Positions 1-64,000 of a DNA stretch of 64,000 nt are shown piece by piece. A program made the translations under genes and the position numbers. This DNA is from Owenia fusiformis (taxonomy: Eukaryota; Annelida; Polychaeta; Sabellida; Oweniidae), in contig CAIIXF020000009.1 of assembly GCA_903813345.2 (NCBI GenBank), positions 20,671,759 through 20,735,758 of the forward strand, read 5' to 3'. The notes under the pieces were generated by a model. That model was not told where the DNA came from and made no database searches. It saw nothing but the letters and a program-made list of their open reading frames with translations. The stretch's first letter is position 1, and each line of letters opens with the position of its first letter.

Positions 1-9
1 TGTTTACAG

Positions 10-80
10 CTTCAGCGTGCAACAGCGCGTAATATTGTAACTGGAAAATTCGAGCCAGCTCATTATAGAATAAGCAAAAG
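10..80 (+). CDS. P4HA: P4HA exon, 71 nt, first in window
   Basis: Acceptor 'tgtttacag' at 1-9 and donor 'gtaagg' at 81. The frame gives LQRATARNIVTGKFEPAHY followed by RISK, which matches the vertebrate stretch just before the catalytic domain. It ends two bases into a Ser codon (AG|T), which both downstream alternative exons complete. Confidence 0.9.
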
Positions 81-3000
81 GTAAGGTGAGATTTCTACAG
101 CCTGTTGCATAAGTTTGGAAACCCTCTATTCCAATAGATGTCGTACTGATTCAATATGGTGGTGATTTGAAAATGAGGCTATCAGTGACATCTATGTTTT
201 CATTACCACTCTGCTGTAGATGTGGTCATTTTGGACAATATGGTTCAAAACCCATATGTGACACATAAGATGCTAGCTTTATTACAATCATAAACAATAT
301 TTGACAAAGATAGTCTACTTGTTTTTGTAATGGGCACTGTGTCTGGACAGGGGATCCCCCAGGATTTATACAACAGTGGGTGATAATGGTTTTCGCTGTA
401 CCCCCGGAGGATCCCCATTTAATGTTGTAAAGGTATGGTATAATTCCTTGAGTGGTGATGATGAAATAGACCTGGATTTTGGCAGAGCTTGATAAGAAAT
501 TAGTATATTTTACTTACGTGTATCTCTCTTATGTACTTTTTCTCCCTTTTACTATAATGTATCAATGGCATGCTAGCCATGGGTCACAAACATTTCAAAT
601 ACATGTACATCAATTTTTCACTTTTGGTCCTTATTATAAGGACTGAGAAATTGAATTAAGGAATAAAATGACATATTTGACCATTGTTTTGGAAAGCTTT
701 TTAAGCATTGACAGAAAATTTACTATATTGGCTAGCATGCTTTAAAAATGTGGTTCTCTGGTTCTTTCATGACACACTATATGTAAATGCAGCCTCTAGT
801 CTTAGCTAATAGCACACTGTAGCTCATATAATATGTGTATAATATATTCTCACATTTAACACACCACAAGCTTCATCTACAGTGGTATACATCCCCCTCC
901 CCTACAATACAATTCCCTTAGAATGAAGTTACCTATAAAATTCTCTTAGAATGAAGTTACCTATAAAATTCTCTGTTTTCGTTTCAAAACATACTGCAAT
1001 ATTTCACTCTTTGGGATATTTAGAGATATCTGTGAGGTAAAGTCAAAATTTTGTAGCTTAACCTCCCTATTAACTCATGAGCCACCTTGATTAGTGTTCT
1101 ACAAATATGGATCACTGTTTGAGATTTTTTCAGTGTGCTAAAGAGTGATTTTGTAATATGTCTTGTAATATCTTGCATTGTGTTTTTCTATTTTGGTTGA
1201 TTTCACCCAGTCATTCTCTATACAGTATACAGTAAAACCTGTTAAGAACACCTCTTGTTGTGTAAGTGGAATACCTCTCATTAGTGGAACACTTCAGAGT
1301 CCCATGACTATTTCATTTACTGAAGAATGTATAGTTGACTTTTGTAAGTGGAACAACTCTCTAAGGGAACACTTCAGAGTCCCATGACCAGTTGACTCAG
1401 TGAAGAATGTATAGTGCACCTCTTCAAGTAGAACACCTCTCCAGTTGAACACATTTTAGAGGAACGAAATGTGGTTTACTTACACAGGTTTTACTGTAGT
1501 AGTTGCCCAGAAACTCTTTTTTTATTACCATGTAGATGGTGCTACTCAAGACTGGGTAGTGCTGGTCCAATTTCAGTTCTCACAGTTACATCTCGATCTT
1601 GTTCAATCAAATCCTAAATCTATACTTTAAAGAAACCAGGGATTTTTCTATAAATTGAGTATAAAACAATGTTCATGATGTTTTGAGCATCTAGATTTTA
1701 GCATTAGGATTCGATTTAACAAAATAGAGTGAATAGAATAACCTCTATTAATGTTAGGATTTGTGAAACATAGTTGCATGTCATGCATGTTTTTGTAGCT
1801 GGCACGATCAACTGTATTTGACCCTAAAAAGAAAAACACACAAGGAGCATCAGCCAATGTGCAAAGCTATAGAACTAGTAAAGGGTAAATGAGAATGTGA
1901 CACTCTCGTGTTTATCAGGTTTCTGAAAATCGCAATTTTCTGTTGCACTTTGAAGTAAATCAACAAAAAAATTGTCATTCACAAATAAGGTTTCTGGAAC
2001 ATGGTATATATTCTCCAGATGAATGAGTGGGAATTGAAATTTGTTTTGAAATCCTTAGATAATTCAAACAATTGAGAAAATTGTACAAAGACTTACTTTA
2101 ACAATTTTGTGGAGTATTTGAGTGTCAGTAAAATATCTGGCTTAATGTTCTAAAATTTATTAAAGATATCTGACGCTTAGGTGTGCTTAGAAACCTGATA
2201 AACATTTTTTGGCCAGTAAATTCTAAAATTACATATCTATGATTGTAGTGTTAGTGTAAAATTGAAGTATTCTGCAGCTTAGTTTAATTAAAGGATGTGT
2301 CCGGGTATATGCCCTTTTGGTCCCTCAGTCAAATGTATGTTAAATATGTTTTTTATTACTGTCCTAGTTATATTTGATAAGTATATGTACTTTTTCACGA
2401 GTTTTGATGCATAATTAACCCCCTGCTGAGAGTCAGAATAAGTATCTTAACAAAAACAAATAGTCATTATCATAGAAAAAAAACATCAATGGCAACATGT
2501 ATGACTTACAAAGAAGAAATAACTTAAGACCCATGAAGTATTTAAAAGAAAATCATATTTTTGAAATATATTTAAGGATTAAAATTTTTTTCAAATTTTT
2601 GAATTTCCCGCCAGTTTAATTTGAAGGGGGAAAAACAAGATGGCTGCCATTTGATGTAAGAAATATCAGAAAAAAAGTTGCTTCACTTTTAGTTTTCACA
2701 ATGAGCACAGTTTTCCGGTTTAGGTTTTTTGACTGATTCTGACTCTTCATCACCAGGGTCATGTATAGAGATTATAAAATTGAAACCGGAATGTTGTGCT
2801 CAGCATGAATTTGACTGAAATATGTGTAACTTCAACAACACAATTGAAGTCTCAAAACTGGATGCTCAGTAACTTTGAGTGACTATAATCCCTTGATTAC
2901 CCAGATAAACACCAATTCACTTCTCCAGAAATGCCATTCAATGTCTATACAAAGAAAGTAAGCAATGTTTTGGAGGATATGTTTCAAACCTTTTGCATAA

Positions 3001-6000
3001 ATAATTCATTTAATATTTGCCATTGATTTTTTTTCAATTCTGACAAAGTGATATGCACTGTCTTTGATGCCAATATTCTTCATTTATTGTGATACAAATT
3101 GATATTTTTGTACTCTCAGAAGAAGGATAAGATATTGAAGTTTAATAATATGTGCGATTGAGTTGGTTTTTCAGACATTACAATTTTCAATATTTTCTAA
3201 GTCGATACCCAGACTCATTCCCAGACTCATCCTTTATAGAGTATATTTGAAAAATACTTTTTACTAAAGCTCGTGAACTAATAGAATACTGTTTGTAAGG
3301 GGCCATGTAAAATGTCAATTAAATGTGGAAAACAGCTTGGGATGGGGCTGGATGGGGGAGACTTTTAGTAAAGAAAGGAGGGTGTTCAGTTATAAAATAA
3401 GTTACTTTTTGGTTTGATATTTAGAATATGGCCTCTCCAAACAGTTATTGCTTTGTATTGATTGCATGCCTGCCAATGATATATCAGATTATTCGGATAA
3501 TGATGCAATTATTTTAGATTCACACTTCAGGAGCTGTAATGGAGGAACACCATATGTTGCATGACAGAGACCTATTAATAATTATCACATGTTTTCTGTT
3601 TTAGAGTGATTGTTTTGTATATGTATATTTTAAGTGACTGTGAAGAGGCTTATAATAGCTTTGCATGGCTTTGTATTATAAGTACTTATATAGAATGGAC
3701 CAGAGCCTCATCCTGTGAAAATCGTTTTGGAAAGTATACAAAATAAAGTAGGGTTTGAAATTCATGCCTTTTGGGCTGCCTTAATATGAGTATAGCTGAA
3801 TGAAATTCCGAATTTTTATGAAATAAAATTACAATTTTATATCATGATTTTGTTGAATGATTGAAATGTTTTGTTTTGTATAATTATTGTACTTATTACT
3901 TTTTTTTCTAGTGCATGGTTGAAGGATCATGAACACCCTGTTATCGCAAGAATCTCAAAGAGAACAGAACTTGTTACAAAATTAAACCAAGAAACCACTG
4001 AAGAATTACAGGTACCAAATAGCAATAGGCTAACAGTGGAGCCTTGCAGTATACCTGCTTTACATGTTTTTAGGCAATGGCTTTACAGATGTCCAGATAT
4101 TAAAATGGCCTGATTTTGACTGCATGGTTTTATGAAAAATTGCATGTTTTTAGGTATATTTTGGTATTGTGTGAGCGATTTTGTTTTGCGAATCTATGTA
4201 ATATATACAGGTGCCTAGGAGTATAACAGAACCCTACGCAGCTACAGCTTTCAACATGCATGCAGATTGAATAAATGCAACCCCAGCTAAAGTTTATTTT
4301 TATAGGGGAGTTGGATTAAAGGAGTTTCATCAGTCTAATATATGTACATTTATTTTATTTAATCTTGCTCTCCTGCTTATCAATATAAAAATATGATGGT
4401 GGTCTAAGTCAAACTTGGATTAAAGATGAGATATAAGAGGTTCACTCAGGTATGCCTTTCATTCAATGATCCCCCTGAAATATATATTTGCTCTGTATAT
4501 GCCTTTATTTGTGAAGGACCATCATGGTGGAATATACAGTGAACTGTGTAAACTGTGAGCTTCATATTTTTGATTTGCAAATTATCTCCGTAATAATGCA
4601 AGTCTTGGTTCTTTAAAATGTATAGCTTATCATTGAATCCAGCTTGGTTCTACTGGCTATCTGCTTTCTGCAAACTTTTGATTTAACAGGCCACCATTAT
4701 ATTTTGTGATTCCCATCCTTCATCCCCTGGCTGCCACAAGGCTTGCTTCAGAACATTGAACTAGTCTATAGCATGTGCTTATATGTGTGTACCTATAGTA
4801 TGTGGCTGGACAACTTCGATCACCATGTGGTAGACCGTGTTGACAGGCGGGTCCATGCTTTCACTGGCTTCGATTCAGAAACAACTGAACAGCTACAGGT
4901 AGAGTGATAAAAAGATTGATAACAAGGGATCTAGGAACTTCTTGATTTGAATGGTTTATTTTGTATCAAATTGAAACAAATCTTGAATATCAGGTGTACT
5001 GAATTTTTATTTTGTTTGAATGGAGATGCACAACTAAAATATACCTTTCATCATATTCTAATCTTATTGTGTATTGATATTTGAGATATACATTGTATAT
5101 GTAATTCAGAGCTCCTTATTCACTGCAAGACATATGCTCTACCTTAAAATCAACCCTGTGCAAATCGTCAACAGGTTGCTAACAGCTGACAAACCCTTAT
5201 CCTATTCACAAGGATTAAATGTGGATTCCATGCAAGCAGATGTGCATTTCTCCCATGTATAGGTTGATTTGCACACAATATTTAAAATACATTTTTTATA
5301 TAATTAAAGTACATGTACACATAGATGCAGAAAAATGAAAAAGTTGAAACATTCTGTTCAGTCATTTTGTATTAGTATAAGACATGCTGGATGACTTACA
5401 ATTACATATTTAACAATTGTTTCCCAGCCTCGCATAAATTATAAAACACAAAAATATTATTTCCTAAATACAGAAATCGTTCTTGTTGTATTCTCCATTA
5501 TTCAAAGAAAGGCCTCTGTTTTCAATGGTACATTTGAGACTTTCTTTTACAGGTGGTGAACTATGGGATAGGTGGTCATTATGAGCCTCATTTTGACTAT
5601 GCCAGGGTAAGAGAATTTTGATTTTATTAAATTCATATTTTCGACATAATTTTCTCGGCGGATTGAATGTAATAGTCATAATTGACAGCAAATAAAGAAT
5701 TAATTTAATTTATAAAAAGTAAATTTTAACATCGTAGTAATGTAATGGTTACATTGGTAAATACTCTGATATTAAATAAGCATGTCATGTCATGCATGCT
5801 TTTGATCAATTAATTCAAAACTGTGTTTTCCAATTTAGTTACAGGGTGTCTTGGAAAAGGTATTTGTCATCATTGAAATTGATAAATGTTTTTCCTGGAC
5901 ACCCTGTATGAGAACTAAATGTTTTGAAGATTACTAAGTTATGTGTATGCACTTAGATGCCAGAAGTTAGTTACTAGCTTTCCCACCAGTTGTCTAATTT

Positions 6001-9000
6001 TTATTGTAAGATAATATGGCAATTTTTGGCAAAGAATTCAGCAAGATTCCCTTAATTTTAGTAAAAATCTATTTATTGGATGGTTGCGATCTAACCTTTG
6101 TGAGTGTGACACTTTAATGCCCAGTTGATTATATAGCTCATAAGAAATGTGTTCAGTAAATTTTTTATCTCTGTTTTTAATAAAGATATTTTAGTTAAAA
6201 TGGTATTGTAACATGAGGTTTTATGGGGAATCAACCTGACCAACAATTTTTTTTTATTTAAATAGATAAAGTTGATGTAAATTTTCAATGAAGAGTATAT
6301 CAACTGGCATCTAATCTGTTATATCATATCCCACTGCAACTCAATTATTGCATACTGTACATGAATATGTGATATTCAAATCTTCCCTCTATATCATTAC
6401 ATCCTCCAAGATCAGGCTTCGCTTCTATCACAGCCATTGTTATGAAAAGAATTAAAATACCCTCGGACCCAGGATACACCAATAGGTGGCCTTTAATAAT
6501 ACAAATACAGAATGATGTGTCAATAAAGCAGAGTATTTATTCAATGAAAAATCATGCTGTCACCAAGACAACTGTATCCCACCATTGGTGTGATAATGGT
6601 AGATGTGGCCAAGACAACAGCCATTAGATATTTATTATTATTTTGTAATTATTCATATCAAAGTCTTAGCATTCTGTATTTTGTACCTTCCAATGTTTTG
6701 AATAAAAGAGCAATCTTTTTTGAGTGAAAGGGCTTTGAAGGGGTAGACTAATGTATTCTGAAAAACATGCCAAACCAGTTGTATTAAAAGATTTTCAGTA
6801 CAATTAACCCTACTTGCATGATACACTCAAATAAGTATCGTGCATAACATGGTGGTCATGGACTCCCATGTAAAATATTGGAACATGTGAAAATAATGCT
6901 AAGTACATAAGTAGATGAACACATTGAGGTAAGTACTAGTATTTGGATTAAAATGGAAGCCTTAGCTCTCATGGGTTAAGTTCTGTTTTACAGAAATATG
7001 AAAAAGATTCCTTTGGTCCTCATCTAGGAAATCGTGTTGCAACTTTACTGTACTATGTAAGTGCAGCCTAATGGAGCTGTGTATGGCCTGTGTGGAATAA
7101 ATTGCATATTTCACACCTATAGAATAAATACCATATCTCATAGTGCTTCTTAACACACACAGGGATGTGTATTTGTTGTAAAGATAGAAGGAATTATGTA
7201 CAATCAGTGAGTTAAGAAGCACTTAATCTAATTGCTGAATCCAAAACTGCATGGTATTAGTATAACTGCTTGTTTCTGCTTAAAGCAGGGCATGCTATCC
7301 CAGAATTCTTACCCAGAACCATCCCAATCCCATCAGCCCCCATTAGATTAAATATGCATGCAGCTGAATGAAACAAATTATAACAATTCATTATAGCAAT
7401 GTGTTTGATAGTGTGGTACCACATTCTCCCAATGACAGACCTGTTATGAATACTGACATGGATTTCCACTATTTTATATGTTATGTGAGATTTAAATTAT
7501 TTTCAAATACTGAACCATAAATTCTTTGCATTTTCCCCATACTTGCCATCATTCCAAAGACTTGCTCAAGGGAATATTACACTTCCCTGAGACTTATTTT
7601 GAGTAGGGGGTGCACTGGGGCTGAACTTAAATACATGTATTACATTAGTTCAACAAAGCAACAGTACAAGTCACATCTAACCTCTCTAATGAGACCTAAA
7701 CTTAAACCTAAACTTGGCCCTGAATCCACATTTTCAAGACTTCACTAGAAAATCACTAGAAACTAACCTTCAAGGTTATCATTTTCTGCGACTTGTTTGG
7801 TTATCGCGATATGTACTGTACCTGATTTCAGAACACTCCTGCCGAGAAACATACATTTGAAGAATTCCGGGGTAACCGAATTGCAACTGTGTTATTTTAT
7901 GTAAGTTCTAGATGTACAACAACTGGAATATGATTGGTGCCTGATTGGCTTATGTATACCTGAGTAAAAGTTCCTCATGTTGAATATCTGTATGATTGCA
8001 TTTTATACCAAGATTTGAGGTCTATGGAAGCACACATTATGTGCTACCATCTTATGTCATAGAGTTCTACAGTTCTTCAATCTTTTCTCAAATATATTGA
8101 TTTAGAGAATCACTCATATATTTGATGCAATCAAGATGTGTAATGCACATGTAATGCTTTTAAGACATCTTGGCGATATAAATAGAATGCAACCATGAAT
8201 AGATAAACCTGAGAAATACCAAGAGAGTTTGTTCAACACAGTTCAAGTTGTCAGGAAGTCCAAATGCTTGGATGACTCTTTTGGATTTTTGACTTTGTTC
8301 TGTGTTGCGCATGTGTATGGTGCATGTACGAGTGTGGTTTTGGCAGTGAATTAACTACCCATACAACCCTAATATAGAAATAGATGCTCTCCTTCACTTT
8401 CCTCCCCTTCCTGTCCTCTCCTCAATAAATCTAACCAATAACACCTAGCTGAAATATTCACCTCCATGCAGCTATCATAAATGGTCATGTGATCACTTTT
8501 TGGGAAATACCAGAAAATAATCAATTTGTTATCATTTTTCAAAAAACACTATTTTTGAAATCTTGAGGGTTTAACCTTTGGTAGTCATTTTTAAAATCAA
8601 CATAAACAGTGATGATTCTATTCAAGTATTTTGGGTATTTCCTCAAATTGATCATGACCAAATATGGAAGACTGTATTAACACTGGGGGTTGATTCGTTG
8701 ATGTTAAATGTTGTCTCGTCTGCATCCAGAAAGAGGAGACAAATGCTTTCAAGTCTTTAGGTTGGGGTAACAGAATTGCTACTGTACTTTTCTATGTAAG
8801 TCTACAGTTATCAGTTATTCAAGGAAATCTTTGCAATTTGATAACAATTATTATTTATTTATTGTAAATATTATTGTATAGTTTCGAGCAATTTGTCTTA
8901 ATGTTTCTATAAGATACGTATACCATTGACTTTTTGTTGTTCTGGCACATTTTTATGAATCTTACCACAATGTTCACAATTTTGAAACTTTAAAATTCAT

Positions 9001-11292
9001 TTGAAATGTCAAAGCATCTACTTCATTGTGCAACAGGTCGTACAAAAAACAATATAGTATATATATTTAATTGTCATTTGATGGAAGATTTTTTTGAACT
9101 TCTTAAACTTTGTATCAGACACCATGGGCTTCATTGAACTGACTAGACCTTCATAAACTGTTCATTCGACATGTGAAGAAACATATCTTTTTTAGTTCAT
9201 CAATCAGATTTAGTGAGCTCAACATCTTCAGATTTTTTCAAGAATTATTTGAATTAATAATTTTAAAAGATCATTGAAATATTAAAATTTCCAGCTTTAA
9301 AATGTAGAGTATTACAGTGAGATTTCCATTGAATAACTGATATTAACTTAACTTCTGTAATTCTTTTAATATTTTATTGTTGTAAAAGGTGATTGTTAGA
9401 TGAATTTATTAATTGAACATTTTGTAGAGAATGTAGAAAAATTTCAAATTGTTGTATTTTATACACAAATGTCAATGAATGATTGGCAATTTAATGCTCC
9501 TTTAATTATAAAATTCATCCCAAGTTTTTGAAGTGAATTAAATTCGATCAATGATTTGTGACAATATGTCAATTCTAGTACTGGATCCATGGTTGATTTG
9601 GTACATGCTATTTATGTCATACTGATTTCAAATATCACATTACGAAATGCATAAAAGCTAATCATGTTAAAGTATTAGATTCAAAGGTGATGATATTGAA
9701 TTGTAAATCATATGTGCATACTGTACATTAATGACGTTTGAAAGTACCAGTTTACGTGATGTTATAACCTCAAGGGTTATTTAAGAACACTTGATTCCTG
9801 AAATGAGATTATTGCCAAAAGTGCCAAATAAACCATGAATAAAGTACCGTTAAACAGAAAGTCTAGTAGTATGTATGTATTACATAACATACGTTTTCCA
9901 AGTTAATCATTTTAACATATCATCTTGTAGATGACTGATGTTGAATTAGGTGGTGCCACTGTCTTTCCAACTATAGGAGCAAAAGTTTTTCCTAAAAAAG
10001 TAAGTTACTGAATATTTAGCCATTATGTCCCTATCATTGAATATATGCCTGAGGTTTGACGTCAATATAGCCCGAGCTTGCGAGGGTTATATTTACGACA
10101 GACCGAAGGCATATATTCAATGATACGGACATAATTGTTGTATTACATACCTAAAGTACATTTTACATTACATTTCATGAATATAATATGTAGAAATGCG
10201 TGAAAAAAGACAAAAATGCTTTGTTTTCATGTTATATCAATGACGTCACACGTCTGTGTGCGATTGGAATATGTAAGAAATGAAACGTGACGTCATACGA
10301 TTGTCATGGTAAAAAGTTTGGCGGCTATACAGGAATATATAGCCGTCCTTCAGCTCCATTGACTTCCATTCAAATGCTTCGCTAGGTATGTAATACAAAA
10401 AAAACATATTTTCGTATAATATACTGTACATCTTCTATCCGACAGTTCATGATAAACACTTAAAATAAACAAAAGAATATATGACAAAATAAAAGATATA
10501 CCATTTTTCAGTAGCTCATAGTGTTTAATGCAATGACATACTGAAATAATCCTAAATTACTTTGATATTTATAAAACTATCCTAGAATGATACCACAGCA
10601 AAACTTCCTTGTTCTCATAAGTTGAAAATAATAATAAGAAATATCATTTTCAATCTTAATAACTTGTCTGTCATTAATGCAAATATAAAATCAATTCGTA
10701 TTGTTACTAACATGTCATTGATTCCTTGTCACACCCTGTATATTGTCAGTTAAACAGGACATAAAACCAGTCCATATTGTTACTACCGTAGCATTGATTC
10801 CTTGTCACACCCTGTATATTGTCAGTTAAACTGTACATGAAACCAGTCCATATTGTTACAACCATGTCATTGTTGATTCCTTGTCACACCCTGTATATTG
10901 TCAATCATGCATTACAGGGTACGGCAGTTTTCTGGCACAACCTTCACAAGAGTGGGGAAGGAGATGAGTTGACACGTCATGCAGCTTGTCCAGTTCTAGT
11001 CGGCTCAAAATGGGGTATGTTTTTAAAATGCTTTATCATATACATAATCTGATGATAGGGGCCAAAAAGCAGGGGAAGTTTCGTCCTGTGTTTTGATCAA
11101 AATGCTTCTTATGATGCTTTGTGAAAATCCATTTAGAATCTAAAATGAGCAATGAAATGTGGTGCAACTCCATTATTGAAAGACATGTATTAATGAAAAT
11201 AAATTAAATTGTTACTTTCAGTCAGCAACAAGTGGATCCACGAAAGAGGCCAGGAATTCAGGAGGCCATGTGGGTTATCTGCAGATGAATAA
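10..11292 (+). CDS. P4HA: Collagen prolyl 4-hydroxylase alpha subunit, 3' part (partial gene, about 10 exons)
   Basis: The enzyme hydroxylates proline in collagen-type repeats in the ER lumen, using Fe(II), 2-oxoglutarate, O2 and ascorbate. In vertebrates it acts as a tetramer with protein disulfide isomerase. Exons read here: 10-80, 3912-4011 or 4799-4898, 5553-5606, then 6994-7056 or 7832-7900 or 8730-8795, then 9931-9999, 10918-11014 and 11222-11292 (stop TAA). Every junction has GT/AG ends and matching phase. The Fe-binding His-x-Asp lies in 'EPHFD' (exon 5553-5606). The distal Fe-binding His is in 'TRHAACP', and the 2-oxoglutarate-binding Lys is the one in 'GSKW' (exon 10918-11014). The last exon ends 'HERGQEFRRPC...', as in vertebrate P4HA1/2. 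The 5' part, with the signal peptide and peptide-binding domain, is outside the window. About 175 residues of an expected 500-550 are present. The family call is firm; orthology to P4HA1 or P4HA2 is not decided. Confidence 0.93.
81..3911 (+). other. P4HA intron, no further coding exon seen
   Basis: A 3.8-kb AT-rich intron. It contains one inverted-repeat element (1228-1498) and a 30-bp tandem pair near 905-965. No other exon with matching phase and P4HA-like sequence was found by eye. Confidence 0.6.
1228..1498. mobile_element. Inverted-repeat element, mariner-like ends (MITE)
   Basis: A perfect 15-bp terminal inverted repeat, TACAGTAAAACCTGT at 1228-1242 and its complement at 1484-1498. The outer TA fits a TA target duplication, as in Tc1/mariner elements. 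Inside are two direct repeats of about 80 bp sharing 'aacacttcagagtcccatga'. There is no coding capacity. Confidence 0.75.
3912..4011 (+). CDS. P4HA: P4HA alternative exon, set 1 copy a (100 nt)
   Basis: Acceptor 'tttttctag' and donor 'gtacca'. Taking the two bases from the previous exon, it reads SAWLKDHEHPVIARISKR then TELVTKLNQETTEELQ. This aligns with vertebrate P4HA 'SAWLSGYENPVVSRI'. It is the same length and phase as 4799-4898, so only one of the two can be used without shifting the frame. Confidence 0.88.
4799..4898 (+). CDS. P4HA: P4HA alternative exon, set 1 copy b (100 nt)
   Basis: Acceptor 'acctatag' and donor 'gtagag'. It reads SMWLDNFDHHVVDRVDRR then VHAFTGFDSETTEQLQ. It is homologous to copy a: the xxWL start and the ET-TE-LQ end are shared and the middle diverges strongly. 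Including both copies would add 100 nt and break the frame, which implies mutually exclusive use. Confidence 0.86.
5553..5606 (+). CDS. P4HA: P4HA exon with Fe-binding HxD (54 nt)
   Basis: Acceptor 'ttttacag' and donor 'gtaaga'. The 18 codons read VVNYGIGGHYEPHFDYAR. The His and Asp of 'HFD' are the first two iron ligands of the double-stranded beta-helix dioxygenase core. Confidence 0.92.
5840..5908. mobile_element. 69-bp hairpin/MITE with TACAGGGTGTC ends
   Basis: 11-bp perfect terminal inverted repeats (TACAGGGTGTC / GACACCCTGTA), extended imperfectly inward by GGAAAA / TTTTCC. It lies in a P4HA intron. This is either a very short mariner-type MITE or a simple hairpin. Confidence 0.6.
6994..7056 (+). 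CDS. P4HA: P4HA alternative exon, set 2 copy a (63 nt)
   Basis: Acceptor 'gttttacag' and donor 'gtaagtg'. The 21 codons read KYEKDSFGPHLGNRV then ATLLYY. The GNR(V/I)AT core is shared with copies b and c. Phase 0 at both ends. Confidence 0.85.
7832..7900 (+). CDS. P4HA: P4HA alternative exon, set 2 copy b (69 nt)
   Basis: Acceptor 'tgatttcag' and donor 'gtaagtt'. The 23 codons read NTPAEKHTFEEFRGNR then IATVLFY. Phase 0 at both ends. The C-terminal half matches copies a and c; the first half is unlike either. Confidence 0.87.
8730..8795 (+). CDS. P4HA: P4HA alternative exon, set 2 copy c (66 nt)
   Basis: Acceptor 'gcatccag' and donor 'gtaagtc'. The 22 codons read KEETNAFKSLGWGNR then IATVLFY. 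It has the same length as the vertebrate segment 'KDEPDAFKELGTGNR...' and is the closest to it, so it is probably the ancestral form. Confidence 0.87.
9931..9999 (+). CDS. P4HA: P4HA exon MTDVELGGATVFPTIG... (69 nt)
   Basis: Acceptor 'cttgtag' and donor 'gtaagt'. The 23 codons match vertebrate 'MSDVSAGGATVFPEVG', a core strand region of the dioxygenase fold. Confidence 0.92.
10022..10398. mobile_element. Compound inverted-repeat element with TGACGTCA sites
   Basis: A hairpin with arms 10022-10050 and 10109-10134 ('tcattgaatatatgcc' and its complement) is followed by a second inverted repeat, TTGTATTACATACCTA (10138-10153) and its complement (10383-10398). Three TGACGTCA-like palindromes lie inside, near 10057, 10241 and 10287. 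Non-coding, in a P4HA intron. Confidence 0.6.
10690..10910 (+). repeat. Three-copy 76-79-bp tandem repeat just before a P4HA acceptor
   Basis: The shared core 'attccttgtcacaccctgta' followed by 'tattgtca' recurs at about 10721, 10797 and 10876. The last copy runs into the acceptor of exon 10918-11014. The first two copies carry a pyrimidine-poor 'tattgtcag' that could act as a weak acceptor. Confidence 0.7.
10918..11014 (+). CDS. P4HA: P4HA exon with distal Fe ligand (97 nt)
   Basis: Acceptor 'cattacag' and donor 'gtatgt'. It reads GTAVFWHNLHKSGEGDEL then TRHAACPVLVGSKW. It holds the third iron ligand (His in TRHAACP) and the 2-oxoglutarate-binding Lys (GSKW). The sequence just upstream is a three-copy 76-79-bp repeat. 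Confidence 0.93.
11222..11292 (+). CDS. P4HA: P4HA terminal coding exon
   Basis: Acceptor 'actttcag'. The split Val codon (G|TC) is completed and the exon reads SNKWIHERGQEFRRPC then GLSADE and stop TAA at 11290-11292. A possible polyadenylation signal AATAAA is at about 11483; the true 3' end is unknown. Confidence 0.92.
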
Positions 11293-14200
11293 ACATCTCT
11301 AATATAAAGCTCATAGCTGATCATTATAGTGAGGATAATCAATGAAACATTATGCAATAATTCACTATAATGTGATTTAATACACATTGCTCATTTGTGC
11401 ATCCACCTAACATGTACATGCTGGGAGTAGGGCTGTCTGGATAAATAATCACTTAGGTTAGTATGTTGTGGCTACCCAGATTAATAAATCACCCAATAGG
11501 AAGGACACCTAAGAGTAAAGATTGCTGAATTAATACTCAATATGAAAGATCAAAGAATTTTCATGAACATCCAAGTGCCATGATATGATAATATGGCCCA
11601 TGATATGATAATATGGGCCATTGTAATTTTGGATGGTAGGACTGAAATACAATGATTAGTGAACTGGAGAGGTTCTGCTTAATATTCTGCTTAGGAAACA
11701 ATTAGAAATCCACAGAGTCATTGCCCTATAGTCAAAGGATTCGCTAAAACCTGTTTAGAATTCAGCAAGACTCGGTTCAGGAACTACTTATAAATTATCC
11801 CACCTTAAGACTGAATTATGTAACATTTGAATCACCTCAATACACATTTTCAATAATACTGGAATATCTGCTGAAAATCAACGAAACATTTATACAATGA
11901 TACAGAAATGACTGTTTTGTCTGTGTGTAATTTTGAAATCCAATATTTGTATATTGTTTATAAAACATAGTAAGTCTTGGTTTTTATAAGACTTGTAACA
12001 CAACTACAAAATGTGTACACCTCCAAAATGCAATCTGATTTTTAAAGCCGTTTCGGTGCCAAATTTCGGTGCCGTTTCGGCACCAAATGGACTGACTAGT
12101 CCGGTGCCAAATTTTGATGTCGAAAGGTTTCGGTGCCGGAACGGTGTCGGAACAGCACCGAATATTTTCGATGTCGAAACGGAGCCGAATTATATTGGCT
12201 GTGTATCCATTGTTGAATGTTGAAGCATTAGTACATTCATTCTACTCACTCTTCACATCACCTTTAGAGTTCCACACACTTGTAAGAAAGAAAATAATAT
12301 GGTCTGTTAGATATAAATCATATTTAACCTCACCAAATTTGATCAATTTCTATTTCAGTTTATATTTGTATAATTTGAGATTAGATACCTCTGTACATAT
12401 GAAGGGGCTTCCTGGGTTGACATACACAATACATGTACCGTATTGTAAATAAAATAATTCTATATTTTTGGGTTTTGAAATAGAACGTGCGAGCTTTGAT
12501 CGTTCATATTTCTGCATGATGCTTTATGTAATAGGTTTTGGTGCAAAGGTAATTTGAATATTTTTTACTTTTCAATTGTATAAAGGGAACAGCATTGTCT
12601 ATGACAGTTTATTTTCAATTAGTGTATGTTGTTATTACCTTTTATGGTGCAGTATTCATATGAGATTATTATGAGCATATTCATTTCAGAGACATTCCAT
12701 GCAGATTCAACTGACTGACTGTTTTATTACATTGTAATTCAAAAGGAACTTCTCAAAATCATTTAGAACCCCAAAATTTTGAAATTTTGACTCAATTTGA
12801 ATAAGAAACATTTTAGAACTTTTTAAGAAAATTTAATTTTTAAACAAGATACTGAAGTTTGAGTCTGCATGGCATGTACAATATTTTTTTGAGATCCAAG
12901 GACGAGTAGCATATATTCATAAAACACATGTGATCAAATCATTTGAAGATATTGAAATGTTTTTGTTAAATATCTGTTACTCCTATATAAATACATTGTT
13001 ATTTGTATTATACAAGCCAGTCATTCATGCTTGCCAGGCATTGATTTTTCGTAGTCTGTGTAAAAACTCAGTTTGAAGCTACTGGACTGTATATCTGCTG
13101 GTAGAAGCATTTAATATATATTTGAATGTAATTAGAGTTGTGATTCCATTATATGAACATTTCTGAACATCTCAAATGTTAATTAACAGCAGACCATTAA
13201 ATACTTAATGTTCTTGCAGTGCAAATATTTGAGATTTCAAAGATGTTCCTTATGTGAAATATATTAGGCAATAAGTTATCCAATTGATGAATTGAACATG
13301 TGAAATATGAATCATGTATATTGTAAATGCGCGTTATATGAGCCATATATATTGTACATGTGTGCTGTATGAACAAAGTGCATTGTACATGTGTATTATA
13401 TAAACCATGTGCACACTGAATTACCCATGTGCGAGTAAAATAATCATCACGTGAATAGAACTTGTATATGGTAGAGTAGATCAACATTTATTTATTCGGC
13501 TTTTTGCTTGTATTGTATGTTCCAGGACATATTTAAGCATTTCTACAGCATAAGTTTATTTTCTTATTTAATCCTCATCGATCTAGGGGTTAACAGTATA
13601 TACATGTAGTTCATACTGAAATCATAATGAAATCCAGGTATCCATTATCCGAATCTCAAATAGTCATAATTTTGGCTATACTGGAGTATGTATACCAAAA
13701 ATTGAAACATGGGAACTAGGTGAAATCTAGCAATTTATAGTCATATTAATTGTAAATAAAAAATAAAATTATTGTGAATCTGTAGCCTAATAAGTACATT
13801 GGTGATGTATTTTCCAGGAATACCATTGGGGATAGGGGTACTAGTGCTTTGCTATAACAATATAGTTGCGCAGAGATACTAACGAACAAAATAAAACACA
13901 AAACAATAATAATTACATTTCTTTGTTCTTGTATATTCTACTTTTTCTAATCACAATTTCTATTAAAGGCCTAATAAAATAAAGAATGGTTCAGAAGTAA
14001 AACAGTCTGGGAATATCGGCCAACATAGTTACATAGCACTTAACTCCATTAACCTCTTGACTACCCAGAGTGACGAGATTTCTCGTCACCTCAGAAATGA
14101 CCTTGGAACCCAGAGTGACGAGATAATCCGTCACAAAATATTTTACCAAAATTGCTCTTATTTGAACAATTTTTATCCAATTTACACAAAAATTGTTTTA

Positions 14201-14535
14201 ATATGTCTAGAAATTATCTCTGCCGTCTAATTTTACTGTATTGGACATCGTCTGTTGTATCTGTATGTAGTAAAATATCAAAAGCTGGCAAAAATGAAAA
14301 ATTATCTGGTTTTAACCTATTTTAGAACCTGGGATTCATGAGGTTAAGAAGTCCATATTCATTGAAGTAAACTGACCACATTGAAACCACAATTGCCCAA
14401 TTATGCACAATTATATCACGCACATTGTAATCCATTCCTGTCCAATTAATTATGTACACAATAGGAGTTTTACCCCTCTTCATTCATATAAATGTTCATA
14501 TAGTTAATTTCATCAAAAATAAAATTCACACAAAT
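11293..14535. other. Convergent intergenic region / 3' UTRs
   Basis: This lies between the stops of P4HA (plus) and ECI1 (minus). It is AT-rich with no convincing exon. A GC-richer low-complexity patch of repeated 'TTTCGGTGCCG' type lies at 12045-12190, and a twofold 'cccagagtgacgaga' repeat at about 14060-14120. Short ORFs here have no recognisable content. Confidence 0.6.
12045..12190. repeat. GC-rich degenerate short repeat (TTTCGGTGCCG-type)
   Basis: Several imperfect copies of 'tttcggtgcc' and its complement stand out from the AT-rich surroundings. Overlapping short ORFs are by-products of the repeat. Confidence 0.5.
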
Positions 14536-14705
14536 TCATCTTTTCGATTTCTTTGTCATGTTCTCCAAGTAGGCCCCAATAGTGTTCTGTATTGGTTGAG
14601 AGAGCATGTGTCTCGTCATAATCAGTAGATCTTCATCTGCCTTGGCCTTGAGGTTATCCATGGCTTGTTGTCTGATCAGGGACTTTGTGAGACCACGTGC
14701 CCCGC
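14536..14705 (-). CDS. ECI1: ECI1 terminal coding exon
   Basis: Acceptor 'AATGTTCCAG'. It reads GARGLTKSLIRQQAMDNL and ends IGAYLENMTKKSKR then stop, matching the C-terminal helix of vertebrate ECI1. Confidence 0.93.
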
Positions 14706-16956
14706 CTGGAACATTATCACATTGCATATTAACATTTTTGGTTTATATATGAAGTTACAGATCCAGGAATCCTAGAAGTTTAAAGCATATGTGAATCCAA
14801 AGTTAAGCATATTTGTAGTATCCTCTTCCATGATGTTATAAATCATTCCTTACACCATTCTTTCTCTTGATGTACAATAAATATGCCAGACGCAAAAAAA
14901 TTATTCAAGTGTAGAGACCCTGGATTTGATTTGATTTAGTGAAATTTACCGATGCGACTCAATGAATAAATGTTGGCAAATTGCATGTACTTACCTGGCA
15001 CTTTGACCCATTGTTTCATATGTTTCTGTACTGTAGGCAGGGTCAGCTCTTGAGGTACCACCTCATCTACCAGTCCTATCTGAAATATAATACAAGCATT
15101 GAATACATGCATTAGCAGTTATAGATAGCAGATATGATAAAGGGGCCCTGTAAGCTATGAATTTTGTTTCTGGAAATTCCATGTTTATTTGATTTTGTAT
15201 TACTATCTAGTTCTATTTTTTTGTACTAAATAAAAATTAGTACCGTGGGTACTGGGCTCACATGGTGTTGCTCAAAAGTGAAAATAAAAAAGACGGGTAT
15301 ATTTTTATGTAAATGTGTAAATATGTAAATGTAAGCTATGAATTTTGTTTCTGGAAATTCCATGTTTATTTGATTTTGTATTACTATCTAGTTCTATTTT
15401 TTTGTACTAAATAAAAATTAGTACCGTGGGTACTGGGCTCACATGGTGTTGCTCAAAAGTGAAAATAAAAAAGACGGGTATAATTTTTTGCAGATTTTTT
15501 GTGGCAAAATTATTTCATACAACTACTCTTTACAAAGACATGGCTTTTTACAATGCAGGACACCTGAACTTATTTGTAAAGCTAGGAAATGGGCCAAAAG
15601 TGAATTTCCCGAGACAAAAATGGTGGCCATTTTGAAATTAGGCGAGATTCTGAAGCAGGAGTCACAGTTTTTTTTTCTTTATTGATGTTGAACAAAATTA
15701 TTTTAAATCGGGAATCCTATCTACAGAGGATTTAAAAAGTGTTGACAGAGGTTTAAAACTTGCCACTTTTTTGGAATGACTGAGAGACAGGTGGACGAAT
15801 CAATGTTAACTAAAATGGCTGAAAATAAAAAAAACTGATATAATATTTTGCCGATTTTTTGTAACAAAATTATTTCATACAACTACTCTTTACAGTGACA
15901 TGGCTTTTTACAATGCAGGACAGCTGAAATTATTTGTAAAGCTAGGAAATGGGCCAAAAGTGAATTTCGCTAAATAAGAATGGTGACCATTTTGAAAATA
16001 GGCGAGCTTTTGAACTAAGAGTCATAGGAGAGTTTTTTGTATTGATTTTGAACAAAATTAACTTAAAACAGTAATCCTATCGACAGAGGGTTTAAGGCAA
16101 ATGGTCCAAAAGTGGATTTTGCGAGACAGATGGACAAATCAATGTTAACTAAAATGGCTGAAAATAAAAAAAATGGATATAATTTTTTGCGGATTTTTCG
16201 TAACAAAATTATTTCATACATCTACTCTTTACATTGACATGGATTTTTACAATGTAGGACACTTGAAACTATTTGTAAAGCTAGGAAATAGGTCAAAAGT
16301 GAATTTCGCGAGACAAAAATGGCGGCCATTTTGAAAATAGGCGAGCTTTTGAGCCAGGAGTCATAGGGGAGTTTTCTGTATTGATGTTGAACAGAAATAA
16401 CTTAAAACAGGAATCCTATCGACAGAGGTTTTAAAACGTGCCACTGTTGTTGATGAAAAAGTGGATTTCACAAGTCAGATGGACAAATCAATGTTAACTA
16501 AAATGGCTGAAATTAAAAAAATAGATATAATTTTTCGCTGATTTTTTGTAACAAAATTATTTCATATATCTACTCTTTACATTGACACAGATTTTTACAA
16601 TGTAGGACACCTGAAATTATTTGTAAAGCTAGGAAATGGGTCAAAAGTGAATTTTGCGAGACAAAAATGGCGGCCATTTTGAAAATAGGCGAGCTTTTGA
16701 ACCAGGAGTCATAGGGGAGTTTTCTGTATTGATGTTGAACAGAAATAACTTAAAACAGGAATCCTATCGACAGAGGTTTTAAAACGTGCCAGTCAAAAGT
16801 GAATTTCGCGAGACAAAAATGGCGGCCATTTTGAAAATAGGCGAGCTTTTGAACCAGGAGTCATGGGGGAGTTTTCTGTATTGATGTTGAACAGAAATAA
16901 CTTAAAACAGGAATCCTATCGACAGAGGTTTTAAAACGTGCCACTATTGTTGACGG

Positions 16957-16987
<31 letters not shown>

Positions 16988-19900
16988 GACAAGTGAGCGA
17001 TTGCAAAAGCTCACCATGTGAGCTAATAAAAAGGATAACTATTGGAATGTTTAAATTCCATCTGTTGCTTTGACTACAAGTTGCTATGTCTATCTGAGCT
17101 ATCTGTTGTCGAAATGACTCTTTGCATTCACTTAAATCTTTGAGAGCAATTTGTTTACACTTGAGGGTAGTATTTTAACTTTGTTGATCAAAATATATGT
17201 TGCTATGACAAAATACCTGTAATGCTGTACTAGGGATGAACATCTGCCCTAGCTGTAGTGCTCTCTCGCCCTCCCTTTGTCCACATGTTGCTATAAATGC
17301 ATCTTTTACCCTACAACATTCAACAAAGATGGTACTTAATGATGAACAGTATTTCACACTTTTACCCTGCAAATTCAACAAAGATGGTGATTTATTGAAT
17401 AGTATTTCACGCTTTTACCCTGCAACAATCGACAAAGACGGTGCTTTATTGAATAGTATTTCACGCTTTTACCCTGCAACATTCGACAAAGATGGTGCTT
17501 TATAATGAATAGTATTTCAGGCTTTTACCTTGCAACATTCAACAAAGATGGTGCTTTATAATGAATAGTATTTGAATTCACACATTTACCTTACAACATT
17601 CAACAAAGATTGTGCTTCATAATGATTAGTATTTCAAGAGTTCAAATCTGACCTTAGATTTGATATTTGACCTTTGGTTGACCAAATTGATATGCGTGAT
17701 GCTCAATTTGCATTTAACATTTGTTCAATATTGATATATTCACATATACATCCTTCAGTTCTCTGATGAATTATAAGATCAGTAACAAACAAAACCTGCC
17801 ATCTTTATGAATAGCCATGTCTGATGAAAGCCCATGAATTACATATAAACATGAAATTTGAAAGTTCCTAGAAACAGGAACTTGTACTGTCATCAATGAG
17901 TAGATGTTAATTAAAGAAAACCAATGAATAATATAAAGTTAATATGACCTATGATAATGTTAAATCAATGATTGAGTATGAATTGAAATAAAGTACATTT
18001 TTAAGTCTAAAAATTGAACCCTGCAACAACTGTGTTGATGATGGTGTCCATATATATGGATAAGGGGTGTGAGGTGCAAGGTTTTATATACATTAGCCTA
18101 TAATCTACAATAAAACTAAGCAGGCATTAACATACAAAATACAAACACTGACCACCGAACACCAACTGTTGAACACCAACCACCGAATGCTGTCCACAAA
18201 AAAGTTATAGACCATGATAATATTTCACCACTTGTAGTTGTGACATAAACACAAAGCGGCTGTATTATTAAATATTACTACATAAATCAAAGCAGGCCTA
18301 AGCAGTAACTCACCAAAAGTTCATTGGAATACCCTGTAATAATGCAGTTCAATTATCTTTCTTAAAACGTCATAATAAAAATATATATAGTAGTGCAGTG
18401 TACTAAACAATTAAAAATGCAAATTGACAAAGTCTAAAGACATCAGTTAGCCTAATGGCAAGCTGTCATATATGATTTATAAAATGAATATTATGAAACG
18501 ATAATTATAATATTCATTTGCAGTATTATATGTACGATAGTTAATCTTCCTCAAGTTTCCAATTTCCAATTTAATCATTTCTGGAACATGAGATATACCG
18601 GTAAAGTAATGACTGGGTCACATTTGCTCCGATCCATCGCCTGACGCCCGGCCATTTGAATGTTTTGTTCAATATTGTATTCAAGTTTGAACAAAATACT
18701 CAATCGGCCGGGCACCGTAGCGAAAAACAGAGCAAATCAGTGACCATGGCATAACTATACGTTCTTGCATGCATGAATGAATATACAGTGCTTTTTCTAT
18801 GATTTCACATATTAAATAAACTAACTGTTATATGGTAGACTGGTACTGGTACTGGTACTTTGACCATATTTTTTTTCGAGCATAAGAAACGGTATTTCGA
18901 GGAATAAATACAAAAGTTGTGGTTAATTATCTTCAGCTCATACTCACAAGCATGGATTCATTGAGGCCTATGTTGAACTTTCCTTCTGACATAACTCTGT
19001 AGTCAGTAGCAAGAGCTATGATACAGCCTGCTGCTGGGGCGTGGCCCTACAATTGTGACATCACAATACATATTTAGAGTGGCAGATGCAAGCAAATTCA
19101 TATAATACAGAAAGCCCCATCTTTCTGAATCTTTCAGAAAAAATATTTTTGACCTGGGTTGGTTGATAAGGATGAATATGTTTCGATACGAATATATTTG
19201 AATCCAATTAAAGACAAACACATTTCCAAAAAGTACTTCAGTCAAGGGTAAAAAGGTTGAGTTAAGCATCATCTTGCTGAAATTTCTATATTAAGCTTTA
19301 TACAATATACAGTTGCAATATCAATGTTTCCATAACAGGGGAAAACAGTAATTAACTATTGAGTCTCACCCTTATGACTCACCTCAATCGCTGCCATAGT
19401 TACAACTTTTGTGCCATATATGGTGCTAAACATGGCTTGAAGGCTCCGCCAGAAATCTTGGAAGAATAGTTCTTTAGCCTGGTATAACTCTGTGAGATCT
19501 AGACCAGCACTGAAGATATTTGGCACACACTGGAATATATTTTATTTTAAATTTTATATCAAACCAGCTTAAGATGCATACTAGCACCTTTAACACTGAT
19601 ACCATTTACGTGTTGTACAATTTATACCAGTGATTAAATAAAAATATATACATAATCAAAAATGGTTCATTATCCAAACTACAGTTCTCACCTTCTTGGA
19701 AGAAATTGGTTACCAAATTAAATTTTCAATTTATAACGATTAAATCACACTTTATATTTCAAAGGGGCATGCTCAAAATTCAGTTCATTCTTCTGACAGT
19801 CCTTGAGATAATAGCATTTCACTGATTGCACTTACAGAGTTGATAATAATCCCTTTACAGTCTCTGTCCTGGTCTAGTTCATTGGTTGCCATGGCAATCT

Positions 19901-22900
19901 CCTTCATCATGTCACAGTTCAGTGAGTTGGCAGGTTTTCTTGCAAGTGTAAGGTGTGCAACTTCTGCAAGGGCAAATCAAAATGTTTTTTTGTTTCTTTT
20001 TTTGATGATGCTGTAAAATGTCTAAAATGACCCAGATATTACTTTATTCAGTCAGCTGTCTCCAAAAAGTGGGCTTTCAAGAGAATTGGGCTTCTAAGAG
20101 AGATGGGCTTCTAAGAGAGAGCCCATGCTCCAAATACATTGTTTATATTTTTGGTTTAAAGATATGCCTGGAGTTTCATGCTATAAAAATTAACCTTGGA
20201 AGGCCCATAAATCATGGTAAACTAGGGAATATCATCCATAAATCTCACTTGGTCAAATATCATTTCTAATCTTTATAAAACCAGATTCTACTTTAGCAAT
20301 ACAATGTATATTGTTAGTACCTCAACTGAAATACTTGATTCTGATTGGTTGATTAGCGGTATATCATACTACTAGGTACTGTTGACCCCTACTTTTGAAA
20401 AAAATTTCATGACGTCATAATATTTGCAGAAAAAACATGGTAGACGGACATTTTGTAAACGTTGATGAAAGTGATATTTTGACTTTACTAGACGACAAGT
20501 ATAGCAAAAATACAAATAGAAACGTAAAATCAACATTAATTTACTAATGAGTATGCCGTGATGTGCCGAATATAGAGAGTTTAGCTACCACTGTCTTCAG
20601 ATTTTCTACAAAAATATTGCTGACGTGGTTCATAGAAAAGATTGTGACATGAAGCCATGTCGATTGATGATTGTCGTCCAGATGTGCATTATTAGTTTCT
20701 TCGGACTAACAATTGTAGACCTCTACTCTCCATTCGGTCAACCGTCAAAATCATATACCTCGACTGTAAACCTTGAAAGTACTGTTGACTTCGACCTTCG
20801 GTCTCTGTAGTTTCTCGGTTTACAGTCTCGGTATACAATTTTGCTGGTTGACCTCTGGAGAGGTCAACAATTGTATACTGTAACATACATTTATGACAGA
20901 AAAATGAGTTCCACTTGATTAACCAATACTTCAAGATTGAGCTATGATGCTACAGCAGCTCAGCTATGTAAAGTAATGAAATATCCTTGAAGTAATAACG
21001 AATATACTGTACTCCGGGTAAATTTCGACGCTATAAAATTTCGCGATTTTCCAAAATTGCAATTTCGCGGCTATTTAATTTCGCGGATTTGGGTTGATGA
21101 CATTTCGCGGATTGCACAAATTGAATAATAATAATATTTTTTGAATGAAACATATCAAAAGTCCCGGTGTAAAAGGGTAGGAGGTCCTATCAAATTATGG
21201 TCCTACTCTCCATTGATTTATATGGTGACCTAAATACAACTCTTTCCCTTATTATCTTGTACACAATCAGGGCCAGTAAGGGCCGTTTAGAAAGGAGACC
21301 ATAATTCCCAGGGGACCATAATTTCTTTCACACCGGGTCAAATTCCCGGGGATTTAAAAGACAAATTTCGCGACGATAAATGTTGGCGATTTTACTACAT
21401 TCGCGAACAAAGCGAAATTAAGTCGCACGCGAACAATACCCGGAGTACAGTAATAGTCTTAATAATACAGTGCATTGTACTGAATCATGTATCATTGTCT
21501 CCAAATGTAAGTAAATGATGATGAATTACAGATAATCCCAAATAATTTAGAGGATATGTCATCTTGGATTATAATGCAGTATGTCAATACCATGGTAACC
21601 TTATTATGAAATATATAAGCCAGAGTCCTTGATATTCGCAACATGATATTTAGAAACCTCATTAAAACATTACGCAATTTACTAGCATCACTGGCATACA
21701 ACAATACAGTGTTAGTCTTCATAATGATGTAATATCTAAATATAAAGGTGATCTTGACAATTAGCTAAGTTACATTGACATTGGAAAAAATGATATATGG
21801 TCTGCCAGCAGAGCAGAATACCATACAGCTATAGCTATGGATAAAACCACAATCTGTAATTGCCAAGGTTGAATCTAAGGTAAATTACAACCTATTTTGA
21901 AACGATAGAAATCTAGTGGAAAATCCCAACAAACTTAGAATTTATGAATCTGTATATGTCCCAATATAATATTTACCATCTATCATCTCGTACACTATAT
22001 GCCCTTGAATGTAGATAATAAAAGAGAGACATTGGAGATATATCAGTATTTCCACCAATTTAAATATTGGATTAGGAGTTTCAAAGGCAAAAATCATTTA
22101 AAGACAAAAAACACAATATTTGAGGTCTAATGGAGTATAATGTATAACCATAAGATAAAATGGCTGCCGTGACTGAGCCAACATGTCCAAAACCAAATCA
22201 GATGTAGAATGAAGTGAGTTTAAGTTTTAAAAGTAACTTTGAAGCCCTTTTCTTAAAGTTTGCAGACAAGGATTTTAGCATTTGACTTGAAAATGGCAGT
22301 AATTGATCATTAGACACTTTCACAAGCCATTTACATGCATTCATAGTTGAGAAAGAAATCTATAGACTTAGGGATGGGACACAAAAAAGGACTGGAATAA
22401 CTTCTCATAGGATAAAGGACTGGAATATGGTTCTAATTAAAAACCGTCTCCTTTAGGAGCAATCATTGTGTAACAAATCGTACAATACATATCCAGCAAA
22501 ATCTGTGTACAGTGAACACCTATTTGAAAACCTAGGTGATTTTTTACTGTGGAGTATGTCTTGAGAAGGGGCATTTACTAGACACAGGTACTAGGTGTTT
22601 ATTCAAACAAGTTTTTCTGTATTGTGCATTTAGTATAAGAGATTTCTCCTCCAGGAGACAACACTACTACTCTGTAGATCAAATACAACAATTTCAATGA
22701 CATGATTGTATAATTATATATAAAAATATGGATTGTCTATGCATAAAGTTCTATAAATGGATAGGACATTGTGAAACGTCAATTGAAAAGAGTCATTAAT
22801 AATATTAAAACATTCAGGAAGTTATTAGTCTGATTGTAAACTATGAATATCAAACTACTTCAAAGATGATCTACATGTTAGCTGTTGAGGTTTGACATCT

Positions 22901-25848
22901 TCACAAGTAGGCAAGTCAAAACTGAGACAGGGTCACCTGATAACTTAGTTACAAATGACTTTAGGAGATGAGGAAGATTAATCAGTATATATACTTTATT
23001 GCTAATCAATTGTTAAATCATTATACATGCATGTAACATGTCAGGCGATCCTGATCATGTCCGGTCCATGCAAACTACATCGTGGGTCCATATTTCATCA
23101 ATGACTCACCATATTATTGACCTGTCTGGGATGATATGAAAAGGGCAATTTAAATCAAAATCAGCCGATGAAGTAAAGTACATAACTCTCTTTGCAATTA
23201 ATAACATAAGGCATTAACACCTGGTTGAAATTTAAAAAGTGTAACGATTGTTACAGATACGAAATACTGGTCAGGAAAAATTATGGTTATAAAAGTATGT
23301 TACTATTTCTTCACCTCAAGAGTGGTGCCACAGTTCAATGAAGTTTAGTGCCACTGTATATTATAGATAAGACCCTTTAAATGCAACAGTGGTGTATTAC
23401 TGCAGTAGTTAACTATACATAAGATCCTTTAAGTTTGGTGCAGTAGTTCATTATACATAATACCCTAAAAGTGAGGTGCAGTTAACTATACATAAGACCC
23501 TTTAAGTGTGGAGTAGCAGTTCATTATACATTAGACCCTTTAAGGTTTAACATTCAGTACATGGAAGATCACTGAAAGGATAAACCAAATAGAATATCCT
23601 TTTCCCATTATTGTAAGCTCTAAAGTAGGATTAAACCAAAGTACCCTGCATTGGTGCATACAGATTGCCCTAATTATATCATGAAGGAACAAGAGTAATA
23701 TCAAGGTCTATAAAGTATGGCATTTGCTTAGACAATCTAGTTTATTGCAACATACAATGTACCCTGATAAAATATATCAGTAGGAACATTCACTGATACA
23801 ACTCAGCTGAAATTCTGAGAGATTGGGATACATTCAAATTTAGTCTGGAAGCAGTGTCTTGAAAATATCATGTACTGTTAAAAATTGTCATATTAATTTG
23901 TTTTGTCAATAATGAGACATTATAATTGAAAATAGAAAATAATAAGGAATAAATGTTTTCCAGAAATGACTCACTAGTAAAATTGCTGCAAGTACAATCT
24001 AATACTTTTTTTCATACGTATCAATAATGATGTTAAAATATTCATCAAAATGCAACAAAAAAGGGACTCCATTTAGTATAGCGAATCCCACTGAATAAAA
24101 CATATTTCACCAAATTACGCAAAGCCAAATTGTAAATCTTATGATGAAATTGGCATTTTGATGCAAGCAGGCATTTTTCTTGAAATGTCCTCAAGGCACC
24201 CACATACCTGTATATGAACTAAAAATATGAACCAAAGGGCCATGTGCAGTATGGCAAGTGATTTTAGACTGTCATAATCTTTCACCATGAGTACTTTCTG
24301 GTCATAAATACAGTGCTTTTTATTAAAACAATATGTTTTATTTCAAGTGAAGTCCCAATGATAGTAAAATATCAATCCAAAAATCTCTGAAAAATTATGG
24401 ATCAGGATCTCAATTCAAACATATCAAAAGTTTCTACTGCACTTAATTAACAATTTTCTGAAAATGGGATGGCATATGAAAAAACAACATATCCCATGTT
24501 ATTTTCCCATAGGGAAAACTCATGCTATCCATTGTTTTCAGCATAATTTTGGTCATCGAAAATTGATATCTTTAAATCTAGACTTTCAAATCATTCTCTG
24601 AAGGAGTTTTAGACCCTTGTTGAATAATCTTTTCATGCAATAAAAATTAGAATTAGAAAAAGAAGATCCTCTTTTGAGTAAATAAGTTCAATATTTTGAA
24701 AAAATTGTTGACATATTCATAATTTTTCGAATTGTTCGATTGATACATGTATTTTTATAATCATGGGGATTTCACTTGAAAGAAAACACATTGCTTTAAT
24801 AAAAAACACTGTATTTATGGCCAGAAAGTGGTCATGGTATTTGAGATATCATAAAATAAATTACATGTATGTGTATATACAAAAAGGCAGCCATTTTGAA
24901 TTAAGTGGCCATGTTAAAAATTTCTCTTAAGCAGTGGTCCCATTGCCCATAAGACTATCCCTCCTCTTAATGTAATAGGTGTTTCACTAATAGACAATTT
25001 TTCTGTATTTTGTCATAAAAGGCTTTGTGCATGATAAATTCAGCTCTACAGTTTCTTTTTTTAGGTTGATGATTTTTCAAAACCATAGTTGTAATGATTG
25101 ACAAGGTCATATCTACTCAAAACAACCTTGAAACTAACTGAACTAGGTAAACTGTCTTTGAGACATCATGATGATCACTATATAGAGCAGATTTATGATA
25201 AAACTTAAGACCTTTGTCATCAATCATATCTATCATGACTAATGATATTCAATTTGATATTTTCTAGTAATTAATGATGTTATAACTTGACCCTCATGAC
25301 ATGCCTTTCAACAAAATCTTGAGCATTGATTTGATATAAATCTATTATGATTTTATTTTATATTTTCAGATGATAAATTTTCTCATATCTTGACCCTCTT
25401 CCCATGTCTCTTTAAACAAAACTTTGAAAAAGCTTTATTGGTTTCAAATGAATCTATAGTGAAATGATATGATTTTTGGGTTGATTGTTATATCAAGTCC
25501 ATGACATAAAAATCCCATAACTGAGTTACATTCACTAGGCCCAGCTCTTTAGAAAAAAAGTAATTAAAAATAACAATTGTTCTTTCTTTATCTTTTTATT
25601 AAGGATGTGTGTTCTTTCAGCATGTGTGTTAACATCAGGTTATTTTAAAGATTAAATAATGATCTTTGTACAAAGTAGAGATGCACAATTCCAAAATGAG
25701 AAAAATACTTACTTGTTTTTTTGTCCAAGTCCACTTGAAGATATTTATAGGAAGATGCATATCTGCAGTATGTCTGGTTAACGGTTGATTCACGGGGGAG
25801 TTGTCTCAGGACCCCCAAACCTCTTAGTGTTTTCTGTATACAAGCCAT
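14536..25848 (-). CDS. ECI1: Enoyl-CoA delta isomerase 1, mitochondrial (complete, 8 coding exons)
   Basis: This enzyme moves the 3-cis/trans double bond of unsaturated enoyl-CoA to the 2-trans position, so that beta-oxidation of unsaturated fatty acids can continue in the mitochondrial matrix. Coding exons in transcript order: 25713-25848, 19836-19963, 19383-19529, 18948-19046, 18314-18333, 17217-17310, 14995-15079, 14536-14705. Their sum is 879 nt (292 residues); human ECI1 has 302. All junctions are GT/AG and in phase. Visible features: an Arg/Ser-rich N-terminus typical of mitochondrial import, 'KPANSLNCD', the oxyanion-hole loops 'FSAGLDLTE' and 'GHAPAAG', the conserved acidic residue in 'GLNES', 'GERALQLG' and 'ARGLTKSLIR'. 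This is a crotonase fold and the family call is firm. The first intron is 5.7 kb; most others are short. Confidence 0.95.
14995..15079 (-). CDS. ECI1: ECI1 coding exon 7
   Basis: Acceptor 'TATATTTCAG' and donor GTAAGT. It reads IGLVDEVVPQELTLPTV then QKHMKQWVKVP. The 'GLVDEVVP' turn is typical of the family. Confidence 0.93.
15150..15483. repeat. Direct duplication of about 152 bp, offset 181 bp
   Basis: The stretch from 'taagctatgaattttg' to 'gacgggtata' occurs at about 15150-15302 and again at 15331-15483, nearly identical, so the duplication is recent. It lies in an ECI1 intron. Confidence 0.85.
15472..17030. repeat. Tandem repeat of about 350 bp with GACA/GACG-rich end
   Basis: Units start near 15472, 15833, 16171 and 16518, with a partial unit from 16793. 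Each contains 'aaaatggcggccattttgaa' or a variant. The block ends in a (GACA/GACG)n tract and 'gcaaaagctcaccatgtgagcta', a terminus of a kind seen in lophotrochozoan dispersed repeats. It lies in the ECI1 intron between exons 6 and 7. Confidence 0.8.
17217..17310 (-). CDS. ECI1: ECI1 coding exon 6
   Basis: Acceptor 'GAATGTTGTAG', donor GTATTT (weak). It reads VKDAFIATCGQREGERAL then QLGQMFIPSTALQ. Its 5' junction is the template of the tandem repeat at 17300-17620. Confidence 0.92.
17300..17620 (-). repeat. Minisatellite (about 55-60 bp, 6 copies) made from an ECI1 acceptor junction
   Basis: On the minus strand each unit has 'GAATGTTGCAG' followed by 'GGTAAAAG', the acceptor and first bases of ECI1 exon 6. 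Copies lie near 17303, 17359, 17411, 17467, 17521 and 17584. Only the copy next to 17310 continues into the real exon. Confidence 0.8.
18130..18260. repeat. Dispersed repeat, 'caccaaccaccgaa ... gttgtgacataaa' family, copy 1
   Basis: An internal 'gaacaccaac' run is followed by 'tcaccacttgtagttgtgacataaa'. Related copies lie at about 26790-26915 and 58440-58600. The short inverted 'gtcaccac...gttgtgacataaa' end is shared by all three. Confidence 0.6.
18314..18333 (-). CDS. ECI1: ECI1 20-nt microexon encoding GIPMNF(W)
   Basis: Acceptor 'ATTACAG' and donor 'GTGAGT'. The 20 bases give GIPMNF plus two bases of a Trp codon, completed by the G that opens the next exon. This supplies exactly the segment equivalent to vertebrate 'GIIAPFW', which is missing between exons 4 and 6. 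Without it the frame breaks. Confidence 0.88.
18620..18752. repeat. Long imperfect hairpin in ECI1 intron
   Basis: The arms pair 'gcccggccatttgaatgttt' (about 18647) with the complement of the segment ending 'tcggccgggc' (about 18712). The arms extend outward through 'gtcacatttgctc' and 'gagcaaatcagtgac'. No ORF. It could be a foldback element or a hairpin RNA source. Confidence 0.55.
18948..19046 (-). CDS. ECI1: ECI1 coding exon 4
   Basis: Acceptor 'CAATTGTAG' and donor GTGAGT. The 33 codons read GHAPAAGCIIALATDYR then VMSEGKFNIGLNESML. It contains the second oxyanion loop and the conserved Glu region. Confidence 0.92.
19383..19529 (-). CDS. ECI1: ECI1 coding exon 3 (oxyanion-hole loop)
   Basis: Acceptor 'ATATTCCAG' and donor GTGAGT. 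The 49 codons start CVPNIFSAGLDLTELYQ. FSAGLDL is the first substrate/oxyanion loop of the crotonase fold. Confidence 0.93.
19836..19963 (-). CDS. ECI1: ECI1 coding exon 2
   Basis: Acceptor 'GCCCTTGCAG' and donor GTAAGT. It reads KVAHLTLARKPANSLNCD then MMKEIAMATNELDQDRDC and KGIIINS, matching the vertebrate 'NPPVNSL...' to 'GVILTS' region. Confidence 0.92.
20700..20885. repeat. Imperfect inverted repeat in ECI1 intron 1
   Basis: 'aacaattgtagacctctact' near 20709 pairs imperfectly with 'agaggtcaacaattgtatac' near 20860, and 'tcgactgtaaacc' pairs with 'ggtttacagtctcgg'. Overlapping short ORFs on both strands are by-products. Confidence 0.5.
21005..21452. mobile_element. Inverted-repeat element with TACTGTACTCCGGGTA ends
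   Basis: Perfect 16-bp terminal inverted repeats at 21005-21020 and 21437-21452. The interior next to both ends is rich in 'aatttcgcg' (at least six copies). Non-coding, in ECI1 intron 1. The class is not determined; the outer TA would allow a mariner-type duplication. Confidence 0.75.
23320..23545. repeat. Short degenerate tandem repeat ('cagttcattatacataagaccctttaa')
   Basis: About five copies of a 40-50-bp unit sharing 'atacataagaccctttaagt'. Non-coding intronic minisatellite. Confidence 0.65.
24283..24842. mobile_element. Inverted-repeat element, about 75-bp arms
   Basis: The left arm 24283-24355 ('ttctggtcataaatacagtg') pairs with the right arm 24768-24842 ('cactgtatttatggccagaa'). The interior (about 24470-24720) resembles 39020-39410, including 'ttgttttcagcataattttg', so an interior relative lies elsewhere in the window. 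Confidence 0.7.
25713..25848 (-). CDS. ECI1: ECI1 first coding exon (mitochondrial targeting)
   Basis: The ATG is at 25848-25846. It reads MACIQKTLRGLGVLRQLPR then a stretch to YKYLQVDLDKKT, with donor GTAAGT. The first 35 residues hold several Arg/Lys and few acids, as expected of a matrix-targeting presequence. An AG acceptor 'TTATCTTATAG' lies about 25 bases upstream of the ATG, so a noncoding 5' exon further upstream is possible. Confidence 0.88.
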
Positions 25849-28245
25849 TGTTGTAACCCTGTCTTAAGTTCCTATAAGATAAACATATATGATTTAATAT
25901 ACCGGTATATCAAAATAATATTATCATTCATTTAAAAATAAATATTGAAGTCTTAATCTTAATTTTGTAGGCTGTGTACTTGGTTAGCAATTATAACAAA
26001 AACCATTGCAAATAATCTTAAAAATATTAAAAACAAAACTTTTCATAATTAAATATTAAATATGGAATAAACAAATATAAAACCATTTTGTATTTGCATT
26101 TAACATTACATCTAAATTCTTTTATTAATTTCTATAATTTTTATTCTTGATCTCATACCTTACTTTAATATCCACTGTGTTAAAGTAGCACAAAATATAA
26201 TGTAAATCAGTCAATCAATCTGAACAGTAATTTATATAGATAACTCAGTTCAGTTTAAGTACTTGACTTAATTAAGAAATTATCTCTAAAAAGTTAGCTT
26301 GGCCTGATATGACTTTGTCATCCAGGTCATTATGGTGCAAGGCCTTAGTCTTTGTCAAATATATCAGACATACAAAATAGTCCTGCATCAAGCTCTTGTA
26401 CCCAACCATGCATTCTCTGAAAAATAGGGGGAGGGGGGGGGGGTATAAGAACTTTATACAGCAAGACTAGTACAAGCAAATTTAGTAAAAATCTTGCAAA
26501 TATTCTAAGGCATCAACATGACAAAATGTCACCACCTAGTTGCTCACAATATTATTAGTTCAATCTTAAGTCAGATTTGAATTCCTGAGAACTTAATTTT
26601 GTAGATGATTTTGAAAAAAAATTGGTCAATCAAGTTGAAAAAAGACCTTTTTTGGCCTTGAAAAGGTCACTGAAGGTCTAATTTCTACGAATAAAAAAGT
26701 AATAAAAAAAACAAAAAAAAACTTGTAGATGATTTTGAAAAAAATTGAAGTTGGTCTAAACAGTATTTAAGTTATTGGAAGTTTTAAGGATTTGTTACAG
26801 ACGCCAACCGCCACCCACAGATCGCCAACTGCCATCCGCCGATCGCCAACTGGCGTCACAAAAAAAGGAGACCATAACAATATATGTCACCACTTTTTGG
26901 TGTTGACATAAAAAATGAAAGTTAAAAAGTTCACCACTTAAAAATGTTAAGATCTATTTAAAGCAAATAATATAAGCAATTTCCAGAATTAGCTGCACTA
27001 TACTCATACAACAAGTTGATGAACAATAACCATCAAAGGGAAGTTTCATAACAAAGTCAAAATCATGATGGAAGCAAAAAAATGATCAATATTCTAAGAG
27101 CATCTCCTTATTTTAAATACTAAAAAAAGCTGGCATGACTTCAATTTCTTCAGCAAATGCGTGACAAATATGCAAATTGCGGGACGGTTGAACAGCCTGT
27201 GTGACCCTTGGTGACCCACTCGAATGGCTATAGTGTATTCTAACAATAACCCAGATGCGAGTAGAAATAATCTTGATTTACGTCATTGAAAATTCAAAAT
27301 TCAGTCAAAGTAATATCATATTTGAAATCTACATGTAAAATTACATCTAGAAATGTGGTTTTAAAAAGTGTTTATCAACTTTGAAAAATTTATTTTCTTT
27401 GAAAAGGTGACTTCTAGCTCGGGGAGATTCGCCATAGACCCCATGCTATAAAATCACAAAAAATGAAATATCTTTTCTTTTAGTGGACAGATAATATTTT
27501 GCTTTACTGGACATATTTTCATTAGTATAAGTATCAGACACATAAGGGTTATATGAAAATTGAGCCACTTAAATTGATAATATTCAAGTTTAAGGGAACT
27601 TTCTTATATACCTGCCATGTTAATTGACCCGAATCAGCCACCTGGTGGTGAAACTGGTAACTACCTACTCGCATTTGGGTAATTGTCAATGACTGAACAT
27701 AGAGAAATATGTTAGGATTAATTATCCAGTAAAGTACCAAACTTATTTATGAAATACTTGTGCTATTATTTCATGAGTAATGCTGAAGCAATAGAAAGCA
27801 TAAAACATATAATTAACATAATCTACAATCTATTAGTAGGCAATATCCTTAGAGTGTATTGCTGGGATTAGCATACGGAATATTCATCACAAATTCTAGC
27901 GGCCTATTCTATAGTAATCTTACACATACTGAGTAGGTTTCCAAGCTGCTGTGAGGTTCTAGCTATAAAAGACAGTTTCACCAAAGTAACAATTTACAAC
28001 ACATCGATATATTATTATACAATAATATAATTAAGTGGGATTAAAATATTAAGATAACAAAGCAGGGATTATACAGAGTACAATAGGAATTATATCAATT
28101 TGATTATAATTAGTACAATTATATGTTCCTGACAAGGGAAACAACACAACTGTTTAGTTACTTAAGATAGTTGGGATAGTCAGAAAAACTACTAAAAGAA
28201 TTTAAATTAATATTGATAACTCAATATTGCTTACCATTCAACAAC
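25849..28245. other. Head-to-head intergenic region, possible shared promoter
   Basis: This separates the ECI1 start (minus) from the candidate first exon of the plus-strand LITAF gene. It contains an interrupted poly-G tract at about 26428 and a dispersed repeat at 26790-26915. No exon was recognised. The promoter role is inferred from the divergent arrangement only. Confidence 0.4.
26790..26915. repeat. Dispersed repeat, copy 2 of the 'gccaaccgcc ... gttgacataaaa' family
   Basis: A short 'gatcgccaactgccatccgc' tandem run is followed by 'gtcaccactttttggtgttgacataaa'. The end matches the copies at 18130 and 58440. Confidence 0.55.
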
Positions 28246-28315
28246 ATGGATGACCATGACAAGTCTGTTGAGAAACACGAGATGTCACAGATGCGATTCG
28301 ACAAAGTAACAGAGC
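28246..28315 (+). CDS. Candidate first coding exon of plus-strand LITAF gene
   Basis: ATG at 28246, then [18 protein letters not shown] to DKVTE and one base before donor GTAAGA. The phase fits exon 31118 (C|AA gives Gln, then SPPQYNEA). No better phase-compatible ATG exon was seen between here and 31118. On the minus strand 'GAATG|GTAAGC' also looks like a donor, so this sequence could instead be part of an ECI1 5' exon. Confidence 0.4.
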
Positions 28316-31300
28316 GTAAGATAATGCAATACTTTATGCATGCAATTAATCCACAATCTAGACTGTTTTTCTATTCTATAAATTGTTGAATGGCCTTACA
28401 ATAGAATTGGCAGCATTATATATCAGTGGCAGATTCAGGAACCAACAAGGGGGGCCCAAATTTCCGGTCTGGGAAAAAAAAATTTGAGCCCCTAAAACCG
28501 AAAAGTGGGCACAAATTTTGAGGCCCATTTTATTCAAAATTTGGCCTGAAATTAAAAAATAAGGCCTTAGAAGGCCTAGTAATGACCAAAAAGGCCCAGT
28601 TTTTGGGGCCCCCCGGATCTGCCGCTGTATATGCTACAGGTTTGTACATCAAAAGGCTAAATATGAGGGCAAAATGGTTTATAATATTGAAGCCTTTATG
28701 AACAGTCATTACTAAAAATAAAATACCTCAAACAAATACAGATCTTTCGAATTCAAGAACAGGCAACTGATCCAATATGAGTTTATTGGTAAATTAACTA
28801 AGAATTATGACAACTATAATGGAGTCTGGCTCCATACATATGGAAAAGATGCTTGTATGCCTAATCAGCATAATAGCTATATCCAGACATGATAGTAGTT
28901 GCTGAAGTAGTTGTACTTGTATGAGCTCCACTTTAATTATATGTAGCTACTTCATATCAAGCTACTGTAATAATAAAGTGGCCTTTATGAATTATACCCC
29001 CAAAACATACTTATCATGAACAGAATTCCATAGGTTTCATAAAATGATCATTTGAATACACGATCAATTAGACTACAATGTTAAAATAATGTTTTTGTGT
29101 TTTTGTTTTTGAAAACCATTACATCTATACATTCCCTCATCTAGATATTATACACATTCTTACTGAAGCAGAAACAATCTAAAGTATACTGCCTAAGAAT
29201 ACAGATTGCCCGTCCATTAGCAGCTTAAAGATTGTATTAAAGATGAACATGGTTATAAGCTACACATTATATGCAGATGTATACTAACATAAGAAGTTGT
29301 TTTTTTATTGCACCTGCAACACAACTTCCCGCGACTTTCAGTATGAGTGCAACTTTTATAAAGCAGTGCAACTTACCACAACTTCAACACTTCAGCTAGT
29401 TTTGATGTAAATATCTATCATAAATTCCTTGATAAGACCACTGAAAATCAGAAGCAAAAAATAAAGATTTCTTGTCTTGTGGAGAATTGGTTGTTTTATT
29501 TAGGTTTTACGACATGGCAGGTATCGATTTACATTATCAGGTAATATTGAAAAAAATCGCAAAGTAATCAACTTTCTGTCTATACACGTTACAATATTAC
29601 GTTACGTCATTACATCAACTATAAAGTAGTTTAATTTGATGGAAACTACACAACAGCAACGCCAAAGCGTAGCAAATCCCATCGAACAGCCATGGCTGGC
29701 ATTTTTACAAACAAAGTATATAGCAAAAATGGCAGCCATTTTTCAAAACAGCCACCTTCTACCAAAAGTGTCATTAGACAGTGTGCCATGCTTATAGTAT
29801 TCACATACCAAATATGAACAAAATCGCGCTCCACTACTTTTTCGAGTTATAGTAAAATACATTAATATGGTGGCCATTTTTCAAAATGGCCGCCTTCTAC
29901 CAAAAGTGTCATTAGACAGTGCAGTGTGCCATGCTTAGTTCACATACCAAATATGAACAAAATTGCTCCACTACTTTACGAGTTACAGCAAAAATCGTAA
30001 AATAACGAGTAAAGGTCGCAATTTTTCAAGATGGCTGCCATGTGCTTCTTTAATATCTACATTTCTAGCTTTATTAATGTCCTATATAATTTTTTACATT
30101 TAAAACATATTGCTATTACAGTTTTACATATTGCACCTAAATTACTGTAGAATCCGCACTAAAATGGGCACCATTTTTAAATGAACGACCATTTTGAAAA
30201 TCGCTTTGAAGCAGAACTTCTACCCCCATAGGGTGTATATGTACAAAATATTAACAAAATCGGGCCAACGGTATTTGAGTTATTGCCCAGACAGATGGAT
30301 GGACATACGGACATCTTGTCATATATACACTGCCCCACGGACGGACGAACGTATGTACGTACTGTACGTACTACATATGTATGGACGGATGCATGGAGGC
30401 GTTCCCTATATCCATCTGAACTTCGTTTGATGGGATAACAAAATAAAGGAATCAACAGTTCCCATGCCATCTTAAATGTGAAGGTGACGGCCGTAACCTT
30501 CACTTTATACTGACCAGTGATATTCAATGTACACTGTATCTGTATAATACTGATTTAATTTCTCACTTGAATTATTTAGCTGTCATTTCACATAGAGCAA
30601 ACAGAAATTGATGAAAAACGAATAGTAAGAGCAGTTACAATGATCCCTACCACCAACCACCGACCAGTCATTCTCCACAATTGGGTACACATGGTTGGCT
30701 GTCGATCTTTTACATAAAGATGAATAGATGAAAAATTAGAAGAAAATAAAATGAATCCAATGACCATCCAATGTACCTTTACAAAGTGATTGAAATGTGT
30801 AGCATCGTCGTGGTCTGTAATGTCATATTTTTTAAGTGACATCTCAATCGTTAAGACATTTTCCTCATACAGTGTTTTGAGGGTACCTGTGGAAAACACT
30901 GACTGGTTGGTGGGGTTGATCTGTTTTTTCGTAAACCCCTTACAGTTTATGTTGTGATTTCATTTAGTCAATAACTAACACTGCCATTTCTGAACTTATT
31001 CCTTGAAGGCGTAATACAGATTATTCACATATATTGTATGAATATTAATATGACGAATCAAGTGGAACATGATAGAATGTTTAACAAGCTAATTAACATA
31101 CACTATTTTTTTTACAGAATCACCTCCACAATATAATGAAGCCATACAACCACCTACCGGGGGCCCATATCAACCACAACCAGGTCAATACCAACCACTA
31201 CCTGCTCAATATCAACCACCACCTGAACAATACCAACCACCACCAGGCCAATACCAGCCACCACCGGGCCAATACCAGCCACCACCGGGCCAATACCAAC

Positions 31301-34300
31301 CACCATCAGGTCAGTATCAGCCGCCACCTGGAGGTATGGCTACAGCACAACCTACGCCATCTGTGCCTGTACAACAAACAACAGTGGTTATACAGAACCA
31401 GCAACTTCTGAACATACCAACACAGACAATATGTCAACACTGCAACAATTCTGTGGTTACACAAGTAGAGTATCAATCAGGGACCTGCACTTATATTGCC
31501 TGTATAGGACTGTGCCTCATAGGGTAAGTGCATACATGATTGTGTCATATATTGCCTGTATAGGACTGTGCCTCATAGGGTAAGTGCATACATGATTGTG
31601 TCATATATTGCCTTATACTGCCTGTATAGGACTGTGCCTCATAGGGTAAGTGCATACATGATTGTGTCATATATTGCCTTATATTGCCTGTATAGGACTG
31701 TGCCTCATAGGGTAAGTGCATACATGATTGTGTCATATATTGCCTTATACTGCCTGTATAGACTGTGCCTCATAGGGTAAGTGCATACATGATTGTGTCA
31801 TATATTGCCTTATACTGCCTGTATAGACTGTGCCTCATAGGGTAAGTGCATACATGATTGTGTCATATATTGCCTTATATTGCCTGTATAGGACTGTGCC
31901 TTATAGGGTAAGTGCATGTATGATTGTGTCATATATTGTCTTATATTGCCTGTATAGGACTGTGCCTTATAGGGTAAGTGCATACAAGATTGTGTCACAT
32001 ATTGCCATGTATTGCCTGTATATATAGGACTATGCCTCATAGGGTAACTGCATATATGATTGTGTCATATATTGCCTGTATGAGGACTGTGCCTCATAGG
32101 GTAGTTACACACATGATTGTGTCATATATTGCCATGTATTGCCTGTATGAGGACTGTGCCTCATAGGGTAAGTGCATATATGATTGTGTCATATATTGCT
32201 TGTATGAGGACTGTGTCTCATAGGGTAGTTGCACACATGATTGTGTCATATATTGCCATGTATTGCGTGTATATATAGGACTATGCCTCATAGGGTAACT
32301 GCATATATGATTGTGTCATATATTGCCTGTATGAGGACTATGCCTCATAGGGTAGTTACACACATGATTGTGTCATATATTACCATGTATTGCCTGTATA
32401 TATAGGACTATGCCTCATAGGGTAACTGCATATATGATTGTGTCATATATTGCCTGTATGAGGACTGTGCCTCATAGGGTAGTTACACACATGATTGTGT
32501 CATATATTGCCATGTATTGCCTGTATGAGGACTGTGCCTCATAGGGTAAGTGCATATATGATTGTGTCATATATTGCTTGTATGAGGACTGTGTCTCATA
32601 GGGTAGTTGCACACATGATTGTGTCATATATTGCCATGTATTGCCTGTATATAGGACTATGCCTCATAGGGTAACTGCATATATGATTGTGTCATATATT
32701 GCCTGTATGAGGACTGTGCCTCATAGGGTAGTTACACACACGATTGTGTCATATATTGCCATGTATTGCCTGTATATATAGGACTATGCCTCATAGGGTA
32801 ACTCCATATATGATTGTGTCATATATTGCCTGTATGAGGACTGTGCCTCATAGGGTAAGTGCATATATGATTGTGTCATATATTGTCTGTATGAGGACTG
32901 TGCCTCATAGGGTAGTTACACACATGATTGTGTCATATATTGCCATGTATTGCCTGTATATATAGGACTATGCCTCATAGGGTAACTCCATATATGATTG
33001 TGTCATATATTGCCTGTATGAGGACTGTGCCTCATAGTGTAAGTGCATATATGATTGTGTCATATATTGTCTGCATGAGGACTGTGCCTCATAGGGTAGT
33101 AACACACATGATTGTGTCATATATTGCCATGTATTGCCTGTATATATAGGACTATGCTTCATAGGGTAACTGCATATATGATTGTGTCATATGTTGCCTG
33201 TATGAGGACTGTGTCTCATAGGGTAGTTACACACATGATAGTGTCATATATTGCCTGTATGGGAGTGTGCCACATAGGGTAAGTGCATACCCAATTGTGT
33301 CATATATTGACTTATACTGCTTGTATATAGGAGCAGTAGAAGTACCCCATATGTTGCAGATAGGCAAGAAATAAGGTGAAATGTAAGTTTGTGTTGGTAT
33401 TCTCAATTGATAAACATATCAAACTTATCAAAAATATATATTTTATTATTGATTTTAAGCCTTCAGATAGGTGCAAAATTGAAATTTTCCACTATTTAAA
33501 ATCACAAGTTTTGTTTTTCCATGTTTCAGGTGTGCAACTGGTTTTTCTCAGCATATTTTGATTAAATCACATGTTTAGCATACCTGGTTGTTATCAGCAT
33601 TTGATTAAATGACATGTTTTTCATGTTTCAGGTGTGCAACTGGTTGTTCCCAGCATATATTGATTAAATCACATGTTGTGCATACCTGGTTGTTCTCAGC
33701 ATTTGATTAATTCACATGTTTTGCATGTTTTAGGCGTGCAGCTGGTTGTTCTCAGCATTTGATTAAATCACATGTTTTGCATGTTTTAGATATGCAGCTG
33801 GTTGTTAACAAGATATTTTTTATGAATGCACATGTTTTGCATTTTTCAGATGTAGTTGTTTCCAGGATATTTTTAAATGAAAGCACAAATTTTGCATGTT
33901 TCAGGTGTGCTGGTTGTTCCCAGTGTATTTTGAATTAAGTACATATTTTGCATGTTTGAGGTGTAGAGCTGGTTGTTCCCAGGGTCTTTTGATGAAAGAA
34001 TATGTTTCTTTGTATGTTTAGGTGTGCAGCTGGTTTAATGCCAATATATTTTGATTAAAGCACAAGTTTTTGCATGTTCTAAGTATGCAGCTGTTTGTTC
34101 CTAAGGTATTTCAATGAAAGCATACATTTTGCATTTTTTAGATGTGGAGCTGGTTGTTCCCAGGGTATTTTTACAAAAGCACATATCTTTGTATATTTTA
34201 GGTATTTTGATTAAAGTACATGTTTTAGGTGTGGAGCTGGTTGTTCCAGGGTATTTTTTATGAAAGCGCACATTTTAGGTATGGAGCTGGTTGTTCCAAG

Positions 34301-35941
34301 GGTATTTTTACTAAAGCACATGTTTTTGCATATTTTAGGTGTGGAGCTGGTTGTTCCAGGGTATTTTTATGAAAGCACATGTTTTGGATGTTTTAGGTGT
34401 GGAGCTGGTTGTTCCAGGGTATTTTTATGAAAGCACATGTTTTGGATGTTTTAGGTGTGGAGCTGGTTGTTCCAGGGTATTTTTATGAAAGCACATGTTT
34501 TGGATGTTTTAGGTGAGGAGCTGGTTGTTCCAGGGTATTTTTATGAAAGCACATGTTTTGGATGTTTTAGGTGTGGAGCTGATTGTTCCAGGGTATTTTT
34601 ATGAAAGCACATGTTTTGGATGTTTTAGGTGTGGAGCTGGTTGTTCCAGGGTATTTTTATGAAAGCACATGTTTTGGATGTTTTAGGTGTGGAGCTGGTT
34701 GTTCCAGGGTATTTTTATGAAAGCACATGTATTGGATGTTTTAGGTGAGGAGCTGGTTGTTCCAGGGTATTTTTATGAAAGCACATGTTTTGGATGTTTT
34801 AGGTGTGGAGCTGATTGTTCCAGGGTATTTTTATGAAAGCACATGTTTTGGATGTTTTAGGTGTGGAGCTGGTTGTTCCAGGGTATTTTTATGAAAGCAC
34901 ATGTTTTGGATGTTTTAGGTGTGGAGCTGGTTGTTCCAGGGTATTTTTTATGAAAGCACATGTTTTGTATGTTTTAGGTGTGGAGCTGATTGTTCCAGGG
35001 TATTTTTATGAAAGCACATGTTTTGGATGTTTTAGGTGTGGAGCTGGTTGTTCCAGGGTATTTTTATGAAAGCACATGTTTTGGATGTCTTAGGTGTGGA
35101 GCTGGTTGTTCCAGGGTATTTTTTATGAAAGCACATGTTTTGTATGTTTTAGGTGTGGAGCTGGTTGTTCCAGGGTATTTTTATGAAAGCACATGTTTTG
35201 GATGTTTTAGGTGTGGAGCTGGTTGTTCCAGGGTATTTTTATGAAAGCACATGTTTTGGATGTTTTAAGTGTGGAGCTGGTTGTTCCAGGGTATTTTTTA
35301 TGAAAGCACATATTTTGGATGTTTTAGGTGTGGAGCTGGTTGTTCCAGGGTATTTTTATGAAAGCACATATTTTGGATGTTTTAGGTGTGGAGCTGGTTG
35401 TTCCAGGGTATTTTTATGAAAGCACATGTTTTGTATGTTTTAGGTGTGGAGCTGGTTGTTCCAGGGTATTTTTATGAAAGCACATGTTTTGGATGTTTTA
35501 GGTGTGGAGCTGGTTGTTCCAGGGTATTTTTATGAAAGCACATGTTTTGGATGTTTTAGGTGTGGAGCTGGTTGTTCCAGGGTATTTTTTATGAAAGCAC
35601 ATATTTTGGATGTTTTAGGTGTGGAGCTGGTTGTTCCAGGGTATTTTTATGAAAGCACATATTTTGGATGTTTTAGGTGTGGAGCTGGTTGTTCCAGGGT
35701 ATTTTTTATGAAAGCACATATTTTGGATGTTTTAGGTGTGTGGCTGGTTATTCCCAGTGCATTTTGATTTTTGCATATGTTAGGTGTGTAGCTGTTGTTC
35801 CAAAAATATTATTATGAAAACATATTCTTCAGGTGTGGAGCTGGGTGTTGTCTGATTCCATTTTGCATGGATGGCTGTAAAGATGTACTCCACACGTGCC
35901 CACAATGCCACCAGATTATAGGTCAGAAATCTGGCTGTTAG
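28246..35941 (+). CDS. LITAF-domain (LPS-induced TNF-alpha factor-like) protein
   Basis: LITAF-domain proteins sit on the cytosolic face of late endosomes and lysosomes. They bind zinc through a split CxxC...HxCPxC site, insert a hydrophobic helix in the membrane, and recruit NEDD4-type ligases and ESCRT through PPxY-type motifs. Proposed exons: 28246-28315 (candidate), 31118-31523 and 35833-35941, totalling 585 nt (194 residues). Exon 2 carries PPQY, eight 7-residue QYQPPPG-type repeats, CQHC and the hydrophobic '[11 protein letters not shown]'. Exon 3 gives [17 protein letters not shown] then VLHTCPQCH and stop TAG. Exons 2 and 3 join in phase (GG|G). The 4.3-kb intron between them is filled by two splice-junction arrays. 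The first exon is the least certain part. Confidence 0.85.
28424..28630. mobile_element. Inverted-repeat element with CAGTGGCAGATTC ends (hAT-like MITE)
   Basis: The left end 'cagtggcagattcaggaacc' and the right end 'ggatctgccgctg' are imperfect inverted repeats of the CAG(T/C)GGC(A/G)GATCC type seen in hAT-derived MITEs. The interior is rich in 'ggccc' blocks. Non-coding. Confidence 0.6.
29690..30010. repeat. Direct duplication of about 170-185 bp with 'aaatggc(a/g)gccatttttca'
   Basis: The segment with 'cttctaccaaaagtgtcatt' and 'cataccaaatatgaacaaaa' occurs twice, near 29752 and 29891. Each copy is preceded by a 'tggcxgccatttt' palindrome like that of the 350-bp repeat at 15472. Confidence 0.7.
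30170..30440. repeat. Dispersed repeat with 'gacggacgaacg' tract and 'gaacttcgtttgatgggata' end
   Basis: Starts 'aaaatgggcaccatttt' and ends 'ccctatatccatctgaactt' plus 'cgtttgatgggataa'. Related ends occur at about 37021-37080 and 40580-40675. ORFs on both strands here are by-products. Confidence 0.65.
31118..31523 (+). CDS. LITAF N-half exon with proline-rich repeats
   Basis: Acceptor 'tttttttacag' and donor GTAAGT. In frame: [15 protein letters not shown], then eight copies of a heptad of the QYQPPPG type from about 31160 to 31330 (21-bp DNA repeat), then [15 protein letters not shown] and the hydrophobic segment. CQHC is the first half of the zinc site. The last 40-50 bases and the donor are the founder of the array that follows. 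Confidence 0.9.
31524..33330 (+). repeat. Tandem array of exon-end/donor junctions (about 28 copies)
   Basis: Units of about 57-70 bp, each containing 'gactgtgcctcatagggta' (the last bases of exon 31118-31523 and its donor) followed by 'gtgcata...atgattgtgtcatatattgcc'. The first unit is the exon end itself. The first seven or so copies keep a strong GTAAGTG. Later ones alternate among GTAAGTG, GTAACTG and GTAGTTA. Short ORFs on both strands within it are repeat by-products. Confidence 0.93.
33500..35832 (+). repeat. Tandem array of acceptor/exon-start junctions (58-bp unit, about 38-40 copies)
   Basis: The unit is 'ttttaggtgtggagctggtt' followed by 'gttccagggtatttttatga' and 'aagcacatgttttggatg'. 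The TTTTAG|GTGTGGAGCTGG part equals the acceptor and start of exon 35833-35941. Copies from about 33500 to 34320 are degenerate. From 34320 to 35745 they are nearly identical at exactly 58 bp. The last two before the real exon are degenerate again. Because 58 is not a multiple of 3 and the unit lacks stops in most frames, 80-110-codon ORFs appear by chance. Confidence 0.95.
35833..35941 (+). CDS. LITAF C-half terminal exon
   Basis: Acceptor 'attcttcag'. After a codon-completing G it reads [17 protein letters not shown] then [18 protein letters not shown] and stop TAG. It contains the second zinc half (HTCPQC). Its length of 109 nt equals the exon at 45786-45894. The first bases 'GTGTGGAGCTGG' are those multiplied in the upstream array. 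Confidence 0.93.
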
Positions 35942-36088
35942 GGTGAATCATTGCCAACTACATCATCCCTTCTAAAGTTAACATGGTCATGTAGATAAAA
36001 ACGTGACCTAAAAATATCAGTAGTTGATAGGAACAGGACAGGATGGGACAACCCATGTGTTCTGAAGATTTTGATCCATCATCTGGAC

Positions 36089-36107
36089 AATAAAAGAATG
36101 AAATAAA
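36089..36107 (+). terminator. Candidate polyadenylation signals for plus-strand LITAF gene
   Basis: AATAAA at 36089-36094 and again at about 36102, roughly 150 bases after the stop codon. The position is plausible, but AATAAA is common in AT-rich DNA. Confidence 0.4.
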
Positions 36108-36459
36108 ACAAAAAACAATTCAAGGAAATGAAAAATTAAACAATGAACACTGAACCCTATAGCCTGTTGAATCTTGTTGATTTCCACAATGGCTTGACAC
36201 CACCTCCTGAAATACAAAATTCCAATAGTGACCTTTTGTCACACAACTCTTATTTGATAATCTCCAGATAAGGCTTTCCGCATTCCATCAGGGAAATCAA
36301 TAAGATGCCATGATATGTTTTCGTTTGAGCGATACATCTTTGATACTGACTGAATACATGTTACTTTTTAATTAAATGATAAGACATAAGCTACAACAAT
36401 TACGGTATATTGATTAAGAGCTGTACTCTGATGAATCAAGCACCATTAGTACAGTACAG

Positions 36460-37000
36460 AGTAATACAACTGAGATGAACAATATGATTTGTGAGGAAAA
36501 TGTATTACATATAATATGTGAGGAAACATAGAATATATGTACAAATGTATAGCATACAAAATGTGAGGAAATATATAACATAAAGCCCCGTTTACACTGA
36601 CCAGTCTACTATTTTGATCCCCATGTGTATTTCCAATGGGAGAAAAGACCAACGGTCTCAACAGGACTCCATCGGACTCCACAGGTCTCAGGAGGACACA
36701 TTGGGCTATCGTGAAAATAGACTTTTGATCATCACCGGTATCTAGAGTCCTGTAAAAAAGACCTGTCAGTGTAAACCAGGCATAATATTACATAATATGT
36801 GAAAAGATATATTACATATGATATCTGAGGAAATGCATTGTGAAATGTGAAAAAATCATTACATAAAACATGTGAGGAAATATATAACATTGAAGAAATG
36901 TATTTACATAAGAGATGCGAGGAAATGATATGAGAGGAAATGTATGACATATGATAAGTGCGAAAAGGAAGTGTATGACATATGATAAGTACGGATATGT
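36460..37000. repeat. 'ataatatgtgaggaaatgta' minisatellite, interrupted
   Basis: Degenerate copies of 'acatatgatatgtgaggaaa' flank an unrelated 200-bp element at about 36584-36782. After 37010 comes the 'gatggacgaacgg...tttgttcgatgggataa' tail of a dispersed repeat. Confidence 0.65.
36584..36782. mobile_element. Inverted-repeat element with GCCxxGTTTACACTGAC ends
   Basis: The left end 'gccccgtttacactgacc' and the right end 'gtcagtgtaaaccaggc' are imperfect inverted repeats. The element splits the surrounding minisatellite. The flanks share ATAA, a possible target duplication. Non-coding. Confidence 0.65.
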
Positions 37001-37269
37001 ATTACATAGAAGATGCGAGAACAGATGGATGGACGAACGGCTTTCCTATATCCCACTGGAACTTTGTTCGATGGGATAATACTGTCAGAGCATATTATTC
37101 TGAGCAACTACATGTTATAGTTACACATTAATTAGCTGATAACAGCTTATATTGTCAATTGCCCTATCAAGTTTTAATTGGGTTTTGAAGAGCATAGTGA
37201 AACAAAACAATTTGCAGACTTATACTTTATTTTTGTATGCTAATGAATTGCGTTATGTTTTAATGAGGT

Positions 37270-37920
37270 TTCTCCCAGGGTATCACTCATAAAAAGAACA
37301 ATAAGCCCTGCAGTGCTCATTACATGCTTATGTGTTTTCAACAAAAAAGCTCATTCAAGCACACTAACACTCATATAATTCTTCTGAAAGACATCATGGA
37401 TTATTGCAATTAAAAATCCTGTAGTGCACTTGCAACAACCCAGCGCGGTTGACACACGCGAGCAGTCGACAGCATAGTTAGAGTTTAAGTGCGCTTGGAT
37501 GAACTGCTTTTGTTGAAAACGTGTGAGCATGTAATTTGCAATGCATCGACTCATTGTTATTTTTCGTGATACAAAGGAGAAATACTTGTTATATACTATG
37601 CAATGCACTCACCCATTGGCAGTTCAAAATGCACCCTTAAGCTGAATTTTTGTATACCCGCAGTGCTGGTGAATTGCATAATATTTCAAAGAGGTTTCTC
37701 CCATGGTATCATTAAAAAGAACAATAAGCCCTGCAGTGCTCATTACATGCTTATGTGTTTTCAACAAAAGAGCTTTCTTTTGAAAAACATCACGATTTAT
37801 TGCAATCGAACTCCTGTGGTGCACTAGCAACAAGCTGGTGCAGTTTACACACGTGAGCAGCCGACAACATTGCCGCAGCGCAATTAGTGGTTTAAGTGTG
37901 CTTGGATGAACTGCTTTTGG
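37270..37920. repeat. Direct duplication, two copies of about 245 bp
   Basis: 'aagaacaataagccctgcag' to 'gcttggatgaactgcttttg' occurs at 37270-37515 and 37677-37920, visibly diverged. The spacer is about 160 bp. Opposed short ORFs are by-products. Confidence 0.8.
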
Positions 37921-39616
37921 ATGGTATCACAGATTTAACTTGATGGGATATATGTAAAACAACATTTACCTTTGTATGCATTCTTATATCCTGAGTTAAC
38001 TCGACCTCAAAGTTTCAGCATGTCATATTTTTGTGATCCATGGGAGGGGTCTCTCTGTCGCCAATTTGATGACTTCATCTGAACACAAATATGCTTAAAA
38101 TTAAAAGAATGTAAAAATGGGAGAAATGTTTTCCCCAAAATATGTTTTTAAGAAGTGTGCATTAGATGGTGGTGCTTACGTTTTATTTTAAATACTATAT
38201 ATTGTTATGTACATTTTAATATATTTTTTGAAAGGTGAAATTTTTTAATTAAAGAAGTAGAAGGACTAAGAAGGGATAGAGATGAGCTAAGATATTGTTT
38301 AGAAAGATGCCTATAATTTTATAATATTTTAGCTCAGTCATCATTCCTTGTCACACCTATTTTCTCAAAAGTCCAAAGTTCTTACTTTATTCCAGAAGAA
38401 TCCTTTAATGCTTAAGGTTCTGCCAAAAGAAACTGATTAAAAAGAAAATGCCCCCTTTTCATTTCAAATAAAGTAGGACAGTTCCCATCTAATATCTTCA
38501 ATTCTTTTATATTTGACCAAATATTTCAATTTTTTTCAGAAAATAAATATTCAGGTTGAAAGCGAGCATTGGCATGCTTTTTGAGGATTGCTTCAAACAT
38601 GTTATACCCCTTCTACTCTACCCCTTCTACTTCCTTAAATGGGTTCAATAAAGAACCCTCTAATAATCATGCTTGTATTTCTATTAATCTATTTTATATT
38701 GTGTATTGAATGTATTGATTAAATTATAAAAAAATGAAAAAAAATAAATACATGTTTAAAGAAAAACATAATAACAGTATCAATCTTTTAAATTAAAACT
38801 GTTCCATAACATAAAACATTATGCTGAAGCATTTTCTAGTTATGAGTCACATTGATTCTGACAGTGTACTGTTGATATTCAGCCAGAGATATGACTAAAA
38901 CATCAGCTTCATAAAAAGTACTTACACTTTCTCCGATTCATATACTGTAGAACTTTTACATATGCAAAAGGTTAAGGTGATGGTTCAAGAAAACATTTTT
39001 GAAAAATTGCTGTACCTGCCCATGTTATTTTCAGATACAAAATAAAGTATGAAGGCATGTGAGCATTTCCTTGCTTTTTCTCCTTATATTGCCTTCTTTT
39101 AGTAAAACTGGAAAGAGGTCAATGGTAACTCCAGGAAATGCTGATATTTCAAGAAAAAACATTCAAATCCAATTTTTAAATTTTTACCCCCACCTTGGCA
39201 CTTTTTTTAGAAATGTTAGGCTTATTTCTTTTCTATCCATTGTTTTCAGCATAATTTTGGTCATCGAAAATTGATATCTTCAAAACTAGACTTTCAAGCA
39301 ATTCTACTTTTGAAGATATTTTAGACCCCTTGTTGAATAATTTTTTCATGCAATAAAAATCAGAAAAAGAAGATACTCTTTTGAGTAAATAGGTTCAGCA
39401 TTTTGGAAATATTTTTGACATGGGGTCCCAGCAGCTATGTTAACACGAGCAATATATAAATGAGGGCATATACAAGTAAAAATGTGGAGAAACTACAAAA
39501 TTATTGACAAAGTTGGTTCAAACTTTTTTTGATTATGAAGCATGATTATGTCATGGTCAATTTAATATGAAAAATAGATGTGAACTAATTTTTAGGCCTC
39601 AGTATACATGACCACC

Positions 39617-40314
39617 TTAAAGGGACATTCCTGCCCAGACCATTTCTATCCTGATATGATAGCCATAATCATATATGCAGGGTGGGTGAAAAAAATTGGA
39701 ACATTTTATGTACAATGTAACTTTTTTGTACGTTGTGTATTATTTTAAATACTTTAGGAAATTGAATGACAATTCATTGTCAACATCTTGTGTGAATATG
39801 AATATACAAGCTCAACATTTTACTAATCGATCAATATCGACCATTTAAAAATGAATTGCCAATTTCCAGTAAGCTGCCATCAGGAAGTGATGACATCTAT
39901 TCTCAAATTTCATAACCTTGCTTATAACAGTATAGGAAAGTAGCACAAAATCACTTCCTAGACATTAAGTGATGTTTACTTTAATTGCAAACATATTTTC
40001 AGAGCTTGTCAGCTTAGAATTTTAGATGGATTAAACCATAGACAAAATTGCAAAAGAATATTCAGCTGGTTTTGTAATTCTTAATAGCTGACATCACATA
40101 CTGAGTAAAATCTCAAAAGATGGCAGCCTACTAGAATTGAGCACTACATTTATATATGACAAATATTGACCATATCAAAACATTTTTCTATGTTTTGCTA
40201 AACATGGAAAATATATATATGGTTATAGCTACCATATTAGGAGAGAAATGGTCCAGCAGGAAATGTAAAAAATCGTTGATTTTCATAGGATGTGTAATGT
40301 GAATATCCCTTTAA
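39617..40314. mobile_element. TTAA-flanked inverted-repeat element, copy 1
   Basis: Begins TTAA-AGGGACATTC and ends GAATATCCCT-TTAA. The subterminal arms 'accatttctatcctgatatg' and 'catattaggagagaaatggt' are also inverted. A TTAA target duplication is typical of piggyBac-type elements. No transposase ORF. A second copy is split by the retrotransposon at 46.6-50.8 kb. Confidence 0.75.
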
Positions 40315-42959
40315 ATGTGTGATGTTGAATGTGGCTACTTACAACTGATTTTGGTGGTGGTTAAATGTCCAGACATATACAATTTTTAAGAGCAACTGTC
40401 ATTTTGAACCTTTTTACCAAATATGAGTCATACTGGTCTAACCAGAACTAAAGTCCTGTATCCTGTACCAGAACTATAGTCTTGAGATCTTAGGTTATGT
40501 CTGATGTCCACCCATTTTATTACAATTTGGTAGTTTGAGGCACGTATAATTGTCTGGATTTGTCAGCAAGTTTTCGCCTGAATGGATGAACAGATAGATG
40601 GACCAACTGACTGACAAAATGAATGATAGACATCTTCACTATATCCCTACAGAACTTTCTTTACTTGGATAATAAACATATAAAATAATAAATAGAAAAA
40701 TATGTTTTTTAACTGTTTATTTACAATAATGAAAAGCTAACATAACATGCAACCAGTTCAGAGATCATAAATAAAAAAACGTTACATTGGCTTGGTTATT
40801 ACAAATTGTTCTTAGTTTTGTGGATTGAATCATGAGATCACCTACAGACTATTGAATGATGAAAATTTTTACTCTTCAGTTTTAACAAAGAGAAGAACTT
40901 GTTACTAGCGATCAAATTTAGGATTTTAAGTAATGGCTCCCAGTGTCACAAAATGAGTAATACAAGGTACAGATACATTAAATTATCTTTAGCTATTTTA
41001 ATAAGCATCATAACTTTATCACATTGTATTGATCCAAATAAACCAAACTCATGTTACACTTTCAAACCATATCTGTATAGATACAATAGCTCTGCTCGGG
41101 AGTAAATAGTATGGAATATATATAATACAATACATATTTGTTAAACTTCTATTTGACATATTGATATATGAAGTCATGGAAAAGTTTTGATTTTAAATAA
41201 TTAATACAAAAATGTATTAAGCTCAGGATTTTATAGTAAACATTTTAAAATTTAAAGCTCATTTCATACTAAGCATATCAATTTATTTACAATACAAAAA
41301 TAGTTATATACTTATATAATATTTTATAGCCAATATGTAGTCTGGACAGCTATTGGCAGTAACTTTATAATTGCCCGACTAACTGAATGCTGTAAATGCT
41401 GTCAATGAAAACTCTTTAATAAATGTGGACTCAGATTATAGATAAATAAATATTCAAAATTCTGACCTGCCTGCCATTAGATTCTCTTCAGAATACATAT
41501 GTGGTATAAAATAAAATAAAAACAAATAGAGATTGCCACCTTTCCTTGAATATCAGATGCACTCTGCATTCCCTGGTGCGGGAAAAATAGTTTGCTTCAA
41601 TGGCAGTCACTATCTGTACATTATACATCCAATTCTACTCAAAGTATTAGTAAGTATATGTACAAAGCTAAGAGACCAGTAGATGTACACAATGTAGAAC
41701 CATTGGACAACAGCGAGTGTATAACCATCAGTCAATGGTTAATAGTCATACATTACACACTGTATAACCATTAGATATACACACTATATAACACCATTGG
41801 ATATACACACTGTATAAGCCACTAAAAACACACACCTTATATACTCTTAATATCATATACTTTCTTGCCTTAAAATTGGACAATAATATCATATTTGAAA
41901 TAAATCATAATATGGCTGTATATGTATGTACATAGGAAAAACCCTAGCTCTTAAAACCTTTATATATATTTCAATAAATGAAACCTAACAAAATTAAACA
42001 TCTAAATACATTTTGACCTTAAGACAAGGCACACACAAACAATAAAGAATAAAAGAGAAAAAGAGTACAGATACACAGTATAAAATATGTTTAATTAAAT
42101 GACTGTTTTAGCTTGGAATTGTATGACTGGTCAAACAAGCTTTCATAATATAATATTAGGAAATACCAAAAGAACCTGAGACTCATTTGTTGAATATTTT
42201 CATTATAATTGTGTGACCATCTCACTTTTTCTTTCAAATCAGGAACCTATAGTATAGATGTTTACTCAAATAAAAGACAAAAAGAGAATATAGATAAACA
42301 ACAAAGTTTCTCAATCCTAGTAAATCAATAACTTATTACTGTACAAGTAATTTTTTTAAGCTTTCATATTTTCAGGAAATCGCTTGTACAGAAATCGAGT
42401 GATGGTGAAAGTAACAGTTTGTTTATGTATTAAAAATATTTTTGGTTCATTTGGCATTATAATAAACAACACTACCTTTTACTTTACAGTAACTCCTCAT
42501 TGATAGGTGGGATAATCTAATACTCTTTAAAATATATAACATATGTATAATATGTGTAGTTGACTAACTATATAACAAAATCAGATACACTTTCGAGTTG
42601 TTTGAAAATGCACAATATATAATGGCAAAAATATCTAATAATAATAAAAAGGGGCATTTATATTATGCTTATGATATATATTTGTCATTTGGAATAAGGT
42701 AAAATATTGGATAAGATAAATATATAAGATAAAATGTCTTTAAAACTCACATCATATCAAAAAGGGTTATGCAATAAAAAGTATTATTATATCACTGTCA
42801 TATTCCTCACTCTTTGATTGGTCCATGTCCTAAAAAAGCCATATTCAATTGAAGTCACATGATTTTTGCTGAACATCAAATGATATTCACCAGTCACGAC
42901 TTAGTCCAGTGTAATTTTTATTTTATATATACCAGGGAGTACATTTTTATGATTAATTA

Positions 42960-43375
42960 GGGGAGGCATCAAAAGTTCAATGTCTGATAGGAAACTAAAT
43001 AAATCTAGTTTTGAGTTGGACCCCCCCCCCCCTCCCCCTCAAAACTAAATACAATGAAAGTTGATCGCGGACTTTTCACATGTTTTAGCGACTCAATTTG
43101 GACTTTCATGGGGCTAGTACTATAACTTATTTATGATTCTTAAAACATGTGCCAACAACAATAGGCATAATATTCCATGTTGCATGCATCTTGGTGAAGA
43201 AGGCATCTGGTAAAGTCTTTATTTTTAAACCATTCCAAGGCATTTCGAGTCGAAATTGGGAAAAATTTAAATGTTGAAATTTGTCGGATAGCAAACTGAA
43301 ATAGCTTTGACCCCCTCCCCCCCAAACTAGATTTATTTAGTTTTCTATCAGACATTGATCTTTTGATGCCTCCCC
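42960..43375. mobile_element. TTA-flanked inverted-repeat element, about 60-bp arms
   Basis: The left arm starts GGGGAGGCATCAAAAG at 42960 and the right arm ends with its complement at 43375. Both arms share 'actaaataaatctagttt'. The flanks read TTA on both sides. A poly-C run at about 43021 and a C-rich run at 43310 end the arms. Confidence 0.75.
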
Positions 43376-44216
43376 TTAGAGATCAATAGTTTGTTATTCC
43401 ATTAATTTGAACAAGGAATATTACAGTGAATAATAAAACAAATATTCAATTCTATTTTTGGTGATAATACCAGTGACACTTTCACAAGATGTTATTCAAC
43501 TAGACCTTCAGGCTTCGTGGAATATCTCTTGTAAAAGATGCACAGGTATTCACCTCAACAGAATTTATTTATATAACATTTTATATTATGCTATGATTAA
43601 AATGTAATCCACAAACTGGATAGTTTTAAAACTAGAATAGACTACATGTACCATGCTCTCCTTGTATCAAATAAATAAATGACTTTTCCTTCAACCATTC
43701 TTTTTCGGGGGTATATGTTGTGGTTTTTTCACCTCTTCAATAGATAAATACTGCCCATGTACCTTACAGATACACTGTTCAATGTTTAGATCTTGCCCAA
43801 ACTCTATGCCCCTCCCTCTCATATATATATATTTTAACCTAGATTGAGCAATGTATACATGTATGGATGGACGGGTACACAAAATCTCAAATATCAAATT
43901 GTGTAAATCTTATGTCATAGCCTATTTGTGACATGTATGTTCTTATAAGCCTTGAGCGTTAATTGCAAATTTTAATATCCTGATGCTTTCAGCAGCTGAA
44001 GAGGTAAAATATGGCAAATGTTTCATATGTGTGTTAATAACCTCATATTAATAAAACTACATGCTTATTACCCCTTTAAAGAATGTATCCTTTTAGCTGA
44101 AAATTGTGAGAATGGCATTTGTCTAATGGATGAGTATCTACATCCATTATGAGTGAATTATAATTAATTGTTTCATTATTTATGTGTTCCATTTAAAGTA
44201 GCAGATCTCTGTAAGT

Positions 44217-45647
44217 CACGCCTAACCATCGCGTAAGCAGGCGTCACCGTACAGCGTCAAAAAATACAGTAGTACAGTTTTCTGTACGGTGACGGAAATT
44301 AACTGAGTTAAAGCAAAAACTATAATGAGGGTTTTAAAAAGATTAATTAGATGAAAATAAATACGATTTCGGGTGTAATAAAAACAGCATTCTCTTAGGA
44401 ATGGTTTTAACTTTCTAATTATGATAAAAGTTTTTCGAGCACTGCTCGGATTTTTTCTGACTGGATCGGCCCACATAATCGACTCGAGAGAAAAATGGTG
44501 TTTTTTCACTTTTCGTTTGGTTATTATTTTCCCTGTCGTCTGAGAGTATGGATTATTTTTATGAGAATATGTATTTGTTATCTACACATTTTAGAACAGA
44601 TGAATATTCGGCAAATAATCATTCAGTGTATTTATTTAAAAAAGATCAGAACTGTACGGTGACGCATCAGCTGTACGGTGACGCTTACTTAGATTTTATG
44701 AAGTGCTCCAAGCTTACTGTTCGAACAAGAGGTAAAGAAGCGTCAGATCTACATGTACATTATCACTGGTAAGTATCAAGCGAAGGTTACAGCCGTCACC
44801 TTCGCATTTAAGATGGCGGACAGGAAGTATTAATTTCGATATTTTTAGTTTTCATGGAATCAACTATTTGAAAGTTGACGTAATGCTTTGGTATCATTTG
44901 AACTAAACAAGGCAAGATATTGCATCTTTCATCCTAAAAGGTCACACGTGCAAGATGAGATTTACTTGTGACATCCCTTGTTTTAAAACATCAATAACAT
45001 AGCAACAAGAGAGTTTTTGGTTTCATGATCTTTACCGTATCATACATTTCCAGTAACCTTCCATTAAGCTGTGGAAGATATCGTTGAACTATAGCGCCCA
45101 TGCACTATATATGAACAAATGATCATACTCCAGAGTTTCCATTTCATACAATCTTAGTCTCATTTAGTTCATCAAAGCATAGCGTCACCGTACAGCTGGT
45201 GCGTCACCGTACAAATTTGATCTTTTTAAATATACATAATGAATGGTTGTTTGCTGAATCTTCGCCCGTTCTAAAATGTGTAAGTAACAAATACATATTC
45301 TCATAAAAATAATCCATACTCTCAGACGGTAGGGAAAATAATAACCAAACAAAATGTGAAAAACAACCTTTTTTCACTCTGGTCGATTATGTGGGCCGAT
45401 TCACTCAGAAAAAATCCGAACAGTGCTCGTAAAACGTTTATCATAATCAGAAAGTTAAAACCATTTCTAAGAGAATGCTGTTTTTATTTCACATGAAATC
45501 GTATTAGTTTTCATCAAATTAATTTTTTTAAACCCTTGTCATAGTTTTTGCTTCAAAGCAGTTAATTTGCGTTACCGTACAGAAAACTGTACTCCGCTAT
45601 TTTTTGACGCTGTACGGTGACGCCTGCTTACGCGATGGTAAGGCGTG
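44217..45647. mobile_element. Non-autonomous DNA element with about 470-bp terminal inverted repeats
   Basis: The arms 44217-44690 and 45180-45647 are imperfect inverted repeats, starting CACGCCTAACCATCGCG. Both flanks read AAGT, a candidate 4-bp target duplication. A 14-bp motif GCGTCACCGTACAG occurs eight times, four per arm: 44241, 44282, 44652 and 44671 on the left; 45182, 45201, 45569 and 45610 on the right. Orientation is mixed. The middle 490 bp has no transposase-like ORF. Short ORFs in the arms are non-genic. Confidence 0.85.
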
Positions 45648-45785
45648 AAGTAACATGCATGTGTACCAATTAACATTGACACATGTTATATGGACACATT
45701 GTGATACGAGCACATTTTACATGGGCAATGTTATATGGACACATGCTTCATGGACACATGTGGTCACATAATAAATGGACACAGG

Positions 45786-45894
45786 TTACATGCGGCTGTA
45801 TCTGGACACCTGTTGTCTGCAGTTAGGACATGTGTGGACGCAATCTTTGGCTCCATCAATACAGAATGGAATAAAACAGCATCCCAAATCACAT
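45786..45894 (-). CDS. LITAF C-half exon C (orphan)
   Basis: Acceptor 'TTCTATTGTAG'. It reads CDLGCCFIPFCIDGAKDC then VHTCPNCRQQVSRYSRM and stop TAA. It is intact, 109 nt, phase 2. No N-half exon was found nearer than 51943, beyond a 4.2-kb retrotransposon. It may be an alternative terminal exon for module B, a remnant of a third module, or part of a gene whose N-half was lost. Confidence 0.75.
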
Positions 45895-48800
45895 CTACAA
45901 TAGAATGTAAACATGCATTAACTAAACTTAAATACTTAATTACTTATGAACTCATTCAAATGACATGACAATATAATCAATCCTTGGGGGCAAATCATCA
46001 TTGGACTTACATCTATTTATAATATCAAATGAATATATTCTCAGATATTTCCTGTTAGCAGTTAGCACTGGTGTGAAATATAAATTGTTACTGAGGGTTT
46101 GTCTTAATAATAAAATGGAAACTGGAATTTCATTGATTTTTCATTTATAACTATTCACCTGTTTAAGTTTAATTTTTATCAATTTATTTCATCAATTAAA
46201 CTCAATTATTCAGAATGTTCATTTAAAAATTCCATATCAATAAATAGTATTCTATATTAAGAAATATGTCAAAAGAAATATGTCAAAATCTAAATTCTGA
46301 TACTATCCAACATGATTTATTAACCTAAAATTTCAGACTGAGAATATTAACATGTCGAGAGAAATACTTACATTAATTTTGAAAGGGAAATAATATGGAT
46401 ATAATGGATAAAGAGAACATGTTGAAGACTGTCTGTCATTAACATATTTATGAAGTCTTTTTCATTATTGTACCAAAGAATTAAATCCATATTCCTTCCC
46501 AAGTGTAAATAATATTATTCTAATATCCTTTACCACATTCTATGAAAATCAACGATTTTTTTTATATATCCTGCTAAAACATTTCTCTCCTGATATGGTA
46601 GCTATGATCATATATTATATACTTTCTATATTTGCGTGACGGACACCGGTGTATGGCGCGGCCCACCTCCAACGGATCGCGGAATATGGAAGGGCCCCGA
46701 CCCACCTGGCAAGGAATGGCAAACGTGGCTCGGAAATAATCAGCTTCGGAGAAAGAAGGCGGCGGCGAAACAAAAGGAATACGTCAACACGGTCCCCACA
46801 AGACCCGATACAACGCGTGACAACGCCAGCACACGACCCAGAAGCAGTGGCCTAAGAGGAATTGAGTATGAGGAAGTGAGGGTACTTTATTTAGAAAATA
46901 TTTATCAATCAAGTGAGGAGGATGACGAGGATACAATCAATAATGTGAAACGTTTTGCAGTTGATAATAATATTAGATTGAAACAAATACATGTTGTGCA
47001 TAACCGGATTTCTTGTGACAAAGTTGGATGTAAAATAACGATACCTAAACACCAGGTAGATAGGGCTTTGTGTGTTGACTTGTGGCCTGTTCCTATTAGA
47101 TGTAGGGAATGGGAACGTCGAAGACGACGTTATGTTGACAACGATGACAGAAGTGACGTTGATTTGAGGCCGAGATACAACTTTTAACTATGTGTTTCAC
47201 CTTCAAGATTATTCTCTTATTGCATCTACTCCTTGTTGTCACTTTAATACAGTTAATGGTATCAATATCGCAATGGAACATAAATGGTCTGAATTCATCG
47301 GAGGTGTACCTGAGAGATCTTCTTAGATCGAGTGATATAGTTGCTGTTTCAGAGCACCGTTTATTTGAATGTAACCTTAATAAATTGAGCTCTGTAGACT
47401 CTGATTTTAATACTCTTGCTTTTAGCTGTAAATCACTTGACTCAATGCAATGCGGGCTAACATGGGGACATGGAGGCATAGCCTTATTGTGGCGAAAATC
47501 TTTAAAATACCCCGTGTCACCGATTAGAAAATTCTGCACTGACAGAATCGCATGTATTAAGGTTGAAACAAATGTACCAATTTATGTATTTTCTGTATAT
47601 CTGCCACAAGAAGGTTGCAAAAATGATATTTTTGAGGATGTTTTGAATTTTCTCGAAGAGTGTGTAAACCAATGCAAACGAGATGCAAATTGTATTATTG
47701 CTGGTGATTTTAATGCCAATTTAGGCAATTTATATGAAACGCGACGGTCTACTGGTAAACATAGTTTTAATGGTCTTTTGTTGTTTCAAATGTTGCAACG
47801 CAACGGATTAGTAGCCGTTGATATGCAAAATAGTTCACAAGGTCCATGTCATACATATGAAACTGCCACTGGGCACAGAACTTATATAGACCATATTGTA
47901 CTGTCTGAATCTTTATTAGAACATGTAAATAGCTGTGACGTATTGGTTAGCGCTCACACTGCAGATTTTGGTCATTTGGCGATTAGGAGTGTGATTGACC
48001 TGCCATCTTTAAAACATGTATTTAATTCAGCGCCTAACTGTGTAATGAAAATTTATGCTTGGAATAGGGTGACTAAAAATGGCATTACAGAATTGTTTAC
48101 GTGTCCAATGCAAACTGATTTAAAACATTTAATTAACGAAATATCAACCTCTAGCAATACTGACAGTGATACCATAGATAACTACATTGATAGGTTAATC
48201 AAATTAATCAATTGTAGAGCCGATATAGTTATTCCACTTAAAAAATTCATGAAACATCAGAAACCATTTTGGAACAGCCATTTAACTCGGCTGAAGAAAC
48301 AACAGAAACGGGCTTGGCATGTTTGGGTGAATGCAGGGAGACCGAGGGATGTTATGGATACCACAAGAAAGATTTACAAGGACTCAAAGAGGATATTCCG
48401 GGCGGCTTTTAACAAATACAAGGTCGAGTACGAGCACAAAAAGTTAAATGATTTATACGAACTTGACGAAATGGACCAACGAACATTCTGGTATCTTTTG
48501 AATAAAAGTCGACAGTGTAATAATAAATCAACAGGCGCTGTTAGAGCGGACAATGGGGAAATTATAATGGATCCTTCTGCAGTTTGTAATGAATGGCAAT
48601 CATATTTTTGTAAGTTGGCTTCATTTGACCATAGGGATATTTTTGATAATCATTTTGAAAACGAGGTTGTTTCTGACATGAATATGATGAAAATGAATTC
48701 TGTATTTAATAAAGATGGTATTTTAGACACTGATTTTACGACTGAGGAAGTTAATAAGTGTATACTAAAATTGAATAATAATAGAGCTGCCGGTCACGAT

Positions 48801-51800
48801 GGTTTAAATGCTGAACATATTAAATATGGTGGCCCATGTATGACTACTTTTCTAACACTGCTTTTTAACGTTATTCGTGTTAGTGAATATATTCCAGAAA
48901 ACTTTTGTACAGGAATTCTTATTCCTCTTTTAAAGTCAGGTAACAAAGATTGCCTTAACAAAGACCACCACAGAGGTATAACGTTAATGAGTATTTTAAG
49001 AAAACTATTTGATAATATTGTACTTGCTAGGATGCTCCCAAGGCTCAGAAATGCTATCCCTCAACTTCAGGGTGCTTCAGTCGAAAAGTGTTCTTCACTT
49101 CACACATCTTTTTTGCTTCAGGAAGTCATATCACATAATGTTAAAGAAGGAGTATTTTTGGCGTTAATGGACATTCGGAAAGCCTTCGATGGTACCTGGA
49201 TTGATGGGCTGTTCTGGAAACTGTACCAAACCGGAATTAATGGACTTGCTTGGCGTATCTTATATCAGTCATATTGCAAATATAAATGTAGAGTTCTTGT
49301 AAATGGTGTAATGAATTCTGAATCTTTCTACGTGCGTAGGGGAGTCCACCAAGGCGGCGTCTGCAGTATGCATCTCTACCAATTCTTCATTGCCGACCTC
49401 TTAAATGACTTAATAGACAGTAATTGTATTGCAAAGATTGGGGGACACCCTGTAGGCTGCCCTGCATACGCCGATGATCTCGCGCTAATAACTACTGAAC
49501 CAGAATATATGAATACACTACTTAAGGTTGCACATGAATACAGCAGACGTTGGCGGTTTGAATTCCACCCAGATAAATGTGTAATAATGACTTATGGTCC
49601 AGCTAAAAGGACATTGTACGATTTCAAACTCGGGACAGCATCCCTTAAAACTGTTCAGACAGCTCAACACGTTGGAATCCCTCTTGGTAAAACAAAAGAT
49701 CATGTGAAAAGTGCAATATCTGCAGCAAGAAGAAAATACTGTTCACTATTAGGGCTGGGAAATGGGTGCGGTGGCATTCACCCATTATTAGCTTCAAAGT
49801 TATATTGGTCCTTCGCTTATCCAACTATGACCTACGGGTGTGCTGTAATACCATACTCAGAAGATGACATCAAACTGATGGAATGCGCGCATAGAGAGAT
49901 TGGTAAGCGAATACAGTCTTTACCTAAGAATACACCAGATCCCGTAGCAACCAGGCTACTTGGCTGGATGCCAGTACAAGCGAAGATCGATTGCGATAGG
50001 CTTATGTTCTTATTTATGCTGTTATCTTTGCCCATGAATTGTATATATAAAATCATATGTTTGGAGAGCCTAATTCGAATGATGTACACAAATGTAACCT
50101 GTAAACACATGAAGTCCCCCATTTATTACATGTGGGAAACGGTTCTTAAGTATAATCTTACTGACATTGTGAATGAAATGGTTTTTAATGCTAAATATCC
50201 AAGTAAACTGAATTTTAGATATACTATTTATAAGAGAGTCAAAGATTTTAATACTCGTACCACTGTGCTATCGACATTGATGTACAAGAGTTTAAATATG
50301 ATGGCAGGTTCTTTGTTGGAATTTAAGCCAAATGTTTGGTGGATTATTGCTAAAAATAACCCCAATTTTGTGTACTGTACTAAGATTATGATCAAATTAT
50401 TAACTGGAACGTATGATTTAAATAGTAGACGTCGCGAGGGTGATACATCTGTATGTAAGACATGTGTGCTCTGTGAGCTCAATGAAAATGAAACTGTGAA
50501 ACATTTCTTATTAAAGTGTCCGGCTCTTTCTGGAGTCAGGGAACCCATGATTAACATTGCAATGACCAATCTGAATGTTCAAGATGACAATTTTATTCTT
50601 AAGGTAATACTTGGTATAGTATGTTGTGACAATGAGAAACTATTATCCATATCACAGAAAGTGTACATAATGCATAAGCAGAGACAACTGCTGTTAAAAA
50701 ATGTCTAATTACTGTACATTACCTACTCTTTATTCATCTTTGTCTGATGCTTTTACTTTTTAATTTTTTTGTATAAATTTGTGAATGTAACTCTCTTGTT
50801 ATTAAGAGGCAAATAAATTATACATACATACAAAACACGGGAAAATGTTTTAATATTGTCAATATTAATCATTTAATTAAAAATGTAGTGCTAACTTCCA
50901 TCTTTTAAGATTTCATAGATAAAGTGATGTCATTGTTTCTTGACTTTTATAACCTTGCATTGGAAAGTTAGCACAAAATCAGACAAAATCAGAAAAAAGA
51001 CAAGTGGTCCTTACTTTCTGTACAAAAATATTTTCAGGCTTGTAAGATTTTCAGAAGGATTAAAAAATCATAGAAAAATTTGAAAAAGAATATTCAGCTA
51101 TATTTGTAATTCCTAATAGCTCCTTACCTAATGCTATATTCAAAATCAAGCGATGATGACATCACTTCCTATGTGAAATCTCATTTTTAAATGATCAATA
51201 TTGACATTTTTTCGTGTTTTGCTAAACGTAAAAAGTACATGCCCATATGGTTATAGCTACCATATAAGAATTTATAAGAATGTCCCCTTAATGCAAGATA
51301 TTTCATCTATGTATTTGATATATAAGGTGATATTCATGGAATAAGGTATGTGTTAGAGATAAACGAAACAATAACTGACAAAAACAACTAAATAATCTTA
51401 TTCTATGTCTTAAGTGTTTAGCATATCATTTACATGTTGGTTGTATCTGTGAATCTGTAGCTTGCAATTCGGGCAAGTGTGAACAAAATCTTTGCATTCC
51501 CTCATACAGAAGGGAATAGGTGCACAACACCAAAGCCTGGTGGAGTAGTTTCTTCCAGTTAGTGAACATAAATCTTTATGGCGATAACATTGTACATTTT
51601 CTTAAAAATGTAGTTGATATATGAGAATCAAAATTATATACTGTACTGTGTACTGCATGTAGAGTAAGACAAATGCATATTTTCCTTCTTTTTCATTTTT
51701 AAGGTTTCAATCTGAATAAAACTAAATTTACTGAACTTGATTTTTTGAAACAACGGCAATCTTATCATTGTTCAACATTTATATTTAATAACCTACCATT

Positions 51801-54800
51801 TAGCAGACAGACATGAAGTCAAAGCAACACAAAATGTTGAAACTCTCTCAGAACATCACATTTTAGAGCTATTTTGAGACTAGAATATAATGAATAAGAT
51901 TATTCCATCAGATGGATAACAATAGAGAATATTTTTACTTACCCAACTATACATAGGAGAGCGCAGAGCAGCCATGTGAATGTTCCAGTCTCATGGCGAA
52001 CTGAAGTCACAATATCAGCCTGGCAGAATGGACACTTTGTCTGTACAGGGCTCTCTCTGAATGACTGTACTATTGTAGTGTGCATGGCTGGCTGCTGGGT
52101 GACAACAACCGTCTGGGGTCCAGCTGGGGGTGGGGGTCCATACATAGCTTGGGGTGGGGGTGCTCCATAAGCAGGTGGGGGTCCCGCTAGAATATTTATG
52201 TCGAAATTATTATGACCATTTTATTAGATTATATTCTAGACATTTGATATACAATTAACAATTTGATGTGGAATTTCAGAAGTGTGCCATGTCTGACAAC
52301 AATGAAGTTGATACTCTTTGTTTACAGTGACGCAGAATCTGAAAGCAAATATGCTTTAAAGCAGAAAATTTAAAACACTGCTGTTTCCTGGCTGTTTCCA
52401 TGCAGGACACTTTCCGTTTTCAGACATGCATGTAGAACCTGATCACATCAGGAGAATCATATCTCTGATGAATGCAACTAAGTTGTGGTCACCATCTATA
52501 TACCATGAAAGCTTAGTAAGGGTTATATGGAGGTCACCTTTTGCTTAATATCAATTTGCATGAAGTCTATAGAAGAGATTTTATGTCAAATGTGACGTCA
52601 TGGTCCTCAACCAGCCGTACTTTAAGGGTTAAAATCATTAATTTTTGTTGTTGTAATTGCTTAATTGAGATGAACAATAAAGTCTTTATTCTTCTCCTAT
52701 GTTTACAGTTTTATTCCTCAATATATTATCGTTACAATGTGTTTTCTTAACAAGCCTATCTGAAATTTTGTCACATGAATGAGAAGTATTTTCTTAACCT
52801 AAAATAATAGTTGTCTATTTACTCTATATATACCAGCAGTAAGTATTTAATATTTCATTTCAGCACTGGATTTGTGCTAATTCAGCAAATTCAGTAGAGG
52901 TAGTGCAGAATATTTGCACCCTTAAATCTATTCTTATTTCAATGCAGAGTGGATGAAGAATTTAATTAGATATTATTTACAATTTATTACATGATGTACA
53001 GTGAATTAAAACCAATGTTGAAACTATATACAAACTATTACATACAGTAAATCAAAATAGCTGAAACATATGGATATCTAATGATAAACTACCCATTACT
53101 ATGAAAAGAAGTGCATTATTAAAAAGTGAACTGTAAACATCAATCCTAACTAATACCTGTACATTGATCCAAATGAGCACTGAAAAACTGAATGAGGTAG
53201 TATTTTGCAAAACTGAATCAATATATTTTCTAACTCTGTGATTTTCAGAATGATGTGGATATATGTATTAATGCTGAGATCTAATGCTGTTTAATGTTCC
53301 AATGATTCTCAAAATGATGGTCCATTGATTAATTATACCAACGTGTAATGCTGTATAATGTTTATGTGATTCTTAAAATGATGGTCCATTGATGCATTAC
53401 GCCATAATATAATGCTGTATAATGTTCCTGTGATCCTCAAAATGATGGTCCATTGATGCATTATGCCACAGTATCAATTTTGTACAATGTTGCTGTGTTC
53501 TTAAATGATGGTCCATTAATGCTTTTTGCCAAAATATAATGCTGTATAATGTTCATGTTGTGACACATGTGGTTTAACCAATCCTGCTGTAGCGGGCAAT
53601 CTGGTTTTCACAGTTAGGGCAGTCATGTATACAATCCTTGAACTGGGGCAGAATGAATGGGATGAGGAAAAGGCCGAAAAAGCCAATTCTGCAAATACAT
53701 AAAAAATACTATATATATATTTGAGAAATATCAGCTAGTAATACTTTAGAATTAGTGTCCAGGACATGAAGAGTTTAAATGTAGAGTCAAAATAATAATG
53801 AATCAACATCACAAAATTGTAGAATGGCTAGTTTCAAAGTCACGGTCAAAATAGAAAATAATTAACTCACAGAGAGGTCAAAGGGTCACGGTAAAATTCC
53901 ATGGGGACTACTGGACTATACTAATGGCCAAACTTTGATCTTTGTAAATGCATATATTTGACTAAGAGTAAGGGTTCAACTTACATATATTTCATTTTCA
54001 AGACCTATCTACAAATAAATACAATGTATTATGACTTACATCATTATAAGAAGCAGTGCACAAACACAGAAAGCATAGGTTCCGGCCTCTAGAGTTGTAG
54101 TCGTCCAAATCTCTTCTTTGCAGTGAGGGCATATTGTTTTAACTGGTGTTTGCTTGAACTCATTGTACACTGTCACTTGCTTAGCTTCTGCTGGCTGCTG
54201 CTGGACCACGACTGTAGTAGGGGCAGGTTGTTGTGGGGGTAATGCTAAAGGAAAACTTGCTTGTCACTCCAAAATGTACTTATTTATGTGAAGTTCTGTA
54301 CAGGGTATTCAATAATCATGGGATGGAATCGGAAGATTTGTCCAATATGGAGGATTCATAAAAGAGAATATGTATAGGATATCCAATGATTTTGAGAGAT
54401 ATCATTTCTATCCACGAGTTGATATCAATATTTAGACGAGTGAGCGTAGAGAATGAGTGCAGATATTGATATCAACGAGTGGATTAAAATGATATCACGA
54501 AATTGCATGGAGTGAGTACAACAAAATATCGAAGTTAAATAATAAATTGTGGGGTTCTCTTTGTATTTTGATGAAAATTAAAAAATGAATTCCTCAAAGC
54601 AGGCATAACCTCCAATCCCAACAGTAATAATGCACCATTTAAAGATTTCCTGAGACCCCAACATAGGAAGGGGTGGGGATAACTGACAAAAGGAAAATTA
54701 ACCCAACCATTAACCCATTTCCTCAGTATGGATGAAGTATCAAAATCCCAACCACTGGGACAATGCTATTCCTGACCCTCCTTACATGGGAGGGGTCTCA

Positions 54801-57800
54801 AGTAAACCTTTGAATAGTGTAATGCTGATTTTTGCTGATTTTGCTCACAATCATCTCTTGTCATGTTACTTTATTCTTTTAAGCAAAATAAAGTCAAGCG
54901 AATGTTCCTTATTTTCTAAAAAGTTCATTCAGTCAATAGGACAAAATAGTGATACCTCAACATCTAGAATTAATATAATTGTATTGTATGATTTATGACA
55001 AAAATAAAAAACCTTAACCTAATAAATATATGATAAAAACATCTTGCATATGTCTTTTCAAAAGGTAACTTATTAACTTCTTTGGATTATAACACAAGGA
55101 TTTATAGGCCCTTTGATAAATGTATACATATTTATATATAAGTCTTCTCATTTAATATTTTCAGTGTGAACAAAAATCATAACATTTTATATACACTGTA
55201 CTGACATTACTAAAACATACTAAAATTCAATTCTTTTTGAATCCAAGTCATAAACCACACTATTGTATTCTACTAGAGTTAAGAAAATCACGATGTAACT
55301 TGGATTCATTTGGCACCTGTTTTAGCTTAATGAATTTATATAATTTACATCTTGCAAAAATTTAAGATGAATACCCCAATTGTGTTTTTTTGTACTTTAT
55401 GTTTAAATTATATTTATCGTAAAAACTACAAGCTGCCTCCAAGTTGGGAAACATTAAAGGATCATATCACTGAATTGACAGCCCCTATTGAAATTGATAA
55501 CAATAAAAAAAAAAACTTATTCTTGTGAGCATTGTCAACACAAAAAAAAACATGGTCTGATTCTGGAAAATTGAAATTAAACTGAGTCCAAATCTGCCAA
55601 ATCAAATAGCTGTCAAATGTCAGAAATCTTAAAATTTCCCTAATAGTGCCAAATTAACCCAAGTTATAGTATTAAAGAAAACTGTTAGAAAAAAACAACA
55701 GCTGTTTGATTACTAATAAAAAGAAAACTTACTGATGTTAAAAAGAATAGAGGTTGAAAATCTTTAGACAGCACGAGAACAGCCGATTCTGTCATTGTTC
55801 CACTTCCAGGTTGCCATACAATGGCATACATCTTTATTTGGCAAAATGTATGTTTTCTGTGATTGGTCTGGTTGTCCTCATGATGCGATGTTATCTTAGT
55901 TATTTTTTCTACCTCTATCACTTGAATTACTTAACTGCTCCTCCTTTTTGATGATGGAAGACATCCATGGTTTTTGTAAGTGCATTATTATTGATTTCTA
56001 GTAGTGGCTTTTGTGAATATAATAGGGCTTGGGCTATCAATGATAGTAATGTTGGCACCAGGTCCCTTCTTTGTCAAATAAAAATACATGTTGATGCCAA
56101 GTCCTTTCTTGGTCAAATGAATGGTCATGTTGATATCAAATCACTGCTCTGCCTTGTTAAATAAAGAGTCATGTTGACACAAAGTCCCTACTTTGTCAAA
56201 TAAAGAATCGTGTTGACACCAAGTCTCTGCTTTGTCAAATAAAGAGTAATGTTGATACCAAGTCTCTGCTTTGTCAAATAAAGAGTAATGTTGATACCAA
56301 GTCTCTGCTTTGTCAAATAAAGAGTAATGTTGATACCAAGTCTCTGCTTTGTCAAATAAAGAGTAATGTTGACACCAAGTCTCTGCTTTGTCAAATAAAG
56401 AGTAATGTTGATACCAAGTCTCTGCTTTGTCAAATAAAGAGTCGTGTTTGTACCAATTGCTGAATAAAGATACATGTTGATGCCAAGTCCTTTCTTGGTC
56501 GAATGAAGGGTCTTGTTGACACCAAATCACTGCTCTGCTTCGTTAAGTCCATGTCTTATCAAATAAAGATTCATATTGACACCAAGTCTCTTCTTTGTCA
56601 AATAAAGGGTCGTGTTAATACCATTTGCTGAATAAAGATACATGTTGATGCTAAGTCCTTGATTGGTCAAATAAAGAGTCATGTTGATACCAATTCAGTA
56701 CCTTTGCTCAATAAAGAGTCATGTTGACAGCAAGTCCCGGCTTTGTCAAATAAAGAGTCTTATTATACACCAAGTTCCTGTTTTGCCAAATAAAGACTCA
56801 TGTTGCCACCAAGTCCTCTTTTGGTCAAACAAGTTATGTTGATACAAAGTCACAGCTTTGTCAAATAAAGTCATGTTGATATCAAATCTCTGCTTTGTCA
56901 AATAAAGTCATGTTGATACCAAATCTCTGCTTTGTCAAATAGAGAGCCATGTTGATACAAAGTCCTTGTCTTGAAAAATAAATAGTCATGTTAACATGTT
57001 GATACCAAATCTCTGCTTTGTCAAAAAATAGAGAGCCATGTTGATACAAAGTCCTTGTCTTGTCAAATAAAGAGTCATGTTAACATGTTGATACCAAATC
57101 TCTGCTTTGTCAAATAGAGAGCCATGTTGATACAAAGTCCTTGTCTTGTCAAATAAAGAGCCGTGTTAACATGTTGATACCAAATCTCTGCTTTGTCAAA
57201 TAAAGAGCCATGTTGATACAAAGCCCCTTTCTTGTCAAATAAAGAAGTCATGGTAACACCAAGTCTCTGTCTATCGAACAAAGAGTCATGTTAGCAAGTC
57301 CCCGCTTTGTTTTGTCAAATAAAGAGTCTTGTTGACATCAAGTCTCTGGTTTGTCAAAAAAGAGTATTGTGGATGCATTTATGTTATCACACATATTATG
57401 ATGTTAAAACAGCATAAAAGAGTTTTGTTATTTGATGATTTTCTATAATTGAATTTCCTGAAAGTGAAAGTATATGTTAAAGAGAGTAAACACAAGAATA
57501 CAACTCAAAGGCAATAAAAGACAATAATGTTACTTAATACCATGGGAAACATGATATGTTTTGCTAACTAAAGGGATACATGACCTAATCATCATCATCA
57601 AATACAGAATATATTATGCTGAAGAGTATGTATATCACTAGCTGAGTATAAACATCATTTTCACATAATAACGCGATACTTAAATATTATTGTTTATAAA
57701 TCAAATTATCACCAACCTATTGGGTTGGTTTCAAATTCAGACTTGATTCAAACACGATTCAAAAAGAACAGCCCGGTAGATCAAAAAGTGAGAAGATATG

Positions 57801-60800
57801 GATTCTTATTTTCAATATATAGCCAGTTGATATACCTAAATCAACAGCATCAAGAATCAAGATTTATATTAATTTCAAAAATAGGTTTGTTTGGTGTATC
57901 CTTTATAGCGCTATTATGCAGCATAATGGTCTAAGAAGTTCAAGTAAGTTTGGTGAAAGATATGAAAATACAAGAAAGCTACAGGTCAACCATAACAATC
58001 TTGTAATAATTATATTGAGATTATCAGTACACGAAAACTCTAAAACAAGAAACACTACAGACATCAATGTTACATGTTGTTCAATCATACAGCCAACTTA
58101 AGATTAACATTTCATCATATACAAAATAAGAGGAAAACACTCTACAATATTTAAGTGATGCCAATTGACAGAAAATGAAGCAAATATAGCAAAACTTCAC
58201 ATAGGATAGTTGCCAGGTTTGACAGTGATTAATGAGAATTTCCAGAGTTGGATCACTCAAACTGATGTTGTATATGTCGCAATGTTAATCTTGTATTTGC
58301 TGGTCTTTTTGAGCAATCACACAATTAAAACTTACGCTGCTGTTGATAATACACTAAAAAAAAGCAAATAAAAAAGTATTTAAGAGCCATCATTTCAAGA
58401 TATGAGTTCAGTATAATACTATACAAGGGATTAAAAAGTAAAATGTCACCACTTGCCATTTGTTACAGATGCTGAACACCAACAGAAGAACATCAACTAC
58501 TGAATGCTAAATGCTGACCACCAAACACAATCCACAAAACAATTAGAGACTCTAACGTTACAATAAGTCACCACTTCTGGTTGTGACATAAAAACATACA
58601 AATAATCACAATAGATTTACTAAAATACATGTTCAACACAAAAATACAGAAATAAAAACAATTCTATTAATTATTTTAATGTTGCATTTCTCATTTTGTG
58701 ATTGGTTGCCCCTCATGATAAATATAGACAAGTTTACAATTGTCAACAAACAAAGAAATTGCAAAGGATGAAAGACTATAGATCTAAGGAGGGGACTAAA
58801 CCTTAAAAATACTACATCAGAATACTTTCTGAGTCTGTTCATTAATTTTATGTAAAGTGTATTGTTCCGTTCAAAATATTTACACACAAATTATACATGT
58901 ATAACAATTTAACGCGGATTGCATATTGTTTAGTAGTTGTCTGTTTAATTCTGATTGACTGCTGTTTCCTGAATTATAAATATACAGTTCATTCTATATC
59001 TGTACTAAGACTCAGTTAAAGAGAGAATGAACGGGGTATGGGGGTTTGATGCAAGACTTCCATTTTGGAATATAGGAATTCCAAACATTTGTCCAAATCA
59101 GACCATAAAGCCATGATCAATCAAAAAAAAAAAATTTAATTTGAAATTTCACAGTTGTCAAATTCTACAAGTAAACAAAATATAATATGGAATGACAACA
59201 CTATGGAAAGTGCCAATGTACATCTATAAACAACAACAATGACTATGACTGGTAGAAGACAACGTTTCATCCTTACCAGGATTTCCAGGCGGAGGGTAGT
59301 AAGATTGAAGGGGATAAGCTGAGAAATAAACATTAGAATTAAAATACAATATACATGTATTATCGTATGATCTGTAAAATGAAGCCTTCTGATTGGTCAG
59401 TTCTTGTGCTGTACCAATCTGTATTGCTACTGAGATTGTTCCCATTGATCATCTCCGTCTCATTACAGAAATTATTGGTACGGAGGGGGACATTCTCAGT
59501 AGCAATACAGAGGATCACGTGATAAAAACGTTATAGAATGATTTGAAGTATAACACAGGATATATTCTGCTCTCGATATTCTGTATTGGCTCTCGACTTC
59601 GTCTCATACCAATACAAAATTCTCAAGCAGAATATATCCTGACCATTGGTCATTTCTCCATGTTCCTTGATATTTGAGAACCAGGAAGGCAGTAATAAGA
59701 GTGTGGTTGCCTAAAACAAGGATTACAGTATGTAGTACTTGATAATTATAAAAGCATCTGAAAGGATGTATGAAAGAGAATTCTTGAAGCCACAAAATAC
59801 ACAATTGTGCAATGTTGAAATTTCCCAATTGTAAGCTTGAAGCTCATGTTCTTCTTATTAATTAAAAGATAATGGATTACCACATCACCTTTCAATCGCA
59901 TACTGTTATTTAGCTACACATGCAAAAAAGCAATTGAGGCCTTCTGGAAGTGACTCGGAACGATGAAAAGGGATACATATAATATGTTGAATTAATTACT
60001 GTGATATGCCCAAAGCCAATGAAATTGCTGTTGAAATAGGAAACACAACCTTTTAACATTTTTGCGAAAATTTTTATAAATTAATTAAAACATTAAACCT
60101 ACCTGGTTGACCTTGCGGGGGTGGCTGTTGGTATCCACCCGGGGGAGGTTGTTGGTACCCCCCTGGGGGAGGTTGTTGGTACCCTCCTGGAGGAGGTTGT
60201 TGGTACCCTCCTGGTGGGGGTTGTTGGTACCCTCCTGGGGGTGGCTGTTGAGAAGGTGGCTGTTGAGGGGGTGGCTGTTGAGGAGGTGGCCCACCTAAGC
60301 AGTCAGAAAGCATTGTGTTAAGCTAGAGTTAGTGAATATATATTGGACATTAAGAATTATGTTAGAGCTTCCAAGCCTTCGTTACATCTATAAGCGTCCT
60401 TTGCCAAAGTCTTTTATTCAAATTAGTCACATAGAAGAATGTCAAATCAAATAACACTAATTCTGCTCCAACCTTCTCACCAGATTTTTTTCAACTGGGA
60501 ATTTTTTTAAATTAGTAAATACATGACAATTATTAGTTGCTTGATTCAAATCTCAATTGGCTCAATTTTCAAACTCTTAACTGGATGTGGGAATTACTTC
60601 CTTTCAATGCTGGGAAAAGAACCCTTTTTAAGTTGACTAACCATTGGTTACACATAATCTCTCAACTATATTATGGAACAGTAACACCCCTTTCCCTCTT
60701 CTAAATAATAGACTGGGCATCATAGTAAGAGGGAAAATGAGATGATAGAAGACTAATATACAGTTATATAGCACATGTAATAAAAATGAAATATATGTAA

Positions 60801-60876
60801 AAATAATCTTACCATATTGAGGCTGACTGGGATGTTGGCCATAATCTGGTGGTGGTTTTTGATTTTGATCTGCCAT
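45786..60876 (-). CDS. LITAF-domain locus with shared proline-rich 5' exons and alternative 3' modules
   Basis: Exons in transcript order: 60813-60876, 60103-60294, 59277-59318, 58336-58353, then N-half A 54040-54244 with C-half A 53574-53688, N-half B 51943-52186 with C-half B 51410-51536, and C-half C 45786-45894. All enter the N-half in phase 1 and join the halves in phase 2. Leader plus module A gives 636 nt (211 residues) and leader plus module B gives 687 nt (228 residues). The leader carries PPDY and six GGYQQPPP-type repeats, consistent with NEDD4/ESCRT recruitment at endosomes. Whether this is one alternatively spliced gene or tandem genes with unseen promoters cannot be settled here. 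No separate ATG leader was found for module B. Confidence 0.75.
46636..47187 (+). CDS. Retrotransposon ORF1 (partial, no in-frame ATG seen)
   Basis: About 183 codons, open from near the element's 5' edge. The first codon of the open frame is GTG and I saw no in-frame ATG, so the 5' end is probably truncated. The N-terminal half is basic and Pro/Arg-rich. The C-terminal half has 'ISCDKVGCKITIPKHQVDRA' and 'LWPVPIRCREWERRRRR', a Cys/Trp pattern reminiscent of ORF1 products of invertebrate non-LTR elements (presumed nucleic-acid binding). The stop TAA is two bases before the ORF2 ATG (TAA-CT-ATG). Confidence 0.65.
   Translation: MTDTGVWRGPPPTDRGIWKGPDPPGKEWQTWLGNNQLRRKKAAAKQKEYVNTVPTRPDTTRDNASTRPRSSGLRGIEYEEVRVLYLENIYQSSEEDDEDTINNVKRFAVDNNIRLKQIHVVHNRISCDKVGCKITIPKHQVDRALCVDLWPVPIRCREWERRRRRYVDNDDRSDVDLRPRYNF
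47190..50708 (+). CDS. Retrotransposon ORF2: APE endonuclease, reverse transcriptase, zinc knuckle
   Basis: 1172 codons with no interruption. The AP-endonuclease-like domain covers roughly residues 25-270: 'SQWNINGL' (28-34), 'SEHRL', 'GDFNAN', 'YIDHIV' and a terminal 'ADFGHLAI'. Reverse transcriptase follows, roughly 530-840: motif A 'MDIRKAFD' (660-667), 'GVHQGGVCS' and catalytic 'YADD' (760-763). Near the C-terminus (about 1089-1113) is a CxxCxxC...HxxxxC knuckle. It would nick target DNA and prime reverse transcription. Residues 1-23 are strongly hydrophobic and unlike the domain, so translation may start at Met23. The intact frame suggests a recent insertion. Confidence 0.93.
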   Translation: MCFTFKIILLLHLLLVVTLIQLMVSISQWNINGLNSSEVYLRDLLRSSDIVAVSEHRLFECNLNKLSSVDSDFNTLAFSCKSLDSMQCGLTWGHGGIALLWRKSLKYPVSPIRKFCTDRIACIKVETNVPIYVFSVYLPQEGCKNDIFEDVLNFLEECVNQCKRDANCIIAGDFNANLGNLYETRRSTGKHSFNGLLLFQMLQRNGLVAVDMQNSSQGPCHTYETATGHRTYIDHIVLSESLLEHVNSCDVLVSAHTADFGHLAIRSVIDLPSLKHVFNSAPNCVMKIYAWNRVTKNGITELFTCPMQTDLKHLINEISTSSNTDSDTIDNYIDRLIKLINCRADIVIPLKKFMKHQKPFWNSHLTRLKKQQKRAWHVWVNAGRPRDVMDTTRKIYKDSKRIFRAAFNKYKVEYEHKKLNDLYELDEMDQRTFWYLLNKSRQCNNKSTGAVRADNGEIIMDPSAVCNEWQSYFCKLASFDHRDIFDNHFENEVVSDMNMMKMNSVFNKDGILDTDFTTEEVNKCILKLNNNRAAGHDGLNAEHIKYGGPCMTTFLTLLFNVIRVSEYIPENFCTGILIPLLKSGNKDCLNKDHHRGITLMSILRKLFDNIVLARMLPRLRNAIPQLQGASVEKCSSLHTSFLLQEVISHNVKEGVFLALMDIRKAFDGTWIDGLFWKLYQTGINGLAWRILYQSYCKYKCRVLVNGVMNSESFYVRRGVHQGGVCSMHLYQFFIADLLNDLIDSNCIAKIGGHPVGCPAYADDLALITTEPEYMNTLLKVAHEYSRRWRFEFHPDKCVIMTYGPAKRTLYDFKLGTASLKTVQTAQHVGIPLGKTKDHVKSAISAARRKYCSLLGLGNGCGGIHPLLASKLYWSFAYPTMTYGCAVIPYSEDDIKLMECAHREIGKRIQSLPKNTPDPVATRLLGWMPVQAKIDCDRLMFLFMLLSLPMNCIYKIICLESLIRMMYTNVTCKHMKSPIYYMWETVLKYNLTDIVNEMVFNAKYPSKLNFRYTIYKRVKDFNTRTTVLSTLMYKSLNMMAGSLLEFKPNVWWIIAKNNPNFVYCTKIMIKLLTGTYDLNSRRREGDTSVCKTCVLCELNENETVKHFLLKCPALSGVREPMINIAMTNLNVQDDNFILKVILGIVCCDNEKLLSISQKVYIMHKQRQLLLKNV
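51410..51536 (-). CDS. LITAF C-half exon B
   Basis: Acceptor 'CTCCACCAG'. It reads LWCCAPIPFCMRECKDF then VHTCPNCKLQIHRYNQ and ends at TAA 51410-51412. It contains HTCPNC and the CC...FC...CKD cysteines. Confidence 0.88.
51943..52186 (-). CDS. LITAF N-half exon B
   Basis: Acceptor 'AATATTCTAG' and donor GTAAGT. It reads GPPPAYGAPPPQAMYGPP, then QTKCPFCQADIVTSVRHE and 'WLLCALLCIVG'. CPFC is the first zinc half. PPAY provides a PPxY motif. The phases are identical to exon A. Confidence 0.88.
53270..53570 (-). repeat. About 70-bp tandem repeat in 3' UTR of LITAF module A
   Basis: 'aatgctgtataatgttc' and 'aaaatgatggtccattgat' recur four to five times directly downstream (minus strand) of the stop codon. 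Confidence 0.75.
53574..53688 (-). CDS. LITAF C-half exon A (cysteine-poor variant)
   Basis: Acceptor 'GTATTTGCAG'. It reads IGFFGLFLIPFILPQFKD then CIHDCPNCENQIARYSRIG and stop TAA. HDCPNC supplies the second zinc half. The extra cysteines of the other copies (CC...FC...CKD) are replaced by hydrophobic residues. A 70-bp-unit repeat follows in the 3' UTR. Confidence 0.88.
54040..54244 (-). CDS. LITAF N-half exon A
   Basis: Acceptor 'TTTTCCTTTAG' and donor GTAAGT. It reads LPPQQPAPTTVVVQQQPA, then KTICPHCKEEIWTTTTLE and the hydrophobic 'YAFCVCALLLIM'. CPHC is the first zinc half and the following hydrophobic stretch is the membrane-inserting segment. It joins exon 53574-53688 in phase. Confidence 0.88.
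54396..54497. repeat. Hairpin, 'atatcatttctatccacgag' arms
   Basis: The arms at about 54396-54438 and 54455-54497 are inverted copies ('ccacgagttgatatcaatat' / 'atattgatatcaacgagtgg'). Confidence 0.7.
56050..57370. repeat. 39-bp minisatellite (about 30 copies)
   Basis: The unit is 'tcaaataaagagtaatgttg' followed by 'ataccaagtctctgctttg'. It is nearly perfect at 56180-56440 and degenerate on both sides. 39 is a multiple of 3 and the unit lacks a stop in two minus-strand frames, which yields long ORFs with a 13-residue period (SLFDKAETWYQHY). No splice or start context supports coding. Confidence 0.85.
58336..58353 (-). CDS. Candidate 18-nt microexon (VYYQQQ)
   Basis: Acceptor 'CTTTTTTTTAG' (strong pyrimidine tract) and donor GTAAGT. 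The 18 bases read (G)TG TAT TAT CAA CAG CAG C, giving VYYQQQ in phase 1, in keeping with the Y/Q/P-rich leader. Both splice sites are strong, but the exon is too short to prove from sequence alone. Confidence 0.6.
58440..58600. repeat. Dispersed repeat, copy 3 of the 'gaacaccaac ... gttgtgacataaaa' family
   Basis: Flanked by 'gtcaccacttgccatttg' and 'gtcaccacttctggttgtga', with a 'gctgaacaccaacagaagaa'-type interior. Compare 18130-18260 and 26790-26915. Confidence 0.6.
59277..59318 (-). CDS. LITAF locus 42-nt exon (AYPLQSYYPPPGNP)
   Basis: Acceptor 'TTATTTCTCAG' and donor GTAAGG. With the split codon it encodes AYPLQSYYPPPGNP. It is phase 1 at both ends, so it can be included or skipped without changing the frame. 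Confidence 0.78.
59385..59640. repeat. Two nested imperfect inverted repeats in LITAF locus intron
   Basis: 'ctgtattgctactgagattg' near 59418 pairs with 'cattctcagtagcaatacag' near 59490. 'aggatatattctgctctcga' near 59557 pairs imperfectly with 'agcagaatatatcctg' near 59625. Non-coding. Confidence 0.6.
60103..60294 (-). CDS. LITAF locus proline-rich exon (GGYQQPPP repeats)
   Basis: Acceptor 'GACTGCTTAG' and donor GTAGGT. The 64 codons read GGPPPQQPPPQQPPSQQPPP, then repeated GGYQQPPP units (24-bp DNA repeat, about six copies) and ending GQP. Phase 1 in and out. Overlapping ORFs in other frames and on the plus strand are shadows. Confidence 0.85.
60813..60876 (-). CDS. LITAF locus first coding exon (PPDY)
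   Basis: ATG at 60876. It reads MADQNQKPPPDYGQHPSQ then PQY and one base, with donor GTAAGA. PPDY is a PPxY WW-domain ligand as in vertebrate LITAF. Phase 1 out. Confidence 0.85.
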
Positions 60877-63800
60877 CTTATAGTTCTAGTGAGTTGGACT
60901 GAAATTTATATAAGTACATGTACAGTGTTAAATTCTGTATTTTGATATTAATTAAATACATGTACATGTATATGTCCACAAACAGAAATGACAAAAATGC
61001 AAACTGTCAGTTAAAGTGATTAAATACAGGGAAGCAGAATTTTCTGAAAAGGATAGGTATCGATATGGTGAAGTGAATTCAACAATGTTTTTCTCTTAAA
61101 CCAATTATTGAAAACATTCTGTAAAAAAACACAGTCCTTTATGTTATGTTGACTGGTTGGCAATTAAAAATGCGAAAATTATTTATATATATTTTAAATG
61201 ACTGTTTTTGTTAACATTTTTTGTTTTTTAGTGCAATTGTTTTTTGTTCCTTTCTACCAATTCTCGAGAATGGAATAAAATGTCTTTCCGAACCTTGTTG
61301 GAACAAAAGTAACATACATTGGTAATATATACAAACTTTCGTCAATGTAACAAAAGGGGGTAAATATGAAACTTCATTTACGAAACAAATTCAAATGGAA
61401 GAAACTTATTAGACTATATTTTTTTTATTAGACTATATTTTCTAACTTTGTGCCAAATTGTAATCTGCAACTTGACTTATTAGTAGGTTTAAATCAAGAA
61501 AACAAAAAAACTCGTAATCAGGAAGTTCATCCATTTGACATTCCGTCAAGGTAACTAGTTAAAAGGAACAGTGATATTTTCAGAAACCCATATTCTCAAA
61601 TTATCTTGAAAAATGGCTGGTAAGACAATATTTTCATCTAATTTCCATATTATGTGGCACAAATAGAGCCTTCTACTACTACCTATTTACTGACCCCACC
61701 TCAGGATGGCACTGCCTATCAATAACCATCCCCAAATGATGCAAACAGATTTCTAAATGAATTGTATTATATTGACACCTACATACTTAGGCACATAATA
61801 TAAATGTTACGTTATGTTAACACAACCTTAACATCTTAATAAAACATTCAATGATTGTAACTTCCTGATCCCTATAAGTTCAGCACATCATTCTGTTTAT
61901 ACTATAAAACATAAGATCCCAAAAAACTCCAGTTACCCAGATTGGACAAATGGGCAATCTGGCCTATTTTGATTTTTTGAAATAGAATTCTGTCAATAGT
62001 TAACTTTCTTGACAGTCAATGGTTACCAGGCATCCTAAGAGGCACCATCATGTATTTGATTACAAAGTTTCACTTTAAACATGGAAACATTTGTGCAACA
62101 TACTGTTGTTATATAACTAGGGTAACTTGATTATGAAACATATTATGTAGTGATCATTTTAATATATAAAAAAATATTTGCTTGATTACGAAACACTTAT
62201 GTCATAAATATTCTAATATAAAATTATATACTCTTTATCAAAATTTAGTTTTCAGGCCTTCATGTACTGTACGAAATATAACTACCCTGAATTATATACA
62301 CAATTCTCAATAGCTTTTTCTACTTACAATATATGTGTTTATGATATCCATGTAAGAAGGTTCTTACTATAATAAATCACGAAATGTATAATAATTATAT
62401 TGATATCAAATTAAGTTTTAAAAGATTTAAATTAGGCTTAACTTTCACTGAGTATGTACATTAGCATGACACATTTGGAAATATGCCTGATCCATAATAA
62501 GAATTGATTTTGTAGCTACTGATTATGTAACTTCATTCACATTGTACTTCCTAGAGTTCTAGAATTGCTAGGAGAAATTGTAAACAAAACAGCATTGGAT
62601 TAATGTGTGTGTACCTTTATATTCACCATCAAGAGTAAATCTATCCAGGCTATTCACTTAATTTGACCTTGTCATTCCACTTTAATTTTGAAAAAGTTAC
62701 ATCGGTATGATTCAGATTTTAGAAATGTTAAATAAAGGTACAAAATATACATAAACATAATCTTAATCTATTTAGCCAAGAATCCTTTATTTTATGAAGA
62801 CTACAGAACCCACAATGGAAAAATATTGTTTGAGGCATTCATTCCTTCATTGTCAACAATATATCAGTCGTATACAAGTTCGACTTAGGAAATGAAAAAT
62901 TAACTTCCGGATGGTATTTAATTATCAACAGTCATGGAAAAATGATCACTTTATTTTTTCACAATATGTACCAAAGAAATGAACAGACACAACTTCCAGG
63001 GCTTTGCTTGGTCCTCATTACACTGGTCAACTTTTTGTGCAGGCGGGTGCGACTGAGATTCAAAATATCTACCCACATCTAGGGATTTTTTCTCAAAAAC
63101 GGACCTATATCTAGGATTTTTCTTTCAAAAATAGACGCATTTTTAGGTCATTTAAAAAAAATAAGACCCACTTCCAGCAATTTTTTTCAAAAACAATACC
63201 CAGTTTTAAGATTTTCAAAAAGTAGGCTCAGTTCTAAGGATTTTTTTATCAAAATGGGACCTATATCTAGGGGTTTTCTTCAAAATAGGACCCACATATA
63301 GGGATTTTTCGGTGAAAAAGTGACCCACTATAGCGGTACGTCCCCATATAGCCGATATATAGAGTACCCCCCTCCCGGGCGCGGAACCACAAATATCAGA
63401 GGTCTTAAAATTTCCTGGTGAGAAACCCACCTGTACATAATTGATTAACTTAATGTATGTTATGTAAATAAGGGTTAATATTAGATGAACAGAATTAGCA
63501 GGGAAATGTAATCAAAGTGTCCATTGTGCTCTCCGCTTATCAGTGTCACCCTGCTTCGGTAATCCCCACACAACATGTCGAACCATAAGGTCAGGTGATA
63601 TGCAGATGAGAAACCCAACTGCATCCCCAATAGAACAATCAAAAAAATGCGGACAATATTCATTTTTGACTGTTGTAATTTCCCGAATTTCACTAAGTAC
63701 GGGTTTGTGTAAAAAAATGGGTGACCGGGTAACTGGGTAGCCGGGTGACCAGGTACCCTACCTTCCTACCAGGGTTAGGAATTTGATTTTTTCATTTAAT

Positions 63801-64000
63801 GTCTCAAAACGCCCAACTGACATCCCAATCAACGTACCAGTGACACAACCAATCAAGCAAACAACCAAACAAGCAACAAAATTGATTTACCAATAAATCA
63901 ACCAACATCAACAAAATTAATATAATGTCAATCAGTGAGGCAATAAATCAAGCAACTAATGCTGTATTGTACATCGTACACTAATTAACAGATAAAAACG
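60877..64000. other. Upstream region of LITAF locus; no gene recognised
   Basis: The minus-strand promoter is expected just above 60876, but no specific element was recognised. It contains a degenerate tandem repeat at 63050-63370 and CAA-rich low complexity at 63820-63960. Short ORFs near 63200-63740 are repeat- or chance-derived. Confidence 0.5.
63050..63370. repeat. Degenerate tandem repeat 'gacccacatctagggatttttctcaaaaa'
   Basis: About seven diverged copies of a 35-45-bp unit with 'gggacctatatctaggg' and 'atttttttcaaaaa', ending in 'ccgatatatagagtaccccc'. Confidence 0.65.

Follow-up and report, generated by a model that had tools for sequence, protein, structure and literature searches.

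Structure of the LITAF-like gene and its repeated junctions

How is an intron removed when both of its ends are repeated many times inside it? The question is raised by a LITAF-like gene on the plus strand of a 64,000-nucleotide window of the Owenia fusiformis genome, which contains no undetermined bases (N). The 4,309-bp intron of this gene (31524-35832) was confirmed to open with copies of its donor junction and to close with copies of its acceptor junction. It is built almost wholly of copies of its own junctions and therefore the splicing machinery apparently must distinguish the true junction among dozens of look-alikes.

The upstream coding exon (31118-31523) possesses an open frame, closing with 11 residues followed by (G), and ends in CTCATAGG|GTAAGTG. 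The terminal coding exon (35833-35941) is preceded by TTCTTCAG and encodes 35 residues and a stop; it matches PF10601 above the cut-off (G000:C9:20707583-20707687). Splicing of the outermost sites in silico gave an open frame through both exons and a full zf-LITAF-like domain (PF10601, E=2.8e-24), in agreement with the first-pass annotation, which had considered both exons intact.

The donor-junction array (31524-33309) comprises the real donor and 28 decoys placed 56-70 bp apart, with the last exon-like base at 31579 in the first decoy and 33278 in the last (26-nt core scan, up to 9 mismatches). The first step measures 56 bp and is followed by spacings of 65-66 bp, after which 57-bp steps take turns, for the most part, with steps of 67-70 bp. 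A stretch of about 200 bp without a long array (33310-33511), in which TRF detected just a short 9-bp repeat at 33412-33437, separates it from the acceptor side. There, a 25-nt core scan allowing up to 10 mismatches found 38 acceptor-type copies between 33530 and 35784 besides the real one. A second scan with a different rule counted 28 donor and 37 acceptor copies. The annotated number of about 28 donor copies was recovered by both scans, and the acceptor array was found as described, with 37-38 copies plus the real junction.

The acceptor array begins with an older, degenerate part (33512-34219), in which the copies from 33530 to about 34200 are irregular. It is followed by young 58-bp repeats of the form TTTTAG|GTGTGGAGCTGGTTGTTCC, about 96% identical (34220-35754). 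Two divergent copies (35736 and 35784) and the real acceptor complete the array (35736-35832). The 58-bp unit was correctly annotated, but its homogeneous block does not directly adjoin the exon, as these two copies intervene. Tandem repeat analysis, which the annotation had proposed, independently recovered a 127-bp unit on the donor side (31937-33260) and a 58-bp unit in 35.1 copies on the acceptor side (33702-35767). The homogeneous acceptor block was resolved at period 58 (34273-35754, 25.4 copies, 96%) and at the higher period of 175 (34220-35754). Together the arrays fill 4,107 bp, about 95% of the intron, which bears out the earlier description of an intron almost wholly composed of junction copies.

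The tandem units hold exon-derived and intron-derived sequence across the splice junction, as in the junction-spanning repeats known as mirages. About 26-32 nt of the donor unit of around 57 bp are taken from the last bases of the upstream exon, with 26 nt counted by the second scan and about 32 nt in the alignment, and 18 nt of the 58-bp acceptor unit are exon-derived. The authentic junctions are situated at the array edges with intact exons, and GT is present in 28/28 decoy donors and AG in 34/38 decoy acceptors; 12 of the 28 decoy donors possess GTAAGT.

Such arrays cannot arise by chance, and both chance and simple repeats were ruled out as their source by TRF and the copy scans. In a genome-wide DNA search, which ignores very common words, each LITAF array unit matched at its own locus alone, which rules out a dispersed repeat, transposon or introner. 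In the LITAF acceptor array, the age of the copies was graded with distance from the exon (rho 0.49, p=0.002), yet there was no overall trend over 15 arrays, one of them undefined, and array L031 showed the opposite gradient (rho -0.65, p=0.007). Base-pairing of the donor array with the acceptor array, which would loop out the intron, was not supported (-167.5 against a shuffled mean of -162.0, sd 8.0, for one 400-nt piece per array).

Products and strength of the decoy sites

Joining of each of the 28 decoy donors to the true acceptor is predicted to give a product of 135 residues instead of 170, while the decoy acceptors that keep AG, 34 in number, would each give 135-203 residues when joined to the true donor. 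The real C-terminus is restored in none of these combinations, and the annotated loss of the second zinc half on decoy use was supported. The annotated outcome of 11 residues and a stop is also correct for a typical acceptor copy. Over 19 arrays of the genome, use of 338 of the 355 decoys would disrupt the frame.

Eleven LITAF decoy donors equal the real donor in U1 pairing (-11.1 kcal/mol), and donor strength therefore does not account for the site choice. The exon-derived and intron-derived parts of the decoys diverge equally (p=0.83, exon part lower in 6 of 11 arrays). This test covered 11/20 arrays, the other nine being too short or with too few copies under the size rules, and copies more than 45% divergent were dropped; within this set no signal of selection on the decoy exon parts was found.

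Junction arrays elsewhere in the genome

In a genome pattern search, the acceptor junction word TTTCAGGT x3 matched 478 times and its reversal 72 times. On C1, C2 and C3 up to 24.93 Mb, this corresponds to 19 loci for the word and 6 for the reversal. Outside the arrays the word is not enriched in the window (0 against 2 for the control). The donor junction word AGGTAAGT x3 showed a modest excess (594 against 328 for a control whose places were neither clustered nor read). TTTTCAG x3 (1608 against 310) was contaminated by a dispersed repeat and left out of the counts.

On reading by eye, a coding exon was situated at the array edge in 12/19 acceptor loci and 7/8 donor loci, and no exon was recognised in 7/19 and 1/8. 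Pfam matches at E<=0.01 backed the exon reading in 8/11 acceptor and 5/7 donor pieces tested. L019, L021 and L028 were taken as exons without family support, and a PDB search gave no match for L028. L025, presumably an alanyl-tRNA synthetase, had no match in PDB or Pfam and reached only E=0.082 with NCBIfam alaS. In a blind six-frame test, a Pfam match was located near the edge in 12/27 junction-word loci, one of them marginal, against 1/10 control-word loci, a borderline difference (one-sided p=0.054); the only control locus with such a match is a donor-junction array in its own right.

Besides LITAF, the arrays occupy introns of several gene families, and up to about 74 units are present at one donor. 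Sec3/EXOC1-like, Muted/BLOC1S5-like and MRPL52-like genes are among those bearing arrays. UGDH bears arrays at three consecutive splice sites and one of its introns is double-ended.

Five further LITAF-domain sites were found in the window, and C6 has seven. In two of the window paralogs the intron occupies the identical position and TRF detected no array within it; reading by eye showed an array-free intron at the same position in two paralogs of C6. These four introns measure around 350-540 bp each by eye. Intron gain would imply that the intron is absent from relatives, and here the paralogs carry it at the same place of the zinc domain.

Origin of the arrays and choice of splice sites

The arrays are probably best read as neutral junction-spanning minisatellites, forming a double-ended mirage of which the outermost junctions are still used. 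Two minisatellites would have been seeded, one by tandem duplication over the exon|intron boundary and the other over the intron|exon boundary. Slippage or unequal exchange would then have enlarged each of them and kept its units alike. Duplication of a junction would be tolerable because the extra copies end up intronic while the outermost junction is spliced. The splice-site copies look like passengers, as judged from the similar divergence of their exon and intron parts. Splicing would mainly join the outermost donor at 31523 to the outermost acceptor at 35833, and aberrant by-products would result when a decoy is occasionally used. Such outermost-to-outermost use is the most likely one, considering the frame-breaking effect of nearly all decoys, the retention of intact genes and the published RT-PCR results of amphioxus.

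It is unlikely that the copies are functional decoys, in which case competition for U1 and for the factors of the 3' splice site would tune the output of full-length LITAF, and its proportion to isoforms without the second zinc half would depend on copy number. The largely intact sites, the decoy donors as strong as the real one, the truncated products and the use of two downstream repeat units as donors in human IFI6, as given in the excerpted report (PMC4526556), are consistent with it; against it, the exon parts of the decoys are not better conserved than the intron parts, the sister LITAF genes are array-free and unrelated gene families also bear arrays. Decay of this paralog, in which the arrays would have ruined splicing and left chiefly aberrant products, appears quite improbable. 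The gene could be partly non-functional because it belongs to a paralog cluster, in which loss might be tolerated, and many rival donors are equally strong. However, both exons remain open-framed with a complete domain, and similar arrays are found in UGDH, whose N-domain family has one matching locus in the genome.

Recursive splicing sites are AG|GT junctions inside introns, and stepwise removal had been suggested for this intron; the array copies would then act as successive ratchet points. AG|GT is present in most LITAF acceptor copies, and AG|GTAA-type copies occur in some other arrays of the genome (L020, L010). A recursive site combines a strong acceptor with a strong regenerated donor, but the donor regenerated here is mostly TAG|GTGTGGAG (22/38 copies), whose U1 pairing of -5.5 kcal/mol falls far short of the -11.1 reached by the real donor. 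Among the regenerated donors, GTGAGGAG is the strongest and attains -10.0 in two copies. The suggestion is consequently not favoured and appears very improbable. Hardest to accept is a collapsed or stuttered repeat in the assembly. Repeats of this length assemble poorly, yet the copies vary by substitutions and show higher-order patterns, the window is free of N, and unrelated arrays are found at many loci.

A wider proposition can tentatively be raised, though the odds are somewhat against it: junction minisatellites would be genome-wide in this spiralian, at many exons and in some introns at both ends, the spliceosome would pick the exon-outermost site by position, through exon definition or first-come commitment, and not by local sequence, and decoy copy number would set the basal level of aberrant isoforms. 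Work on the choice among identical competing splice sites has for the most part relied on a few engineered duplicates. The present genome offers a natural case with dozens of site copies on one or both intron sides in several genes, including UGDH, found once in the genome, in which decoy use would break the reading frame. If the outermost sites are used, position-based splice-site selection becomes directly measurable, and if the positional reading holds, the rules by which splice sites are chosen could be measured with this genome as a natural library. The arrays also represent a cheap route to intron lengthening and new splice sites.

Comparison with known systems

The host lies outside the cephalochordates, the range of mirages so far, as indicated by its 12 chromosome-size contigs, a Lox5 KLTGP tail and Lox2/Lox4-like tails, which we take to be spiralian Hox signatures. 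A search for the GFP family also found no match, but this is a weak test, as the control genomes gave none either; a COX1 search was likewise negative. The literature search found no mirage reports outside amphioxus, and mirages are now placed in a lineage for which no earlier report was found.

According to the excerpted amphioxus papers (PMC3087553, PMC3902484), mirages are minisatellite-like tandem duplications across exon-intron boundaries in the globins BflGb6 and BflGb9, Adh3, troponin C and PGBD5; AG/GT are kept in many repeats, clusters are homogenised except for the boundary units, and RT-PCR suggests regular splicing. The LITAF intron shares the junction-spanning tandem units, many with AG/GT. 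The amphioxus clusters have 3-6 units in BflGb6 and 2-7 or 3-6 in PGBD5, and no both-ended intron is stated in those excerpts, whereas the LITAF intron has 28 and about 38 copies at its two ends, and its host, Owenia fusiformis, is a spiralian and not a cephalochordate. Human IFI6 (6-16) carries a donor minisatellite, with two downstream repeats used in alternative transcripts (PMC4526556). It resembles the LITAF donor array in offering multiple tandem donors, but the excerpted text mentions no acceptor array, while LITAF has both sides.

Variable human repeats at exon-intron boundaries may yield novel introns, as stated in the excerpts of PMC2812944 and PMC3087553. Tandem duplication multiplies splice signals there as in the LITAF arrays; that process creates an intron, whereas in LITAF an existing intron of family-conserved position has been lengthened. 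An earthworm metallothionein paper reports intronic tandem repeats, which its excerpts do not place across splice junctions. Recursive splicing sites share AG|GT with the LITAF copies, but the donors regenerated in LITAF are mostly weak. The annotation's view that no such intron had been described was not supported, since amphioxus mirages and human IFI6 are of the same kind and UGDH provides a second double-ended intron here. Minisatellites over exon-intron boundaries are thus a known kind, and what is new here is that the form is double-ended, together with its host lineage and its scale.

Two junction arrays in a LITAF-like intron

The LITAF-like gene was delineated on the plus strand by sequence reading. 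Its upstream exon (31118-31523) is followed by an intron of 4,309 bp (31524-35832) and by a terminal exon which begins at 35833 and carries the stop codon at 35939-35941. The product joined at the outermost sites, i.e. the true junctions at the array edges, contains a full zf-LITAF-like domain (PF10601, E=2.8e-24, profile positions 3-69 of 70). The first-pass annotation had described two opposing arrays of junction copies in this intron, and junction scans confirmed them. The 5' end possesses the true donor along with 28 more copies of the exon-end/donor junction, and at the 3' end 38 acceptor/exon-start copies lie ahead of the true one; a second scan counted 28 donor-type and 37 acceptor-type copies. 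Both arrays were recovered independently by TRF and together occupy 4,107 of the 4,309 bp.

In the donor array, the exon-proximal copies are nearly identical with a spacing of 56 and then 65-66 bp, and the deeper copies mostly alternate between 57 and 67-70 bp, forming a higher-order repeat of ~127 bp. All 28 decoy donors carry GT, as GTAAGT in 12, GTAACT in 7 and GTAG in 9. U1 pairing of 11 decoys equals that of the true donor (-11.1 kcal/mol), and the other 17 range from -5.9 to -8.1 kcal/mol. Splicing any of the 28 to the true acceptor would give 135 residues, compared to 170 from the exon pair.

The acceptor array is composed of a block of 58-bp units with 96% identity (TRF, 34273-35754), older copies upstream of it and two divergent copies which separate it from the true exon. 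AG was found in 34 of the 38 decoy acceptors, 31 of them TAG and 2 CAG; the true acceptor is CAG. Products predicted from the 34 AG-bearing decoys have 135-203 residues and none reaches the true C-terminus. The earlier interpretation was partly supported. Decoy translations agree with its expectation of 11 residues followed by a stop for a typical acceptor copy, but recursive splicing, which it had named as one possible way of removing the intron, is unlikely since the donor regenerated at acceptor copies shows mostly weak U1 pairing.

Each array unit matched only its own locus in whole-genome DNA searches. LITAF paralogs have an intron at the same domain position, both in the window and on contig C6 of the same genome, and no array was found in the introns of two window paralogs (TRF) or of two C6 paralogs (read by eye). 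The arrays are therefore most likely an addition to an ancient intron in a single LITAF paralog. More minisatellites occur near other LITAF paralogs at 53282-53558 and 56045-57374 of the window (64 bp; 39 bp, with higher-order repeats). In the LITAF cluster at G000:C6:26252260-26253600, two copies of the second-half exon were seen by eye, and a short tandem repeat directly follows the first stop codon.

Junction arrays across the genome

Similar arrays occur more widely in the same genome, the LITAF intron being one instance. A three-copy acceptor pattern (TTTCAGGT, gaps 30-60) gave 478 genome matches against 72 for the reversed control word, and the matches listed, which span C1, C2 and C3 to 24.93 Mb, comprised 19 acceptor-pattern loci against 6 for the control. 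Outside arrays, the acceptor word was not commoner than the control (0 against 2 in 54,950 window bases). The donor pattern (AGGTAAGT) gave 594 matches against 328, a smaller excess than that of the acceptor pattern.

Array edges were read at all 19 acceptor and 8 donor loci among the matches listed. By eye, an apparent coding exon stands at the end of 12 of the 19 acceptor arrays and at the start of 7 of the 8 donor arrays; one of these exon-edge arrays, L009, is based on three pattern copies only. Pfam (E<=0.01) supported 8 of 11 acceptor exon pieces tested, several below the family cut-off (VWA, UDG, 7tm_3, Sec3 C-terminal, SSF, HMA, C2H2 zinc finger and CRAL-TRIO), and 5 of 7 donor pieces (Muted, NIF, Cys-loop receptor, UGDH N-domain and MRPL52). 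At this threshold the acceptor pieces of L019, L021 and L025 and the donor pieces of L026 and L028 found no support. The gene names of L017 and L025 are presumed.

In a blind test, six-frame fragments of at least 34 residues at both array edges were scanned against Pfam, with four control entries and one test entry given in part. Of the 27 junction-word loci, 12 gave a match, compared with 1 of the 10 control-word loci (one-sided p=0.054). The separation is weak, partly because the sole positive control locus, L079 (DnaJ C-terminal domain, G000:C3:16287950-16289700, minus strand), is itself a donor-junction array, found by a word without splicing meaning. Among the 12 matches, the tetraspanin match of L026 is marginal (E=0.0099), and L008 and L009, with Pfam support from their exon pieces alone, were missed.

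UGDH and other large arrays

The UGDH gene (L032+L065, G000:C2:33701500-33709200) shows, in order, an acceptor array, an exon, a donor array and another acceptor array. This exon, which ends in ...YGLGK, has 6 decoy acceptors in 130-bp units upstream and 12 decoy donors downstream, 9 of them with GT. The next exon (GRAADLKHLESCARR...) has 3 decoy acceptors ahead of it, which makes the intron between the two exons a second double-ended one. In-frame stops result from 9/9 GT-bearing donors and 8/9 acceptors, and the ninth acceptor shifts the frame. The UGDH N-domain was found at one place only, as four exons in order, in a family search in which a missed match elsewhere is not proof of absence. 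When seven donor-array introns were extended by 4-4.5 kb, an acceptor array tied to the next exon was recognised in UGDH only, and a 4-kb upstream extension of seven acceptor-array loci revealed no recognisable donor array; in both sets the neighbouring exon was mostly unrecognised, so these counts give no rate.

An MRPL52-like exon (L033+L066, G000:C3:3277000-3287000) is followed by ~74 donor-junction units of 59 bp over 4.4 kb, and L028 has ~43 donor units of 67 bp. A CRAL-TRIO gene (L023+L069, G000:C3:21345000-21354600) has an acceptor array of 37-39 bp units before one exon and, by eye, a second acceptor-like array of 79 bp units downstream, probably before the next exon. At a NIF-phosphatase-like exon (L029, G000:C1:45655300-45659500), 51 of the 52 nt of the repeat unit are exon-derived, so the decoy GTAAGT seems, by eye, to be made by GT joined to exon sequence AAGTG. 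A ~49-bp tandem unit on the plus strand at G000:C1:20247310-20247610 combines an acceptor-like with a donor-like site (TTTTCAG/...GATCAG/GTAGGC), and its repeats may form an array of mini-exons.

Selection on decoys and proposed mechanism

No sign of selection was observed on the exon-derived parts of decoys. In the 11 of 20 arrays whose copy number and length sufficed for the comparison, divergence was lower in exon-derived than in intron-derived parts in 6 and higher in 5 (Wilcoxon p=0.83). AG was carried by 174 of 195 pooled decoy acceptors (12 arrays) and GT by 183 of 191 pooled decoy donors (8 arrays), fractions biased upward because all arrays except LITAF were chosen for copies matching a splice word. 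Of 355 decoys in 19 arrays (L009 and L019 left out), 338 would break the frame if used. The exception is L026 (G000:C1:440000-444500), where 17/17 decoys leave the frame open and a coding repeat could grow; this tetraspanin-like exon has a 54-bp donor unit, and its start is also duplicated.

Such arrays probably originated by tandem duplication across a junction followed by slippage or unequal exchange, with the outermost sites presumably used in splicing. As long as splicing continues to use the outer site, the additional copy made by a junction-spanning duplication would lie within the intron, whereas duplication within an exon would usually damage the protein. Arrays tolerated in this way could arise without being specifically targeted to junctions. 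The outer donor would have to prevail over 11 others that pair equally well with U1, and candidate explanations are exon definition, first-come commitment to the donor transcribed first, and exonic enhancers located 3' of the true acceptor.

Comparison with known systems

The genome studied measures 498 Mb and includes 12 contigs of 31.9-62.2 Mb, and the 12 smaller contigs sampled are each <0.7 Mb. One of its Hox genes reads ...MKWKKDNNIEKLTGP, a spiralian Lox5 tail, and tails resembling those of Lox2/Lox4 occur in two neighbours. Owenia fusiformis is described with 505.8 Mb and 12 chromosome-scale scaffolds (PMC9977687). Literature searches found no earlier report of such arrays in this lineage, no description of an intron carrying arrays at each end, and no mirages, the amphioxus name for minisatellites spanning exon-intron boundaries, under that name outside amphioxus. 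Variable repeats at human exon-intron boundaries have been reported (PMC2812944), and in human IFI6 downstream minisatellite repeats serve as donors (PMC4526556), to which the LITAF donor array is alike as far as that account describes them. The LITAF intron belongs to a known type of structure, and its double-ended form is unusually extreme.
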